From positions 186,001-250,000 of the forward strand of contig NZ_QJRC01000094.1 of assembly GCF_013393325.1 (NCBI RefSeq): DNA of 64,000 nt. The letters run 5' to 3'. Position numbers and translations under genes: made by a program. Origin of the DNA: Pseudomonas hunanensis. GTDB lineage: Bacteria; Pseudomonadota; Gammaproteobacteria; Pseudomonadales; Pseudomonadaceae. This document shows positions 1 through 64,000 of the stretch, piece after piece. The notes beneath the pieces were generated by a model. The model saw nothing but the letters and a program-made list of their open reading frames with translations. It ran no database searches and was not told the origin of the DNA. Position 1 is the first letter of the stretch. Each line of letters starts with the position of its first letter.

Positions 1-50
1 GTCAGTTCATCCGCCAGCGGCACATTGTCCTCGACAAGCAACAGGCGCAT
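1..50 (-). CDS. Response regulator, N-terminal end only (cut by window edge)
   Basis: The reverse strand reads an ATG at 48-50 followed by MRLLLVEDNVPLADEL, the usual first strand and acidic pocket of a receiver (CheY-like) domain; the ED pair would help bind Mg2+. The gene runs out of the window, so its output domain is unknown; an OmpR/PhoB type is likely from the start pattern and the PepSY neighbour, but this is inference. Its start codon directly follows the stop codon of the PepSY gene at 51-365, so the three genes at this end are probably one operon and the PepSY proteins are accessory parts of a two-component system. Confidence 0.75.
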   Translation of the reverse strand, partial: MRLLLVEDNVPLADEL

Positions 51-365
51 TCAGTCGTCTTCCTCGTCTTTGAGCAGGGCGCCGGTGCTGGCATCGAGCT
101 TGATCTCGCGCACCACACCTTCAGTCGTCAGCAACTCGACTTCATATTCGTAGCGATCGTCGTCCTCTTCCAGCTCGGCCTCCAGCAAACGCGCCCCGGG
201 GTAACGCCCCAAGGCGGCTTCCAGCAAGTGCTCGAGTGGCAGGATAATGCCCTTCTGCCGCAGCTTCAGGGCTTCGTCCTGATCGAGGTCGCGGGCAGCG
301 GCCAGCGAACACACGGCCAGCAGCGCCAGCGCGAGGTAACGCGCCGGCCGCGGTAAGTGGATCAT
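51..365 (-). CDS. PepSY domain periplasmic protein
   Basis: A 104-residue protein with a hydrophobic signal peptide (about residues 8-24, cleaved near AAA-RD) followed by one PepSY-type domain with the typical YEYEVELL strand and a DASTGALLKDEEDD end. PepSY domains are small export-side domains often found next to two-component systems and metal or peptide sensing genes; no enzyme activity is expected. Its start overlaps the stop of the upstream PepSY gene by one base (TGATG) and its stop touches the start of the response regulator, so translation is probably coupled. It is a clear paralogue of the next protein. The very acidic C-terminus (EEDD) could bind cations, but that is a guess. Confidence 0.8.
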   Translation of the reverse strand: MIHLPRPARYLALALLAVCSLAAARDLDQDEALKLRQKGIILPLEHLLEAALGRYPGARLLEAELEEDDDRYEYEVELLTTEGVVREIKLDASTGALLKDEEDD

Positions 366-673
366 CAGTTGTCCCGCTCGTCCTTCAGCACTTCACCGGT
401 CTTGGCGTCCAGCGCCACGTCCCATTCGACGTTCTGCGTGTCGCGCAGCTCGACCTTGTAGATGTAGCGGCCGTATTCGTCTTCAAGTTCCGAATCGGTG
501 ACGGTGGAGCCTGGGTGCTTGGCCACGGCGGCAGCCTTGAGTTCGTCCAGCGACTTGATGGTCTTGGCGTTGACCAGTTTGACCACTTCGTCGGGTTGAA
601 CATCCTTGGCGAAAGCGGCATTGGCGCCCAGAGCGAGGGCAGCGGCGGTGAACAGGGCAGTCAAGGTTTTCAT
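365..673 (-). CDS. PepSY domain periplasmic protein (paralogue)
   Basis: A 102-residue protein with signal peptide MKTLTALFTAAALALGANA and mature start near AFAKDV. It has one PepSY domain with the YIYKVELRD strand and ends DAKTGEVLKDERDN, closely matching its downstream neighbour. The start at 673 is chosen because AGGAGAG lies a few bases upstream and the signal peptide begins there; an in-frame ATG further upstream would add an unlikely leader. It is the first gene of the PepSY-PepSY-response regulator operon. A 14-base inverted repeat at 712-725 lies about 40 bases upstream and may be the binding site of the encoded regulator. Confidence 0.8.
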   Translation of the reverse strand: MKTLTALFTAAALALGANAAFAKDVQPDEVVKLVNAKTIKSLDELKAAAVAKHPGSTVTDSELEDEYGRYIYKVELRDTQNVEWDVALDAKTGEVLKDERDN

Positions 674-711
674 CGTTCTTCTCTCCTGAGAACTGTGCAA
701 GTTGTCTACGG

Positions 712-725
712 GGTTAAGATTAACC
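712..725. promoter_or_regulatory. Candidate operator of the PepSY/two-component operon
   Basis: GGTTAAGATTAACC is an inverted repeat with six-base arms and a two-base centre, upstream of the first PepSY gene. OmpR-family regulators often bind TTAA-containing repeats near their own promoters, so autoregulation is plausible. No clear -35/-10 pair was identified, so the assignment rests on position and symmetry. Confidence 0.35.
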
Positions 726-837
726 ACTGGTCCTTAATTCAACCTGAAAACAGCTGGCGGCATGATAGCGCAAGTCAAGACCGGGCCATCCTCAAACCCT
801 TTATAGTGAACCGCGTACTGCCCAAGGGATCCCCCGC

Positions 838-1917
838 ATGAGCGCCATCCACATCAAATACCCCGCCCTCACCTTCAAGGCTGGCCAACGGGCCCTGCGA
901 CATATCCGCGAGCGTGGCCTGCAGGCCGCCGATGTCGGGGTCTTGCCGGGCGCGGCGGGTGGGCCGAAGCCGCTGGGCATTCAAGGCCTGGACCTGGCGC
1001 TGTTCGGTGAGTGGCTGCCCTCGGCACCGCGCCCGCGGGCGCTGATCGGTGCCTCGATTGGTGCCTGGCGCTTCGCCAGCGCCTGCCTCGACGACCCGGT
1101 CGCAGGTATCCGCCGCCTGGGCGAGCTGTACACCGAGCAGGATTTCGCCAAGGGCGTGACCCCGGCCGAAATCAGCCGCAGTTGCCAAAAAATGCTCGAT
1201 GACCTGTTGCAGGACCGTGACGGCCAGCTGCTGGCCAACCCGCACTATCACCTGAACATTCTGGTGGTGAAGAGCCATGGCCAGCTTGCCCACGACCATC
1301 GCGGGCGCCTGGGCTTGGGCCTGGGCTCGGTGGTCGCCAGCAACCTGCTCGGCCGTTCGCGCCTGGCCCGCCACTTCGAGCGCGTCATCCTGCACGATGA
1401 GCGCGCCGCCCCACCGCTCGAAGCGCTTACCGATTTCCCCTCGCGCTACTTGCCGCTGGGCCTGGCCAACCTGCGCCACGCCCTGCTCGCCTCGGGCTCG
1501 ATCCCCATGGTCATGCAGGGCGTGAAAGACATCCCCGGCGCTGGCGCCGGCACTTACCGCGACGGCGGCCTGCTCGACTACCACCTCGACCTGCCCTATC
1601 GCGGCGACGACCTGGTGCTGTACCCGCACTTCACCGACAAGGTGGTACCCGGCTGGTTCGACAAAGCCTTGCCCTGGCGCAAGGGCGATGCCACTCGCCT
1701 GCAGAATGTGCTGCTGATGACCCCTTCCCCGCAGTACCTGGCCGCCCTGCCCTACGGCAAGCTGCCCGATCGCAACGACTTCAAACGCTTCATGGGCGAT
1801 GCGCCTGGCCGCAAACGCTATTGGTACAAGGCCATTGCCGAAAGCCAGCGGCTAGGTGACGAATTGCTGGAGCTGATTGCCACCGGGCAGCTGTGTGAAC
1901 GCCTGCAAGCCTTGTAG
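838..1917 (+). CDS. Patatin-like phospholipase family protein
   Basis: A 359-residue protein with the patatin-type serine nucleophile elbow GASIGAWR (GXSXG, about residue 69) and a later DGGLLDYH (DGG/A motif), which together give the Ser-Asp dyad of this lipid hydrolase family. The glycine-rich oxyanion stretch is likely VLPGAAGGPK near residue 35. No signal peptide or membrane segment is obvious, so it is probably cytoplasmic or peripheral. The start at 838 is supported by AAGGGATC six bases upstream. The gene stands alone between the divergent PepSY operon and the orphan gene at 1998. The lipid substrate cannot be told from sequence. Confidence 0.85.
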   Translation: MSAIHIKYPALTFKAGQRALRHIRERGLQAADVGVLPGAAGGPKPLGIQGLDLALFGEWLPSAPRPRALIGASIGAWRFASACLDDPVAGIRRLGELYTEQDFAKGVTPAEISRSCQKMLDDLLQDRDGQLLANPHYHLNILVVKSHGQLAHDHRGRLGLGLGSVVASNLLGRSRLARHFERVILHDERAAPPLEALTDFPSRYLPLGLANLRHALLASGSIPMVMQGVKDIPGAGAGTYRDGGLLDYHLDLPYRGDDLVLYPHFTDKVVPGWFDKALPWRKGDATRLQNVLLMTPSPQYLAALPYGKLPDRNDFKRFMGDAPGRKRYWYKAIAESQRLGDELLELIATGQLCERLQAL

Positions 1918-1997
1918 CGGCCATGCCTGCGCGACTACCGTTCCGACCCTTCCGCGGTGTTAATATGTCGTTTTGCCAGCATCAGGGGATCTGAGGG

Positions 1998-2648
1998 ATG
2001 AAAGCGGTATTGGGCATCGGCGCTGCGATAGCGATTGCGGTGGCGGGTTGGTTCGGATGGAACCATTACGAAAGTGGCAAAGAACATGATGTAGCGGCAG
2101 CAGCTGTGCAGGTTTCCGTCACCCAAGCTGAACGACAGATGAAAGCGCAGTCAGAGGATGGAATCACTTTCGCGGAGTACTTCAAGCGAAGCGATACCGT
2201 GATTGACAATCTGGACAAGGAAATTGCCAACCTCGAGGGCCGAACCTGGAAACACAGGCTTGCCGAAAAGGATGCAGCCATCGCATTTATTGATCAATGC
2301 AAGGCTATTTTACGTGCGGATCAAACGGAAACCAGACTCCTGATGAAGGAGGGCAGCGCCCGAGAAGCGAATGACGAAGCCAAAAAGGAACTGAATGAGG
2401 CGGATTCGTCCGTTGCCAGAGAATGGGCATACAAAAGGTACAAGCGCACCAGCGATGCGCTGATTGATGTACTTGGGAAACTCATCAGCAATGCGGAAGA
2501 AAGCAAAGGTAAAATTGAGCGTATGCTGGCTGCGGATAACGCCGTGAAATCGACGTTTGGGGAGGGTCATGGACTCTCTCAGGGCACCGCAGAGCACTTG
2601 AAGAATCTGCTGAAACCGGCCGCCCCGGAAAAACCAGCGCAGAGCTGA
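1998..2648 (+). CDS. Orphan membrane-anchored, coiled-coil-rich protein of unknown function
   Basis: I do not recognise the family. The 216-residue product begins with one hydrophobic segment (about residues 3-20, AVLGIGAAIAIAVAGWFG) that is either an uncleaved anchor or a signal peptide. The rest is charged and helical, rich in E, K, A and D and probably coiled-coil (for example around residues 60-85 and 125-180), with a proline-rich tail KPAAPEKPAQS. Base composition is plainly lower in GC than in all neighbours, with many A- and T-ending codons, suggesting recent acquisition. Start choice: GAGGG lies directly before the ATG and AGGGG about ten bases upstream. A good terminator follows at 2662-2689, so it is a single-gene unit. 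Confidence 0.65.
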   Translation: MKAVLGIGAAIAIAVAGWFGWNHYESGKEHDVAAAAVQVSVTQAERQMKAQSEDGITFAEYFKRSDTVIDNLDKEIANLEGRTWKHRLAEKDAAIAFIDQCKAILRADQTETRLLMKEGSAREANDEAKKELNEADSSVAREWAYKRYKRTSDALIDVLGKLISNAEESKGKIERMLAADNAVKSTFGEGHGLSQGTAEHLKNLLKPAAPEKPAQS

Positions 2649-2661
2649 TTACAGCATCTTC

Positions 2662-2689
2662 AAAAGCCCGCCAGCAAGCGGGCTTTTTC
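2662..2689 (+). terminator. Rho-independent terminator after the orphan gene
   Basis: AAAAGCCCGC and GCGGGCTTTT flank a short loop and are followed by a T-run, 14 bases past the stop codon of the gene at 1998-2648. Confidence 0.85.
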
Positions 2690-2971
2690 ATTGTATTTAC
2701 AATGGCACAAGCTCTTCCACTTACTACCCAGGATCCTACCCCGCAACCGCGAAAATGCGACCGGCCGGAATACCTTCTATCGCAGATTCCGTGAAGCCCC
2801 CCCTAAAAAACAGGTTAAGATAGCGCCCAATTTGGTTGCCTGGCGCCAGCCGGCCATCACTCAGTGAATGACCTCTTTCACCCCAGCGACGACCAATCAG
2901 TACATTGAGCAGTACATTGAAATACCAATTTCCGCTCAAGCCCTTACCCCACCAGCTATACAGGTCCACCA
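2690..2971. other. Gene-free leader region before queD
   Basis: No convincing coding frame is present. The only pattern seen is a tandem repeat of the 11-base unit CAGTACATTGA at 2898-2908 and 2910-2920. TAAGAT near 2817 could be a -10 element, but no matching -35 was found. A preQ1 riboswitch would be the natural thing to expect before a queuosine gene; none of the three known fold classes could be assembled by eye. Confidence 0.4.
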
Positions 2972-3328
2972 GTGGAAATCTTCAAGGAATTCACATTCGA
3001 ATCGGCCCACCGCCTGCCCCACGTCCCTGAAGGGCACAAATGCGGCCGCCTGCATGGTCACTCGTTCAAGGTCGGCCTGCACCTGACCGGCCCGCTCGAC
3101 CCGCACACTGGCTGGATCCGCGACTTCGCCGAGGTCAAGGCGATCTTCAAGCCGATCTACGAGCAGCTGGACCACAACTACCTGAACGACATCCCTGGCC
3201 TGGAAAACCCTACCAGCGAAGTAATCGCCAAGTGGATCTGGGACCAGGTCAAGCCGTTGATGCCAGAGCTGTCGAAGGTACGCATCCACGAAACCTGCAC
3301 CAGCGGTTGCGAGTATACCGGCGACTGA
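2972..3328 (+). CDS. queD: 6-carboxy-5,6,7,8-tetrahydropterin synthase QueD
   Basis: A 118-residue member of the 6-pyruvoyltetrahydropterin synthase fold. QueD converts dihydroneopterin triphosphate to 6-carboxytetrahydropterin, the second step of queuosine (7-deazaguanine) synthesis. The zinc-binding histidines are visible in ESAHRL and in LHGHSF; the catalytic Cys of KCGRLHGH (about residue 24) and the C-terminal HETCTSG with its glutamate-containing active-site region are also present. The start codon is GTG at 2972, since the family begins right at this residue ([15 protein letters not shown]). The gene is not next to queC or queE. A perfect inverted repeat between it and the convergent DUF1289 gene probably ends transcription from both sides. 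Confidence 0.93.
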
Positions 3329-3342
3329 TTCAGGCTCTACGT

Positions 3343-3376
3343 CGGCCCCTTCGCGGGTAACCCCGCGAAGGGGCCG
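3343..3376. terminator. Inverted repeat between convergent queD and DUF1289 gene
   Basis: CGGCCCCTTCGCGGG (3343-3357) and its perfect reverse complement (3362-3376) surround a four-base loop. It has no T-run but sits between two convergent genes. The sequence resembles the short GC-rich palindromes common at P. putida operon ends, so it may be a repeat element acting as a two-way terminator. Confidence 0.6.
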
Positions 3377-3396
3377 GTAGCTTCACCCACTCAGCG

Positions 3397-3876
3397 TCAA
3401 CCTTGCCCCGTCGCCAAGGCATCGCGCAGGAAGCTGGGGGCGATGTAGCGCTGATAATGCGCCTCTGAAAGCAGGAAAAACTCGCGATCGATGGCATCGC
3501 GCAACTGCGGCAGTTCCCAGTCGCGAAATTCCGGCAACAGCACCATACCGTAGGCCTCCAGGTCACGGATCATCCGCGCCCCGCGGGCGATAAGCTGGTA
3601 AGCCCAGCAATATTCCGACTGCTGCTCGACAAAGCGGATCGAGCGCTGCTCCAGTTGCTGGCGCAGCAGGCTTTTGTCGAACACCTCAAGCTTGGCCATC
3701 ATCACCTGCACCAGCAGTTGCTCAAGGCGCAACCACACGGCGCGCTTCTGCGTGTCGTCGTAACCGTTCCAGTTGATCACTTCGTGGTGAAAACGCTTGC
3801 AGCCACGGCACACCGTGTCTCCGTACACCGTGGAGCACAGGCCGACGCAAGGGGTTTTGATGGACTTGTTGGACAT
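3397..3876 (-). CDS. DUF1289 domain-containing protein
   Basis: A 159-residue protein whose first 35 residues hold the DUF1289 cysteine pattern C-x3-C-x8-C-x2-C (PCVGLC...VCRGCKRFHHEV), likely a small metal or Fe-S binding knuckle. The rest is a helical region of unknown role. The start at 3876 (MSNKSIKTPC) is chosen because the conserved domain follows at once; an in-frame ATG at 3912 has a better ribosome binding site (AAAGGGCTAAC) and would add 12 residues, so the true start is open. It faces queD and runs away from acnB. No function is known for the family beyond the cysteine motif. Confidence 0.75.
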   Translation of the reverse strand: MSNKSIKTPCVGLCSTVYGDTVCRGCKRFHHEVINWNGYDDTQKRAVWLRLEQLLVQVMMAKLEVFDKSLLRQQLEQRSIRFVEQQSEYCWAYQLIARGARMIRDLEAYGMVLLPEFRDWELPQLRDAIDREFFLLSEAHYQRYIAPSFLRDALATGQG

Positions 3877-4025
3877 GAAAAACAACAGCTTGGCGGTGGA
3901 ACACAGGCCCATGTTAGCCCTTTGTCTAACCAGGGTCACTCGTTAAAGTCATGTTCACCGCCTTACCTTCGGGCTTTTTTTGCCGTAGAATCATCCGGCC
4001 TTTTCAAAGGCAACAATGTCCGTTG

Positions 4026-4160
4026 GAAGCTGTTTTCAAAGCGTCACGAGCACAGTTAATCCGGTAGAACGGCGTTGGCCCGGGTCATGCTTCCCTCGCA
4101 TGCCCGCGCCAACCCTCATCAGCCCCCGTTCTGCAGGCGTAAAACTTTGAAAGCAGCTTC
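4026..4160 (+). promoter_or_regulatory. Candidate structured RNA in the acnB upstream region
   Basis: The segments 4026-4041 and 4145-4160 can pair over 16 bases with one G-U. Inside this stem further pairs are nested in order: 4066-4072 with 4126-4132 (AGAACGG/CCGTTCT), 4074-4079 with 4108-4113, 4081-4084 with 4103-4106 and 4086-4090 with 4098-4102, closed by the seven-base loop 4091-4097. This gives one long interrupted hairpin. It ends about 120 bases before the acnB start, so it could be a 5' leader element or a separate small RNA. A possible -10 (TAGAAT) is at 3986-3991. The rest of the gap 3877-4281 holds no coding frame I can support. Confidence 0.4.
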
Positions 4161-4281
4161 TGTAAGGATTCTTTGCGACTCTGGCTGGGCGGCCCACAAA
4201 GCCGTGGCAGCGCATGGGTGCATTGAATGCTGGATAAGCGTCCCGGACCCCCTTTAGGGACCACTGATGAGGGAAATAACT

Positions 4282-6891
4282 GTGCTTGAAGCCTACCGCA
4301 AACACATCGAAGAGCGTGCCGCCCTGGGCATCGTGCCCCAGCCGCTGAACGCCGAACAAACTGCAGGCCTGGTCGAGCTGCTGAAAAACCCGCCGGCCGG
4401 CGAAGAAGCCTTCCTCGTAGACCTGATCACCAACCGCGTACCGCCAGGGGTCGACGAAGCTGCCTACGTCAAGGCCGCTTTCCTCTCCGCCGTCGCCAAG
4501 GGCGAAGCCAAGTCGCCACTGATCGACCGCAAGCACGCCACCGAACTGCTGGGCACCATGCAGGGCGGCTACAACATCGAAACGCTGGTCGCACTGCTGG
4601 ATGACGCCGAACTGGGCGCCGTCGCGGCCGAGCAGCTCAAGCACACCCTGCTGATGTTCGATGCCTTCCACGACGTGGCCGAAAAAGCCAAGGCCGGCAA
4701 CGCGCATGCCAAGGCCGTGCTGGAATCCTGGGCTGCCGGCGAGTGGTTCACCTCGCGTCCGGCCATCGCCGACAAGTACACCCTGACCGTGTTCAAGGTA
4801 CCTGGCGAAACCAACACCGACGACCTGTCCCCAGCCCCGGACGCCTGGTCGCGCCCAGACATCCCGCTGCACGCCCTGGCCATGCTGAAAATGGCCCGCG
4901 ACGGCATCGAACCGTCGCAGCCTGGTTCGGTCGGCCCGCTGGCCCAGATCGAAGCCGTCAAGGCCAAGGGTTTCCCGGTTGCCTATGTGGGTGACGTGGT
5001 CGGTACCGGCTCCTCGCGTAAATCCGCTACCAACTCGGTACTGTGGTTCTTCGGCGACGACATCCCGTACGTGCCGAACAAACGCGCCGGTGGCTTCTGC
5101 TTCGGCACCAAGATCGCCCCGATCTTCTACAACACCATGGAAGACGCCGGCGCCCTGCCGATCGAATTCGACTGCACCAACCTGGGCATGGGCGACGTCA
5201 TCGACGTTTACCCATACAAAGGTGAAGTACGCCGTCACGGCAGCGACGAACTGGTCACCAACTTCGAGCTGAAAACCGAAGTGCTGCTGGATGAAGTCCG
5301 CGCTGGCGGCCGTATTCCGCTGATCGTCGGCCGTGGCTTGACCGAAAAAGCCCGCGCCGAACTGGGCCTGGGTGCTTCCGACCTGTTCAAGAAACCAGAG
5401 CAGCCTGCCGATTCCGGCAAGGGCTTCACCCTGGCGCAGAAAATGGTCGGCCGTGCCTGCGGCCTGCCAGAAGGCCAGGGCGTGCGCCCAGGTGCCTACT
5501 GCGAGCCGAAGATGACCACCGTCGGCTCCCAGGACACCACGGGCCCGATGACCCGCGACGAGCTGAAAGACCTGGCGTGCCTGGGCTTCTCCGCTGACCT
5601 GGTGATGCAGTCGTTCTGCCACACCGCGGCCTATCCGAAGCCGATCGACGTCACCACCCACCACACCCTGCCAGACTTCATCCGCACCCGTGGCGGCGTG
5701 TCGCTGCGCCCAGGCGACGGCATCATCCACAGCTGGCTGAACCGCATGCTGATGCCTGACACCGTGGGTACCGGTGGCGACTCACACACCCGCTTCCCGA
5801 TCGGTATCTCGTTCCCGGCCGGTTCCGGCCTGGTGGCTTTCGCCGCCGCCACCGGCGTCATGCCGCTGGACATGCCAGAGTCGATCCTGGTGCGCTTCAA
5901 GGGCAAACTGCAGCCAGGCATCACCCTGCGTGACCTGGTGCATGCCATCCCTTACTACGCCATCCAGAAGGGCCTGCTGACCGTCGAGAAGAAGGGCAAG
6001 AAAAACGCCTTCTCCGGCCGCATCCTGGAAATCGAAGGCCTGGACGAACTGACCGTCGAGCAAGCCTTCGAGCTGTCCGACGCCTCGGCCGAGCGTTCCG
6101 CTGCCGGTTGCACCATCAAGCTGCCAGAGAAGGCCATCGCCGAGTACCTGACCTCCAACATCACCCTGCTGCGCTGGATGATCGGTGAAGGCTACGGCGA
6201 TGCCCGCACCCTGGAGCGTCGCGCCCAGGCCATGGAAGCCTGGCTGGCCAAGCCTGAGCTGCTGTCGGCCGACGCCGATGCCGAGTACGCCGAAATCATC
6301 GAAATCGACCTGGCCGACGTCAAGGAGCCTGTGCTCTGCGCGCCGAACGACCCGGATGATGCCCGCCTGCTGTCCTCGGTACAGGGCGAGAAGATCGACG
6401 AAGTGTTCATCGGTTCGTGCATGACCAACATCGGTCACTTCCGCGCTGCCGGCAAGCTGCTGGACAAGGTCAAGGGTGGCATCCCAACCCGTCTGTGGCT
6501 GGCTCCGCCAACCAAGATGGACGCTCACCAGCTGACCGAAGAAGGCTACTACGGCATCTACGGCAAGGCCGGCGCACGCATGGAAATGCCAGGCTGCTCG
6601 CTGTGCATGGGTAACCAGGCACGTGTGCAGACCGGTTCGACCGTGGTTTCCACCTCGACCCGTAACTTCCCGAACCGTCTGGGCGACGCTACCAACGTGT
6701 ACCTGGCATCGGCCGAGCTGGCTGCTGTCGCTTCGATCATCGGCAAGCTGCCGACCGTCGAAGAGTACATGCAGTACGCGAAAGACATCGACAGCATGGC
6801 TGCCGACGTTTACCGCTACCTGAGCTTCGACCAGATCGCCGAGTTCCGCGAAGCGGCAGCCAACGCCAAGATCCCGGTGGTGCAGGCGTAA
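4282..6891 (+). CDS. acnB: Bifunctional aconitate hydratase B / 2-methylisocitrate dehydratase
   Basis: An 869-residue AcnB, matching the usual family length. AcnB interconverts citrate and isocitrate through cis-aconitate in the TCA cycle and can hydrate 2-methyl-cis-aconitate in the methylcitrate cycle. The N-terminal HEAT-like region, the swivel segment ([12 protein letters not shown]) and the [4Fe-4S] cluster cysteines (GSCMTN and [10 protein letters not shown], last 160 residues) are all visible. The start is set at GTG 4282, which gives the standard MLEAYRKH start and follows AGGGA with good spacing; the ATG at 4267 lies inside this ribosome binding region. It is convergent with prpD, and its product completes the propionate pathway encoded opposite. 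A long structured region lies upstream. Confidence 0.96.
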
Positions 6892-6909
6892 GCTGAGTCA
6901 CAGGTTGTA

Positions 6910-6943
6910 AAGAAAGCCCTGGCAGTGATGCCAGGGCTTTCTT
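6910..6943. terminator. Terminator between acnB and prpD
   Basis: A perfect 15-base stem (AAGAAAGCCCTGGCA and its complement) around loop GTGA lies 18 bases past the acnB stop. It has A- and T-rich ends on both sides, so it can serve both convergent genes. Confidence 0.85.
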
Positions 6944-6963
6944 GTTTCAACCCCACTCCGGCC

Positions 6964-8448
6964 TCAGATCACGAACAAATCCACGAACCCGTGCACCGCT
7001 GTGCGCTCCAGCCGCTGCTGGTCCTTGCACAGCTCTCCAATCTCGCCACACCGCTGCCGCGCGAAACGGGTCGCCAGGTTGGCCCTGAACTTGGCCTCCA
7101 GCAACGGTATGCCTTCTCCACGCCGCCGCCGATGCCCGATCGGATACTCCACCAGCACTTGCTCGGTGCTGCTGCCATCCTTGAAGAATACCTGCAGCGC
7201 GTTAGCGATCGAACGCTTGTCCGGTTCCAGGTACTCGCGGCTGAAGCGCGGGTCTTCCACCACCTCCATCTTCTCGCGCAAACGATCGATGCTCGGGTGG
7301 TTGGCATGGAAGGCATCCTCATAATGCTCGGCCACCAAATGGCCGAAGATCAGCGGCACCGCCACCATGTACTGCAGGCAATGGTCGCGGTCGGCGGCGT
7401 TGGCCAGCGGGCCGCTTTTGGAAATGATGCGGATCGCCGACTCCTGGGTGGTGATGACGATGCGGTCGATTTCGTGCAGGCGGTTTCGTACACGCGGATG
7501 CAGGGTGACGGCCGCCTCACAGGCGGTCTGAGCATGAAACTCGGCAGGAAAGCTGACCTTGAACAGCACGTTTTCCATCACATAGCTGCCCAAGGCCTGG
7601 GGCAGACGCAGCTCGTACTGCCCAGCAGGCTTGAGCGCCAAGTCCTTGTTGGTATGGCTGAACGATACGTCGTAGAAGCCCCATTGCGGCGCCGTAAGCA
7701 CACCCGGCACGCCCATCTCGCCACGCAAGGCGATATCGGCCAGGCGCACGCCCCGGCTGGACGCATCACCCGCGGCCCAAGACTTGCGTGAGCCCGCGTT
7801 GGGCGCATGGCGGTATGTGCGCAGGGCCTGGCCGTCGACGAAGGCGTGGGACAAGGCCGAGAGCATCTGCTCGCGGTTGGCCCCCATCAGCCTGGCGCAC
7901 ACGGCGGTCGAGGCTACCTTCACCAGAATCACGTGGTCGAGCCCAACACGGTTGAACGAGTTTTCCAGCGCCAGCACACCCTGAATCTCGTGGGCCATGA
8001 CCATGGCTTCGAGCACATCACGCATCAGCAGCGGCGCTTCACCAGCGGCCACGCGCTTTTGTGACAGGTGATCAGCAACGGCCAGGATGCCGCCAAGGTT
8101 GTCTGAAGGGTGAGCCCATTCGGCGGCCAGCCAGGTGTCGTTATAGTCCAGCCAGCGCACGGCACAACCGATATCCCAGGCAGCCTTGACCGGATCGAGG
8201 CGGTAGGCGGTGCCAGGAACGCGAGCCCCATGGGGCACCACGGTACCTTCCACCAATGGACCCAGCAGCTTGGTGCACTCAGGGAAGCGCAAGGCGAGAA
8301 GACCGCAGCCCAGGGTGTCCATCAGGCAGTTGCGCGCGGTGTCCAGGGCTTCAGCGGAATCGACCCGATAACCGAGGGCGTAGTCGGCCAGGGTTTGCAG
8401 CACCCGGTCGTAGTCCGGGCGGTCATTGAGGTCTACGTTGGCGCTCAT
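6964..8448 (-). CDS. prpD: 2-methylcitrate dehydratase PrpD
   Basis: A 494-residue MmgE/PrpD family protein. It dehydrates (2S,3S)-2-methylcitrate to 2-methyl-cis-aconitate in the methylcitrate cycle without an Fe-S cluster. Family features seen are [11 protein letters not shown] near the N-terminus, [11 protein letters not shown] around residue 100, the HPSDN segment and [17 protein letters not shown] around residue 215. It is the last gene of the prp operon, after prpF, with 72 bases between them holding a small palindrome. The operon therefore encodes two different ways to make the same dehydration, PrpD and AcnD/PrpF. Confidence 0.95.
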
Positions 8449-8471
8449 ATCCAGCTCCCTTCAGAATTGCC

Positions 8472-8490
8472 GGGGCTGCACAGCAGCCCC
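8472..8490. repeat. GGGGCTGC-N3-GCAGCCCC palindrome, prpF-prpD gap
   Basis: A perfect 8-base inverted repeat with loop ACA between prpF and prpD. The same palindrome recurs at 18698-18716 and 21009-21027 and in variant form at 9748-9766 and 12503-12519. It may lower expression of the last gene or protect mRNA ends. Confidence 0.7.
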
Positions 8491-8520
8491 AACTGACTAA
8501 AGCCGAGCGCCGCTGGTGCG

Positions 8521-9711
8521 TTAGAAGCTGTCGCCAGGCACGCGAACCCAGCCCTCCATCAGCACGCGAGCACTGCGGCTCATGATTGCCTTGGTCACCG
8601 TCCACTCACCCTTCTCCTGACGCGCCTCGGCGCCGACCCGCAGGGTGCCCGAGGGATGACCGAAACGCACGGCGCTGCGCTCGCCCCCGCCAGCGGCGAG
8701 GTTGACCAGCGTGCCCGGAATGGCCGCTGCGGTGCCGATTGCCACCGCCGCCGTACCCATCATGGCATGGTGCAGCTTGCCCATCGACAGGGCCCGTACC
8801 AGCAGGTCGATATCGCCTGCCTGCACCGGCTTGCCACTGGACGCAGTGTAGGTGCTCGGTGGCGCAACGAACGCCACTTTTGGTGTGTGCTGACGCCCGG
8901 CAGCCTGGTCGACATTGTCGATCAGGCCCATGCGCAAGGCGCCATAGGCGCGAATGGTCTCAAAACGCAGCAGTGCCTGCGGGTCGCCATTGATAGCGTC
9001 CTGCAGTTCGGTACCGGTGTAGCCGATATCGGCAGCATTGACAAAAATGGTCGGGATGCCGGCATTGATCAAGGTCGCCTTGAAGGTGCCCACACCCGGC
9101 ACTTCCAGGTCATCGACCAGCTTGCCGGTAGGGAACATGGCACCCCCGTCGCCGTCCTCGTCGGCGGCCGGGTCAAGAAACTCCAGCTGCACCTCGGCCG
9201 CCGGGAAGGTCACCCCGTCCAGCTCGAAATCGCCGGTTTCCTGCACCTCGCCTTCGGTGACCGGCACATGGGCGATGATGGTCTTGCCGATGTTCGCCTG
9301 CCAGATGCGCACGGTGGCGATACCGTTGCGCGGTATGCGCGCCGGGTCGACCAGGCCGCTGCTGATGGCGAACGAACCGACCGCAGCGGACAGGTTGCCG
9401 CAATTGCCGCTCCAGTCGACGAAGGCCTTGTCGATGCTGACCTGGCCGAACAGGTAATCGACATCGTGCTCGGGCTTGATGCTTCGCGACAGGATCACGG
9501 TCTTGCTGGTGCTGGACGTCGCACCGCCCATGCCGTCGATCTGCTTGCCGTAGGGGTCGGGGCTGCCGATTACCCGCAGCAGCAGTGCATCGCGGGCGGG
9601 GCCGGGGATTTGCGCCTGCTCGGGCAGGTCTTGCAGGCGGAAGAACACGCCTTTGCTGGTGCCGCCGCGGATGTAGGTGGCGGGGATTTTTACTTGCGGT
9701 ACATGTGCCAT
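8521..9711 (-). CDS. prpF: 2-methylaconitate cis-trans isomerase PrpF
   Basis: A 396-residue PrpF, matching the family length. PrpF isomerises trans- to cis-2-methylaconitate and is needed when AcnD acts as the methylcitrate dehydratase. Typical features are YIRGGTSKGVFF at residues 13-24, DGMGGATSSTSK with the conserved lysine, and SGNCGNLSAAVG, a diaminopimelate-epimerase-like fold with a catalytic cysteine. The start at 9711 (MAHVPQVK) is preferred because CAGGA lies upstream; an ATG at 9723 would add four residues. It follows acnD by 64 bases, which hold a palindrome, and precedes prpD. Confidence 0.94.
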   Translation of the reverse strand: MAHVPQVKIPATYIRGGTSKGVFFRLQDLPEQAQIPGPARDALLLRVIGSPDPYGKQIDGMGGATSSTSKTVILSRSIKPEHDVDYLFGQVSIDKAFVDWSGNCGNLSAAVGSFAISSGLVDPARIPRNGIATVRIWQANIGKTIIAHVPVTEGEVQETGDFELDGVTFPAAEVQLEFLDPAADEDGDGGAMFPTGKLVDDLEVPGVGTFKATLINAGIPTIFVNAADIGYTGTELQDAINGDPQALLRFETIRAYGALRMGLIDNVDQAAGRQHTPKVAFVAPPSTYTASSGKPVQAGDIDLLVRALSMGKLHHAMMGTAAVAIGTAAAIPGTLVNLAAGGGERSAVRFGHPSGTLRVGAEARQEKGEWTVTKAIMSRSARVLMEGWVRVPGDSF

Positions 9712-9747
9712 TGTCTTGGGCATCCTGATAGTCCGGTGAAATACCCT

Positions 9748-9766
9748 GGGGCCGCAAAGCGGCCCC
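9748..9766. repeat. GGGGCCGC-N3-GCGGCCCC palindrome, acnD-prpF gap
   Basis: A perfect 8-base inverted repeat with loop AAA in the acnD-prpF gap. It is a one-base variant of the GGGGCTGC palindromes found at other gene ends in this window. Confidence 0.65.
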
Positions 9767-9775
9767 GCTTCATAC

Positions 9776-12364
9776 TCAGGCGGTCGCTTCGAGGAAGTCC
9801 TGGGCAAAGCGCTGCAGCACACCGCCCGCTTCGTAGATCGACACTTCCTCGGCGGTGTCCAGGCGGCAGGTCACCGGCACGTCAAGGCGCTCGCCATTGC
9901 TGCGGGTAACCACCAACGTCAGGGTCGCCCGTGGCGTACGCGCGCCCAGCACGTCATAGGTCTCGCTGCCGTCCAGGCCCAGGGTCTTGCGGTCGGTGCC
10001 CGGTTTGAACTCCAGCGGTAACACGCCCATGCCCACCAGGTTGGTGCGGTGAATGCGCTCGAAGCCTTCGGCGACGATTGCCTCGACACCCGCCAGGCGC
10101 ACACCTTTGGCCGCCCAGTCACGGGACGAGCCCTGGCCGTAGTCCGCACCGGCAACGATGATCAGCGGCTGCTTGCGCTGCATGTAGGTTTCGATCGCCT
10201 CCCACATGCGGGTGACCTTGCCTTCCGGCTCGATACGCGCCAGCGAGCCCTGCTTCACGCTGCCATCTTCCTTGCGCACCATTTCGTTGAACAGCTTGGG
10301 GTTGGCAAAGGTGGCGCGCTGGGCGGTGAGGTGGTCGCCACGGTGGGTAGCGTAGGAGTTGAAGTCCTCTTCCGGCAGGCCCATTTTTGCCAGGTACTCA
10401 CCGGCGGCGCTGTCGAGCATGATGGCGTTCGATGGCGACAGGTGGTCGGTGGTGATGTTGTCCGGCAGCACCGCCAGCGGGCGCATGCCACGCAACGTGC
10501 GCTCGCCCGCCAGGGCGCCTTCCCAGTAGGGTGGGCGGCGGATGTAGGTACTCATCGGGCGCCAGTCGTACAGCGGCGCCACTTTCGGCCCACGGTCCTC
10601 CTCGATGGCGAACATCGGGATATACACCTTGCGGAACTGCTCCGGCTTGACCGCGGCACGCACCACGGCATCGATTTCTTCATCGCTGGGCCAGATATCC
10701 TTCAGGCGGATTTCCTTGCCATCGACCACACCCAGCACATCCTTCTCGATGTCGAAGCGGATGGTACCGGCGATGGCGTAGGCCACCACCAGCGGCGGTG
10801 AAGCCAGGAAAGCCTGTTTGGCATACGGATGGATACGCCCGTCGAAGTTGCGGTTACCCGACAGCACGGCGGTGGCGTACAGGTCGCGGTCGATGATCTC
10901 TTTCTGGATCACCGGGTCGAGGGCGCCGGACATACCGTTGCAAGTGGTGCAGGCGAAGGCGACGATGCCAAAGCCGAGTTGCTCCAGTTCCTTCTCCAGG
11001 CCGGCCTCTTCCAGATACAACTGCACGGCCTTGGAGCCTGGCGCCAGCGATGACTTGACCCACGGCTTGCGGGCCAGCCCCAGCCGGTTGGCATTGCGTG
11101 CAATCAAGCCTGCGGCAATCACGTTGCGCGGGTTACTGGTGTTGGTGCAACTGGTGATGGCGGCGATGATCACCGCGCCATCAGGCATTTGCCCCGGTAC
11201 CTCTTCCCAACTGCCGGCGATGCCTTTGGCCGCCAGGTCGCTGGTGGCCACGCGAGCATGCGGGTTGGACGGGCCGGCCATGTTGCGCACCACGCTCGAC
11301 AGGTCGAAGCTCAGGGTACGCTCATAAACGGCAGCGCCCAGGCTGTCGGCCCACAGGCCGGCGGCCTTGGCGTAGGTCTCCACCAGCTTGACCTGCTGCT
11401 CTTCACGGCCGGTCAGGCGCAGGTAGTCGATGGTCTGCTGGTCGATGGCGAACATCGCTGCAGTGGCGCCGTATTCCGGGGCCATGTTGGAAATGGTGGC
11501 GCGATCGCCCAGGGTCAGGGCGCGGGCACCCTCACCGTGAAACTCCAGATACGCGCCGACCACCTTCTGCTTGCGCAGGAACTCGGTCAGGGCCAGCACC
11601 AGGTCGGTGGCGGTGATGTTCGGCGCCAGCTTGCCGGTTAGCTCGACGCCGACGATTTCCGGCAGGCGCATCCAGGAGGCGCGCCCGAGCATCACGTTCT
11701 CGGCTTCCAGGCCGCCCACGCCGATGGCGATCACGCCCAGGGCATCGACGTGCGGGGTGTGGCTGTCGGTGCCGACGCAGGTGTCCGGGTAGGCCACGCC
11801 ACGGTCGTTGTGGATCACCGGCGACATCTTCTCCAGATTGATCTGGTGCATGATGCCGTTGCCCGGCTGGATCACGTCGACGTTCTTGAACGCCTTCTTG
11901 GTCCAGTTGATGAAGTGGAAGCGGTCTTCGTTGCGGCGGTCTTCGATGGCGCGGTTCTTCTCGAAAGCCTGCGGGTCGAAACCACCGCACTCCACGGCCA
12001 GCGAGTGGTCGACGATCAGTTGCACCGGCACCACCGGGTTGACGGCAGCCGGGTCACCACCTTTATCGGCGATGGCATCACGCAGGCCGGCGAGATCGAC
12101 CAGCGCGGTTTGGCCGAGAATGTCGTGGCACACCACGCGGGCCGGGAACCACGGGAAGTCGAGGTCGCGCTTGCGCTCGATCAGCTGGCTCAGCGAGGCG
12201 TCGAGCGTGGCTGGGTCGCAGCGACGCACCAGGTTTTCGGCGAGCACGCGGGAGGTGTATGGCAGGCCGTCGTAGGCGCCGGGCTTGATCGCCTCGACCG
12301 CCGCACGGGCATCGAAGTAGTCCAGGTCGGTGCCTGGCAGGTGCTTGCGGAATGCTGTGTTCAT
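9776..12364 (-). CDS. acnD: Fe/S-dependent 2-methylcitrate dehydratase AcnD
   Basis: An 862-residue aconitase A-like protein of the AcnD subfamily. It dehydrates 2-methylcitrate to 2-methylaconitate and needs PrpF. The [4Fe-4S] ligands are in ITSCTNTSNP (about residue 400) and CTTCNGMSG (about residue 470). The C-terminal swivel domain holds GADYGQGSSRDWAAKG. Start choice at 12364 (MNTAFRKHLPG) fits the family; the longer in-frame extension runs into repeat DNA and is rejected. It is separated from prpC by 169 bases containing a REP-like inverted repeat and from prpF by 64. AcnD rather than housekeeping AcnA is inferred from placement in the prp operon with prpF. Confidence 0.93.
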   Translation of the reverse strand: MNTAFRKHLPGTDLDYFDARAAVEAIKPGAYDGLPYTSRVLAENLVRRCDPATLDASLSQLIERKRDLDFPWFPARVVCHDILGQTALVDLAGLRDAIADKGGDPAAVNPVVPVQLIVDHSLAVECGGFDPQAFEKNRAIEDRRNEDRFHFINWTKKAFKNVDVIQPGNGIMHQINLEKMSPVIHNDRGVAYPDTCVGTDSHTPHVDALGVIAIGVGGLEAENVMLGRASWMRLPEIVGVELTGKLAPNITATDLVLALTEFLRKQKVVGAYLEFHGEGARALTLGDRATISNMAPEYGATAAMFAIDQQTIDYLRLTGREEQQVKLVETYAKAAGLWADSLGAAVYERTLSFDLSSVVRNMAGPSNPHARVATSDLAAKGIAGSWEEVPGQMPDGAVIIAAITSCTNTSNPRNVIAAGLIARNANRLGLARKPWVKSSLAPGSKAVQLYLEEAGLEKELEQLGFGIVAFACTTCNGMSGALDPVIQKEIIDRDLYATAVLSGNRNFDGRIHPYAKQAFLASPPLVVAYAIAGTIRFDIEKDVLGVVDGKEIRLKDIWPSDEEIDAVVRAAVKPEQFRKVYIPMFAIEEDRGPKVAPLYDWRPMSTYIRRPPYWEGALAGERTLRGMRPLAVLPDNITTDHLSPSNAIMLDSAAGEYLAKMGLPEEDFNSYATHRGDHLTAQRATFANPKLFNEMVRKEDGSVKQGSLARIEPEGKVTRMWEAIETYMQRKQPLIIVAGADYGQGSSRDWAAKGVRLAGVEAIVAEGFERIHRTNLVGMGVLPLEFKPGTDRKTLGLDGSETYDVLGARTPRATLTLVVTRSNGERLDVPVTCRLDTAEEVSIYEAGGVLQRFAQDFLEATA

Positions 12365-12431
12365 ATCGTTATCAGGCTCGGTCACGGTATTCGGGGGCAG
12401 GTGCGGCTCAGGCCTCGGGAGCGCTACGCGC

Positions 12432-12519
12432 CCCTTTCGCGACACAAAGCCGCCCCCACAGGTACTGCGCCGTCCCTGTGGGATCGGCCTTGTGTCGCGA
12501 AAGGGCTGCGCAGCAGCCC
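12432..12519. repeat. REP-type inverted repeat pair between prpC and acnD
   Basis: CCCTTTCGCGACACAA (12432-12447) is perfectly inverted at 12490-12505, with inner arms CCCACAGG (12455-12462) and CCTGTGGG (12475-12482). A third palindrome GGGCTGC-GCA-GCAGCCC follows at 12503-12519. The CGCGACACAAGGCCG and CCCACAGG words are hallmarks of the P. putida REP family as I know it. It lies inside the prp operon and probably affects mRNA stability between prpC and acnD. Confidence 0.8.
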
Positions 12520-12533
12520 CAGCAATCTCTGAC

Positions 12534-13661
12534 TCAGCGCTGCTCGATCGGCACGAACTGGCGCTGCTCGACGCCGACATACTCGGCGCTCGGGCGGATG
12601 ATGCGGTTGTTGGCGCGCTGCTCGAAGACGTGCGCCGCCCAGCCGGTCAGGCGCGAGCAGACGAAGATCGGGGTGAACAGCTTGGTCGGGATGCCCATGA
12701 AGTGGTAAGCCGAAGCATGGTAGAAGTCGGCATTCGGGAACAGGCGCTTCTGCTCCCACATGGTCTTGTCGATGGCTTCGGAAACCGGGTACAGCACCTT
12801 GTCGCCCACTTCGTCGGCCAACTGCTTCGACCAGCCCTTGATCACCTCGTTGCGCGGGTCGGACTCTTTGTAGATCGCATGGCCAAAACCCATGATCTTG
12901 TCCTTGCGCTCGAGCATGCGCAGCAGCTCGGCAGTGGCTTCCTGCGGGCTCTGGAAGCGCTCGATCAGCTCCATCGCGGCCTCGTTGGCGCCGCCATGCA
13001 GCGGGCCGCGCAGCGAGCCAATGGCAGCAGTAACGCAAGAGTACAGATCGGACAGGGTCGACGCGCAGACACGGGCAGTGAAGGTCGAGGCATTGAACTC
13101 GTGCTCGGCGTAGAGAATCAACGACACGTTCATGACCTTGACGTGCAGCTCGCTTGGCTTCTTGCCGTGCAGCAGGTGCAGGAAGTGGCCACCGAGGGTG
13201 TCTTCATCGCTGGTGCAGTCAATGCGTACGCCATGGTGGGTGAAGCGGTACCAGTAGCACATCACGGCCGGGAAAAGCGCCAGCAGGCGGTCGGTCTTGT
13301 CGCGCTGGGCCTCGAAGGTCAGTTCGGGTTCGAGGGTTCCCAGCACCGAACAGCCAGTGCGCATCACGTCCATCGGGTGGGCGTCGCGCGGGATGCGCTC
13401 CAGCACCTCCTTCAATGCTTGCGGCAGGTCACGCAGGCCCTTGAGCTTGCGTTTGTAGTCGGCAAGCTCGGCTTGGGTTGGCAGCTCGCCGTACAGCAGC
13501 AGGTAGGCGACTTCTTCAAATTCGGCACCGGCCGCCAGGTCACGTACATCGTAACCCCGATAGGTCAGCCCGGCACCGGCCTGGCCCACGGTCGACAGTG
13601 CAGTCTGGCCGGCCACCTGGCCACGCAGGCCTGCGCCACTGAGTACTTTTGCTTCGGCCAT
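12534..13661 (-). CDS. prpC: 2-methylcitrate synthase PrpC
   Basis: A 375-residue citrate synthase family enzyme that condenses propionyl-CoA with oxaloacetate to 2-methylcitrate. Family landmarks are GLTYRGYDVRDLA near residue 31, HGGANEAAM (active-site histidine region, about residue 222), GFGHAIYK (about 259) and the conserved arginines near the C-terminus. The length, shorter than GltA, and the position between prpB and acnD support PrpC over housekeeping citrate synthase. The upstream gap to prpB is 60 bases. Confidence 0.95.
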   Translation of the reverse strand: MAEAKVLSGAGLRGQVAGQTALSTVGQAGAGLTYRGYDVRDLAAGAEFEEVAYLLLYGELPTQAELADYKRKLKGLRDLPQALKEVLERIPRDAHPMDVMRTGCSVLGTLEPELTFEAQRDKTDRLLALFPAVMCYWYRFTHHGVRIDCTSDEDTLGGHFLHLLHGKKPSELHVKVMNVSLILYAEHEFNASTFTARVCASTLSDLYSCVTAAIGSLRGPLHGGANEAAMELIERFQSPQEATAELLRMLERKDKIMGFGHAIYKESDPRNEVIKGWSKQLADEVGDKVLYPVSEAIDKTMWEQKRLFPNADFYHASAYHFMGIPTKLFTPIFVCSRLTGWAAHVFEQRANNRIIRPSAEYVGVEQRQFVPIEQR

Positions 13662-13721
13662 GGTGTTTCTCCTTTCTTGAATTTGTTATGGATGCTTTCT
13701 GGCTAATTCGGGAGATGTCGC

Positions 13722-14612
13722 TCAGCCCTTCTTCTGGGCAAACAACGCATCAAGGCTCTGCTCGAAGGCGTGATAGCCGATGGCATCGTAGAGCTCCATG
13801 CGGGTTTGCATGGTGTCGATCACGTTTTTCTGCGTGCCGTCACGACGCAGCGCGGTGTACACGTTCTCGGCCGCCTTGTTCATGGCGCGGAACGCCGACA
13901 GTGGGTACAGCACCAGCGACACGTCGACCGAAGCCAGTTCTTCGGTGGTGTACAGCGGCGTGGCGCCGAACTCGGTGATATTGGCCAGAATCGGTGCCTT
14001 CACCCGATCGGCGAAAGTCTTGTACATCTGCAGTTCGGTGATGGCTTCCGGGAAGATCATGTCGGCGCCGGCCTCGATGCAGGCCTCGGCACGGTCCAGG
14101 GCAGCGTTCAGGCCTTCGACGGCCAACGCGTCGGTACGCGCCATGATCACGAAGCTGTCATCGCTGCGGGCATCCACGGCAGCCTTGATGCGGTCGACCA
14201 TTTCCTGTTGGGTGACAATTTCCTTGTTCGGGCGATGGCCGCAACGCTTGGCGCCAACCTGGTCCTCGATATGGATCGCGGCAGCGCCGAACTTGCTCAT
14301 CGAGCGCACGGTACGGGCAACGTTGAAGGCCGAGGCACCGAAGCCAGTGTCGACATCCACCAACAGCGGCACGTCGCAGACATCGGTGATACGGCGCACG
14401 TCGGTGAGCACGTCGTCCAGGCCACTGATGCCCAGGTCCGGCAGGCCCAGGGAGCCTGCGGCCACGCCTCCACCGGACAGGTAGATGGCCTTGAAGCCGG
14501 CACGCTTGGCCAACAGGGCATGGTTGGCATTGATGGCGCCAACCACCTGCAGCGGATGTTCAGCGGCAACGGCATCGCGGAAACGCTGACCGGGGGTGCT
14601 CTTCACAGTCAT
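13722..14612 (-). CDS. prpB: 2-methylisocitrate lyase PrpB
   Basis: A 296-residue member of the isocitrate lyase/PEP mutase family that splits 2-methylisocitrate into pyruvate and succinate, closing the methylcitrate cycle. Visible motifs are DVDTGFG (metal-binding Asp region), [12 protein letters not shown] containing the catalytic KRCGH signature, and [11 protein letters not shown]. The start overlaps the stop of the upstream GntR regulator gene by four bases (ATGA), so regulator and enzyme are translationally coupled. Confidence 0.96.
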
Positions 14613-15325
14613 TTCTCACCTCGTGGGCTGTTGTTGTGGGCGTCCAGATAGTGGCGCTCGATATTGCGTTTGGATGCACCGATATGGCGGCGCATCAGGA
14701 GCTCGGCCAGTTCGCCGTCACGGTCGGCGATGGCATCGAGAATGCGGTGGTGCTCGGCAAAGGCCTGACGCGGCCGGTTGGGCGTGGCGGAGAACTGGAT
14801 GCGGTACATGCGCACCAGCTGGTACAGCTCGCCGCAGAGCATCTTGACCAGGGTCTGGTTACCGCTACCCTGAATAATCCGGTAGTGGAAGTCGTAGTCG
14901 CCTTCCTGCTGGTAGTAACCCAGGCCGGCCTGGAACGCAGCGTCGCGCTCGTGGGTGTCGAGCACCCGGCGCAACTCGTCGATGTCGGCCTGGCTCATGC
15001 GTTCGGCCGCCAGCCGGCAGGCCATGCCTTCCAGGGACTCGCGAATTTCGTACAGTTCGATCAGCTCGGCGTGGTTGAGCGACACTACCCTCGCCCCTAC
15101 ATGCGGCACGCGCACCAGCAGGCGCTGGCCTTCAAGGCGGTGGATAGCCTCGCGCAGCGGCCCACGGCTGATGCCATAGGTGCGCGCCAGTTCCGGCTCG
15201 GAAATCTTGCTGCCGGGGGCGATTTCACCCTTGACGATGGCCGCCTGGATGCGCCGGAAGACGTTTTCGGAAAGTGTTTCCGTTTCGTCTGCCAGCACTG
15301 GGCCAGGGGTGGAAAGGTCCTGCAT
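14609..15325 (-). CDS. GntR/FadR-family regulator of the prp (methylcitrate) operon
   Basis: A 238-residue protein with an N-terminal winged helix-turn-helix ([20 protein letters not shown], about residues 40-60) and a C-terminal FCD ligand-binding domain (DFHYRI and EHHRILDAI carry likely metal-binding His and Asp). It is the first gene of the prp operon and overlaps prpB by four bases. The likely effector is a methylcitrate cycle intermediate, but this is inference. The start at 15325 follows AAGGTG; the sequence between ribosome binding site and start codon contains one of two ATTGTCGACA sites, so the protein probably represses its own operon. Confidence 0.9.
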
Positions 15326-15335
15326 ATTGTCGACA
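15326..15335. promoter_or_regulatory. Predicted GntR operator, start-codon site
   Basis: ATTGTCGACA directly abuts the start codon of the GntR gene, between ribosome binding site and ATG. TTGTCGACA fits the FadR-subfamily pattern TNGTNNACNA, though the outer right arm is imperfect. It repeats ten bases of the perfect site at 15399-15410. Confidence 0.6.
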
Positions 15336-15356
15336 CCTTGAAAAACTCTTCGCCAG

Positions 15357-15385
15357 AAATTAACCAACAGAGCCCATCAAGTCAA
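15357..15385 (-). promoter_or_regulatory. Predicted promoter of the prp operon
   Basis: On the minus strand TTGACT (15380-15385) and TAATTT (15357-15362) are 17 bases apart, putting the transcript start near 15350. The two ATTGTCGACA sites lie on either side of it, which supports the placement. Confidence 0.5.
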
Positions 15386-15398
15386 AGACAAAATGAAT

Positions 15399-15410
15399 AT
15401 TGTCGACAAT
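15399..15410. promoter_or_regulatory. Predicted GntR operator, upstream site
   Basis: ATTGTCGACAAT is a perfect 12-base palindrome centred about 55 bases upstream of the predicted prp transcript start. It matches the general GntR/FadR operator form. With the start-codon site it could support repression from two sites. Confidence 0.65.
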
Positions 15411-15631
15411 CGTCTAAGAACGAACTATCACCGCCTTGATGCTGTCAGATCGCGCACCGCTGGCGTCAAGACGTCGGCGTGATAGAATGCCGCGCCTCCA
15501 ATGGGGTATGGATAGCCTGTCTGTCATACATTCATGCTTGTTGACAGATACACGAGGAAGCTTGCGCAGCCGTTGCCAGTCGCCTTGACCCGAACCTTGC
15601 CTAGAACCTTGCACTGCACCGCGCCAGGATT

Positions 15632-16168
15632 ATGAGACTTACACCCGTTTTATTGCTGCTATGCCTCACCCTGCTGCCGGCCCTTGGCCAGGCTGCGGGC
15701 AAGACCGTGTATGGTCTCAACGAATACGCACAGCTGGGCGACCTGAACCTGGAAGTGGCCGCCAAGCTCGACACCGGTGCCAAGACCGCGTCGCTCAGCG
15801 CCCGCGACATCAAGCGGTTCAAGCGCAACGGCGAAAGCTGGGTACGCTTCTACCTCGCCATCGATGCGGCCCATTCGCACCCGATCGAGCGCCCACTGGC
15901 ACGCGTAAGCAAGATCAAGCGCCGGGCTGGCGACTATGATGCCGAATCGGGCAAGGCCTACACGGCCCGCCCGGTCATCGAACTCGAAATCTGCATGGGC
16001 CAGGCCATGCGCACCATCGAAGTGAACCTCACCGACCGCAGCGCCTTCCAGTTCCCGCTGCTGATCGGCTCCGAGGCGCTCAAGCACTTCGACGCGCTGG
16101 TTGACCCAAGCCTTAAATATGCGGCCGGCAAACCTGCCTGTGCCACCGACGCTCCCAAAGCAGAGTAA
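15632..16168 (+). CDS. Retropepsin-like (DUF785, 'ATP-dependent zinc protease' family) periplasmic protein
   Basis: A 178-residue protein with a cleavable signal peptide (residues 1-21, ending GQA) and one retropepsin-type domain. AKLDTGAKTASLSA at about residues 44-57 carries the Asp-Thr-Gly signature of aspartic proteases, and IGSEALKHF is the family's later conserved segment. Database names call the family a zinc protease, but the visible motif is the aspartic DTG. It is the first gene of a three-gene operon with a transglutaminase-7TM protein (5 bases away) and an ATP-grasp ligase. The relative RimB acts with the ATP-grasp ligase RimK; a peptide-trimming partner role is inferred here. Confidence 0.85.
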   Translation: MRLTPVLLLLCLTLLPALGQAAGKTVYGLNEYAQLGDLNLEVAAKLDTGAKTASLSARDIKRFKRNGESWVRFYLAIDAAHSHPIERPLARVSKIKRRAGDYDAESGKAYTARPVIELEICMGQAMRTIEVNLTDRSAFQFPLLIGSEALKHFDALVDPSLKYAAGKPACATDAPKAE

Positions 16169-16173
16169 TCCCG

Positions 16174-17709
16174 ATGCGCTCTCTTACCCTCCATCTGAAA
16201 GTCCTGATCACCGTACTGGTGCTATTGGGCGTGGCGGTCACGGCTTATCAGATCTTCTTCCTCGGCATCCCGGTGACCGAGGATGAAACCGACGACCTGT
16301 GGAACATCGACGCCAAGGTCGAGTTCGTGGCCAGCACCAAGGACCCGGTCAAGGTGCAGATGTTCGTGCCGCCGCTGAACCGCGACTACGTCAGCCTGAA
16401 CGAGAGCTTCATCTCCAACAACTACGGGGTCAGCGTCAACCGCGCCGACGGCAACCGCAAGGTCACCTGGTCGGCCCGCCGCGCCAGTGGCAACCAGACC
16501 CTCTACTACCGCCTGGTGCTGACCAAGCGCTACAGCAACGAGAAGACCACGGTCAAAGGCCCGACCTTCCGTGACAGCCTGGCCGTCGAAGGCCCCGAGA
16601 AGATCGCCGCTGAAGCCCTGATGGCACCGATCCGCCAGCACTCGGCCGACGTCGAAACCTTCGTCAGCGAGACCATCAAGCGGGTCAACAACCTCAACGA
16701 TGACAACGTCAAGCTGCTGCTGGCCGGCGACACTTCGGCCATGAAGAAGGCCCAGATCATCGACCTGCTGCTGTCGATCGCCCACGTGCCGATGGAAAAG
16801 GTGCACACCATCCGCCTGGTCGCCGACACCCCGCAGACCCCGGAACTGTGGCTGCGCAGCTTCAACGGCAACGACTGGCTGTACTTCAACCCGGACACCG
16901 GCGAGCAAGGCCTGCCGAGCGACCGCCTGCTGTGGTGGACGGGTGACGACAACCTGATCACCGTCGATGGCGGCAAGAAGGCCAACGTCACCTTCAGCAT
17001 GAACAACAGCGAGATGAACGCCATTCGCCTGGCCAAGCTGACCGACGAGAACACCGACGCCGACTTCCTCGAGTACTCGTTGTACGGCCTGCCGCTGCAA
17101 ACCCAGCAAACCTTCATGATCATGGTCATGATCCCGATCGGCGTGCTGGTGATCCTGGTGTTGCGCAACCTCATCGGCCTGCAGACCCTGGGTACCTTCA
17201 CACCGGTACTGATTGCCCTGGCCTTCCGCGAGACCCAGCTAGGCTTTGGCATCGTGCTGTTCACGGTGATCACCGCCCTGGGCCTGTCACTGCGCTCGTA
17301 CCTGGAACACCTCAAGCTGCAGATGCTGCCACGCCTGTCGGTGGTGCTGACCTTCGTCGTGGTACTGATCGCCGCCATCAGCCTGTTCAGCCATAAACTG
17401 GGCCTGGAGCGCGGGCTGTCGGTGGCGCTGTTCCCGATGGTGATCCTGACCATGACCATCGAACGCCTGTCGATCACCTGGGAAGAGCGTGGCGGCGGCC
17501 ATGCCATGAAAGTGGCCATCGGCACCCTGTTCGCCGCCTCGGTGGCACACCTGCTGATGATGGTGCCGGAACTGGTGTACTTCGTATTCACCTTCCCGGC
17601 CGTACTGCTGATCCTGGTGGGCTTCATGCTGGCGATGGGCCGTTATCGCGGCTACCGCCTGACCGAGCTCGTGCGTTTCAAGGCTTTTCTGAAGAAGGCT
17701 GACGCCTGA
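16174..17709 (+). CDS. Inactive transglutaminase domain fused to seven membrane helices
   Basis: A 511-residue membrane protein. It starts with one membrane segment (about residues 8-28), followed by a large non-cytoplasmic part with a transglutaminase-like domain (about residues 150-260) in which I do not see a complete Cys-His-Asp triad. Then come about seven hydrophobic helices between residues 310 and 505 (for example TFMIMVMIPIGVLVILVL and HLLMMVPELVYFVFTFPAVL). This architecture is known from the same three-gene cluster in other proteobacteria. Its stop overlaps the next start by one base. The substrate and transported or sensed molecule are unknown. Confidence 0.88.
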   Translation: MRSLTLHLKVLITVLVLLGVAVTAYQIFFLGIPVTEDETDDLWNIDAKVEFVASTKDPVKVQMFVPPLNRDYVSLNESFISNNYGVSVNRADGNRKVTWSARRASGNQTLYYRLVLTKRYSNEKTTVKGPTFRDSLAVEGPEKIAAEALMAPIRQHSADVETFVSETIKRVNNLNDDNVKLLLAGDTSAMKKAQIIDLLLSIAHVPMEKVHTIRLVADTPQTPELWLRSFNGNDWLYFNPDTGEQGLPSDRLLWWTGDDNLITVDGGKKANVTFSMNNSEMNAIRLAKLTDENTDADFLEYSLYGLPLQTQQTFMIMVMIPIGVLVILVLRNLIGLQTLGTFTPVLIALAFRETQLGFGIVLFTVITALGLSLRSYLEHLKLQMLPRLSVVLTFVVVLIAAISLFSHKLGLERGLSVALFPMVILTMTIERLSITWEERGGGHAMKVAIGTLFAASVAHLLMMVPELVYFVFTFPAVLLILVGFMLAMGRYRGYRLTELVRFKAFLKKADA

Positions 17710-18689
17710 TGTTTGGCCTGATCAAGACGTGGAAAGCCCTGGAGGCCCGGGGCATCATGGGTATCAACCGGCGCAACGCGGACTACGTGTTGAAGTACAA
17801 CAAGCGCCACCTGTACCCGATCGTCGACGACAAGATCATCACCAAGGAGCGTGCCCTGGCGGCCGGCATCCATGTGCCGGAAATGTACGGCATCATCGAG
17901 ACCGAAAAAGAGATCGAGAAGCTCGATCAGATCATTGGCGGGCGCAACGATTTCGTCATCAAGCCGGCACAGGGCGCCGGCGGTGACGGCATCCTGGTGA
18001 TCGCCGACCGCTTCGAAGACCGCTACCGCACGGTGTCGGGCAAGATCATCAGCCATGAGGAAATCGAGCACCAGATTTCCAGCATCCTCACTGGCCTGTA
18101 CTCGCTCGGCGGGCACCGCGACCGCGCGCTGATCGAGTACCGGGTGACCCCGGACCAAATCTTCAAGAGCATCAGCTACGAAGGCGTGCCGGATATCCGC
18201 ATCATCGTGCTGATGGGCTACCCGGTAATGGCCATGCTGCGCCTGCCAACCCGCCAGTCCGGTGGCAAGGCCAACCTGCACCAGGGCGCCATTGGTGTGG
18301 GTGTGGACCTGGCCACCGGCGTGACCCTGCGTGGCACCTGGCTGAACAACATCATCAGCAAACACCCGGACACCACCAATGCGGTGGACGGCGTGCAGCT
18401 GCCGAACTGGGACGGTTTCATGAAGCTGGCCGCCGGCTGTTACGAGCTGTGCGGCTTGGGCTACATTGGCGTGGACATGGTGCTGGACCAGGAAAAGGGG
18501 CCGTTGATTCTGGAGCTCAATGCCCGCCCGGGACTGAACATCCAGATTGCCAACGACTGCGGTTTGACCCAGCGTACCCATGCCATCGAGGCGCATATCG
18601 AAGCGCTGGCCAAGGACGGCGTGACCGAGGATGCCGAGCAGCGGGTACGGGTCGCGCAAGGGCTGTTTGGGCACGTACCCAACCGCTGA
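17709..18689 (+). CDS. Alpha-L-glutamate ligase-like protein (ATP-grasp)
   Basis: A 326-residue ATP-grasp enzyme of the RimK-like amidoligase group. The ATP-binding lysine and glycine loop are in FVIKPAQGAGGDGILVI (about residues 85-101), and the Mg2+ ligands in LELNARPGLNIQIAN near residue 275. It has no signal peptide and is cytoplasmic. Such enzymes add amino acids, often glutamate, to a carboxyl group using ATP; the acceptor here is unknown. It is the third gene of the operon, translationally coupled to the transglutaminase-7TM gene (TGATG). A GGGGCTGC palindrome 9 bases after the stop probably ends the transcript. Confidence 0.88.
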   Translation: MFGLIKTWKALEARGIMGINRRNADYVLKYNKRHLYPIVDDKIITKERALAAGIHVPEMYGIIETEKEIEKLDQIIGGRNDFVIKPAQGAGGDGILVIADRFEDRYRTVSGKIISHEEIEHQISSILTGLYSLGGHRDRALIEYRVTPDQIFKSISYEGVPDIRIIVLMGYPVMAMLRLPTRQSGGKANLHQGAIGVGVDLATGVTLRGTWLNNIISKHPDTTNAVDGVQLPNWDGFMKLAAGCYELCGLGYIGVDMVLDQEKGPLILELNARPGLNIQIANDCGLTQRTHAIEAHIEALAKDGVTEDAEQRVRVAQGLFGHVPNR

Positions 18690-18697
18690 GATACCGG

Positions 18698-18716
18698 GGG
18701 GCTGCATTGCAGCCCC
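18698..18716. repeat. GGGGCTGC-N3-GCAGCCCC palindrome, end of ATP-grasp operon
   Basis: A perfect 8-base inverted repeat with loop ATT lies directly after the ligase gene. It is identical in its arms to 8472-8490 and 21009-21027. No T-run follows. Confidence 0.65.
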
Positions 18717-18843
18717 TAATGCAGGATCAGCCTTGTGCTGCGAATGGGCCAAACACAATGTTGAATGTCGCGCCCAGTGCTAGGCGCTTTTCCTACACAG
18801 GTCTACAATCGCCCTCCTCGCTTTTACATCGCCGTCCACACTG

Positions 18844-20187
18844 ATGCCGACCTGTACGCTTTACCCCCTGCCCTACCAGCCCGACCCTGCCGCCTATTTC
18901 GCCCGCCTGCGCCAGGCCCCCGGCGCAATTCTGCTCGACAGCGCCCGCCCTGGCGCCGAACGCGGCCGCTTCGACCTGCTCAGCGCCTGGCCGCTGCAAC
19001 AGTTGCGAGCGCACCCGCACGAAGAAGGCCGCGCCTTCCTTCAGCGCCTGCGGGTCGGCCTGGCTCAACTGGGTTACGCCGACTTGCCCGACGGTGTAGA
19101 ACTGCCCTTCTCCGGCGGCCTGATCGGCTACCTGAGCTATGACTTCGGACGCCGCCTAGAACACCTGCCAAGCCATGCCGTGGACGACCTCGGCCTGCCA
19201 GACGCCCAACTGGGCCTGTACGCTTGGGCATTGGTCAGCGACCATCTGCTCGGCACCAGCCAACTGGTGTTTCACCCAAACCTGGCAGCTGACGAACGCC
19301 AACGCCTGATCAGCCTGTTCCAAGGCGAAATCAACGCCGAAGCCGGCGAGTTCCAGCTGCTCGCGCCGATGGCCGGCGACCTGCAGCCCGAGCAGTACAA
19401 AGCAGCCTTTGACCAGGTACAACGCTACATCCAGGCCGGTGACTGCTACCAGATCAACCTCACCCAACGCTTCCGCGCGCCCTGCCAGGGCGACCCGTGG
19501 CGCGCCTACCAGGCCCTGCGCCAGGCCTGCCCAACGCCGTTCTCCGGCTACCAGCAACTGGCCGACGGCAGCGCCTTACTGAGCTTTTCGCCTGAACGCT
19601 TCATTCGCGTCAACCAGGGCCAGGTGGAAACCCGACCCATCAAGGGCACCCGCCCACGCGCCAGCGACCCGACCGAAGACACGCGCAATGCCGAAGAGTT
19701 GCTGCACAGCCCCAAGGACCGCTCGGAAAACCTGATGATCGTCGACCTGCTGCGCAACGATTTGGGGCGCACCTGCAAAATCGGTTCAGTGCAGGTACCG
19801 GAGCTGTTCAGCCTGGAGAGCTACCCCAACGTCCACCACCTGGTCAGCAGCATCACCGGCCAGCTGGCCAGCGACAAGGACGCGCTGGACCTGATCGGCG
19901 ACAGCTTCCCCGGCGGCTCGATCACCGGTGCACCGAAAATCCGCGCCATGCAGATCATCGACGAGCTGGAGCCATCGCGCCGTGCGCTGTACTGCGGCTC
20001 TCTGCTGTATGTGGATGTGCGCGGCGAGATGGACAGCTCCATCGCCATTCGCAGCCTGCTGGTCAAGGACGGCCAGGTCAGTTGCTGGGGCGGCGGCGCG
20101 GTGGTAGCCGACTCCGAGTGGCAGGCCGAATATGAAGAGTCGATCGCCAAAGTGCGGGTGCTGATGCAAACCTTGCAGGGCTTGTGA
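18844..20187 (+). CDS. pabB: Aminodeoxychorismate synthase component I
   Basis: A 447-residue chorismate-binding enzyme. PabB with PabA makes 4-amino-4-deoxychorismate from chorismate and glutamine for folate synthesis. Chorismate-family motifs are PIKGTRPR (about residue 265), KDRSENLMIVDLLRNDLG (about 290) and GSITGAPKIRAMQIIDELE (about 358). The N-terminal half is the less conserved anthranilate synthase-like part. Length, and the absence of a trpG-like neighbour, favour PabB over TrpE. It is followed by cysH in the same direction after an 79-base gap, so the two are not obviously one operon. TACAAT near 18804 could be its -10 box. Confidence 0.93.
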   Translation: MPTCTLYPLPYQPDPAAYFARLRQAPGAILLDSARPGAERGRFDLLSAWPLQQLRAHPHEEGRAFLQRLRVGLAQLGYADLPDGVELPFSGGLIGYLSYDFGRRLEHLPSHAVDDLGLPDAQLGLYAWALVSDHLLGTSQLVFHPNLAADERQRLISLFQGEINAEAGEFQLLAPMAGDLQPEQYKAAFDQVQRYIQAGDCYQINLTQRFRAPCQGDPWRAYQALRQACPTPFSGYQQLADGSALLSFSPERFIRVNQGQVETRPIKGTRPRASDPTEDTRNAEELLHSPKDRSENLMIVDLLRNDLGRTCKIGSVQVPELFSLESYPNVHHLVSSITGQLASDKDALDLIGDSFPGGSITGAPKIRAMQIIDELEPSRRALYCGSLLYVDVRGEMDSSIAIRSLLVKDGQVSCWGGGAVVADSEWQAEYEESIAKVRVLMQTLQGL

Positions 20188-20266
20188 GTCCGTCTAGCCC
20201 GCGTTTTTTTGTTACCATCACCTCATTACGAGCGCACAGCGCCACAGCCAAGATGGAAACCGCCTG

Positions 20267-21001
20267 ATGAGCCAACCCTTCGACGTCGCCGCCCTGGCCG
20301 CGACCTACGCCAACAAGTCCCCACAGGACATTCTCAAGCTCGCGTTCGAGCATTTTGGTGATGACCTGTGGATCTCCTTCAGCGGCGCCGAGGACGTGGT
20401 GCTGGTCGACATGGCCTGGAAGCTGAACAAGCAAGTCAAGGTGTTCAGCCTCGACACCGGTCGCCTGCACCCGGAGACCTACCGGTTCATCGACCAGGTA
20501 CGCGAGCAGTACAACCTGCCGATCGAAATCCTCAGCCCTGATCGGGCCAAGCTCGACCCGTTCGTCAAGGAAAAGGGCCTGTTCAGCTTCTACAAGGATG
20601 GCCATGGGGAGTGCTGCGGCATTCGCAAGATCGAGCCGTTGCGCCGCAAGTTGGCCACCGTCAGCGCTTGGGCTACCGGCCAGCGCCGCGACCAGAGCCC
20701 GGGCACCCGCAGCCAGGTGGCGGCACTGGAAATCGACAGTGCCTTCTCCACCCCTGAACGTACGCTGTACAAGTTCAACCCGCTGGCGCAGATGAGCAGT
20801 GAAGAGGTGTGGGGCTATATCCGCATGCTTGAACTGCCGTACAACAGCCTGCATGAGCGCGGCTTCATCAGCATTGGTTGCGAGCCGTGCACCCGGCCGG
20901 TGCTGCCGAACCAGCATGAGCGTGAAGGGCGTTGGTGGTGGGAAGAGTCGACGCAGAAGGAATGCGGGTTGCACGCGGGCAACCTGATCAGCAAGGCTTG
21001 A
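20267..21001 (+). CDS. cysH: Adenylyl-sulfate (APS) reductase, [4Fe-4S] type
   Basis: A 244-residue assimilatory sulfonucleotide reductase that reduces APS to sulfite with thioredoxin. Two cysteine pairs, GECCGIRK (about residues 139-140) and GCEPCTRP (about 205-208), are the ligands of the [4Fe-4S] cluster that marks APS reductases rather than PAPS reductases. The catalytic cysteine is in the C-terminal KECGLH. The [10 protein letters not shown] loop and [10 protein letters not shown] segment bind the nucleotide. It is convergent with cysB, the regulator of cysteine genes, with a palindrome between them. Confidence 0.95.
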
Positions 21002-21008
21002 AATAGCC

Positions 21009-21027
21009 GGGGCTGCTATGCAGCCCC
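21009..21027. terminator. GGGGCTGC-N3-GCAGCCCC palindrome between convergent cysH and cysB
   Basis: A perfect 8-base inverted repeat with loop TAT lies between the stop codons of cysH and cysB. It lacks a T-run, but its position fits a two-way terminator or mRNA end protector. It shares its arms with two other copies in the window. Confidence 0.6.
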
Positions 21028-21039
21028 AGCATTCTTGAA

Positions 21040-22074
<1,035 letters not shown>

Positions 22075-22143
22075 TTAGTGGTTCTGAAAATAAATCTAGA
22101 ACTATTTTGTTACGCGCCAGCCGGAAATGGCCTACAGCCATCT

Positions 22144-22641
22144 TCATGTTTTCCTACGCCCCAGGTGCTGCGCCAAAGGCACCATGTACACCGGCACCGG
22201 CGACAATTGCAGCAGCCGCACCGCCGTGCGCCCCAGCGGTACATCTACCCCGGCACCGGCGCTGTGGCTACCGAATATCAACAGGTCGACGCTTAGCCGC
22301 TGCGCCTGGTCGAGAATCACTTGGGCCGGGTCGCCCTGCCGTACCCGCACGGCTCTGATCACCGCCAGATCGGCTTCTTCACCTAGCTCGTCGCGAAAGC
22401 TTTCCAGCACCCGCTGCTCTATATTCGCCATCACCGTGTTCACACCTTGGCTATGCAACTGGTCGAGCGTCTGCTCATCGAGGTAGCTTTGCAGGAGGGA
22501 TTCGGCGAACTGGCCCATCGGCTCTACCGCGTGAATCACATACAATTCGGCGTTGAACGTGCGCGCCAACGCCAGCGCGTGCTGCATCACGAAAGGGGCG
22601 TAGACACCGAGGTCGGTGGCGTACAGCATGGAGCGGATCAT
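22144..22641 (-). CDS. Universal stress protein (UspA family)
   Basis: A 165-residue single-domain UspA-fold protein (MIRSMLYATDLGVYAPFV start, VDLLIFGSHSAG near residue 125). The nucleotide-binding glycine loop GSHSAGAGVDVPLG is only a partial match to the G-x2-G-x9-G-S/T pattern, so ATP binding is uncertain. The start at 22641 has a strong ribosome binding site (GGAGG, 5 bases upstream). It is a single gene between cysB and the ketopantoate reductase-like gene, with a long hairpin on its upstream side. No specific stress can be named. Confidence 0.85.
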   Translation of the reverse strand: MIRSMLYATDLGVYAPFVMQHALALARTFNAELYVIHAVEPMGQFAESLLQSYLDEQTLDQLHSQGVNTVMANIEQRVLESFRDELGEEADLAVIRAVRVRQGDPAQVILDQAQRLSVDLLIFGSHSAGAGVDVPLGRTAVRLLQLSPVPVYMVPLAQHLGRRKT

Positions 22642-22684
22642 TCGACCTCCTCGACTGCCGCAGCGGCAGAGCAAGCTTCAGCTT

Positions 22685-22726
22685 AGCAGCGCGCCGGATG
22701 CACGCTTTGCCGTCCGGCGCGCTGCT
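22685..22726. terminator. 14-bp hairpin between the reductase gene and usp
   Basis: AGCAGCGCGCCGGA (22685-22698) is perfectly inverted at 22713-22726 with a 14-base loop. It follows the minus-strand reductase gene and precedes usp, and probably separates the two units. There is no T-run. Confidence 0.55.
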
Positions 22727-22777
22727 GGCGTGGGCTGGAGCGACCCACAGCGAGTGCCGCCAAGGCCGAAGCCGCCT

Positions 22778-23725
22778 TCAGTGGGGCCGATTACTGCTGT
22801 CGATGAAACTCAGCGCCTGATACAGCATCTCCATGCGTGGCAGGCTGCACCCCGCCGCCCGAGCGCGTGCCAGCGGCTCGGCATAGATAGCCTGCAGTTC
22901 AAGGGGGCGCTGGTGGGCATGGTCGTGGTACATGCTCGGCCAGTAGTCGGGCATGCGCTCGGTCACCTGGAACAAGTGCTCGGCGTAGCCCTCCGGTAAC
23001 ACATGGCCACAGGCTTCCGCCCCCTGCACCACCTCGGCCATCAAGGCCTGGATCAGCTCGCGACTATGGCGCTCGGCCATCAGCGGCGTGGTGCTCGCCC
23101 CCAGCAGCACCGACAGGCCGTTGTAAGGCACGTTCCACACCAACTTCTGCCAGCGAGCCTGGGCCAGGTTCGGCATGGCCTGCGAATCGATGCCCGCGGC
23201 CTGGAACAACCCGGCGCCTTCCGCGACCAGCGCGGCGCCACCATCAATGGCCGGCCCGCTGTGGTACCCCAGATTGACCGCACCTAGAGCCTGGTGACGG
23301 ATTACACCCGGTGCCTGGCGATTGACACAGATGAAGCACAGGCCGCCAAGCAGATGCATGTCGCTGCGCAAGGCCGAGCGCAACTGTTCCTCCACACCCA
23401 GGCCATTCTGCAACAGCACCACCTTGGCGCCGGGCGCAGCGGCCTGGACGATCAACGGCGCAAGCTGCGCGTTGCTGGTGGCCTTGGCGCCGATCAGCAG
23501 CCAGTCACACGGCGGCATGTCGGCGGCATTGACGTAAGCCTGCACCTTCATTTGCAGCGTGCCATGCACGGCACTGTCCAGGCTAAGCCCCTGCTCGCGA
23601 ACGGCCTGATACTCGCTGCGCAGCAGAAAATGCACATCGAAACCGGCCCGGGCCAGCATCAACCCATAAAAGCCGCCAATGGCGCCACTGCCGATGATGC
23701 CGATGCGCGGGGTGTTCGAATCCAT
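22778..23725 (-). CDS. Putative 2-dehydropantoate 2-reductase (ApbA/PanE family)
   Basis: A 315-residue two-domain NADPH-dependent dehydrogenase. The Rossmann loop GIIGSGAIGGFYG is at residues 8-20 and the ketopantoate reductase helix with the conserved lysine is at WQKLVWNVPYNGL (about residue 190). The family reduces 2-dehydropantoate to pantoate for pantothenate and CoA synthesis, but pseudomonads carry several paralogues, some acting on other 2-oxoacids, so the symbol panE is withheld. It is a single gene; no pantothenate genes are near. Confidence 0.85.
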   Translation of the reverse strand: MDSNTPRIGIIGSGAIGGFYGLMLARAGFDVHFLLRSEYQAVREQGLSLDSAVHGTLQMKVQAYVNAADMPPCDWLLIGAKATSNAQLAPLIVQAAAPGAKVVLLQNGLGVEEQLRSALRSDMHLLGGLCFICVNRQAPGVIRHQALGAVNLGYHSGPAIDGGAALVAEGAGLFQAAGIDSQAMPNLAQARWQKLVWNVPYNGLSVLLGASTTPLMAERHSRELIQALMAEVVQGAEACGHVLPEGYAEHLFQVTERMPDYWPSMYHDHAHQRPLELQAIYAEPLARARAAGCSLPRMEMLYQALSFIDSSNRPH

Positions 23726-23957
23726 GCCAATCTCCAGCTATAGGGTCAGCCCTCTTTTTACACAGGTTGAGACGCGCTGGGCAGCCCATTCGCGCGCAAC
23801 CCCCTCGAACAGGGAAAAACCCCACAATGACTGGGCTTAGCCCATTGTCGCGCCACCTGTAACGCGCTAAGGTTCGGCTCCCCGCTGCGATTATTCTTGC
23901 TGCTGGGCCGCACGGGGATTGTTGGCGGCCGGCACCCGTGACCTGACGAGTAACACG

Positions 23958-25034
23958 ATGGCTGATTTACCGATCGATGACTTGAACGTTGCCTCCAACG
24001 AGACCCTGATCACCCCTGATCAGCTCAAGAAGGAAATCCCCCTCAGCGCCAAGGCCCTGCAGACCGTGACTGCCGGCCGTGAAGTGGTGCGCAATATTCT
24101 CGACGGCAAGGACCATCGCCTGTTCGTCGTGGTCGGCCCTTGCTCGATCCACGACATCAAGGCCGCCCACGAGTATGCCGAGCGCCTGAAAGTGCTGGCC
24201 GAAGAAGTGTCCGATACGCTGTACCTGGTCATGCGCGTGTACTTCGAAAAGCCACGCACCACCGTCGGCTGGAAAGGCCTGATCAACGACCCATACCTGG
24301 ATGACTCGTTCAAGATCCAGGACGGCCTGCACATCGGCCGCCAGCTGCTGCTGGACCTGGCTGAAATGGGCCTGCCGACTGCCACCGAGGCGCTCGACCC
24401 GATTTCCCCGCAGTACCTGCAAGACCTTATCAGCTGGTCGGCCATTGGTGCTCGCACCACCGAGTCGCAAACCCACCGCGAGATGGCCTCGGGCTTGTCC
24501 TCGGCGGTCGGCTTCAAGAACGGCACCGACGGCGGCCTGACCGTTGCCATCAACGCTTTGCAGTCGGTGTCCAAGCCGCATCGCTTCCTGGGTATCAACC
24601 AGGAAGGCGGTGTATCGATCGTTACCACCAAGGGCAACCCTTACGGCCACGTGGTACTGCGCGGCGGCAACGGCAAGCCGAACTACGACTCGGTCAGCGT
24701 TGCCCTGTGCGAACAGGACCTGGCCAAGGCCAAGATCAAGGCCAACATCATGGTCGACTGCAGCCATGCCAATTCCAACAAGGACCCGGCCCTGCAACCG
24801 CTGGTCATGGAAAACGTTGCCAACCAGATCCTCGAAGGCAACCAGTCGATCATCGGCCTGATGGTCGAAAGCCACCTGAACTGGGGCTGCCAGTCGATAC
24901 CGAAAAACCTGGACGAGCTGCAGTATGGTGTGTCGATCACCGACGCCTGCATCGACTGGTCGGCTACCGAGAAGACCCTGCGCAGCATGCGTACCAAGCT
25001 GAAAGATGTGCTGCCGCAGCGCAAGCGCGGCTAA
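23958..25034 (+). CDS. aroF: 3-deoxy-7-phosphoheptulonate synthase, class I (DAHP synthase)
   Basis: A 358-residue AroF/G/H-type enzyme that joins phosphoenolpyruvate and erythrose 4-phosphate in the first step of the shikimate pathway. Signature segments are VVVGPCSIHD (about residue 58; Cys binds the metal), RVYFEKPRTTVGWKGL, GARTTESQTHR and MVDCSHANSNKD. The start at 23958 gives the normal family N-terminus; the longer frame to 23919 lacks support. Which aromatic amino acid inhibits it cannot be read from sequence, and pseudomonads have more than one isoenzyme. A strong terminator follows. Confidence 0.93.
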   Translation: MADLPIDDLNVASNETLITPDQLKKEIPLSAKALQTVTAGREVVRNILDGKDHRLFVVVGPCSIHDIKAAHEYAERLKVLAEEVSDTLYLVMRVYFEKPRTTVGWKGLINDPYLDDSFKIQDGLHIGRQLLLDLAEMGLPTATEALDPISPQYLQDLISWSAIGARTTESQTHREMASGLSSAVGFKNGTDGGLTVAINALQSVSKPHRFLGINQEGGVSIVTTKGNPYGHVVLRGGNGKPNYDSVSVALCEQDLAKAKIKANIMVDCSHANSNKDPALQPLVMENVANQILEGNQSIIGLMVESHLNWGCQSIPKNLDELQYGVSITDACIDWSATEKTLRSMRTKLKDVLPQRKRG

Positions 25035-25049
25035 GCATTGCAACAACGA

Positions 25050-25076
25050 AAAACGCCGGGCAATGCCCGGCGTTTT
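25050..25076. terminator. Terminator after DAHP synthase gene
   Basis: AAAACGCCGGGC and its exact complement flank loop AAT and end in a T-run. It lies between the convergent DAHP synthase and GNAT genes. Confidence 0.9.
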
Positions 25077-25092
25077 GGTGTCTGGTGCCTGC

Positions 25093-25374
25093 TCAGGCTT
25101 TGCTCGAATGCCGCTGCTGGCGCTCCATGTAGCGCTCCACATACGAGCAGGACGGAATCACCGTGTAGCCCATCTGCTCGGCGTACTCCAGGGCTCGTTC
25201 GGTCAAAGCGGCAGCGATCCCGCGGCCGCGCAGGGCGTTGGGCACGAAGGTGCGATAGATGTCCAGCGTCTGCTTGCCCAAATCCATGTACGTCAGATAG
25301 GCACGATGACCGTCCACGTTGGTCTCGAACTGATGACCCGCCTGGTCATGGTGGATGGTCAGCGCTTCGCTCAT
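25093..25374 (-). CDS. Small GNAT-fold N-acetyltransferase
   Basis: A 93-residue single-domain GNAT protein of the short NATD1/YjdJ-like type. The acetyl-CoA pyrophosphate loop is RGRGIAAAL (about residues 50-58), preceded by the strand IYRTFVPN and followed by GYTVIPSCSYVERYM. The start at 25374 follows AAGGAG with five bases spacing, which rules out the much longer in-frame extension. The substrate is unknown. It is convergent with the DAHP synthase gene and a single-gene unit. Confidence 0.85.
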   Translation of the reverse strand: MSEALTIHHDQAGHQFETNVDGHRAYLTYMDLGKQTLDIYRTFVPNALRGRGIAAALTERALEYAEQMGYTVIPSCSYVERYMERQQRHSSKA

Positions 25375-25681
25375 CACTACTCCTTGCAGGTCTTCTCGGC
25401 AGACCCATACCTTAACCGATGGTTGTTTATCCGGCACAGAATCTCTACGCCACCTGTTGCCCCTTCGACCACTGGACGATTGTAATCGTTCGGATCCTCT
25501 GGCACTCACAAGATAGTAGGCGCCGCGAGCGTGATTGCTCAAGGTGGCGGCGGTTAAAAATGGCCAAAATGGCATCAGGGCGACTTTCCCCATCCCACCC
25601 AACAGCCGCCGGATGTTCTAGGGCTTAAGACGCTGAGGGACAGTTAAAGTCACCCTTAGTTCAACAAAAAAGTTCCTGTAC

Positions 25682-25764
25682 TACAATCGCTTGCGAACCC
25701 TGCACGTTTTTTTCACAGAAGCGTCGCAAATCTTGTCGGCGCAGGGTCAAGCAACATTTTTTTT
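25682..25764 (+). ncRNA. Candidate small RNA or terminated leader upstream of oprI
   Basis: TACAAT (25682-25687) with TTCAAC 16 bases upstream makes a possible promoter. Downstream, CTTG-bulge-ACCCTGC (25690-25703) pairs with GCAGGGT-CAAG (25741-25751) and is followed at 25757-25764 by a run of eight Ts, an intrinsic-terminator shape. The product would be about 70 bases. It lies within the 506-base gene-free gap 25375-25880, whose first part (25375-25640) holds nothing I can identify. Not matched to any known small RNA from memory. Confidence 0.35.
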
Positions 25765-25771
25765 GCAGTTC

Positions 25772-25813
25772 TTGCGCTCGGTCAGTTTACTTACTACAAG
25801 TAATGGGTACTAT
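25772..25813 (+). promoter_or_regulatory. Possible oprI promoter region
   Basis: Two overlapping sigma-70-like pairs can be drawn: TTGCGC-17-TACAAG (25772-25800) and TTTACT-16-TACTAT (25786-25813). T-rich tracts lie just upstream and could act as UP elements for this highly expressed gene. Which pair is used is not decidable by eye. Confidence 0.35.
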
Positions 25814-25880
25814 GTACGCCGGCCAGTTTCTCTTTCCTGAGAGATGGCTATTTAATAGAAAGTCCTTGAAGGGGAACACG

Positions 25881-26132
25881 ATGAACAACGTTCTGAAATT
25901 CTCTGCTCTGGCTCTGGCCGCAGTTCTGGCTACCGGTTGCAGCAGCGTATCCAAAGAAACCGAAGCTCGTCTGACTGCGACTGAAGACGCAGCAGCTCGC
26001 GCTCAAGCTCGTGCTGACGAAGCCTACCGTAAGGCTGACGACGCACTGGCAGCCGCTCAGAAGGCTCAGCAGACCGCTGACGAAGCCAACGAGCGCGCTC
26101 TGCGTATGCTGGACAAAGCCAGCCGCAAGTAA
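25881..26132 (+). CDS. oprI: Major outer membrane lipoprotein OprI
   Basis: An 83-residue murein lipoprotein, the Pseudomonas counterpart of Braun's Lpp. The lipobox is LATG-C with lipid-modified Cys20. The mature part is alanine-rich heptad-repeat coiled coil (trimeric in this family), and the protein ends ASRK, with the terminal lysine that can be joined to peptidoglycan. The start at 25881 follows AAGGGG. Codons are strongly biased to GCT, CTG and CGT, typical of very high expression. A strong terminator follows and an L,D-transpeptidase gene faces it, a partner that could make the covalent link. Confidence 0.96.
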
Positions 26133-26153
26133 TAATCCTCACGGATTGTTAAG

Positions 26154-26183
26154 AAGCCGACCCACTTGTGGGTCGGCTTTTTT
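26154..26183 (+). terminator. oprI terminator
   Basis: AAGCCGACCCA and TGGGTCGGCTT form an 11-base perfect stem around CTTG and run into a T-tract, 22 bases past the oprI stop. Confidence 0.92.
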
Positions 26184-26264
26184 ATTGCCTGTGAAACGGG
26201 CAAACACGTCAGGCGGGTACGAAAAGGCCTGCACTAAGGCAGGCCCGGGTGTGTCGCGATTACC

Positions 26265-27242
26265 TTACTGCAGTTCGGGCGGAATGCTCGTAACCATTGG
26301 TGTGCCACCCTGGTTTTCCACGGGCACGGCAATTTCTACCGGCATGCCATCTTCTGCAGCCACCACGTCTCGCACCATGTCCCAGTTCATGCGCAGGTTA
26401 TTGGCCAGGTCTTCGCGCTTGAGCAAGGCATTGATAACGGCGGTGTGTTTGTCCACCACTGACGGGTTACCCTGGTCATCCAGCGGCGTGTGTGCCTCAA
26501 GATAGACCTTGCCGCCACTGATACCAAACTTGTACGGCTCGTTGATGATGCGTACCGGAGTACCCACCGGCACCATCTTCGACAGTTCCAGCACGTTGTT
26601 GTTGAGCATGCGGAAGCAACCGTGGCTGGTACGCATGCCAATGCCGAACTTCTTGTTCGAACCGTGGATCAGGTAGCCCGGCACACCCAAGGTGAACTTG
26701 AACGGCCCCAGCGGGTTGTCCGGGCCAGCCGGCACCACGGCGGGCAGGATGTCACCGTCCGCTGCGTGCTCTTTGCGAATCGAGGCAGGCGGCGTCCAGG
26801 TCGGGTTTGGCGTCTTGGCAGTGATCTTGGTGTTGGCGATCGGCGAACCCCAACCCTCCCGGCCAATACCCAGCGGGAAGGTATGTACCACGTTCTGCCC
26901 TTTCGGGAAGTAATACAGGCGGTACTCGGCCAGGTTGATGACGATGCCTTCACGCGGGCCCGGCGGCAAGACGTAACGGGTCGGCAGGATGATTTCGGTG
27001 CCGGCGCCCGGCAGCCAGGGGTCGACGCCCGGGTTGGCGGCAATCATTTCCAGGTAGCCGAGGTCGTTGGCGGTGCCGATATCGGCGAACGTGTCCTCGT
27101 ACTTTGCCTTGATCACATGCACCTGGCCGACGATGTCTTCACCGGGCGGTGGCAGTGGCAGCTCCAGCGCAGCAGCGGGGCCCGCTACCAGCAGGGCGGC
27201 CAGGGACAGGCTACGGGTGACGGCAGGAAAGCGCGGCAACAT
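26265..27242 (-). CDS. L,D-transpeptidase (YkuD domain, ErfK/YbiS type)
   Basis: A 325-residue exported protein with a signal peptide (residues 1-25, ending AAA-LE), a LysM-like segment near residues 40-95 (VIKAKYEDTFADIG...AANPGVDPWLPGAG) and a YkuD catalytic domain (about 99-235). The active-site signature is seen as IHGSN followed by SHGCFRM with catalytic Cys near residue 210. These enzymes either cross-link peptidoglycan stems or attach Lpp-type lipoproteins to it. The neighbouring oprI makes the second role attractive, but Pseudomonas has several paralogues and this is inference. Confidence 0.9.
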   Translation of the reverse strand: MLPRFPAVTRSLSLAALLVAGPAAALELPLPPPGEDIVGQVHVIKAKYEDTFADIGTANDLGYLEMIAANPGVDPWLPGAGTEIILPTRYVLPPGPREGIVINLAEYRLYYFPKGQNVVHTFPLGIGREGWGSPIANTKITAKTPNPTWTPPASIRKEHAADGDILPAVVPAGPDNPLGPFKFTLGVPGYLIHGSNKKFGIGMRTSHGCFRMLNNNVLELSKMVPVGTPVRIINEPYKFGISGGKVYLEAHTPLDDQGNPSVVDKHTAVINALLKREDLANNLRMNWDMVRDVVAAEDGMPVEIAVPVENQGGTPMVTSIPPELQ

Positions 27243-27355
27243 CCGGTAAATCCTTCGAAAGGTGGGTCAAGAGGATCGATTGTACACCCGCGCCAGTGCA
27301 AGCGGGAGGCATTGGCGTCATGCAAGCGTTTCAGATGATGAAAGGTGCTTGCCGT

Positions 27356-27646
27356 TCAGCTGCCATGCAGCTCAGGCCACACCGGGCGCATGCCGCGTCG
27401 CTGGGCATCGAGGATGGCACGGCATAGGTCACACAGGCGGCCATCGCGGTAGATCGAGCGCGGGACCCCCGACCAGCGCGGCTGCGCAGGTAGCAGACCA
27501 CCGCACAAGGTACGGTCGACTGGCACACCCAGCTCAAGCTGGCGGGCCACGAGGTGAACACGGATTTCCTGGCAGGCGAACAAGTCGAGCTGCTCGTCAG
27601 GCTCGATCAGTTGGTAGGCAAACAGGGACCAGGCAGGGCGCGGCAT
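27356..27646 (-). CDS. Hypothetical protein with CxxC motif
   Basis: A 96-residue cytoplasmic protein I cannot assign to a family. It contains LFACQEI near residue 28 and GRLCDLCRAI near residue 73, the latter a CxxC pair that might bind metal or form a disulfide. The start at 27646 (MPRPAWSLF) is tentative; an in-frame ATG at 27676 is possible. It lies between the L,D-transpeptidase and tesA, all on the minus strand but with more than 50 bases on each side, so it is probably expressed alone. Coding status rests on GC-skewed codon positions and uninterrupted frame. Confidence 0.6.
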   Translation of the reverse strand: MPRPAWSLFAYQLIEPDEQLDLFACQEIRVHLVARQLELGVPVDRTLCGGLLPAQPRWSGVPRSIYRDGRLCDLCRAILDAQRRGMRPVWPELHGS

Positions 27647-27704
27647 TGGGGGCACTCGAAACGGGGGGCGCAACATTAGCCGAAAGGCGCCCTCGTTTAA
27701 AGCT

Positions 27705-28310
27705 TCACAGCAAGGGTTTTATCGCTGGCCAGGCATTTTCCAGCAGGCGCTGCTGGGCACCCTGCGCCGGATGGATGCCGTCGGCCTGCATCAGCTCAGG
27801 CACGCCCCCTACCCCTTCAAGGAAAAACGGCACCAAGGGCACCTGCTTGTCCGCTGCCAGCTGTTCATACACGTTGGCAAATGCGGTGGTGTAGCGCACA
27901 CCATAATTGGGCGGTAGGCGCATGCCCAACAAAAGTACCTTGGCACCAGCCTGGCGCGAACGCTCGATCATCGACGCAAGATTTTGTTGCAATTGCGCGG
28001 GCGGCTGCCCGCGCAGGCCATCGTTACCGCCCAGCTCCAACACCACCAGGCTGGGTTTATGGGCTGCAAGCAGCGCCGGCAGCCGTGCCTGGCCGCCTGC
28101 GCTGGTGTCACCGCTGATCGATGCATTGACCACTTTGTCATCGAAACCTTCGTCCTTGAGGCGGGTCTGCAAGAGAGACACCCAACCCTGGCGGGTATCC
28201 AGGCCAAAACCGGCGCTGATACTATCGCCAACAATCAGCAGCGTTCCCGCCGCCGCGCTCTGGGCCAGGCAATACAGGGCCAGACCGGCACTCAACCACC
28301 ACACTCGCAT
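27705..28310 (-). CDS. tesA: Arylesterase / acyl-CoA thioesterase I (TesA, SGNH hydrolase)
   Basis: A 201-residue periplasmic SGNH-type hydrolase. A signal peptide (residues 1-21) precedes block I LLIVGDSISAGFG with catalytic Ser, block III LELGGNDGLRG with the oxyanion Asn, and block V DGIHP with catalytic Asp and His. It cleaves short to long acyl esters and thioesters. The start at 28310 has GGAGAATCCG upstream. It diverges from ybbA with only 10 bases between the two start codons, an arrangement also conserved in E. coli. Confidence 0.93.
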   Translation of the reverse strand: MRVWWLSAGLALYCLAQSAAAGTLLIVGDSISAGFGLDTRQGWVSLLQTRLKDEGFDDKVVNASISGDTSAGGQARLPALLAAHKPSLVVLELGGNDGLRGQPPAQLQQNLASMIERSRQAGAKVLLLGMRLPPNYGVRYTTAFANVYEQLAADKQVPLVPFFLEGVGGVPELMQADGIHPAQGAQQRLLENAWPAIKPLL

Positions 28311-28320
28311 CGGATTCTCC

Positions 28321-29004
28321 ATGAGCCCCAGCATTCTCGTTGCGCAGAACCTTAGCAAAGTGGTCCCCAGCGCGGAAGGCGACCTGACCATCCTCCACGC
28401 ACTTTCCCTTGATCTCACCCAGGGTGACAGCTTGGCCATCGTCGGCGCCTCGGGCTCTGGCAAGTCGACCCTGCTCGGCCTGCTCGCGGGCCTCGACCAG
28501 CCCAGCGCTGGCAAGGTCATTCTCGCCGGCCATGACCTGGGGCCACTGGATGAAGACCAGCGCGCCCGTGTGCGCGCCGAACATGTGGGCTTCGTGTTCC
28601 AGTCGTTCCAACTGCTCGACAGCCTCAATGCGCTGGAAAACGTCATGCTGCCACTGGAGCTGGACGGCCGCCGCGATGCACGCGAACAGGCGCGCACCCT
28701 GCTGGAACGGGTCGGCCTCGGCAAGCGCCTGAGCCACACCCCACGCCAACTGTCGGGCGGCGAGCAGCAGCGGGTGGCCATCGCCCGCGCCTTCGCCGCA
28801 CAGCCTGCGGTGTTGTTTGCCGACGAACCCACCGGCAACCTCGACAGCCACACGGGTGAGCGCATCAGCGACTTGCTGTTTGAATTGAACAAGGAGCGCG
28901 GCACCACCCTGGTGCTGGTCACCCATGACGAACGCCTGGCCCGGCGCTGCCGCCGCCAGATCCGCCTGGACGCGGGGCGCCTGGTGACCTCGGTGGAAGC
29001 CTGA
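28321..29004 (+). CDS. ybbA: ABC transporter ATP-binding protein YbbA
   Basis: A 227-residue ATPase of the MacB/LolD-like group. Walker A GASGSGKST (about residues 41-49), Q-loop FVFQSFQLLDSLNALENV, signature LSGGEQQR (about 142), Walker B VLFADEPTGNLDS and switch VTHDERLA are all intact. It pairs with the permease YbbP, whose start overlaps its stop by one base (TGATG). MacB-like ATPases drive mechanotransmission rather than classical import. The E. coli ybbAP operon is likewise divergent from tesA. Confidence 0.93.
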   Translation: MSPSILVAQNLSKVVPSAEGDLTILHALSLDLTQGDSLAIVGASGSGKSTLLGLLAGLDQPSAGKVILAGHDLGPLDEDQRARVRAEHVGFVFQSFQLLDSLNALENVMLPLELDGRRDAREQARTLLERVGLGKRLSHTPRQLSGGEQQRVAIARAFAAQPAVLFADEPTGNLDSHTGERISDLLFELNKERGTTLVLVTHDERLARRCRRQIRLDAGRLVTSVEA

Positions 29005-31511
29005 TGAACCACATGCCGTTATCCCGCCTGTGCGGCCTGGCCCTGCGCCAGTTGCTGCGCGACATTCGCGCCAGCGAAGTACGCGTGCTGTTCTTTGCCC
29101 TGCTGGTGGCGGTGGCAGCCAGCACCGCCATCGGCTATTTCGGCGCCCGCCTTAACGGTGCCATGCAACTGCGCGCCAGCGAATTCCTGGGTGCCGACCT
29201 GGTGCTGCAGGGCAGTGCCCCCGCCCGCGAGCAACAGATCGATACCGGCACGGCACTTGGCTTGCGCCACGCGCAGGTGGTCGAGTTCACCAGTGTGGTG
29301 GGCGGCGATAACGGCATCCAACTGTCCAGCGTCAAGGCCGCCGACGGCACCTACCCATTGCGCGGGCAAGTACGCAGCGCGCCGGCACCTTACGCCGAGG
29401 AAACGCCTGGCGGCGGCCCTGCTCCTGGCGAGGCGTGGGTCGAACCACGCCTGCTGGCGGCACTGGGGCTGGCGATTGGTGACAGCATCGACGTAGGCAT
29501 GAAAACCCTGCGCATGAGCCGCGTGCTGACCTACGAGCCAGACCGCGCCAACAACTTCTACAGCCTTACCCCGCGCGTGATGATGAACCTGGCCGACCTG
29601 GGGGCAACCGGCGTGATCCAGCCGGGCAGCCGGGTCACCTACCGCGACCTGTGGCGCGGTGATGCCGAGGCACTGGCCCGGTACCGCCAAGCCGTGGAAA
29701 AAGACCTGGCCGCCAACCAGCGCCTGCGCGACACCCGCGATGGCAACCAACAGATCGGCGGCGCGCTGGGCAAGGCCGAACGCTACCTGAACATGGCCAG
29801 CCTGGTGGCCGTGCTGCTGGCCGGCGTGGCTGTGGCCCTCTCGGCCAGCCGCTACGCCGCACGCCGCCTGGACGCCAGCGCCCTGCTGCGCTGCCTGGGG
29901 CTCTCACGCCGCCAGGCTCTGGGCTTGTATTGCCTGCAGTTGGCCATGCTCGGCCTCGTCGCCGCCTTTGCCGGCGCCCTGCTCGGCTGGCTGGCTCAGT
30001 TGGGCCTGTTCCGCTTGCTGCACGGCCTGCTGCCAAGCGTGGTACCGGCCGGTGGCATCATCCCGGCGCTGGCCGGTATCGGTACCGGGCTGGTTGCACT
30101 GGCCGGCTTCGCCCTGCCGCCAATTGCCGCCCTGGGCCAAGTTCCGCCACTGCGGGTACTGCGCCGTGATCTGTTACCGATACCACCCAGCAGCTGGTTG
30201 GTGTACGGCGCCGCTCTGTTTGCCCTGGGCCTGATCATGTGGCGCCTGAGCCTCGACTTGCTGCTCACTTTCGCCCTGCTCGGCGGCGGCCTGGTCGCTG
30301 CACTATTGCTCGGTGGCCTGCTGTTACTCGGATTGCGCAGCCTGCGCCAGCTGCTGGCCGGCGCGCCACTCACCTGGCGCCTGGGGCTCGGCCAGCTGTT
30401 ACGCCACCCCATGGCTGCCGCCGGCCAGGCCCTGGCCTTCGGCTTGATTTTGCTGGCCATGGCCCTGGTCGCCCTGCTGCGCGCAGAACTGCTCGACACC
30501 TGGCAAGCGCAGTTGCCCAAGGATGCGCCGAACCATTTCGCCCTGAACATCCTGCCGGATGACCGCGAACCGTTCGCTCAACGCCTGCACCAGGTCAACG
30601 CCACTTCAGCGCCGCTGTACCCGGTGACGCCCGGGCGCCTGGTGCAGATCAACGAGCAGCCGGTACAGCAGATCGTCAGCAAGGACTCGGCAGGCGAGCG
30701 CGCCGTACAGCGCGACCTCAGCCTGACCTGGGCCGCCGAATTGCCCGAAGGCAACGCGCTGACCGCCGGCAGCTGGTGGCAAGCCTTGCCAGCCGACAAC
30801 GAAATCCCCGGGGTATCGGTGGAAGCGGAACTGGCCAGCAGCCTGAAACTGCACCTGGGCGACCTGCTGACCTTCGACATCGGCGGCCAGCAGCGCCAGG
30901 CCCGCGTCAGCAGCCTGCGTAGCGTGCACTGGGACAGCTTCCAGCCGAATTTCTACATGATCTTCCAGCCCGGCACGCTACAAGGGCTGCCGACCACCTA
31001 CCTGACCAGCTTCTACCTGGCACCGGGGCATGACCTGGATGTGGTGGCGCTGTCACGGGCGTTTCCGGCAGTGACCATCCTGCAGGTGGATGCCTTGCTC
31101 GACCAGCTGCGCAGCATCCTCGCCCAGGTGACCCTGGCGGTGGAGTATGTGCTGCTGTTCGTACTGGCGGCCGGGCTGGCGGTGCTGTTCGCAGGCTTGC
31201 AGGCCACACTGGACGAACGCATTCGCCAGGGCGCCTTGCTGCGCGCCCTGGGGGCGGCGCGGCCGTTGCTGGTCAAGGCTCGGCGTATCGAATTCGGTTT
31301 GCTGGGAGCGGCCAGCGGGCTGTTGGCTGCAGTGGGCTGCGAACTGATTACCCTGGTGCTGTACCGCTACGCCTTTGACCTGCAATGGAGCCCACATCCG
31401 TGGTTGCTGGTGTTGCCGCTTGCGGGGGCGTTGCTGGTGGGGGGTGCGGGGGTACTGGGGACGCGACGGGCCTTGAATGCTAGCCCGCTGGCGGTTCTAC
31501 GCGACACTTGA
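29004..31511 (+). CDS. ybbP: FtsX-like permease YbbP
   Basis: An 835-residue inner membrane protein with two FtsX domains. It has an N-terminal helix (about residues 27-45), a large periplasmic MacB-type domain (about 50-245), a block of helices around 255-500, a second periplasmic domain, and a last group of three helices (about 715-820, including YVLLFVLAAGLAVLFAGL). About ten membrane helices fit the YbbP type. With YbbA it forms a type VII ABC system, probably for lipid or peptide removal from the membrane; the substrate is unknown. A hairpin follows before the convergent greB. Confidence 0.92.
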   Translation: MNHMPLSRLCGLALRQLLRDIRASEVRVLFFALLVAVAASTAIGYFGARLNGAMQLRASEFLGADLVLQGSAPAREQQIDTGTALGLRHAQVVEFTSVVGGDNGIQLSSVKAADGTYPLRGQVRSAPAPYAEETPGGGPAPGEAWVEPRLLAALGLAIGDSIDVGMKTLRMSRVLTYEPDRANNFYSLTPRVMMNLADLGATGVIQPGSRVTYRDLWRGDAEALARYRQAVEKDLAANQRLRDTRDGNQQIGGALGKAERYLNMASLVAVLLAGVAVALSASRYAARRLDASALLRCLGLSRRQALGLYCLQLAMLGLVAAFAGALLGWLAQLGLFRLLHGLLPSVVPAGGIIPALAGIGTGLVALAGFALPPIAALGQVPPLRVLRRDLLPIPPSSWLVYGAALFALGLIMWRLSLDLLLTFALLGGGLVAALLLGGLLLLGLRSLRQLLAGAPLTWRLGLGQLLRHPMAAAGQALAFGLILLAMALVALLRAELLDTWQAQLPKDAPNHFALNILPDDREPFAQRLHQVNATSAPLYPVTPGRLVQINEQPVQQIVSKDSAGERAVQRDLSLTWAAELPEGNALTAGSWWQALPADNEIPGVSVEAELASSLKLHLGDLLTFDIGGQQRQARVSSLRSVHWDSFQPNFYMIFQPGTLQGLPTTYLTSFYLAPGHDLDVVALSRAFPAVTILQVDALLDQLRSILAQVTLAVEYVLLFVLAAGLAVLFAGLQATLDERIRQGALLRALGAARPLLVKARRIEFGLLGAASGLLAAVGCELITLVLYRYAFDLQWSPHPWLLVLPLAGALLVGGAGVLGTRRALNASPLAVLRDT

Positions 31512-31517
31512 TGGCTG

Positions 31518-31545
31518 CCTGTGCCCGCGAAGAGGCGGGCACAGG
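31518..31545. terminator. Hairpin between convergent ybbP and greB
   Basis: CCTGTGCCCGC (31518-31528) and its complement (31535-31545) surround loop GAAGAG, 7 bases after the ybbP stop. There is no T-run. Confidence 0.6.
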
Positions 31546-31558
31546 TAACGTCAACTCA

Positions 31559-32029
31559 TCACCCGTAGCTGATGCTGTTCACATACCAGGTCGCTTCACC
31601 AGTAGGTGTATGCACCACCACCTCATCGCCCTCCTCCTTCTTCAACAAGGCGCGGGCCATGGGCGAGTCGATCGAAATGTAATCGTTGCGCCCGTAGATC
31701 TCGTCATAGCCGACAATGCGAAACTTCATGGTCTCGCCCTCATCGTTCTCGATTTCGACCCAGGCACCGAAAAACACTTTGCCCTCCTGCTGCGGCGAGT
31801 ACGCCACCACCTTCACATCTTCAAGGCGCTTGCGCAGGTAACGCACTCGGCGGTCGATTTCGCGCAGTAGCTTCTTGTTGTACTGATAGTCGGCGTTCTC
31901 GCTACGGTCTCCCAGCGACGCCGCCCAGGCGACTTTCTGGGTGATTTCCGGCCGATACACCCGCCACAGGTGGTCCAGCTCCTTCTTCAGCGCCTCATGG
32001 CCTTCCGTGGTGATGATGTTGGTGCTCAA
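31559..32029 (-). CDS. greB: Transcription elongation factor GreB
   Basis: A 156-residue Gre factor that stimulates transcript cleavage by backtracked RNA polymerase. The N-terminal coiled coil carries the acidic tip SLGDRSENADYQYNKK (about residues 38-53), whose Asp and Glu hold the catalytic Mg2+. The C-terminal FKBP-like domain includes SIDSPMARALLKKEEGDEV. GreB rather than GreA is chosen from the basic RVRYLRKRLE patch and closeness to the known sequence. A small uncharacterised gene lies 11 bases upstream and may be in the same transcript. Confidence 0.94.
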   Translation of the reverse strand: MSTNIITTEGHEALKKELDHLWRVYRPEITQKVAWAASLGDRSENADYQYNKKLLREIDRRVRYLRKRLEDVKVVAYSPQQEGKVFFGAWVEIENDEGETMKFRIVGYDEIYGRNDYISIDSPMARALLKKEEGDEVVVHTPTGEATWYVNSISYG

Positions 32030-32040
32030 CAGCGCACTCC

Positions 32041-32349
32041 TCAGCGGCGGGTAATCAGGCCTTGGCGCGCGATGCGGGTGAGGTGGCCGATGACTTCGGC
32101 AGCCTCCTCCAGCGCTGGCGCCTGGATCACGGCCAGGTCGAAACGGTCAGTGCCATACTGCGCGAGGTAGCAGCCGCTATCGGCGAACTGAATCAGAAAG
32201 GCACGCGCCTGGCCCTTGCGCCGTGACAGGCCTTCGAGATGACGCAAAAGGGTGGGCTGATGCTGGCCGCCGAGCAGGATGCGCGGTGTGCGGGCCGCCT
32301 GGTTGGCAGGCAAAGGGCTCAAACAGACACTGGTACGTGGGCAACTCAT
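32041..32349 (-). CDS. Hypothetical protein upstream of greB
   Basis: A 102-residue cytoplasmic protein of no recognised family. It is basic at the N-terminus (TPRILLGGQHQPTLLRHLEGLSRRKGQ) and has a helical C-terminal half (VIQAPALEEAAEVIGHLTRIARQG). The start at 32349 follows GGAGAGAAG. It is 11 bases upstream of greB on the same strand and probably shares its transcript. The preceding gap 32350-32573 contains a 24-base perfect inverted repeat. Confidence 0.65.
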   Translation of the reverse strand: MSCPRTSVCLSPLPANQAARTPRILLGGQHQPTLLRHLEGLSRRKGQARAFLIQFADSGCYLAQYGTDRFDLAVIQAPALEEAAEVIGHLTRIARQGLITRR

Positions 32350-32502
32350 GGAGCTTCTCTCCGCCTCGCGAATCCCGCTGGGCAGCGGTGGGAGGCGTCA
32401 CCGAACCAGCGCTTTAGCGGTATTTCGGATGGCCCGGAGGTGGGGCTTTCCTGCGCCCCGCAAGTAGCTGTTTAAATCGGCGCAGGCGGTATGCTAGAGC
32501 TA

Positions 32503-32566
32503 CAAGCGGCAAGATACAAGCCTCAAACCGATCACTTTCGGCTTGAGGCTTGTATCTTGCCGCTTG
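32503..32566. repeat. 24-bp perfect inverted repeat with 16-base loop
   Basis: The arm 32503-32526 (starts CAAGCGGCAAGATACAAG) is exactly inverted at 32543-32566, just 7 bases from the end of the DoxX-type gene. A stem of this length without T-run is unusual for a terminator. AAGCGGCAAG words are common in Pseudomonas intergenic repeats, so it is probably a dispersed element. Confidence 0.85.
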
Positions 32567-32573
32567 CGCAGTA

Positions 32574-33011
32574 TCAGCGGGCGATCAGGCGGTCGAGCGA
32601 GAAGCGGCCTGCGCCTTCGATCATGACGGCAACGGTACCGGCCAGCAGCGCCAAGGCGAACTCATAGCCGTTGTTGGACATGAACAGGCCATTGCCGATG
32701 TGCACCGAGAAGATCGCCACCACCAAGGTCACGGTCAGCGCCAGCGCCGCTGGACGAGCCAGCAGGCCAACCACCAGAGCCAGGCCGCCGAAGAACTCGG
32801 CACTACCGGACAGCAGGGCCATCAGGTAACCCGGGGCCAGGCCGATGCTTTCCATCCATTGGCCGGTGCCTTCCAGGCCATAGCCACCGAACAGGCCGAA
32901 GAGTTTTTGCGCACCATGCGCCATGAAAATGATGCCGACCAGGATGCGGATAACGCTGAGGCCAGCGCCAGCACGGGTAGAGAACAGGGCGTTGAGGGTA
33001 GTGTTGTTCAT
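32574..33011 (-). CDS. DoxX family membrane protein
   Basis: A 145-residue integral membrane protein with four hydrophobic helices (about residues 20-35, 58-80, 83-105 and 115-132). RILVGIIFMAHGAQKLFG near the N-terminus and the GLALVVGLLARPAAL segment are typical of DoxX/SURF4-like proteins. Members are linked to thiosulfate oxidation or redox stress in some bacteria, but function here is unknown. The start at 33011 is supported by the family N-terminus and AAGGACG upstream; the longer frame to 33260 is rejected. It ends in the long inverted repeat. Confidence 0.88.
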   Translation of the reverse strand: MNNTTLNALFSTRAGAGLSVIRILVGIIFMAHGAQKLFGLFGGYGLEGTGQWMESIGLAPGYLMALLSGSAEFFGGLALVVGLLARPAALALTVTLVVAIFSVHIGNGLFMSNNGYEFALALLAGTVAVMIEGAGRFSLDRLIAR

Positions 33012-33124
33012 GTCGGAGCGTCCTTGAAGCGAGGAAGTTGTGTTGGGATGGGCGCCATCATAATCAATTCTACTGATATGAAAATCGCAAAAAGCCCAAC
33101 ATAACAATCTACAAATTCGATACA

Positions 33125-34567
33125 TCAACGCTTCGCTACGCGCTCCAGCGCGACCCGTTCGCGGTTGAACGCCAGGTAGTATTTGTTGACGCTGTTGACG
33201 AAATTGACTGGCCCCATACCCACCTGCTCCATGGCGATGCGTTCGGTCTGGAAAAACCACTGGTTACCGTTGAGCCCACGCCGCCGAGCCTCGGCGCGCA
33301 TGGCCTGGACCCGCTCGGGGCCAAGATTGTAGGCTGCCAGCACAAAGGCCATGCGCTCACGCTCGTTGATCTTGGCACTGGCGAAGAACTTGCGCCGGAT
33401 AAGCGCCAGGTATCGAGCACTGGCCTGGACATTGCCATCCACCGTCGCGGTGTTGCTCACCCCCACGCGCTGGGCGGCCGAAGGGGTGATCTGCATCAGG
33501 CCATGGGCACCACCGGTGCCGCGTGCGGCCGGGTTGAGCGTCGACTCCTTGAAGGCCAGCGCAGCCAGGTTGAGCCAGTCGATCTGCTGCGCCTGACCAT
33601 GCTTCTGCAGCACCGCCCGCACCGAGGCCAGGCGCTGGCGGTCCTTGCTGGCCAACGGGTTGTGCACCCGATACTGACGGCGGTAGATGCGCTCGAACGC
33701 GGCATCCTGGTTGTCAGGCGCGCGGTAACCTTGCAGGAAGTGATCGACTGTCGCCAACAATTGCGGCGCATCACGCCCCACATACCAGCGCATGGCTTGC
33801 GGCGCCCCCAGGTGCACCCGGCTGTCCAGGCGCAGCCGCGGCATAACCCGCGCCCATCGGCGGGCAATAGGCTGCTCGACTACGGTCAGGTGGTAGATGC
33901 CAGCCTGTACCATCTCCAGCACGTCCTCCACCGCCAGCGTCGAATCGACCCACTCCACCTTGATTGGCGGCCGCTTGCGCAGCGCCAGTTGCTGGTTGAC
34001 CTGCTGGATCATTGGCCCGGCGGCGCTGGCGCTGGTCAAGGCCACGGTACGCCCGGACAACTGCTCGACCTTGCTGAAGCTTCGCTCGCCTTTACGCCCG
34101 ACCAGCATCAACGGCACCTGGTCGAGTATCGGCGCACTGCTGCTGACGCCGCGCACCGTGCTGGGGTCGAGCAGTTCGCCAGGCGCAGCCAGGTCACCCT
34201 CGCCACGGGCCAAGGCGCCCAGCAACTGCTCCTTGGCCCTTGGGATGAGTTTCAGCTGGATCTGCTGGTCGTCGTCGGTACGAGCATTGAGGTAATGCTC
34301 CAGGGCACGCAGGCGATAATACTCAATGCCGACCGGCTCGCCCTTGACTTCACCCGAGCTGTTGCGGCTTTGGTTGACCAGCACCCGCAGCACTTTGCTG
34401 GTGCGAATCTGCTGCAGGTCACGCACCTTGGCTGGCGGAATATTCTGCTGCGGCCCCGGCGCGCGCGCCTGTGCCGGACCGGCAAGGACCAGCCCAAGCG
34501 TCAGCAGGAAAACAAGCCAGCATCGCAGCATGCGCAAACGTGTCCGTGGTCGGTGGGCGGCATCCAT
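33125..34567 (-). CDS. MltF-like lytic transglycosylase with solute-binding domain
   Basis: A protein of about 480 residues. After a signal sequence (hydrophobic core CWLVFLLTLGLVLAGPAQA) comes a bacterial solute-binding type 3 domain (about residues 50-300), then a soluble lytic transglycosylase domain with the catalytic glutamate in ALAFKESTLNP and the GGAHGLMQITPSAA and AFVLAAYNLGPERV motifs. This is the MltF architecture, which cuts peptidoglycan to 1,6-anhydromuropeptides. The start is uncertain: ATGs at 34567 and 34531 both give plausible signal peptides, neither with a strong ribosome binding site. It diverges from the TatD gene. Confidence 0.87.
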   Translation of the reverse strand: MDAAHRPRTRLRMLRCWLVFLLTLGLVLAGPAQARAPGPQQNIPPAKVRDLQQIRTSKVLRVLVNQSRNSSGEVKGEPVGIEYYRLRALEHYLNARTDDDQQIQLKLIPRAKEQLLGALARGEGDLAAPGELLDPSTVRGVSSSAPILDQVPLMLVGRKGERSFSKVEQLSGRTVALTSASAAGPMIQQVNQQLALRKRPPIKVEWVDSTLAVEDVLEMVQAGIYHLTVVEQPIARRWARVMPRLRLDSRVHLGAPQAMRWYVGRDAPQLLATVDHFLQGYRAPDNQDAAFERIYRRQYRVHNPLASKDRQRLASVRAVLQKHGQAQQIDWLNLAALAFKESTLNPAARGTGGAHGLMQITPSAAQRVGVSNTATVDGNVQASARYLALIRRKFFASAKINERERMAFVLAAYNLGPERVQAMRAEARRRGLNGNQWFFQTERIAMEQVGMGPVNFVNSVNKYYLAFNRERVALERVAKR

Positions 34568-34589
34568 GGGTTGCACCGCCAAGTGATAA

Positions 34590-35483
<894 letters not shown>

Positions 35484-35577
35484 ATTTGACGCATATCAAC
35501 AACGGACCTGAGTGATACAGGCACAATGATGGCACCTTGCCAATATTGTTTCCGCTCAACTCAGAGAAGACCTGCCC

Positions 35578-37056
35578 ATGGGTGCCTGGCTTAGCAACGT
35601 TTCCTTGAAGTACAAATTCTGGGCCGTCAACGCGGTGGCCTTTGTGACCACCTTGCTGCTGGTGCTGTATGCCGTGCACCTGGAGCAACGCGCACGCGCC
35701 GAGGCAGCGCAGGAGCAAGCGGCCGCGCAAGCCCAGTTGTTGGCTGCCTGGCCGGCCGGGCAAGCACTGCCGCGCCCGGCCAACGTCATCAGCTGGTCGG
35801 CCGGGCAAACGCCAACCTTCGCCGGTGAGGCCCTTGAAGCCCTGCGCAACGCCCAGGGCTGGGTTGCACTGCCCAGCGCCTGGGTCCTCGGTGACAACCC
35901 GCTGCGCGGCGCACAGGTACTGCGCAACGGCGACCAGCAGGTTGCCGTGCTGGCCCAGTCGCCCAGCCTGCGCCAGGTATTCTTCGATCGCTTCAGCAAT
36001 TACGCGGTGTGCGTGCTGATATTGATGCTGGCCATGCTCGGCGCCTCACAACTGCTGATCCGCTTCCTGCTCAGCCAGCTCAATACCCTCAAGGACGTGA
36101 TGCTGCACGTGGAAAAAACCGGCGACCTGGCGGCTCGGGTACCGCTAGCCTGTGGCGACGAGGTCGGCCAGATGGCCGGGGCCTTCAACGCCATGCAGGC
36201 AACCTATCACCGCGTGGTCAGCACCGTCGCCCATACCGCTGCACAGTTGGACTCAGGTGCCGCACGCCTGGCCGCCAGCATGAGCGACGTGCGCCACGGC
36301 ATGCTTGGCCAACAGAGCGAGACCGATCAAGCGGCCACCGCCATCAACGAAATGTCGGCGACGGTGCACCACATTGCCCAGCACGCCGGCGCCACCCGCG
36401 ACTTGTCACAATCCGCCGACACCCTGGCCGGCAGTGGCAAAGAGGTGGTCAGCCGGGTGCAGGATTCGATTTCCGGGCTTTCCAGCGGCGTGCAGCAAAC
36501 TGCCGAGATGATTCGTCAGCTGGCTGAAGACAGCCAGAAAATCAACGGCGTGGTCAGTGTGATCCACAGTATTGCCGAACAGACCAACCTGCTGGCGCTC
36601 AACGCCGCCATCGAAGCAGCGCGCGCCGGTGACTTGGGGCGCGGCTTTGCCGTGGTGGCCGATGAAGTGCGCAACCTGGCCAAACGCGTGCAATCCTCCA
36701 CAGACGAGATCACCACCATGGTTTCGGCCCTGCAGTCGGGCACCCGCGATGCAGTGGAGTTCATGCAGGAAAGCTCGTACAAGGCCGACGACTGCGTGCG
36801 CCAGGCACAGGAAGCCGGTGAGGCGCTGGCCGAAATCACCGGTGCCGTGGCGCAAATGCGCGAAAGCAATACCCAGATTGCTGTGGCGGCCGAGCAGCAA
36901 AGCCAGGTGGCCGAGGAAATGAACCGCGCGGTGGTGAGCATCCGCGATGTCACCGAGCAGACTGTGCAGCAGACAGTGAGCTCGGCGACCACCAGCAGCG
37001 AACTGGCGACCCTGGCAGGCGAACTGAGCAAAGCCATTGGCCAGCTCAAGCTATAG
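35578..37056 (+). CDS. Methyl-accepting chemotaxis protein
   Basis: A 492-residue chemoreceptor. Membrane helix 1 is at about residues 13-31, a small periplasmic domain of about 110 residues follows (rich in alanine, no recognised sensor fold), helix 2 is at about 141-163, then a HAMP domain and a long signalling coiled coil. The conserved hairpin tip [20 protein letters not shown] and [13 protein letters not shown] is intact. There is no C-terminal CheR/CheB docking pentapeptide; the end is GQLKL. The ligand is unknown. A short GC hairpin follows. Single-gene unit. Confidence 0.92.
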
Positions 37057-37077
37057 CCACCATAGCCAGCCTCGATT

Positions 37078-37095
37078 GGCCCCCGCTCGGGGGCC
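37078..37095 (+). terminator. Hairpin after the chemoreceptor gene
   Basis: GGCCCCC (37078-37084) and GGGGGCC (37089-37095) pair around GCTC, 22 bases past the stop. There is no T-run, so this is a weak terminator call. Confidence 0.5.
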
Positions 37096-37131
37096 GCACT
37101 AAGCTTTGGGCATGACCGAGAGGAATTACCC

Positions 37132-37500
37132 ATGAGCAAACGCCTGCCCAACCTGCCCGCCTGGCAATGGCGCGGCTACCACCATAACCACCGCCACCCG
37201 ACCAATCTGGTGCTGCACCTGATTGCCGTGCCGTTGTTCATCCTGGGGGCTCTGCTGGTGCTGTCCGGCCTCTTCGGTCTCGACCTGGGCCAGATCGCGG
37301 TGGGTATCATTGCCTTGATCGCCGGCCTCGGCCTGCAGCGCCATGGCCACCGCCTGGAAGCCGAACAGCCCGAGCCATTCGCCAACCGCCAGGATGCCAT
37401 GCAACGCTTACTGACCGAGCAGTTCATCACCTTCCCGCGCTTTGTACTCAGCGGGGCTTGGTGGAAGGCCTGGCGGGAGCGGCACAAGCACCGCCATTGA
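37132..37500 (+). CDS. Mpo1-like (DUF962) membrane protein
   Basis: A 122-residue protein with two hydrophobic helices (about residues 28-47 and 52-68) and the family's conserved histidines: YHHNHRHPTNLVLH at the N-terminus and LQRHGHRLEAEQPEPF in the middle. In yeast Mpo1 these histidines bind iron and the enzyme oxidises 2-hydroxy fatty acids; whether the bacterial form does so is unknown. AGAGGAATTACCC precedes the start. It is a single gene between the chemoreceptor and the convergent thioesterase gene. Confidence 0.8.
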   Translation: MSKRLPNLPAWQWRGYHHNHRHPTNLVLHLIAVPLFILGALLVLSGLFGLDLGQIAVGIIALIAGLGLQRHGHRLEAEQPEPFANRQDAMQRLLTEQFITFPRFVLSGAWWKAWRERHKHRH

Positions 37501-37536
37501 CGTGACGATCATGCGCGCAATCGCTGTGGTTACGGG

Positions 37537-38334
37537 TTAGGCAAACACGGTGACGGTCTGGCGGCTCAAGGCCAGCAATTCACCCCCTGCGGTCCACAAC
37601 GCCGCAGCAGCATGCCCATAACCATCCCGCGCATGCTCGGTCTCTACGCAATACCGGCACCAGTCCAGGGTCGATAGCTTCGCTGTGGGCTGAATGAATT
37701 CGATGGTCCAGGTCAGCGTGCTGCCCGCTGCGGGCTGCTTGAGAAACGGCATCAGGCTCGGTGGCCAGGCATCGACCAACGCCAGCAGGTGCGTTTCGTT
37801 GACCTGTTCTTCAGCCACATCCCGCAACCGTACCCAGCCCCCCATCTTGCGCGACTGATTGCCACTGAACGGCAACCCGCCCACTGCCCAGCGCAATGCC
37901 ACGTGCCGCATGAACTCTGGGGTAACGCCTTTGATGTACGGTAACTCGGGAGCTGCATCATCGAGTGCCGGCATTTCCATTGCCGGTAATGCTGGCACTT
38001 CGACCACCGAAGGCCGGCCTGCACCGAAATTGCCCTGTACCAGCGTCACAACCTGGCCATCCTGAACGGCGCGGCCCAGCAAGGTGCTGACTGCCTTGCC
38101 TTCACGCAGCACCTCCACCTCGAAGCGGATCGGCACATCTGCCGCCGCTGGCGCCACAAAGCTGATGGCCAGCGAGCGTACCGGGCGGCTGTCGCTTAGT
38201 TTCAGGCGCATGGTTTCATAGACCATTGCCGCCATCAGCCCGCCAAAGGCAGCGCGGCCCTGGGCCCAGCTGGGCGGGATACTGACGGAGTTCGGGTTGG
38301 CCCGCACGGCGTCGAGCAGTTGGTTGAAATTCAT
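37537..38334 (-). CDS. Thioesterase family protein (double hotdog)
   Basis: A 265-residue protein with two hotdog repeats of the TesB-like acyl-CoA thioesterase type. The N-terminal repeat includes WAQGRAAFGGLMAAMVYE (hotdog helix, about residues 23-40) and the C-terminal one LTWTIEFIQP and a closing GELLALSRQTVTVFA. It probably hydrolyses acyl-CoA in the cytoplasm; chain length is unknown. It is convergent with the Mpo1-like gene, another possible lipid gene. No operon partner: the CHAD gene ends 77 bases upstream. Confidence 0.87.
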   Translation of the reverse strand: MNFNQLLDAVRANPNSVSIPPSWAQGRAAFGGLMAAMVYETMRLKLSDSRPVRSLAISFVAPAAADVPIRFEVEVLREGKAVSTLLGRAVQDGQVVTLVQGNFGAGRPSVVEVPALPAMEMPALDDAAPELPYIKGVTPEFMRHVALRWAVGGLPFSGNQSRKMGGWVRLRDVAEEQVNETHLLALVDAWPPSLMPFLKQPAAGSTLTWTIEFIQPTAKLSTLDWCRYCVETEHARDGYGHAAAALWTAGGELLALSRQTVTVFA

Positions 38335-38411
38335 TGGCCGGCTCCTGCCTGCAGCGAAAAAGGTCTGCCCATCCTAGCCAGCAAACCTCGGGGGATCAGC
38401 CCGCATTTCGG

Positions 38412-39191
38412 TCATTTTTCGGGCTGGCGCCGCGCCAGCGCCCGTTGCAGGGCATCGAGGGTCACATCCGATTGGCGCTCAGCCTCGTGCAGCTCATGCT
38501 CCCAAGCCGCCTTGCAGGGGGCCAGGTCGGCATGATCGCGCACTTGCAGCAGCCATTGCAGGCGGTCGTGCCAGTTGCCAAGGTCGCCCTGCGCCTGCTT
38601 CAGCAAACGCTGCAGTTTCTTGCCTGCATGGTTGAGCTGCGGGTATGCCTCATCGCCATAGCGCGCACGCTTGATCAGCAAACGCAGCCGGTGACGATCG
38701 TGGGCCGGGTCCTGCAGCGCTTCGTTCAACCTGCGCCATTGCTTGACCAGGCGTTTGTCGATGCGCTTGCCCAGCGACTTGACCAAACCCTCACGGCCTG
38801 CCGCACGCAGAAACAGTGGAAACGCGTCGACAATCGCCAGCACCCTTGCCAGCTGTGGGCTAGCAGCGACACTGGCGAAGGTTTTGTCACGCCCCTGAAG
38901 GCGCCGCTGGCCGGCCGCGGTTTGGCCGCGCCCGATCAGCTCAGCCGCCAGCACCTCGCGATCACGCAGCGGCGTGGTCAGGGTACCCAGCGCGCTGGCG
39001 GCATCTTCCAGTTGCTCCACGCCAGGCAGGCCGCGCAGCGGCCGCAGCAGGCTGCGCAGCCGGCGCAAGGTGATACGCAGGTCGTGCAAGGCCTCGCTGT
39101 CGGTATTGGCAGCCAAGCGCTCGCGACAGGCCAGCAGGCGCACCTGCACGGCCAGAATCTGAGCTACGACATGATCGAGCATGGCAGACAT
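38412..39191 (-). CDS. CHAD domain-containing protein
   Basis: A 259-residue alpha-helical CHAD protein (conserved histidine alpha-helical domain). The diagnostic basic, His-containing helices are EALHDLRITLRRLRSLLRPL (about residues 34-53) and HDRHRLRLLIKRARYG (about 165). CHAD domains bind inorganic polyphosphate and associate with polyphosphate granules. The start at 39191 follows AAGGAG with six bases spacing. The short lipoprotein gene upstream ends 14 bases before it, so both are probably co-transcribed. Confidence 0.9.
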   Translation of the reverse strand: MSAMLDHVVAQILAVQVRLLACRERLAANTDSEALHDLRITLRRLRSLLRPLRGLPGVEQLEDAASALGTLTTPLRDREVLAAELIGRGQTAAGQRRLQGRDKTFASVAASPQLARVLAIVDAFPLFLRAAGREGLVKSLGKRIDKRLVKQWRRLNEALQDPAHDRHRLRLLIKRARYGDEAYPQLNHAGKKLQRLLKQAQGDLGNWHDRLQWLLQVRDHADLAPCKAAWEHELHEAERQSDVTLDALQRALARRQPEK

Positions 39192-39205
39192 TGGACGCTC
39201 CTTGG

Positions 39206-39484
39206 TCAACGCCCGGCGCGCGATTCACGAATGTAGAAGCGCGCCTTTTCAGCTTTGCGGGTACAGCTTTCGTAACCTTCGAACTGCTGCTGGGTCTTGG
39301 CCCCGGTGAGCAGCGACAAAGCCTTGGAATAGCTCACGGCACCGGCAAAGCCTTCTGCCTTGGCCAGGTCCAGTTCCTTCCAGGCGGCATCCAGCTGGGT
39401 CGCGCAGCTGTCACGGTAGGCCGTCTTGCCCGCACAGCCGGCAAGGGCCAAGGCAATCAGTGGAAGGCAGATCCAGGCTTTCAT
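39206..39484 (-). CDS. Small lipoprotein of unknown function
   Basis: A 92-residue protein with a lipoprotein signal peptide (MKAWICLPLIALALAG) and lipid-modified Cys17 in LAGC. The mature part is short, helical and mixed-charge (ELDLAKAEGFAGAVSYSKALSLLTGAKTQQQ) with two further cysteines that could form a disulfide. This looks like the tetratricopeptide-like helical lipoproteins seen in pseudomonads, but no function is known. It is 14 bases upstream of the CHAD gene and probably in the same operon. Confidence 0.8.
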   Translation of the reverse strand: MKAWICLPLIALALAGCAGKTAYRDSCATQLDAAWKELDLAKAEGFAGAVSYSKALSLLTGAKTQQQFEGYESCTRKAEKARFYIRESRAGR

Positions 39485-39662
39485 CAGTAATACCTCAATG
39501 GAAAATTCGGTGGCTGTTCGACGCCCCGGCAGCTGAAAAGTGCCCTGCCCGGCCAGCGGGCTCCGGCCGGTTTTAATACAGTAGCTCAGCGCGATCTACA
39601 TTGAAGCACAGGCAGCGATGGGTGCATTGTAGGACCATGGTGGCAATGGCCGGGGAATGTTC

Positions 39663-40703
39663 ATGAGTAAACGCGTAGCGCTGGTACTGGGATCGGGCGG
39701 AGCCCGGGGGTATGCACACATCGGCGTCATCGAGGAAATCGAGCGCCGCGGCTACGACATCGCCTGTATCGCCGGCTGCTCCATGGGCGCGGTGATTGGC
39801 GGCATCTACTCCGCCGGCAAATTGGACGACTACCGCAACTGGATCGAAAGCCTGGATTATCTGGATGTATTGCGCCTAGTCGACGTCAGCTTTCGACTGG
39901 GTGCCATTCGCGGCGACAAGGTGTTTGGGCAGATCCGCAAGATCGTCGGCGAAATCAACATCGAGCAACTGCGTATTCCTTACACAGCAGTGGCCACCGA
40001 CCTCACCAACCAGCAGGAAATCTGGTTCCAGGAGGGCTGCCTGCATCAGGCCATGCGCGCCTCGGCAGCCATCCCCAGCCTGTTCACACCGGTGATGCAA
40101 GGCAACCGCATGCTGGTCGACGGAGGCATCCTCAACCCCTTGCCAATCGTCCCGGTGGTGTCCAGCCATTGCGACCTGATCATCGCGGTCAACCTCAACG
40201 CCACCAACCAGAAGCACTATCAGTTGCCGGTGATCGAACGCCCGGCGGCATTCAAGATGCGTTTTGATGCTTTGTTGAGTTCACTGGGTTCACGCTTGCC
40301 GTTTCGGCGCAAGCCGGCCGAGGAGCTGATACGCATCGAGCAGGAGATCGTCGCCGAAGGGCTGGCTCCACCCAGCCCATGGCTGAACGATGCCGCCGAC
40401 CCGGAAAGCCAGCAACCGGCGGCGGCACCGGAGCGCGAGGGTGCACCGAAGTCGGCTACCGGTTCGTTCATCATCGATAACGTGGGGCCTGCTTCGCTGC
40501 TGGACCTGATCAACCAGAGCTTCGAGGTCATGCAGACCTCGTTGGCACAGTACAAAATCGCCGGCTATCCGCCAGACGTGCTGATCAACGTGCCTAAACG
40601 GGTCTGCCGGTTTTTCGAGTTCTACAAGGCGCCGGAGCTGATTGCTCTAGGGCGGGAGATTGCGCGGGATACGCTGGATAACTATGAAGGGGTGAAGCGC
40701 TAA
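39663..40703 (+). CDS. Patatin-like phospholipase family protein (RssA-like)
   Basis: A 346-residue patatin-domain protein. The oxyanion loop GSGGARGYAHIGV is at residues 10-22, the nucleophile elbow GCSMGA near 41-46 and the catalytic DGGILNP near 155, all intact. The C-terminal third is less conserved and proline-rich around residue 240. It resembles E. coli RssA more than the patatin at 838. The start at 39663 gives MSKRVALVLG; an ATG two codons upstream is also possible (CGGGGA lies before both). It faces ppiD across a good terminator. Lipid substrate unknown. Confidence 0.9.
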   Translation: MSKRVALVLGSGGARGYAHIGVIEEIERRGYDIACIAGCSMGAVIGGIYSAGKLDDYRNWIESLDYLDVLRLVDVSFRLGAIRGDKVFGQIRKIVGEINIEQLRIPYTAVATDLTNQQEIWFQEGCLHQAMRASAAIPSLFTPVMQGNRMLVDGGILNPLPIVPVVSSHCDLIIAVNLNATNQKHYQLPVIERPAAFKMRFDALLSSLGSRLPFRRKPAEELIRIEQEIVAEGLAPPSPWLNDAADPESQQPAAAPEREGAPKSATGSFIIDNVGPASLLDLINQSFEVMQTSLAQYKIAGYPPDVLINVPKRVCRFFEFYKAPELIALGREIARDTLDNYEGVKR

Positions 40704-40740
40704 CACGATGACCGTGCATGCCTTCACGTGAACCGAAATG

Positions 40741-40767
40741 AAACAGGCCGCACGAGGCGGCCTGTTT
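40741..40767. terminator. Terminator between the RssA-like gene and ppiD
   Basis: AAACAGGCCGC and GCGGCCTGTTT form an 11-base perfect stem around ACGAG with A/T ends on both strands. It serves both convergent genes. Confidence 0.85.
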
Positions 40768-40785
40768 GTTCATGCAGCGATCACC

Positions 40786-42657
40786 TTAGTAACGGGTGAT
40801 ATCCGCATTGGCTTCCAGCTGCTTGCGGTAGGCCGCGAAGTCCTGCTGGCCAGCACGCGACGCAAGGTAGCGGCGGATCTGCTGCTTCTCTTCGTCGGTG
40901 GCAGTTGCGCCTTCGTTGACGCCCTTGAGCTGCAGTACTACCAGGCTACCGTCGCGCAGCACTACGCTGCCATAAACCGGCTTGTCCTTGGCTTGCGGCT
41001 TGCCCAGGCGGAACAGCGCCTGCAGCTCGGCCGGGTCAATGCCGTCCTCACCACGGGTAACTGCTTCATAAGCTTTCCAGCCTTGCCCTTCATGCACGCT
41101 ACCTGCTGCGATGGAACCATCACGCAGGCCGGCAATCAGCTTGTCCGCCTTGGCCTTGAGCTCGGCAGTCGCCTTCTCTTTGGCCAGGTGTTCGCTGATG
41201 TTCTTGGCCACAGCTTCCAGCGGCAATTGCTCTGGCTTGCGGTGCTCCTTGACACGCAGCACTACAGTGGTTTCCGGGTCGAGTTCGATGGCGGTGCTGT
41301 TGGCACCCTCATCCAGCACTTCTTCGGAGAACGCGGCCTGCACCACTGAACGGTTGGCCGTGATGCCCTCACCGCCTTCGCGGCCAAACGCTGCAGAGGT
41401 GTGCACCTTGAGGTTCAGGTCCTGGGCCGGCTGGGCCAGGTCGGAAGCCTCGTAGGCTGCATCCTGCAGTTGCTTGCTGGCGTCGACATAACGCTGCTCG
41501 ACCAACGGAATCTTCAGGTCGCGGGTCAGCTTGTCCTTCAGGCTGGCGAAGCTTGGTACTTCTGGCGCCTGCACGCCCAGCAGCTTGATCAGGTGGTAGC
41601 CAAACTCGGTACGCACCGGCGTCGATACCTGGCCATCCTGCAGCTTGTAGAGCGCGTCTTCGAAGGCTGGGTCGTATACACCCGGGCCGGCAAAGCCGAG
41701 GTCGCCGCCGTTGTTGGCCGAGCCTGGGTCCTGGGAGAACTCCTTGGCCAGCGCGGCGAAGTCTTCACCCTTGGCCAGGCGCTGCTCGATCTCTTCGGCG
41801 CGGGCCTTGGCCTGGGCTTCGGTGACCTTGTCGTTGACCTCGATGAGGATGTGCGCCGCATGGCGCTGCTCGGCGAGGTTGGCGATTTCCTTCTCGTACT
41901 GGGCCTTGAGTTCTTCGTCGGTGACCTTGACCTGGTCGAAGAACACCGACTTCTTCAGCTCGATGTAGTCGATCACTACTTGGTCAGGCGACATGAACTC
42001 CTTGGCGTGCTGGTCGTAGTGCGCCTTCACCTCTTCTTCGCTGACCTTGACCGCGGCCGGGTCGGCCTTGAAGGTCAGGGAGGCGAAGTCGCGCGTCTGC
42101 TTCTCGAGGCGAGCAAAGGCGTCAACCTGCTGATCGGTCACGAAGCTGCTGCCAGCCAGGCCGGTGCGCAGCTGGCCGATGAGCATTTCCTCGGCGAGCA
42201 TCTCGCGGAACTGCATGCGACCGTAGCCCATCTGGCGGATGACCTGGTCGAAACGGTCGGCACTGAACTTGCCGTCCACCTGAAACTCCGGCGTCTGCAG
42301 GATCACCTGATCAAGCGCGGCCTCGGAGAAGGCGAACTTGGCATCTTCGGCGCCTTGCAGCAGCAGCTTGCGGCTGATCAAGCCCTTGAGGGCCTCTTCA
42401 CGCAGCAATTTGTCATCCAGCAGCGCTGGGTCGAAATCCTTGCCCAACTGTTGCATCAGCTGACGGCGCTGCATGTCGGCCGCCTGGCTCAGCTCGTTCT
42501 GGCTGATGGTCTGGCCGTTCACCTTGGCGGCGTCCTGGCTATGGGTGGCGGCCTGAAAAATGGCTTCGAAGCCGGTCAACGCCATCAACACGACGATAAG
42601 GCCGATGATGGTCTTGGCAATCCAACCTTGTGAATTGTCCCTGATATTTTGCAGCAT
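40786..42657 (-). CDS. ppiD: Periplasmic folding chaperone / peptidyl-prolyl isomerase PpiD
   Basis: A 623-residue inner-membrane-anchored chaperone. One N-terminal membrane helix (about residues 13-31, KTIIGLIVVLMALTGFEAIF) is followed by a SurA-like N-terminal region, a parvulin-type domain (about 265-360, with HAAHILIEV and GGDLGFAGPGVYDPAF) and a helical C-terminal part. It assists periplasmic folding of proteins leaving the Sec translocon. The start at 42657 follows GGGGGACGC. It is next to hupB, as in other gamma-proteobacteria, but a terminator lies between them. Confidence 0.95.
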   Translation of the reverse strand: MLQNIRDNSQGWIAKTIIGLIVVLMALTGFEAIFQAATHSQDAAKVNGQTISQNELSQAADMQRRQLMQQLGKDFDPALLDDKLLREEALKGLISRKLLLQGAEDAKFAFSEAALDQVILQTPEFQVDGKFSADRFDQVIRQMGYGRMQFREMLAEEMLIGQLRTGLAGSSFVTDQQVDAFARLEKQTRDFASLTFKADPAAVKVSEEEVKAHYDQHAKEFMSPDQVVIDYIELKKSVFFDQVKVTDEELKAQYEKEIANLAEQRHAAHILIEVNDKVTEAQAKARAEEIEQRLAKGEDFAALAKEFSQDPGSANNGGDLGFAGPGVYDPAFEDALYKLQDGQVSTPVRTEFGYHLIKLLGVQAPEVPSFASLKDKLTRDLKIPLVEQRYVDASKQLQDAAYEASDLAQPAQDLNLKVHTSAAFGREGGEGITANRSVVQAAFSEEVLDEGANSTAIELDPETTVVLRVKEHRKPEQLPLEAVAKNISEHLAKEKATAELKAKADKLIAGLRDGSIAAGSVHEGQGWKAYEAVTRGEDGIDPAELQALFRLGKPQAKDKPVYGSVVLRDGSLVVLQLKGVNEGATATDEEKQQIRRYLASRAGQQDFAAYRKQLEANADITRY

Positions 42658-42725
42658 GCGTCCCCCAGAAACGGCTGTACCACTGCGTCGACAACCGCGG
42701 AGCGTGGGTAGAATCCTGATAAAAG

Positions 42726-42751
42726 AAAGGCGCATCCGAGGATGCGCCTTT
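42726..42751 (-). terminator. hupB terminator
   Basis: AAAGGCGCATC (42726-42736) and its complement (42741-42751) surround CGAG. On the minus strand the stem runs into a T-rich stretch after hupB and just before ppiD. Confidence 0.85.
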
Positions 42752-42838
42752 TCTTAGCAAACGTGTCAGGCGGGAACGTTTGCGCCCCGCCGTCACCGTG
42801 CTCGGACCAGGCCAGGCCGGGTCCGGCTGAAAGACGAC

Positions 42839-43111
42839 TTAGTTGACGGCGTCTTTCAGGCCTTTGCCTGCCTTGAAACCTGGAACCTTGGCGGCTTCGA
42901 TCTTGATCGCCTTGCCGGTTTGCGGGTTGCGGCCGGTACGCTCGGCGCGATCCTTGACCGAGAAGGTACCGAAGCCAACCAGTACTACATCGTCACCTTG
43001 CTTCAGGGCGCCGGTGACGGATTCGATGACTGCATCCAGCGCACGGCCGGCTACAGCTTTCGGGATGTCTGCAGATGCGGCGATAGCGTCAATCAGTTCC
43101 GACTTGTTCAC
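42839..43111 (-). CDS. hupB: DNA-binding protein HU-beta
   Basis: A 90-residue HU subunit that bends and compacts DNA. The dimerisation helices ([18 protein letters not shown]), the beta-arm core [22 protein letters not shown] with the DNA-inserting Pro, and the C-terminal [15 protein letters not shown] are standard. It sits between lon and ppiD, with its own strong promoter at 43210-43239 and a terminator downstream, so it is a single-gene unit inside the proteostasis block. Confidence 0.97.
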
Positions 43112-43209
43112 TCTAAGTCCCCTTATTTCTCTATTGAGTTTGTTTCTAAGTATGTAATGAAAAGCTTATGAAACGTGCGCTGGGTGGCCTGTTGACAATA
43201 GCGTGCCGC

Positions 43210-43239
43210 TTTATAGCAAGGCCCCGAAAAAACTGTCAA
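43210..43239 (-). promoter_or_regulatory. Strong sigma-70 promoter of hupB
   Basis: On the minus strand TTGACA (43234-43239) and TATAAA (43210-43215) are 18 bases apart, a near-consensus pair. The transcript would start near 43203, giving about 90 bases of leader before hupB. Confidence 0.85.
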
Positions 43240-43263
43240 GGAAAGCCCCCCAGCCAAAAACTA

Positions 43264-45660
43264 CTAATGCGTGCTGATTCTTTCCTTAGCATCGCCGTCG
43301 CGCTTTTCATCTTTCGCGACAATCTCAGGAGCCACATCTGGCAAGGGCTCCGGGGCGTATTGCAGCGCAATTTGCAGGACTTCGTCAATCCATTTGACCG
43401 GTTTGATCTGAAGATCCTGTTTGATATTTTCCGGAATCTCCTTCAGATCGCGAACATTTTCCTCTGGAATGATCACCGTCTTGATCCCGCCACGGTGTGC
43501 CGCCAGCAGTTTTTCCTTCAGCCCGCCAATGGCCAACACCTGGCCACGCAGGGTGATTTCGCCGGTCATGGCCACGTCGGCACGTACCGGAATCTGCGTC
43601 AGCGCCGACACCAGCGCGGTGCACATGCCGATACCGGCACTTGGGCCGTCCTTCGGCGTGGCGCCTTCAGGCATGTGGATGTGCACGTCGTGCTTCTCGT
43701 GGAAGTCGGCTGCAATCCCCAGGCTGCGGGCGCGGCTGCGAACCACGGTCTGCGCGGCGGTGATCGACTCGACCATGACATCGCCCAGCGAGCCGGTCTT
43801 GATCAGTTGGCCTTTGCCGGGGATGACCACGGCCTCGATGGTCAGCAGTTCGCCGCCAACCTGAGTCCAGGCCAGGCCGGTCACCTGGCCGATCTGGTCC
43901 TGCTGCTCGGCCAGGCCGTAGCGGAACTTGCGCACGCCCAGCAGATGCTCCAGCTGCTCGCTGGCCACCTTGACCTTGACCTGCTTCTGCCCGGTATGTT
44001 CCTTGACCACCTTGCGGCAGACCTTGGCGATTTGCCGCTCGAGGCCCCGCACACCGGCTTCGCGGGTGTAGTAGCGGATGATGTCGCGGATCGCCGAGAC
44101 GTCGACTTCCAGCTCTTCCTTCTTCAAGCCGTTGGCCTTGACCTGCTTGGGTACCAGGTACTTGACCGCGATGTTGATCTTCTCGTCCTCGGTGTAACCC
44201 GGCAGGCGGATGACTTCCATCCGGTCGAGCAGCGCCGGCGGGATGTTCATCGAGTTCGAGGTGCACAGGAACATCACGTCCGAAAGGTCGTAGTCGACCT
44301 CCAGGTAGTGGTCGTTGAAGTTGTGGTTCTGCTCCGGGTCGAGCACTTCAAGCAGCGCCGAGGCCGGGTCGCCGCGCATGTCGCTGCCCATCTTGTCGAT
44401 TTCATCGAGCAGGAACAGCGGGTTGCGCACCCCCACCTTGGTCATCTTCTGGATCAGACGGCCCGGCATGGAGCCGATGTAGGTACGGCGGTGGCCGCGA
44501 ATTTCGGCCTCGTCACGCACACCACCCAGGGCCATACGCACGAACTTGCGGTTGGTGGCGGCAGCGATCGACTCGGCCAACGAGGTCTTGCCGACGCCGG
44601 GTGGGCCGACCAGGCACAGCACCGGGCCGCGGATTTTCTTGACGCGTTTCTGTACGGCAAGGTACTCGAGGATACGTTCCTTGACCTCTTCCAGACCATA
44701 ATGGTCGGCGTCGAGGATTTCCTCGGCCTTGGTCAGGTCCAGGCGCACCTTGCTCTGCGCCTTCCACGGCACCTGCACCAGCCAGTCGAGGTACGAACGT
44801 ACCACGGTGGCCTCGGCCGACATCGGCGACATCTGCTTGAGCTTGTTCAGCTCTGCCTGGGCCTTGGCCAGGGCATCTTTGGGCAGGCCAGCGGCTTCGA
44901 TACGCTTTTTCAGCTCTTCGACTTCGTTGTGGCCTTCGTCGCCATCGCCCAGCTCTTTCTGAATGGCCTTCATCTGCTCATTCAGGTAGTACTCGCGCTG
45001 GCTGCGCTCCATCTGCTTCTTGACCCGGCCGCGAATGCGCTTTTCGACCTGCAGCAGGTCGATTTCGGCGTCCAACAGCGCAAGCACGTGTTCGACACGG
45101 GTAGTCAGGTCGACGATTTCGAGAATTTCCTGCTTCTGCTCGATCTTCAGGGCCATGTGCGCGGCCATGGTGTCGACCAGGCGCCCAGGCTCTTCGATGC
45201 TGTTCAGCGAAGACAGCACTTCGGCAGGGACTTTCTTGCCCAACTGAACGTACTGCTCGAACTGCGACAGCAGCGTGCGCACGAACACTTCCGACTCGCG
45301 CTCGGCGGCATCGGTTTCGTCGATCAGGGAGACTTCGGCACGGATGTGCCCTTCTACTTCGGTGAAACGCTCGACGGCGCCACGCTGCTCGCCTTCGACC
45401 AACACCTTCACGGTGCCATCAGGCAACTTCAGCAGTTGCAGCACGGTGGCAACGGTACCGACGCGGTACAGGGCGTCCTCACCCGGGTCGTCGTCGGCTG
45501 GATTCTTCTGGGCCAGCAGGAGGATCTGCTTTTCGCCCGTCATCGCTGCCTCGAGGGCTTCGATGGACTTTTCACGCCCCACGAACAGCGGGATAACCAT
45601 GTGCGGGTAAACAACGACATCGCGCAATGGCAAAAGAGGCAAGTCGAGGGTGGTCTTCAT
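43264..45660 (-). CDS. lon: ATP-dependent protease Lon
   Basis: A 798-residue Lon protease of normal length. The substrate-binding N-terminal domain begins [15 protein letters not shown]. The AAA+ module has Walker [10 protein letters not shown] (about residue 352) and Walker [10 protein letters not shown]. The C-terminal peptidase has the catalytic Ser in [12 protein letters not shown] (about 677) and Lys near 720. It degrades misfolded and regulatory proteins in the cytoplasm. It lies between clpX and hupB on the same strand, separated from clpX by 164 bases with a terminator. I could not pick out a sigma-32 promoter by eye. Confidence 0.97.
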
Positions 45661-45768
45661 GATTTCGCCTCTACAGCGGCCTTATGGCCGGAAACCGGTG
45701 GAAATGATGCTTGGACCTAATGTGGGGGCACGCCTGGGAAATTACAAGCGCTTGCGCAGGAAAAGCAG

Positions 45769-45793
45769 AAAGGGGCCCGTAGGCCCCCTTCTT
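45769..45793 (-). terminator. clpX terminator
   Basis: On the minus strand AAGGGGGCC and GGGCCCCTTT pair around a short loop, just past the clpX stop codon, with a T-rich side. Confidence 0.7.
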
Positions 45794-45824
45794 GCTTGCA
45801 ACCGAGAACCGGCCATTACCTGAA

Positions 45825-47108
45825 TCAGGCGTCTGGCGCGGCCTTGGCTTGCGGCTCGCTGTTCTCGTAGATCATCAGCGGCTGCGAGGTGCCCTCGATG
45901 ACGCTCTCGTCAATCACCACCTTGCTGACCTCCTTCTTCGAAGGAATCTCGTACATGGTGTCGAGCAGCACGCCTTCGAGGATCGAACGCAGGCCACGGG
46001 CGCCGGTTTTACGCTCCAGGGCTTTGCGCGCTACGGCCTTGAGCGCATCACTGCGGAACTCGAGGTCGACGCTTTCCATCTCGAACAACTTGGCATACTG
46101 CTTGGTCAGGGCGTTCTTCGGCTCGGTGAGGATCTGCATCAACGCAGCCTCGTCCAGCTCGTCGAGTGTAGCCAATACCGGCAGACGGCCGACAAACTCC
46201 GGGATCAGGCCAAACTTGACCAGATCGTCCGGCTCGACCTCACGCAGGGATTCGCCAACCTTCTTGCCCTCTTCCTTGCTACGCACTTCGGCGCCAAAAC
46301 CGATGCCACCCTTGGTGGAACGGTTCTGGATGACCTTTTCCAGGCCCGAGAACGCACCACCGCAAATGAACAGGATGTTGCGGGTATCAACCTGCAGGAA
46401 TTCCTGTTGCGGGTGTTTGCGGCCACCTTGCGGCGGAACCGAGGCCACGGTGCCCTCGATCAATTTCAGCAACGCCTGCTGCACACCCTCGCCCGAAACG
46501 TCACGGGTGATGGATGGGTTGTCCGACTTACGCGAGATCTTGTCGATTTCGTCGATGTAGACAATGCCCATCTGGGCCTTTTCCACGTCGTAGTCGCACT
46601 TCTGCAACAGCTTCTGGATGATGTTCTCGACGTCCTCACCCACATAACCGGCCTCGGTCAGGGTGGTGGCGTCAGCAATGGTGAACGGTACGTTCAACAG
46701 GCGTGCCAGGGTTTCGGCGAGCAGGGTCTTGCCCGAGCCAGTCGGCCCGATGAGCAGGATGTTGCTCTTGCCCAGTTCGACTTCGTCACCCTTCTTGTCA
46801 CGCTGGTTCAGGCGCTTGTAGTGGTTGTACACCGCTACGGCCAGCACCTTCTTCGCGCGCTCCTGACCAATGACGTACTGGTCCAGGATGCCGCTGATTT
46901 CTTTCGGCGAAGGCAATTTGTGCGCGCTGCTTTCGGCCTGGGCTTCCTGCACCTCCTCACGGATGATGTCATTGCACAGGTCGACGCACTCGTCGCAGAT
47001 AAATACCGAGGGCCCGGCAATCAATTTGCGCACTTCGTGCTGGCTTTTGCCGCAGAAGGAGCAATAGAGCAATTTGCCGCTGTCCTCGCCGTTACGGGTG
47101 TCAGTCAT
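45825..47108 (-). CDS. clpX: ATP-dependent Clp protease ATPase subunit ClpX
   Basis: A 427-residue AAA+ unfoldase. The N-terminal zinc-binding domain shows CSFCGKSQ and [10 protein letters not shown] (C4). Walker A is GPTGSGKT, Walker [10 protein letters not shown], and the [19 protein letters not shown] stretch is the pore and sensor region. The IGF-loop that docks on ClpP should lie near [12 protein letters not shown] (seen as [12 protein letters not shown]). The start at 47108 ([11 protein letters not shown]) fits the family; the upstream frame extension is discarded. It follows clpP by 108 bases with a perfect hairpin between them. Confidence 0.97.
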
Positions 47109-47173
47109 TCGATCGATCCAATCCGGTAGGCTTGCAACACAAGATGAAGGCAATTGCGGGCTTTTTCAAGTCC

Positions 47174-47202
47174 GCAGGTAGGCGCTTTCGGCGCCTACCT
47201 GC
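47174..47202 (-). terminator. 12-bp hairpin between clpP and clpX
   Basis: GCAGGTAGGCGC (47174-47185) is perfectly inverted at 47191-47202 around TTTCG. There is no T-run on the coding strand, so it is more likely an attenuator or mRNA processing site than a full terminator. Confidence 0.55.
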
Positions 47203-47216
47203 TCTGGCACCCCGGT

Positions 47217-47858
47217 TCAGGAGGCCAGTTGCCGCTTGTCGTAGACCGAGTCGATCAGGCCGTACTCGGCCGCGCGCGAGGCGCTCATGAAGTTGTCACG
47301 CTCAGTATCGCGCTGAATGGTCTCGAGGTCCTGGCCGGTGTGGTAGGCCAGCAGCTCGTTGAGACGCGCCTTGATGCTGAGGATTTCCTGGGCGTGGATC
47401 TGGATGTCGGTAGCCTGGCCCTGGAAGCCGCCCAGCGGCTGGTGAATCATCACCCGCGAGTTAGGCAGGCAGTGACGCTTGCCCTTGGCGCCAGCGGTCA
47501 ACAGGAAGGCACCCATGCTGCAGGCTTGGCCGATGCAGATGGTCGAGACATCCGGCTTGATGAACTGCATGGTGTCGTAGATCGACATGCCAGCCGTCAC
47601 CGAACCGCCTGGGGAGTTGATGTAAAGATGGATATCCTTGTCCGGGTTTTCCGCCTCAAGGAACAGCATCTGCGCCACTACCAGGTTGGCCATGTAGTCT
47701 TCTACAGGGCCCACCAGGAAGATCACTCGCTCCTTCAACAGGCGCGAGTAGATGTCGTAGGCGCGTTCGCCACGGGCGGACTGCTCGATAACCATCGGGA
47801 CCAGACCGCCTGCGGCCTGGATGTCAGAGCTCTGCTGAATATAAGAATTGCGGGACAT
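47217..47858 (-). CDS. clpP: ATP-dependent Clp protease proteolytic subunit ClpP
   Basis: A 213-residue serine peptidase that forms the tetradecameric chamber used by ClpX and ClpA. The catalytic triad is visible: Ser in GQACSMGAF, His in [10 protein letters not shown] and Asp in IHAQEIL...TERDNF. A short N-terminal propeptide precedes [12 protein letters not shown]. It lies between tig and clpX in the conserved tig-clpP-clpX order, with hairpins on both sides. Confidence 0.97.
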
Positions 47859-47897
47859 GTCCTGCGCTCACTCCCAAATAGTCATGGCTTGAATACG

Positions 47898-47925
47898 CAC
47901 AAGCCAGCTCGAAGGCTGGCTTGTG
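47898..47925 (-). terminator. 11-bp hairpin between tig and clpP
   Basis: CACAAGCCAGC (47898-47908) is perfectly inverted at 47915-47925 around TCGAAG. It lacks a T-run on the minus strand and may only reduce read-through from tig to clpP. Confidence 0.55.
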
Positions 47926-47949
47926 GGGGTTTCCTACGAGAGAAGCCCG

Positions 47950-49263
47950 TTACTCAGCAGCGGCAGGAGCCTCAGCTGGCTTAACGGCATCTTCGTACGA
48001 GACCGACTTGTCGGTCACAGTCGCTTTCTGCAGAACAGTATCTACAACTTGCTCTTCCAGCACAACCGAACGCACTTCGTTCAGTTGCTGATCGTTCTTG
48101 TAGTACCAGGCGATGACCTGCTCAGGCTCTTGGTAAGCCGAAGCCATTTCTTCGATCATCTCGCGAACCTTGGCGTCATCTGGCTTCAGCTCGAACTGCT
48201 TGACCACTTCGGCCACGATCAGGCCCAGCACTACGCGGCGCTTGGCTTGCTCTTCGAACAGCTCGACTGGCAGCTGCTCAGGCTTGATGTTGCCACCGAA
48301 CTGCTGAACAGCCTGCACGCGCAGACGATTGACTTCGTTTTCCAGCAGGGCTTTCGGCACTTCGATCGGGTTGGCAGCCAGCAGACCGTCCATGACCTGG
48401 TTTTTCACCTTGGTCTTGATCGCCTGACGCAGCTCACGCTCCATGTTCTTGCGAACTTCGGCGCGGAAGCCTTCCAGGGTCGATTCCTTGATGCCGAACT
48501 GGGCGAAGAACTCTTCGTTCAGCTCTGGCAGCACAGGTGCCGAAACGCTGTTGACGGTGATGGTGAACTCGGCGGCTTTGCCAGCCAGGTCCAGGTTCTG
48601 GTAATCCTCTGGGAAGGTCACGTTCACAACGCGCTCTTCACCCGCCTTGGCGCCAACCAGACCATCTTCGAAGCCTGGGATCATGCGGCCGGAGCCCAGT
48701 ACCAGCTGGGTGCCCTTGGCCGAACCACCGGCGAATACTTCACCGTCGACCTTGCCGACGAAGTCGATGTTGACCTGGTCGTCGTTCTGCGCAGCGCGCT
48801 CGACGGCCTCGAAACGGGTGTTCTGCTTGCGCAGCACTTCCAGCATGTTGTCCAGGTCGGCGTCAGCCACTTCGGCGCTCAGGCGCTCGACGTTGATCGA
48901 CTCGAGGCCGGAAACAGTGAACTCTGGGAACACTTCGAAGATGGCGACGAATTCCAGGTCCTTGCCCTTTTCGAAGGACTTCGGCTCTACAGCCGGGGCA
49001 CCAGCCGGGTTCAGCTTCTGCTCGACGATGGCTTCGTAGAAGGAAGCCTGGACCAGGTCACCGAAAGCCTCTTGACGGGCGTCAGCTTCGAAACGCTGAC
49101 GGATCACGTTCATCGGCACTTTACCAGGACGGAAGCCCGCAATCTTGGCGCGCTTGGCAGTCTGCTGCAGACGCTTGTTGACTTCGTTCTCGACGCGCTC
49201 GGCCGGAACGGCGATGGTCATGCGGCGCTCGAGAGCGGAAGTGTTTTCAACAGAAACTTGCAT
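47950..49263 (-). CDS. tig: Trigger factor
   Basis: A 437-residue ribosome-bound chaperone and prolyl isomerase. The N-terminal ribosome-binding domain includes [17 protein letters not shown] (the GFRxGKxP signature, about residues 43-59). The FKBP-type PPIase domain is at about 150-245, and a long helical chaperone domain follows to an acidic, proline-rich tail ([10 protein letters not shown]). The start at 49263 follows CGAGGA. It is the first gene of the tig-clpP-clpX cluster; a hairpin separates it from clpP. Confidence 0.97.
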
Positions 49264-49437
49264 GGATATTCCTCGTTGCACAGACGTTAGCCGGCGTTAG
49301 CCCGACTCCAAGAATCAAGGGCAAGCATTCTAGTGAGTCACGCAGCAGAAGTCACCCCACTCGGGACGACGGGAAACAACGCCGGTCGATTAACTTTCAA
49401 GGCCCGCACGGCACACCGCCGGGCCTGCTTCAATAAG

Positions 49438-49468
49438 GGCTGCACGACACCCGAGGCGACGTGCAGCC
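49438..49468. terminator. Hairpin between DUF6388 gene and tig
   Basis: GGCTGCACG (49438-49446) and CGTGCAGCC (49460-49468) form a perfect 9-base stem, 44 bases past the stop of the DUF6388 gene. On the minus strand it is followed by CTTATT, a weak T-tract. The rest of the gap 49264-49511 must also hold the tig promoter, which was not located. Confidence 0.55.
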
Positions 49469-49511
49469 GAAATACCTTGTCAAACAACTGCCTGTGGCGA
49501 ATTCGCTTCCT

Positions 49512-49811
49512 TTATTCAGGATCGATTTCGTTGAACTGGCAGTACTCTTCCCATTCCAGCCCCAGCGCCTCGGCCACCTCACGGTGCGTCTCCAGACGCA
49601 TGGCGTTCAGCTGCTCCGGGGTTTCGGCAATCAATTGCAGCGCCAGCTCCCAGGGCTGAATACCCTGCTCGTCGGCTGCATCCTCGAACGCCCACTCGAT
49701 CTGCTGAGCCTGCTCACGCGCGTCCAGCTCACGGATCTCCTCGAGCAACTGCGGATTGGCTTCGGCAAAGCGCTGCAGCGCCAGGGCCTGACGGGCTTCT
49801 TTTGCAATCAT
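49512..49811 (-). CDS. DUF6388 family protein
   Basis: A 99-residue acidic, fully helical protein (many E, A, L and Q; for example EANPQLLEEIRELDAREQAQ and LETHREVAEALGLEWEEY). I believe it belongs to the Pseudomonas DUF6388 family, of unknown function. The start at 49811 follows AGAGGAC with normal spacing; the longer frame to 49850 is less likely. It lies between the tRNA cluster and tig and is transcribed from the same strand as both. Confidence 0.75.
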   Translation of the reverse strand: MIAKEARQALALQRFAEANPQLLEEIRELDAREQAQQIEWAFEDAADEQGIQPWELALQLIAETPEQLNAMRLETHREVAEALGLEWEEYCQFNEIDPE

Positions 49812-50012
49812 CGTGGTGTCCTCTGCCAGCCAAACGGGCCGGTGTTTCAACCGGCTGAAATCTAACAGCTTTTATTGGGGTGTCACCAGTGGATTGCAAG
49901 GGCGAGGAATGCGATTTGGCGGGAAGGGGCTCGCCACGACATTTTCGGCGCCTCTGAGATCGAGCGCCGACGCACCCAAGGCATACAACCACAGCCACGC
50001 AGAACCCAAAAC

Positions 50013-50047
50013 AAAAAGGCGCCCGATCTCACGATCAAGGCGCCTTT
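50013..50047 (-). terminator. Terminator of the tRNA operon
   Basis: On the minus strand AAAGGCGCC pairs with GGCGCCTTT through an inner GATC-GTGA-GATC stem and ends in TTTTT. It starts about 9 bases after the last tRNA-His. Confidence 0.85.
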
Positions 50048-50055
50048 CAAGAATA

Positions 50056-50131
50056 TGGGGTGGACGATGGGAATCGAACCCACGACAACTGGAATCACAA
50101 TCCAGCGCTCTACCAACTGAGCTACGCCCAC
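50056..50131 (-). tRNA. tRNA-His (GTG), copy 1
   Basis: The reverse strand folds as a complete cloverleaf: acceptor GTGGGCG/CGTCCAC with encoded CCA, D-arm GCTC...GAGC, anticodon stem around loop with GTG, and T-arm GTGGG-TTCGATT-CCCAT. A G at 50132 supplies the unusual G-1 of tRNA-His. It is the last gene of the four-tRNA operon. Confidence 0.96.
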
Positions 50132-50175
50132 CATATTGCGGTCTTGCGATGTTGCGGTACAACCTTACAGAAGCA

Positions 50176-50260
50176 TGGTGCGGACGAAGAGACTCGAACT
50201 CTTACAGCTTGCGCCGCTGGAACCTAAATCCAGTGTGTCTACCAATTTCACCACGTCCGC
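50176..50260 (-). tRNA. tRNA-Leu (TAG)
   Basis: An 85-base class II tRNA on the minus strand with acceptor GCGGACG/CGTCCGC, encoded CCA, a long variable arm (GCGGCGCAAGCTGT region) and anticodon TAG, which reads CUA and CUG codons. It lies between the two tRNA-His copies. Confidence 0.96.
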
Positions 50261-50275
50261 GTAACGCTTAAAACA

Positions 50276-50304
50276 AAGGCGCCAGATGCTATCGAGGCGC
50301 CCTT
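50276..50304 (-). terminator. GGCGCC hairpin between tRNA-His copy 2 and tRNA-Leu
   Basis: GGCGCC arms (50278-50283 and 50296-50301) surround a 12-base loop, followed on the minus strand by TTTGTTTT. It resembles the terminator after tRNA-His copy 1 and looks like part of a duplicated His unit. It may be a leaky terminator or processing site. Confidence 0.55.
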
Positions 50305-50312
50305 GAAGAATA

Positions 50313-50388
50313 TGGGGTGGACGATGGGAATCGAACCCACGACAACTGGAATCACAATCCAGCGCTCTACCAACTGAGCTACGCCCAC
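50313..50388 (-). tRNA. tRNA-His (GTG), copy 2
   Basis: Sequence identical over the gene to the copy at 50056-50131, including the encoded CCA and the G-1 at 50389. Flanking bases on both sides (AATATGG upstream of the CCA side and CATATTGC on the other) are also shared, showing a tandem duplication with a 257-base period. Confidence 0.96.
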
Positions 50389-50429
50389 CATATTGCATTA
50401 CTGCCTACTTGCTTGCCAAAGCTGCCTAA

Positions 50430-50506
50430 TGGCGCACCCGGCAGGACTCGAACCTGCGACCATCCGCTTAGAAGGCGGATGCTCTATCCAGCTGAGCTAC
50501 GGGCGC
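50430..50506 (-). tRNA. tRNA-Arg (TCT)
   Basis: A 77-base tRNA on the minus strand with acceptor GCGCCCG/CGGGTGC, encoded CCA, anticodon stem TCCGC/GCGGA and loop CTTCTAA giving anticodon TCT for the rare AGA/AGG codons. It is the first gene of the operon, about 100 bases downstream of a strong promoter. Confidence 0.96.
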
Positions 50507-50613
50507 TTAAGCTTGAAGCCTAACCGAACAAGACGTTAACAAGTAATTGTTAAACCACTCATTCTGCCCGACTTAGCCAACCAGTGCTAGGCTGTGCCCG
50601 ACAAGTGCGGCGA

Positions 50614-50642
50614 ATCTTATAGGCGACCCCGAAAGTCGTCAA
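50614..50642 (-). promoter_or_regulatory. Promoter of the tRNA operon
   Basis: On the minus strand TTGACG (50637-50642) and TAAGAT (50614-50619) are 17 bases apart, followed by a GC-rich discriminator (TCGCCGC). That combination is typical of stable-RNA promoters under stringent control. Confidence 0.8.
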
Positions 50643-50646
50643 CACC

Positions 50647-50673
50647 TTTTTAAAAAAAATTTAAATTATTTAA
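50647..50673 (-). promoter_or_regulatory. AT-rich UP element of the tRNA operon promoter
   Basis: A 27-base stretch made only of A and T, with an A8 run, lies directly upstream of the -35 element of the tRNA promoter, at about -40 to -65. This is the location of UP elements that bind the RNA polymerase alpha subunits. It also separates the tRNA operon from divergent folD. Confidence 0.65.
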
Positions 50674-50776
50674 GGGGTTAGGGGATTTGCCCGACCACCC
50701 GCCTTTGCCCTTGGCCCATGTCGTGCGAGAATGCGCGTTCTTAATTGTTTCCTTCTCGATGGTTAATCACGCGTCT

Positions 50777-51631
50777 ATGACTGCACACCTAATCGATGGC
50801 AAGGCGATCGCCGCCAGCCTGCGCCAGCAGATCGCTCAACGTGTCGTGGAGCGTCGCCAGCAAGGCCTGCGTACGCCGGGCCTGGCGGTGATCCTGGTCG
50901 GCACCGACCCCGCCTCCCAAGTCTATGTTTCGCACAAGCGCAAGGACTGCGAAGAGGTCGGCTTCATTTCGCAGGCATTCGACCTGCCCAGCGAGACCAC
51001 GCAACAAGCCCTGACCGAGCTGATCGACCGCCTCAATGATGACCCGGCCGTCGATGGCATCCTGCTGCAGCTGCCACTTCCGGCGCACCTGGACGCCTCG
51101 CTGCTGCTCGAGCGCATTCGCCCGGACAAGGATGTGGACGGCTTCCATCCGTACAACATTGGCCGCCTGGCCCAGCGTATTCCGCTGCTGCGCCCGTGCA
51201 CGCCAAAAGGCATCATGACCCTGCTGGAAAGCACCGGTCAGGACCTGTACGGCATGAACGCCGTGATCGTCGGCGCGTCCAACATCGTTGGCCGCCCGAT
51301 GGCCATGGAATTGCTGCTGGCCGGCTGCACCGTGACTGTCTGCCACCGCTTCACCAAGGACCTGGCCGGCCATGTAGGCCGTGCCGACCTGGTGGTGGTG
51401 GCTGCCGGCAAGCCGGGCCTGGTCAAGGGTGAGTGGGTCAAGGAAGGCGCCATCGTCATCGACGTGGGCATCAACCGCCAGGAAGACGGCAAACTGGTTG
51501 GCGACGTGGTCTACGAGACCGCCCTGCCGCGCGCCGGCTGGATCACGCCGGTGCCGGGTGGCGTCGGGCCGATGACCCGGGCGTGCCTACTGGAAAACAC
51601 GCTGTATGCGGCAGAAGAGCTGCATAAGTAA
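50777..51631 (+). CDS. folD: Bifunctional methylenetetrahydrofolate dehydrogenase / cyclohydrolase
   Basis: A 284-residue FolD, which interconverts 5,10-methylene-, 5,10-methenyl- and 10-formyl-tetrahydrofolate with NADP. The signatures [15 protein letters not shown] (with catalytic Lys), [26 protein letters not shown] (nucleotide loop) and [11 protein letters not shown] are all present. The start at 50777 ([12 protein letters not shown]) matches the family; the frame continues upstream without support. It diverges from the tRNA operon and ends in a strong terminator. Confidence 0.96.
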
Positions 51632-51645
51632 TACCGCGTGATGTG

Positions 51646-51678
51646 AAAACGGCACCTCTGGCAGGTGCCGTTTTTTTT
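51646..51678 (+). terminator. folD terminator
   Basis: AAAACGGCACCT and AGGTGCCGTTTT surround CTGGC and run into eight Ts, 15 bases past the folD stop. Confidence 0.95.
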
Positions 51679-51727
51679 GCCTGTGATTTTTCGGTGGCTG
51701 CACCGCCTCTTCGCGATGTTCAGCCAA

Positions 51728-53467
51728 TCACTTCCTGGCCGCCTCCCACGACTTCAACAGTTCGTTGTAGCTGACCGTCTCGCCTTTGGGCTTTTCGTTG
51801 GCCAGCTTGGGCTTCGGTGCACCCGGCTGGTCGAACCAGTACTGTGCGTCCTTCTCTGGGTTCAGCTTCGGTGCACAGGTCGCCTGGGCATTGGAGCGTT
51901 GCAAGCGTTCCATCATGCGATCCTGGTCGCGGGCCAGTCCATCCAGCGCCTCCTGCGGGGTCTTCTCGCCACTGGCCACTTCGGCAATATGGCTCCACCA
52001 CAACTGCGCCAAGCGCGGATAGTCCGGCACGTTGGTGCCGGTTGGCGTCCACTGCACCCGCGCCGGGCTGCGATAGAACTCGACCAGCCCACCGAGCTTG
52101 GGCGCCAGCTCGGTCATGGCCTGGGAGTTGATGTCCGACTCACGAATCGGCGTCAGGCCGACGATGGTCTTTTTCAGCGACACGGTCTTGGAGGTGACGA
52201 ATTGGGCATACAACCATGCCGCCAGCCGTTGCTTCTCGGGGGTGGACTTGAAGAACGTCCACGAGCCGGTGTCCTGGTAGCCCAGTTTCATCCCCTCCTC
52301 CCAATACGGCCCCTTCGGCGAGGGCGCCATGCGCCACTTCGGTGTGCCGTCGGCATTCACCACCGGCAAGCCGGGCTTGGTCATGTCGGCGGTGAACGCG
52401 GTGTACCAGAAGATCTGCTGGGCGATGTTGCCCTGCGCCGGCACCGGGCCGGCTTCGGAGAAGGTCATGCCCTGGGCTTCCTTGGGCGCGTAGGCGCGCA
52501 TCCAGTCCACATACTTCTGCGTGGCATAGACGGCGGCCGGCCCATTGGTGTCGCCGCCACGGGTCACGCTGGAGCCCACCGGGTGGCAGTCCTCCACACG
52601 AATGCCCCATTCATCCACCGGCAAACCGTTGGGAAGCCCCTTGTCGCCGCCGCCGGCCATGGAGAACCACGCATCGGTAAAGCGCCAGCCCAGCGATGGG
52701 TCTTTCTTGCCGTAGTCCATATGGCCATAGACGCGCTTGCCGTCGATCTCCTTGACGTCTTCGGTGAAGAACTTGGCAATGTCCTCGTAGGCCGACCAGT
52801 TCACCGGCACACCCAGCTCGTAGCCGTACTTCTCCTTGAACTTGGCTTTCAGCTCAGGCCGTTCGAACCAGTCGGCACGGAACCAGTACAGGTTGGCGAA
52901 CTGCTGATCGGGCAACTGATAGACCTTGCCATCAGGCGCGGTGGTGAACGAAATACCGATGAAGTCCTTCAGGTCGAGGGTCGGCGAGGTGTAGTCCTTG
53001 CCCTCGTTAGCCATCAGGTCGGTGATCGATTCGACCTTGCCGTAGCGAAAGTGCGTACCGATCAGGTCGGAGTCATTGACCCAGCCGTCGTAGATGTTCT
53101 TGTCCGACTGCATCTGTGTCTGCAGCTTTTCCACCACGTCGCCTTCCTGCAGCAGGTCGTGGGTCAGCTGGATGCCGGTGATCTCGCTGAAAGCCTTGGC
53201 CAGCACCTTGGACTCGTATTCATGGGTGGTGATGGTTTCCGACACCACATTGATCTTCATCCCACGGAACGGCTCGGCGGCCTTGATAAACCACTGCAGT
53301 TCAGCCAACTGCTGCTCTGGGGTAAGGGTCGAAGGCTTGAACTCGCTGCCGATCCATTTTTTGGCCGCATCTTCGTACTGGTCGGCCCAGGCTGAGCCTT
53401 GCACGCTGGCCAGCACCAGCAATGCGGCCAGGGTCAAATGTCGCCTGTTGTGCTTGTTATCGAACAT
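51728..53467 (-). CDS. glpV: ABC transporter substrate-binding protein, GlpV (glycerol) type
   Basis: A 579-residue family 1 solute-binding protein with a signal peptide (residues 1-28, ending GSAWA-DQ). It is unusually long for a sugar-binding protein, as are GlpV proteins. Typical segments are GMKINVVSETITTHEYESKV (first strand of the fold), YQLPDQQFANLYWFRADWF and VPVNWSAYEDIAKFF. It is the last gene of a six-gene operon whose order S-T-P-Q-U-V matches the rhizobial glycerol importer. Glycerol as substrate is inferred from that match. GlpT and GlpQ here are not the E. coli glycerol-3-phosphate proteins of the same names. Confidence 0.82.
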   Translation of the reverse strand: MFDNKHNRRHLTLAALLVLASVQGSAWADQYEDAAKKWIGSEFKPSTLTPEQQLAELQWFIKAAEPFRGMKINVVSETITTHEYESKVLAKAFSEITGIQLTHDLLQEGDVVEKLQTQMQSDKNIYDGWVNDSDLIGTHFRYGKVESITDLMANEGKDYTSPTLDLKDFIGISFTTAPDGKVYQLPDQQFANLYWFRADWFERPELKAKFKEKYGYELGVPVNWSAYEDIAKFFTEDVKEIDGKRVYGHMDYGKKDPSLGWRFTDAWFSMAGGGDKGLPNGLPVDEWGIRVEDCHPVGSSVTRGGDTNGPAAVYATQKYVDWMRAYAPKEAQGMTFSEAGPVPAQGNIAQQIFWYTAFTADMTKPGLPVVNADGTPKWRMAPSPKGPYWEEGMKLGYQDTGSWTFFKSTPEKQRLAAWLYAQFVTSKTVSLKKTIVGLTPIRESDINSQAMTELAPKLGGLVEFYRSPARVQWTPTGTNVPDYPRLAQLWWSHIAEVASGEKTPQEALDGLARDQDRMMERLQRSNAQATCAPKLNPEKDAQYWFDQPGAPKPKLANEKPKGETVSYNELLKSWEAARK

Positions 53468-53506
53468 TGTGATCTCCCGTTTCAGTTATCCCACAGGGCC
53501 GCTCGC

Positions 53507-53779
53507 TCAGCCCCAGCGCAGTACCACCACCAGCCACGCCAGCGACAGCAGCGAGGCCACCCACAATGGCCAGTCGCTGACGCCGACCACCAGCAGGTGC
53601 AGGTAGGCGCTGGCCAGCAGGCCGATGAACAAGCGGTCACCACGGCTGGTGACCAGCGGCAAGAAGCCCCGTCGCTCCACGCACGGGCGACGCAGTTCAA
53701 GCAGGGTCATGCTCAGCAGCAGCATGCCTATGGCGACGAAAAACAGCGCCGTCGGCAAGGTCCAGGCCATCCACTCCAT
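53507..53779 (-). CDS. glpU: DUF2160 small membrane protein, GlpU type
   Basis: A 90-residue integral membrane protein with three hydrophobic helices (about residues 8-28, 48-66 and 70-87) and the conserved LLELRRPCVERRGFLP loop. DUF2160 proteins are found almost only inside GlpSTPQUV-type operons and are not essential for transport in the rhizobial case as I recall. It lies 12 bases downstream of the GlpQ permease gene and 39 bases upstream of the binding-protein gene. Role unknown; a transporter-assembly subunit is possible. Confidence 0.82.
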   Translation of the reverse strand: MEWMAWTLPTALFFVAIGMLLLSMTLLELRRPCVERRGFLPLVTSRGDRLFIGLLASAYLHLLVVGVSDWPLWVASLLSLAWLVVVLRWG

Positions 53780-53791
53780 GCGTCGCCCTCC

Positions 53792-54592
<801 letters not shown>

Positions 54593-54595
54593 GGC

Positions 54596-55458
<863 letters not shown>

Positions 55459-55462
<4 letters not shown>

Positions 55463-56556
55463 GGCCCGGCCTCCAGCAGCACATCGTCGACGTACAGCAT
55501 CAGCCACTGTGCGGGCAGGCTGACCCAGGCCAGCTCCACGGGCAACGGGCGATCCTCGCTCAGCCGCGCCTTGAGCGCGACACCGCCCAGTTCGAGGGTG
55601 ACGATGCGGTAGGTACCCAGGTCTTCGACATCCAGCACCCGCGCCGGGTGGGCATCATCGAACGGGCCGTCCCACAGCTGCACGAACTCCGGGCGAATAC
55701 CCACTTGCAATCGCCCACCCGCCATCGCCGCCAGGCGCTCGCGCAGGCCATCGGGCAGCGCCAGGCGGACATCACCGAACACCACTGCATCTGTCTCGGC
55801 GCGCACGTCAATCAGGTTCATCCCGGGGCTGCCGATGAAGTAGCCGACAAACGTATGTCGCGGTCGCTCGAACAGCTCGCGCGGGGTGCCGAACTGGACG
55901 ATGCGCCCACCGTGCATCACTGCGATCTTGTCGGCGAAGGTAGAGGCCTCCAGCTGGTCATGGGTGACGTAGATCATGGTGATGTTGAACTGCTCATGGA
56001 TCTGCTTCAGCTTGCGCCGCAGCTTCCATTTCAGGTGCGGGTCGATCACCGTCAGCGGCTCGTCGAACAGGATTGCCGATACGTCATCGCGCACCAGGCC
56101 ACGCCCCATCGAGACCTTTTGCTTTTCGTCGGCACTGAGGTTGCGTGCCTTCTTGCGCAGCACGCCAGCCAGGTCGAGCACCTCGGCAATTTCTTCCACC
56201 CGGGCACGCACACGCGCTTCGTCCAGCCCCTGGTTGCGCAGGGGAAAAGCCAGGTTGTCGAACACCGTCATGGTGTCGTACACCACCGGAAACTGGAACA
56301 CCTGAGCGATGTTGCGCGCCTGCGGTGACAACTGGTTGACCGGTTTGCCGTCGAACAGCACCTCGCCATGGGACGGTGTCAGCAGCCCGGAAATGATATT
56401 GAGCAACGTCGACTTGCCGCAGCCCGATGGCCCGAGCAAGGCATAAGCACCGCCCTGCTCCCACACATGTTCCAGCGCGTGCAGGGCATAGTCTGCCTCG
56501 CTGGCGGGCTGGCGACTGTAACTGTGCGCCAGTTGGCGCAGGCGAATTTCGGCCAT
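55459..56556 (-). CDS. glpT: ABC transporter ATP-binding protein, GlpT type
   Basis: A 365-residue ATPase of the MalK/UgpC type with a C-terminal regulatory (TOBE-like) domain. Walker A GPSGCGKST (42-50), Walker B AILFDEP and the switch VTHDQ with His199 are intact. The signature motif is not LSGGQ but LSADEKQ (140-146). With GlpS, which has a normal signature but no switch histidine, this predicts one complete and one degenerate ATP site. Its stop and start overlap both neighbours, by four bases (permease) and one base (GlpS gene). Unrelated to E. coli GlpT. Confidence 0.87.
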
Positions 56557-57650
56557 TACCCTCTCCTTGCCTGGCGCAGCCCCGGGGCCTGCACCAACAC
56601 CCCGGCGCTGTCGAAGACGAACAGCTTGTGCGTGGGGATGAACACACGGATCGGCGTATCCACCTGGTATTCGTGCACCCCAGGCAGGTGCAGGACCATG
56701 CGCCAGAATTCGTTGCGCACATGCAGAAAGGTTTCTGAACCACTGATCTCTGCCAGTTCCACCAGCACCGCCAATTCCAGGTCATCGTCATGGGCCGGCA
56801 CCAGGGTGATATGGCTGGGGCGCACGCCAAAGCGGTAGTCGCCCTCGGCCAACGGCTGCAAATCGGCATTGCGGGCAAAGTGCACGGCCTGGGCCAGGCT
56901 CACCTCGTTGCCACTGATACGGCCGGGCACCAGGTTGATCGGCGGCTCGGAAAACAACTCGGCAGCCAGCACGCTGCACGGGCGCTGGTACACCTCGGCG
57001 GTGGGCCCGCTTTGCACGATGCGGCCTTCGTGCACCAGGGTAGTGGTGCCGCCCAGCGCCAGCGCCTCGTTGGGCTCGGTGGTAGCGTACACAGCAATGC
57101 AATGGCGGGCCGCGAACAGCTCACGCAGCTCTTGGCGCAGGCCCTCGCGCAACTTGTAGTCGAGGTTGACCAATGGCTCGTCGAACAGGATCAACGAGGC
57201 GTCCTTGACCAACGCCCTGGCCATCGCCGTGCGCTGCTGCTGGCCACCGGAAAGCTCAAGCGGCAGGCGCTGCAGGTAGGTTTCGATGCGCAGCATCTCG
57301 GCGGTTTCCTGCACCCGGCGGCGGATCTGGTCCTCGGCCATGCGCGCCTGGCGCAGCGGCGAGGCGATGTTCTCGTACACGCTCAAGGTCGGGTAATTGA
57401 TGAACTGCTGATACACCATCGACACATTGCGCTGGCGCACCGGCACGCCGGTGACGTCCTGGCCGTCCATCAGCACCCGCCCCCGGTCCGGGCGGTCGAG
57501 CCCGGCCATCAGGCGCATCAGGCTGGTCTTGCCCGCCAGGGTACGGCCCAACAGCACGTTGAACGAACCGGGCTCGAAACGCAGTGAGGCATCGACGACC
57601 CAGGGCTGGTTGTCGACACTGCGGCTGACCTGCTCCAGCACCAGGGACAT
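56556..57650 (-). CDS. glpS: ABC transporter ATP-binding protein, GlpS type
   Basis: A 364-residue ATPase, first gene of the operon. Walker A is the unusual GRTLAGKT (35-42), the signature LSGGQQQR (133-140) and Walker B LILFDEP are normal, but the switch position reads YATTEPNEA where YVTHDQ.EA is expected, so the catalytic histidine (aligned to residue 191) is Thr. The start at 57650 follows AAAAGG; the in-frame extension to 57899 crosses the promoter region and is rejected. A sigma-54 promoter lies about 37 bases upstream. Confidence 0.88.
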   Translation of the reverse strand: MSLVLEQVSRSVDNQPWVVDASLRFEPGSFNVLLGRTLAGKTSLMRLMAGLDRPDRGRVLMDGQDVTGVPVRQRNVSMVYQQFINYPTLSVYENIASPLRQARMAEDQIRRRVQETAEMLRIETYLQRLPLELSGGQQQRTAMARALVKDASLILFDEPLVNLDYKLREGLRQELRELFAARHCIAVYATTEPNEALALGGTTTLVHEGRIVQSGPTAEVYQRPCSVLAAELFSEPPINLVPGRISGNEVSLAQAVHFARNADLQPLAEGDYRFGVRPSHITLVPAHDDDLELAVLVELAEISGSETFLHVRNEFWRMVLHLPGVHEYQVDTPIRVFIPTHKLFVFDSAGVLVQAPGLRQARRG

Positions 57651-57686
57651 GGCGTGGCCTTTTTGTGAGGGTTGTCCGCCGAGCAC

Positions 57687-57702
57687 AGCCAGTTTCGTGC
57701 CA
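57687..57702 (-). promoter_or_regulatory. Sigma-54 (-24/-12) promoter of the glpS operon
   Basis: On the minus strand TGGCACGAAACTGGCT matches TGGCACG-N4-TTGCW with one mismatch (TGGC for TTGC). The GG and GC dinucleotides are exactly ten bases apart, as sigma-54 needs. The transcript would start about 25 bases before the glpS start codon. A divergent sigma-54 activator gene supports this. Confidence 0.75.
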
Positions 57703-57757
57703 GTCATTCCCCGGCGCTCTGGTCCGGGGCCTGGATGGCAGAACGGGCAAATCGCGG

Positions 57758-57835
57758 GTTCACAAGTGAACACAATCACTGAACAACTGAACACTTGCCG
57801 GTTTGACAATGAACAGCGGTGAACAACACTGAACA
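57758..57835. promoter_or_regulatory. TGAACA repeat cluster, probable activator binding sites
   Basis: TGAACA occurs at 57767, 57780, 57788, 57810, 57820 and 57830; the last three are spaced exactly ten bases, one helical turn. GTTCAC-AA-GTGAAC (57758-57771) is an inverted pair at one end. The cluster is 60-150 bases upstream of the -24/-12 promoter, the normal place for an upstream activating sequence, and ends 39 bases before the activator's own start. Confidence 0.65.
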
Positions 57836-57873
57836 GCGGTCCGCCCATAACAACAACCACCCAGGACAGGCCC

Positions 57874-59622
57874 ATGGCCGCATCCGCGTCGACCCACACC
57901 CAACTGATCCAGGCGTCCTGGGCCCGCTGCCGCGATCACGGCCTGCAACCACAGCACGCACCGGACTTCGACTGCCTGACCCGTACCGAGCTAAGCGCCC
58001 TGCTGGAGCGGCGCCAGGCGCTGCTACGCCTGACCCGCGAGGAAGTGCTGCCGCAATACGCGCACCTGCTGGGCAATGCCAGCTACCTGGTGATGCTGGC
58101 CGATGCCGGTGGCTGCCTGCTCGACAGCTGGGGCTCGCGACGCTTCATCGAACCGCACCAACAGCACGGCTTCAGCGCAGGCGCCCATTGGCACGAGCGT
58201 GGCGTGGGCACCAATGCCCTGGGCACCGCACTGATTTGCGCCGAGGCGATTCACGTCGGCCAGGACGAGCACTTCCTGCGGCAGAACCGCTACATGTCCA
58301 GCGCCGCCGCCCCCCTGTTCGACGCCGCACGACAACTGGTCGGGGTGCTCGACGTAGCGAGCGACGGCTACTTGCCGGCCAGCCAGACGCTTGGCTTGGT
58401 ACGCATGATGGGCCAAAGCCTGGAAAACCGCCTGATCCTCGCCGAACATGCCGACCAGCATGCACAGCTGATCTTCAACAGCGCCTCTGACAACCTCGAC
58501 AGCCCCTGGGCCGGCCTGCTGGTATTCGATGAGCGCGGACAGGTCATGGCTGCCAATCACCGGGCCGACAGCCTGCTCGGCGGCAACCCGCTGCAACAGA
58601 ACATCGAGCAACTGTTCCAGTTGCCCCTGCAGCAGCTGCTCAGCCATCCCCAGCAACAGCCCTTCGCCCTGCAGGCCACGGGGCGCAACCGCTTCCATTG
58701 CCAGTGGCACCCTGCGCGCGAAGCCACACGCCGCCGCGAGGCTGGCAGTGGCGAGGCGCGCCTGGATAAAGCGTTGCAACAGGCCGGCCTGTTGCTGGAA
58801 AAGGACATCCCGGTGTTGGTGCAGGGTGAAACCGGCGTAGGCAAGGAAGTGTTCGTCGAAACCTTGCACCGGGCCAGCAGCCGCGCCAATCAGCCGCTGA
58901 TTGCCGTCAACTGTGCGGCGATCCCAGCCGAACTGGTGGAGTCGGAACTGTTCGGCTACGACAAAGGCGCGTTCACCGGCGCCCACCACAAGGGCAACCT
59001 GGGGCTGATCCGCAAAGCCGACCACGGCATCCTGTTTCTCGACGAAATAGGCGACATGCCACTGCCCACTCAAGCCCGCCTGCTGCGTGTGCTGCAGTCA
59101 CGCACTATCCAGCCACTGGGTAGCGGCGAGCCGGTAGCGGTAGATATCCGCGTGGTGTCGGCGAGCAACCGCGACCTGGCCGAAGAAGTGCGCGCCGGGC
59201 GCTTTCGCCAGGACCTGTACTACCGCATCGCCGGGCTGGCCGTGGTATTGCCTGCGCTGCGCGAGCGCAGTGACCGGCGTCAGTTGATTGAGCAGCTACA
59301 TGCCCGCTACCGCGACCCCGGGCAACCTGCGCGGCTGCCCCCGGCCATTATCGACCTGCTCGATCAACACCCATGGCCAGGCAACCTGCGCGAGCTGGTG
59401 AGCGTGCTGCAGGTGGCACTGGCGCTGGCGGGCAACGGACCGGTCGGCATCGAGCACCTGCCTGCGGGCTTTCTGGCCGAGTCGCAGCTACCGGTACGGG
59501 TGACGACCGAAGAGACGGACCTGCAGACCCTGGTCGAGCAAGCCAATGGCAACCTGTCGGCGGTGGCGCGGGGGCTGGGTATCAGCCGCACTACGCTGTA
59601 CAAGCGTTTGCGGGCGCACTGA
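57874..59622 (+). CDS. Sigma-54-dependent transcriptional activator (AcoR-like, Fis family)
   Basis: A 582-residue enhancer-binding protein. The N-terminal part is a GAF-type sensor (about residues 60-190) followed by a PAS-like segment (about 205-275). The AAA+ domain has Walker A GETGVGKE (318-325), the sigma-54 contact loop GAFTGA (365-370) and Walker B GILFLDE (385-391). A Fis-type helix-turn-helix ends the protein ([19 protein letters not shown]). It diverges from the glpSTPQUV-type operon, which has a sigma-54 promoter. AcoR relatives respond to acetoin, diols or alcohols; the effector here is unknown. Confidence 0.92.
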
Positions 59623-59787
59623 ATCCATTGGCAGGTTTAGGCTCCCCACAGCCGTTTCGGCTGTCAGTGTCTCCAAATCAGCCGTAGCCGCTGCCGCCAG
59701 GGCCCATTACAGCCAGCTTTACCTCCCTGCACACCGCACAATGAACCCAGTGCCCACTCTGGAAGCGTCGCCGCAGGGAGACCCCTC

Positions 59788-60852
59788 ATGACCCGCTTTA
59801 TCGATGTGCAAGACCTGGCCCGCCTGGTCAACCGCAAAGGCCTGCCTACCTGCCTGCTGGAAATGGCCGAATACATCCGCCAGGACTACCTGCGCTGGCC
59901 CGCCTTCGAGAAATGCGCCCGGGTTGCCAACCATTGCGCGGACGGGGTGATCGAGCTGATGCCGGTTGCCGATGCCAGTCGCTACGCCTTCAAGTACGTC
60001 AACGGCCACCCGAAGAACACCCGCCACGGCCTGCCCACGGTGATGGCCTTCGGCGCACTGGCCAGCATCGATACCGGCGCACCGTTGCTGCTCAGCGAGA
60101 TGACCCTGATCACGGCCATTCGCACGGCGGCCACCTCGGCCCTGGCCGCCCGCTACCTGGCGCGAGAGGACAGCCGCAGCATGGCGCTGATCGGCAATGG
60201 CTCGCAAAGCGAGTTTCAGGCCATCGCCTTCAATACCCTGCTGGGCATTGACGAAATACGCCTGTTCGACATCGACCCCGCCGCCTCGGCCAAGCTGGTC
60301 GCCAACCTGGCCAACCGCCCCGGCCTCAAGCTGACCATCGCACGCTCCGTGGCCGATGCGGTGCGCGGTGCCGATATCGTCACCACGGTGACCGCCGACA
60401 AAGCCTACGCCACCATCCTCACCCCCGAGATGATCGAGCCGGGCATGCACCTGAACGCCGTGGGCGGTGACTGCCCAGGCAAGACCGAACTGCACCGGGC
60501 AATAGTCGAGCGGGCTCGGGTGATTGTCGAGTACGAGCCGCAAAGCCGGGTTGAAGGCGAGATTCAGCAGATGCCGGCGGATTCGCCGGTGACCGAGTTC
60601 TGGCGGGTGGTGGCGGGTGAGGCCAAGGGCCGCGAGCACGCCGAGCAGGTGACGCTGTTCGACTCGGTCGGGTTTGCCTTGGAGGATTTTTCGGCGCTGC
60701 GTTATGTGCTGGATACGGCGCAGGCGCTGGGTATCGGCAAGGACATCGGGCTGGTGCCGGTGCTGGAGGATCCGAAGGATCTGTATGCGCTTTTACAGCC
60801 GCGCAAGGTTGAGTTGCGAGCGGTGCCCAAGGCTGATTCCGTATGCGCCTGA
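59788..60852 (+). CDS. Ornithine cyclodeaminase family protein
   Basis: A 354-residue member of the OCD/mu-crystallin family, which converts L-ornithine to L-proline and ammonia with NAD. Motifs seen are RYAFKYVNGHPKNT (substrate-binding, about residue 68), the Rossmann loop ALIGNGSQSEF (about 134-144) and GMHLNAVGGDCPGKTEL with the catalytic Asp. It is close to the biochemically known P. putida ornithine cyclodeaminase as I remember it, so activity on ornithine is likely. Related enzymes use lysine or other imino acids. The Lrp-type gene 79 bases downstream, same strand, is its likely regulator. Confidence 0.88.
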   Translation: MTRFIDVQDLARLVNRKGLPTCLLEMAEYIRQDYLRWPAFEKCARVANHCADGVIELMPVADASRYAFKYVNGHPKNTRHGLPTVMAFGALASIDTGAPLLLSEMTLITAIRTAATSALAARYLAREDSRSMALIGNGSQSEFQAIAFNTLLGIDEIRLFDIDPAASAKLVANLANRPGLKLTIARSVADAVRGADIVTTVTADKAYATILTPEMIEPGMHLNAVGGDCPGKTELHRAIVERARVIVEYEPQSRVEGEIQQMPADSPVTEFWRVVAGEAKGREHAEQVTLFDSVGFALEDFSALRYVLDTAQALGIGKDIGLVPVLEDPKDLYALLQPRKVELRAVPKADSVCA

Positions 60853-60931
60853 CAGACCTTGGGGCTGCTGTGCAGCAGCGCCCTTTACCGCCTAACCTGT
60901 CCATGCCCACTTCTGAAAGAAGCCCACGCGC

Positions 60932-61402
60932 ATGGACACCAATGCCCACCCCCTCGACCGCATCGACGAAGCGATCATCGACATCCTGCGCCACGACGGT
61001 CGTATCACGTTCGAAAAACTCTCCACCCTCGTCCACCTCACCCCGCGCCCCTGCCTGGAGCGCGTGCGCAAGCTGGAGCGACGTGGCGTGATTCGTGGCT
61101 ATGGGGCAATCATCGACCAGCACAAGGTGGCGCCCGGGGTGTCACTGCTGGTGCTGGCGGCCCTGTCCAACCAAAGCGGGCGCGCGGCACAGAAGGCCTT
61201 CGAAGCCACCTTGCACAACTGCCCGGAGGTGCATGAATGCCAGCTGATCAGTGGCCACTTCGACTACAGCCTGCGCCTGCACTGCCGCGACATGGAACAC
61301 TACCGACTGCTCAGCGAACGCTGGATGAACGACGACACCTTGCACATCGACAAGCTGGTGGCGCACCCCGTGCTGGCCGAGGTCAAGACCATGGCCCGCT
61401 AA
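60932..61402 (+). CDS. Lrp/AsnC family transcriptional regulator
   Basis: A 156-residue regulator with an N-terminal helix-turn-helix (LDRIDEAIIDILRHDGRITFEKLS, about residues 8-31, continued to RVRKLERRGVI) and a C-terminal RAM (amino acid binding) domain. Lrp-type proteins form octamers and respond to amino acids. It lies 79 bases downstream of the ornithine cyclodeaminase gene, so ornithine, arginine or proline are likely effectors by context only. The stop is seven bases from the end of the convergent GGDEF-EAL gene. Confidence 0.9.
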   Translation: MDTNAHPLDRIDEAIIDILRHDGRITFEKLSTLVHLTPRPCLERVRKLERRGVIRGYGAIIDQHKVAPGVSLLVLAALSNQSGRAAQKAFEATLHNCPEVHECQLISGHFDYSLRLHCRDMEHYRLLSERWMNDDTLHIDKLVAHPVLAEVKTMAR

Positions 61403-61409
61403 TGGGCGT

Positions 61410-63098
61410 TCACGTGGCCCGCCATTGCTCCGGCTGCCGGTAGGCCTGTGCCCAGGCTTGCACCTCATTGACCGGCATCGGCCGAGCAATGCAGTAACCC
61501 TGCGCCAGCTCACAGCCCAGGCCCATCAGCACCCGGCCGTGCTCGACACTCTCCAGCCCCTCGGCAATCACCTCGCGGCCAAACGCCCGGGCCAGGCCGA
61601 TCACCGCCGCCGTCAGCGCCAGGTCATCCTGGTCGTGAAGGATGTCACGCACGAACGACTGGTCGATCTTGATCGTCTGGGTCGGCAAGCGTTTCAGGTA
61701 ACTCAACGACGAATAACCGGTGCCGAAATCGTCCAGCGAGAAACGCACGCCCAGTGCACGGCAGGCGTCCAGGCAGCGGCTGACGTGCTGCAGGTTGTCG
61801 ATGGCAACCGACTCGACGATTTCCAGGTCCAGCCGCGCCGGGTCCACCTCCGGGTACGTTGCCAGTAGCTGCTGCAGGCGCTCGGCGAAGTCATTGCGCT
61901 GCAAATGCCGTGCGGCGATATTCACACTCAACGACCAGGGCTGCCCTTGGCGCTGCCAGGCCTGCAGCTGGCTCAGCGCCTGGCCGACCACCCACTCGCC
62001 GATTTCGACGATCAGGTCGGTCTGCTCTACCCAAGGCAGGAAGTCGCCGGGCGGCACCACGCCACGGCCTGGCCGTTGCCAGCGCAACAACCCTTCGAAG
62101 CCCAGCACCTGGCCGCTGCGCAGGTTGACCTTGGGTTGGTAGTAAAGGCACAGCTCACCGTTGTGCAGTGCCCGGCGCACGCGCGCTACAGTCTGGTGAG
62201 TGGCCTTGAGCTCCTGCTCCTGCGACACGTCGAACAGGTGATAGCGGTTGCGCCCGCGCTGCTTGGCCACATACATGGCCTGGTCGGCGTGGCGCACCAA
62301 GGTGTCGGCATCTTCGTCATCCTGCGGGTACAGGGTCACGCCGATACTGGCGCTGAGCGAAAGCCTGTGTTCACGTACCACACAGGGCGCCGCCAATGCC
62401 CGCAACACCCGCCGCAGAGCTGTATGCAACTGCTGCTCATCATCGACATCGCGCAGGATCAGCACGAATTCGTCGCCCGAAAGCCGGGCCACGGCATCGC
62501 CACCGCGCAGGATGCTCTTCAAGCGCTGCGCCACTTCCACCAGCAGCAAGTCGCCCACGGCATGCCCATAGCCGTCATTGACCGCCTTGAACCCATCCAG
62601 GTCGAGCATGCACACCGCCAGCGGAATGTCTTCGCGGCGCGAGTAGGCCAGGGCCTGATTCAGCAGGTCGGACAGGTAGGCGCGGTTGGGCAGGCCGGTG
62701 AGCACATCGTGGCCCACCCGCCACTGCAGGGTATGCAGCAGCTGGCGTTTCTCGGTGACGTCAAAGCGGATCGACACATACTTGCGCACCTGGCCGGTCA
62801 GCGGGTCGATCAATGGCACCATGGTGCTGTCGACCCAATACAGCGAACCGTCCTTGGCCCGGTTGCAGATCTCGCCCTTCCATACCCGCCCGGCAGCCAG
62901 GGCACGCCACATGCCAACGAAGAACGCCGGCTCGTGCAGGCCCGAGTTGAGGATGCGGTGGTTGGCGCCCAGCAGCTCCTCACGGCTGTAGCCCGAGATG
63001 CTGCAGAACTGCTGGTTGACGTAAGTGATGTTCCCACGCAGGTCGGTTTCGGAAAAGATCGCGGCCGCGTCCACGGCCGCGCGATAGTTGTCATCCAT
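61410..63098 (-). CDS. PAS-GGDEF-EAL cyclic di-GMP protein (PP2258-like)
   Basis: A 562-residue protein with an N-terminal PAS domain (residues 1-115; YVNQQFCSISGYSREELLG), a diguanylate cyclase domain (about 120-290) and a phosphodiesterase EAL domain (about 305-560). The cyclase motif reads SGDEF (207-211), a permitted variant, with an RGGD inhibitory site five residues before it. The EAL motif reads EGL in GFEGLLRW; downstream EAL residues DDFGTGYSSL, KIDQSFV and AEGLES are intact. This matches the P. putida protein PP2258, reported as a bifunctional motility regulator made with Aer-2. The start at 63098 follows CAGGA; it lies 13 bases after the chemoreceptor gene. Confidence 0.9.
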   Translation of the reverse strand: MDDNYRAAVDAAAIFSETDLRGNITYVNQQFCSISGYSREELLGANHRILNSGLHEPAFFVGMWRALAAGRVWKGEICNRAKDGSLYWVDSTMVPLIDPLTGQVRKYVSIRFDVTEKRQLLHTLQWRVGHDVLTGLPNRAYLSDLLNQALAYSRREDIPLAVCMLDLDGFKAVNDGYGHAVGDLLLVEVAQRLKSILRGGDAVARLSGDEFVLILRDVDDEQQLHTALRRVLRALAAPCVVREHRLSLSASIGVTLYPQDDEDADTLVRHADQAMYVAKQRGRNRYHLFDVSQEQELKATHQTVARVRRALHNGELCLYYQPKVNLRSGQVLGFEGLLRWQRPGRGVVPPGDFLPWVEQTDLIVEIGEWVVGQALSQLQAWQRQGQPWSLSVNIAARHLQRNDFAERLQQLLATYPEVDPARLDLEIVESVAIDNLQHVSRCLDACRALGVRFSLDDFGTGYSSLSYLKRLPTQTIKIDQSFVRDILHDQDDLALTAAVIGLARAFGREVIAEGLESVEHGRVLMGLGCELAQGYCIARPMPVNEVQAWAQAYRQPEQWRAT

Positions 63099-63111
63099 AA
63101 AGCATCCTGCC

Positions 63112-64000
63112 TTAGCGGTTGAAGCGCTCCACCAGGGCGCGCAATCCGGCGCACACCTGTTCCAGTTCGGCGCCGCGCGAGGCGGCGGCGTTGGCGCTGT
63201 GGGCGCTGTGCTGGGCAATACCGGCTACGCCGTTGATCTGCCGCGAAACGTCCTCGGCCACCGCCGACTGCTGCTGCGAGGCGGTGGCCATCTGTTGGCT
63301 CATGTCACTGATGCGCTGCACCGCGTCACGAATGCCGTGCAGCGCCTGCCGGGCTTCCTGTACCTGGGCAACGCCCTGCTCGGCGCCATCGATGCCTTGG
63401 CTGGCGATCGCCACGGCCTCCTCGGCGCCACTGCGCAGGGCATCGATGATCGCCTGAATGTGCAGGGTCGACTGGCGAGTCTTGTCGGCCAATGCCCGCA
63501 CCTCATCGGCGACCACGGCAAAACCGCGGCCCTGCTCGCCTGCACGCGCCGCCTCGATGGCGGCGTTGAGGGCCAGCAGGTTGGTCTGCTCAGCAATGCC
63601 GCGAATCATCCCAGCAGCCTCGGCGATGGCACCGGTCTGACCAGCGAGGTGGCTGACCGCCTGGTTGATCTGCGTCACGGTGCTGGCCAGGGTCCGAATG
63701 GCCGCGCCGCTGGCATCGGCCACCTGGCTACCCTGCTCGGCCAGCAGGTGTGCGGTGTGTGCCTCGGCGGCGGTCAACTGGACGTGATTGGCCACTTCGC
63801 CGATAGAGGCGGCCATCTGATTCATTGCCGTGGCGCTCAGGTCAGTTTCGGCACGCTGCTTGAGCAAGGCCGCCTCGGTGCTGCGCGACAACTGCCCGGC
63901 ATCGTGGGCGGCTACCGCCATTTGCCCGGCCAGGTCACTTAGCCGCGTCAATGCGGTTTTCAGGCGTGCCTCTTCGCTGATCAGCATCAGTTGCAACTGC
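63112..64000 (-). CDS. Chemoreceptor, C-terminal part (cut by window edge; Aer-2-like)
   Basis: The visible 296 residues form the signalling half of a chemoreceptor: a coiled coil with tip [20 protein letters not shown] and [17 protein letters not shown], ending without a docking pentapeptide. The N-terminal sensor is outside the window, so its class cannot be proven here. It is upstream of the PAS-GGDEF-EAL gene by 13 bases and surely in the same operon. That arrangement matches P. putida Aer-2 (energy taxis) followed by PP2258. Confidence 0.85.

Follow-up and report, generated by a model that had tools for sequence, protein, structure and literature searches.

The closest described system is the rlo operon, which was named and studied in Pseudomonas aeruginosa in June 2025 (PMC12239564). 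According to that report, a strain from which all three secreted retropepsins are absent fails in low salt; it also shows heightened sensitivity to beta-lactams, forms poor biofilm and changes its cell shape, and the catalytic Asp of the retropepsin is required. Loss of rloB or rloC in the triple retropepsin mutant fully rescues growth in low salt and partly rescues the other defects. Single rloB and rloC mutants show milder defects of their own, and the rlo product is hence not only harmful. The same paper gives the structure of the RloA dimer (P. aeruginosa and P. fluorescens proteins), names the positively charged residues K46, R92, R114 and R137 as those that engage the substrate, and reports that RloA cuts glutamate runs of eight or more; its substrates so far are solely artificial or RimK-type. 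RloB is termed there an inactive transglutaminase. The same genes are also found in a suppressor table (PMC7314104) and in parallel evolution under antibiotics (PMC10127599). The osmotic and envelope stress tests proposed in a preliminary description of the present locus are already in print for P. aeruginosa (PMC12239564). The portions of PMC12239564 on which we draw name no rlo product, and the statement of the preliminary description that neither product nor acceptor is established holds in the literature searched.

The rlo operon in Pseudomonas hunanensis

The window analysed here is a stretch of 64,000 nt of the P. hunanensis genome, in which the ORF listing places three plus-strand genes at 15632-18689, the first two separated by a gap of 5 nt and the last two overlapping by one base. 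They comprise rloA (15632..16168), for a putatively secreted retropepsin-like aspartic peptidase of 178 aa; rloB (16174..17709), for an inner-membrane protein of 511 aa with an N-terminal helix, a beta-sandwich, a dead transglutaminase-fold domain and a 7TM part; and rloC (17709..18689), for an ATP-grasp ligase of 326 aa that, aligned with the RimK of its own genome, is seen to be without RimK's N-terminal domain. RloA passes the curated model NF052262 with 342.9 bits (cut-off 280), RloB passes NF052267 with 1073.5 (cut-off 900) and RloC passes TIGR02291 with 563.9 (cut-off 314.2); the Pfam matches above cut-off are PF05618 for RloA, PF14400 and PF14402 for RloB, and PF14397 for RloC. These family matches are far beyond chance, and the three genes are the previously published rlo operon (rloA, rloB, rloC). 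The finding is as such already known, the operon being published and curated NCBIfam models in existence. The tight linkage of three genes in the preliminary description is confirmed, with exact coordinates. Set beside the rloABC genes of P. aeruginosa and P. fluorescens, as far as PMC12239564 describes them, the window agrees in all three genes and in their arrangement, passes the curated models and shares the DTG motif and the substrate residues, and we found no difference of kind; the host has RloA and RloA2, and no third secreted copy resembling RloA3. A genome-wide search found three PF05618 genes in the host, RloA, RloA2 and RimB, and no others. At the operon itself no promoter-like site was detected, and terminator-like sites numbered 2 against 2.5 in shuffles. 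Upstream, on the minus strand, lie genes (9776-15367) which we take to resemble a methylcitrate cycle cluster, and the Pfam scan places a GntR-type regulator at 14609-15367 on that strand.

The RloA of the window carries its DTG catalytic motif at residues 47-49 (15770..15778, plus strand), D47 corresponding to D48 of the P. aeruginosa protein in our reading of the offset; with the same one-residue shift, its K45, R91, R113 and R136 are the published K46, R92, R114 and R137. The closest solved structure is 9g58 (E 1.6e-88), which we infer to be the crystal structure of P. fluorescens RloA described in PMC12239564. The N-terminus is a hydrophobic stretch that, judged by eye from the sequence, resembles a signal peptide, and the exported DTG aspartic-type peptidase of the preliminary description is borne out to this extent. 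Of 97 ORFs that carry a DTGA-like motif, 22 RloA-like ones have, by a crude pattern, a lipobox-like motif ahead of the protease domain (L071, L074, L084, L088, L093-L095, L137, L141 and others), and some RloA proteins may be lipoproteins.

In RloC, residues D256, E269 and N271 (18474..18521, plus strand) align with the D, E and N of the host's own RimK, and at least 95% of RloC sequences share them, both among 75 canonical ones and among 26 from the intact branch described below. With K85 also retained, RloC keeps the residue set of a functional ATP-grasp ligase, in agreement with the cytoplasmic amidoligase first proposed. RloC also has a conserved stretch of its own, with H219, P220, D221 and W234, that is missing from RimK in the alignment; together with the loss of the RimK N-terminal domain, this suggests that its acceptor site probably differs. 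The RimB-RimK pair likewise joins a retropepsin to an ATP-grasp ligase, and the host genome encodes a separate RimB with an adjoining RimK-like gene. The operon of the window is not such a system: RloA reaches 82.6 bits against the RimB model NF052261 (cut-off 200) and RloC 49.4 bits against the RimK-family model TIGR00768 (cut-off 143.4), RloA looks exported (by eye) and a membrane protein has been added.

An alignment of 117 RloB sequences places A189 (16738..16740), E224 (16843..16845) and N239 (16888..16890, all plus strand) of the window's RloB at the positions of the catalytic Cys, His and Asp of intact relatives. The columns were anchored on one such relative, L039, whose Cys, His and Asp pair with identical letters in 3isr, a transglutaminase-like putative cysteine protease of Cytophaga hutchinsonii, in a sequence match that is weak alone (E 0.018). 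No Cys lies within eight residues of the catalytic column in any of the 83 non-intact rows, the window included, or of 14 further rows. The predicted structure of the window's RloB (m9741d1bc814f; mean pLDDT 67.8, a middling confidence) matches 3isr_C with Z 14.4 and rmsd 4.6 over 224 residues, and the periplasmic part of RloB thus has the same fold as 3isr; it differs in having lost Cys, His and Asp and in carrying the 7TM part. In this model the transglutaminase fold is kept despite the loss of the triad, and we reject an active transglutaminase or transglutaminase-like peptidase for the window's RloB. The suspicion of an inactive domain in the preliminary description was accordingly well founded, and the intact triad that it named as a refutation is not there. 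The seven membrane helices it described correspond to a PF14402 match at residues 260-505 (16951..17688, plus strand; E 8.7e-98), in a protein that passes NF052267. Structural comparison offered NqrD and RnfE (Z 7.4 and 6.4) and ALMT channels (Z 5.8) for the 7TM part, matches too weak to name its fold. A search of viral contigs for canonical RloB relatives found none.

The three families do not occur mostly apart, as a survey suggested by the preliminary description makes clear. Among 274 genomes of the class, 57 have a match to PF14402 (RloB), 52 to TIGR02291 (RloC; E up to 1e-40) and 129 to PF05618, the 57 still including one match below cut-off (G077, E 5.1e-4) that is a sodium symporter ORF. 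All 52 RloC genomes fall within the RloB set. At 51 of 58 places no more than 2 kb separate RloC from RloB, and in the two genomes where an RloC stands apart the genes are on different contigs. PF05618 genes lie within 2 kb of RloB at no fewer than 42 of the 58 places among the matches listed, with six further places coming from fetched loci (G041, G103, G155, G179, G182 and G220). In one locus (L040:4976-7492) a single ORF of 838 residues unites the transglutaminase core, the 7TM part and the ATP-grasp domain, an RloB-RloC fusion that fits a cytoplasmic C-terminus for RloB.

Relatives with an intact triad

Cys, His and Asp are all kept in 32 of the 117 aligned RloB sequences (intact-triad loci L037-L041, L099-L123 and L125-L129), a number that says nothing on frequency because 22 of these loci came solely from a search with an intact-triad query; within the class sample, 5 of 274 genomes have an intact copy. 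The branch spans Pseudomonadota, Nitrospirota, Deltaproteobacteria (Myxococcota) and Campylobacterota, with many metagenome-assembled members. The same two families as in the window, RloB and RloC, stand side by side at 30 of the 32 loci, and the two loci without an adjoining RloC sit at contig ends. These loci differ from the window in their intact triad, in the lack of a retropepsin in the fetched stretch and in the TPR and barrel-like genes downstream. The predicted model of one member, L099 (mean pLDDT 81.4), matches 3isr_A with Z 23.6 and rmsd 3.4 over 255 residues, followed at Z about 8 to 11 by human transglutaminases, LapG, pseudomurein endoisopeptidases and TgpA.

No retropepsin was found in the fetched stretch of any of the 32 intact-triad loci, of which 29 provide a fair test with at least 700 nt upstream, L104, L115 and L119 having less. 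By comparison, a retropepsin lies within 2.5 kb at 91 of 96 dead-triad loci (77 of 82, and 14 of 14 RloB genes added later, all dead and each with a retropepsin next door), many of these loci being close relatives of one another; the locus table leaves out L002, which is the same gene as L001, and L130 and L131, which have no transglutaminase domain. The five dead-triad loci without an adjacent retropepsin (L023, L042, L044, L067 and L139) each have a PF05618 gene elsewhere in the genome. At the level of genomes, a PF05618 gene is present in every genome checked whose RloB is dead, 79 of 79, with 52 of 52 from the class sample and 27 of 27 from a phylum subset. That subset comprised 34 of 65 PF14402 genomes, all 17 from outside the class together with a selection from within it. 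Where RloB is intact, 4 of 10 genomes have such a gene. These ten are few and several are incomplete (G397 and G433 at 88%; G535 is 9% contaminated), and one of the four with a PF05618 gene, G033 (86% complete, 6% contaminated), counts on both sides, having both an intact RloB and, in L149, a dead-triad operon that includes a retropepsin. From these counts the retropepsin seems indispensable where RloB is dead and optional where it is intact.

The contrast between 32 and 96 loci is not one of many independent events. On a quick tree of the 7TM part alone (76 of the 117 rows after dropping near-copies, with long branches meeting), the intact rows cluster, and triad state requires 2 changes and retropepsin presence 6. 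The intact and dead forms are essentially one deep split, and about a single evolutionary event underlies the mutual exclusivity. Four loci (L042-L045) with a recognisable transglutaminase core have lost the Cys and have no RloC in the fetched stretch; a retropepsin adjoins on the opposite strand in L043 and L045, lies about 4.8 kb off in one and is missing from the stretch in the other, and they lend weak support to the link between retropepsin and dead triad.

Downstream of rloC, 27 of the 32 intact-triad loci have a TPR gene, mostly of 520-670 aa (longer in L040), and the five without one stop at or near a contig end. Where the start of the TPR protein is given, a single membrane helix usually lies close to the N-terminus. 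In 21 of the 32 the next gene encodes a protein of some 400 aa whose start is signal-like and whose end resembles a barrel; L040 and L117 lack it even though the flank was retrieved. In the Pfam scan of 16 members, no outer-membrane barrel family matches more than three, and most of these matches are weak; the strongest is to MtrB/PioB (3.7e-9, one member). These downstream genes are a hint that the product of the intact branch may go to or through the outer membrane. Two short RloB relatives without the transglutaminase domain also adjoin RloC (L130:4963-7955, 373 aa; L131:6080-7234, 385 aa); the gene preceding the former is a possible barrel (E 0.018 only), and a PF05618 protein about 1.9 kb from the latter looks RimB-like, under cut-off.

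A term search of PMC12239564 gave no mention of the intact-triad form, nor did the literature searched, whose coverage stops short of the likeliest place, the 2009 amidoligase survey by Iyer and colleagues. The Pfam wording "usually fused to an inactive transglutaminase" suggests that its authors were aware of exceptions. The comparison of intact and dead forms appears to be new here, and it is a testable lead, not proof.

A proposed route for making, carrying and cutting the rlo product

We suggest, with a probability of about 60%, that RloC makes a product which RloB carries and RloA cuts. RloC, as a relative of RimK, would act in the cytoplasm, linking amino acids, most likely glutamate, by amide bonds into a chain that is either free or attached to an acceptor. 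RloB, coupled to RloC, would take this product to or across the inner membrane, where its dead transglutaminase-fold domain would hold it on the periplasmic side for cleavage by the secreted RloA retropepsin dimer; product left uncut would harm the envelope in low salt. We infer glutamate as the natural monomer, RloB as the carrier and the uncut product as the harmful agent. The proposal is favoured by the gene families and their order, by the adjacency and fusion of RloC and RloB, by the residues of RloC and the substrate residues of RloA, and by the PF05618 gene in every checked genome with a dead RloB. It also fits the published rescue of triple retropepsin loss by loss of rloB or rloC (PMC12239564), as does the idea of making inside and trimming outside in the preliminary description. 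What speaks against it is the narrow range of substrates that RloA has so far been seen to cut and the defects, if milder, of single rloB and rloC mutants (PMC12239564); against the carrier role in particular stands the 7TM part, for which structure comparison gave no convincing fold match.

It is also possible, if rather unlikely, that RloC tags an exported or membrane protein much as RimK tags RpsF, with RloA removing the tag outside and RloB serving as a docking or sensing partner. RimK and RimB act in this manner on RpsF in the cytoplasm, and RloA removes the glutamate tail on RpsF in vitro (both PMC12239564), but the probably different acceptor site of RloC argues against the parallel, and our analysis identified no acceptor protein. 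More doubtful still is a purely indirect connection, in which RloA would not cut the RloC product and the genetic link would arise through shared effects on the cell wall. The defects of single rloB and rloC mutants (PMC12239564) could be read in this way, as could the PF05618 genes in 75 of the 217 class genomes without an RloB match, although some of these will be RimB; the tight operon, the completeness of the low-salt rescue (PMC12239564) and the PF05618 gene in 79 of 79 dead-RloB genomes tell against it.

Returning to the proposal that RloC makes, RloB carries and RloA cuts, the intact-triad branch without a retropepsin, set against the 91 of 96 dead loci with one, suggests that the retropepsin and the transglutaminase domain share one task, the cleavage of the RloC product beyond the cytoplasm, and that one has taken the place of the other. 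We would tentatively, at somewhat less than even odds, extend this to a catalytic hand-off, whereby the ancestral RloB cut the product itself, the retropepsin took over on the line leading towards the window and the domain decayed to holding substrate. In such an ancestor, an active RloB peptidase with periplasmic TPR and outer-membrane-barrel partners would have passed the product across the envelope.

What remains of interest in this operon is the rlo product and the intact-triad relatives. The latter name a second enzyme that possibly acts on the same bond, their partner genes hint at a product that crosses the envelope, and they allow a direct test of what the retropepsin does. If the hand-off is true, an intact-triad RloB should make the retropepsins dispensable, and the rlo product should contain a bond open to cleavage by aspartic and cysteine peptidases alike.
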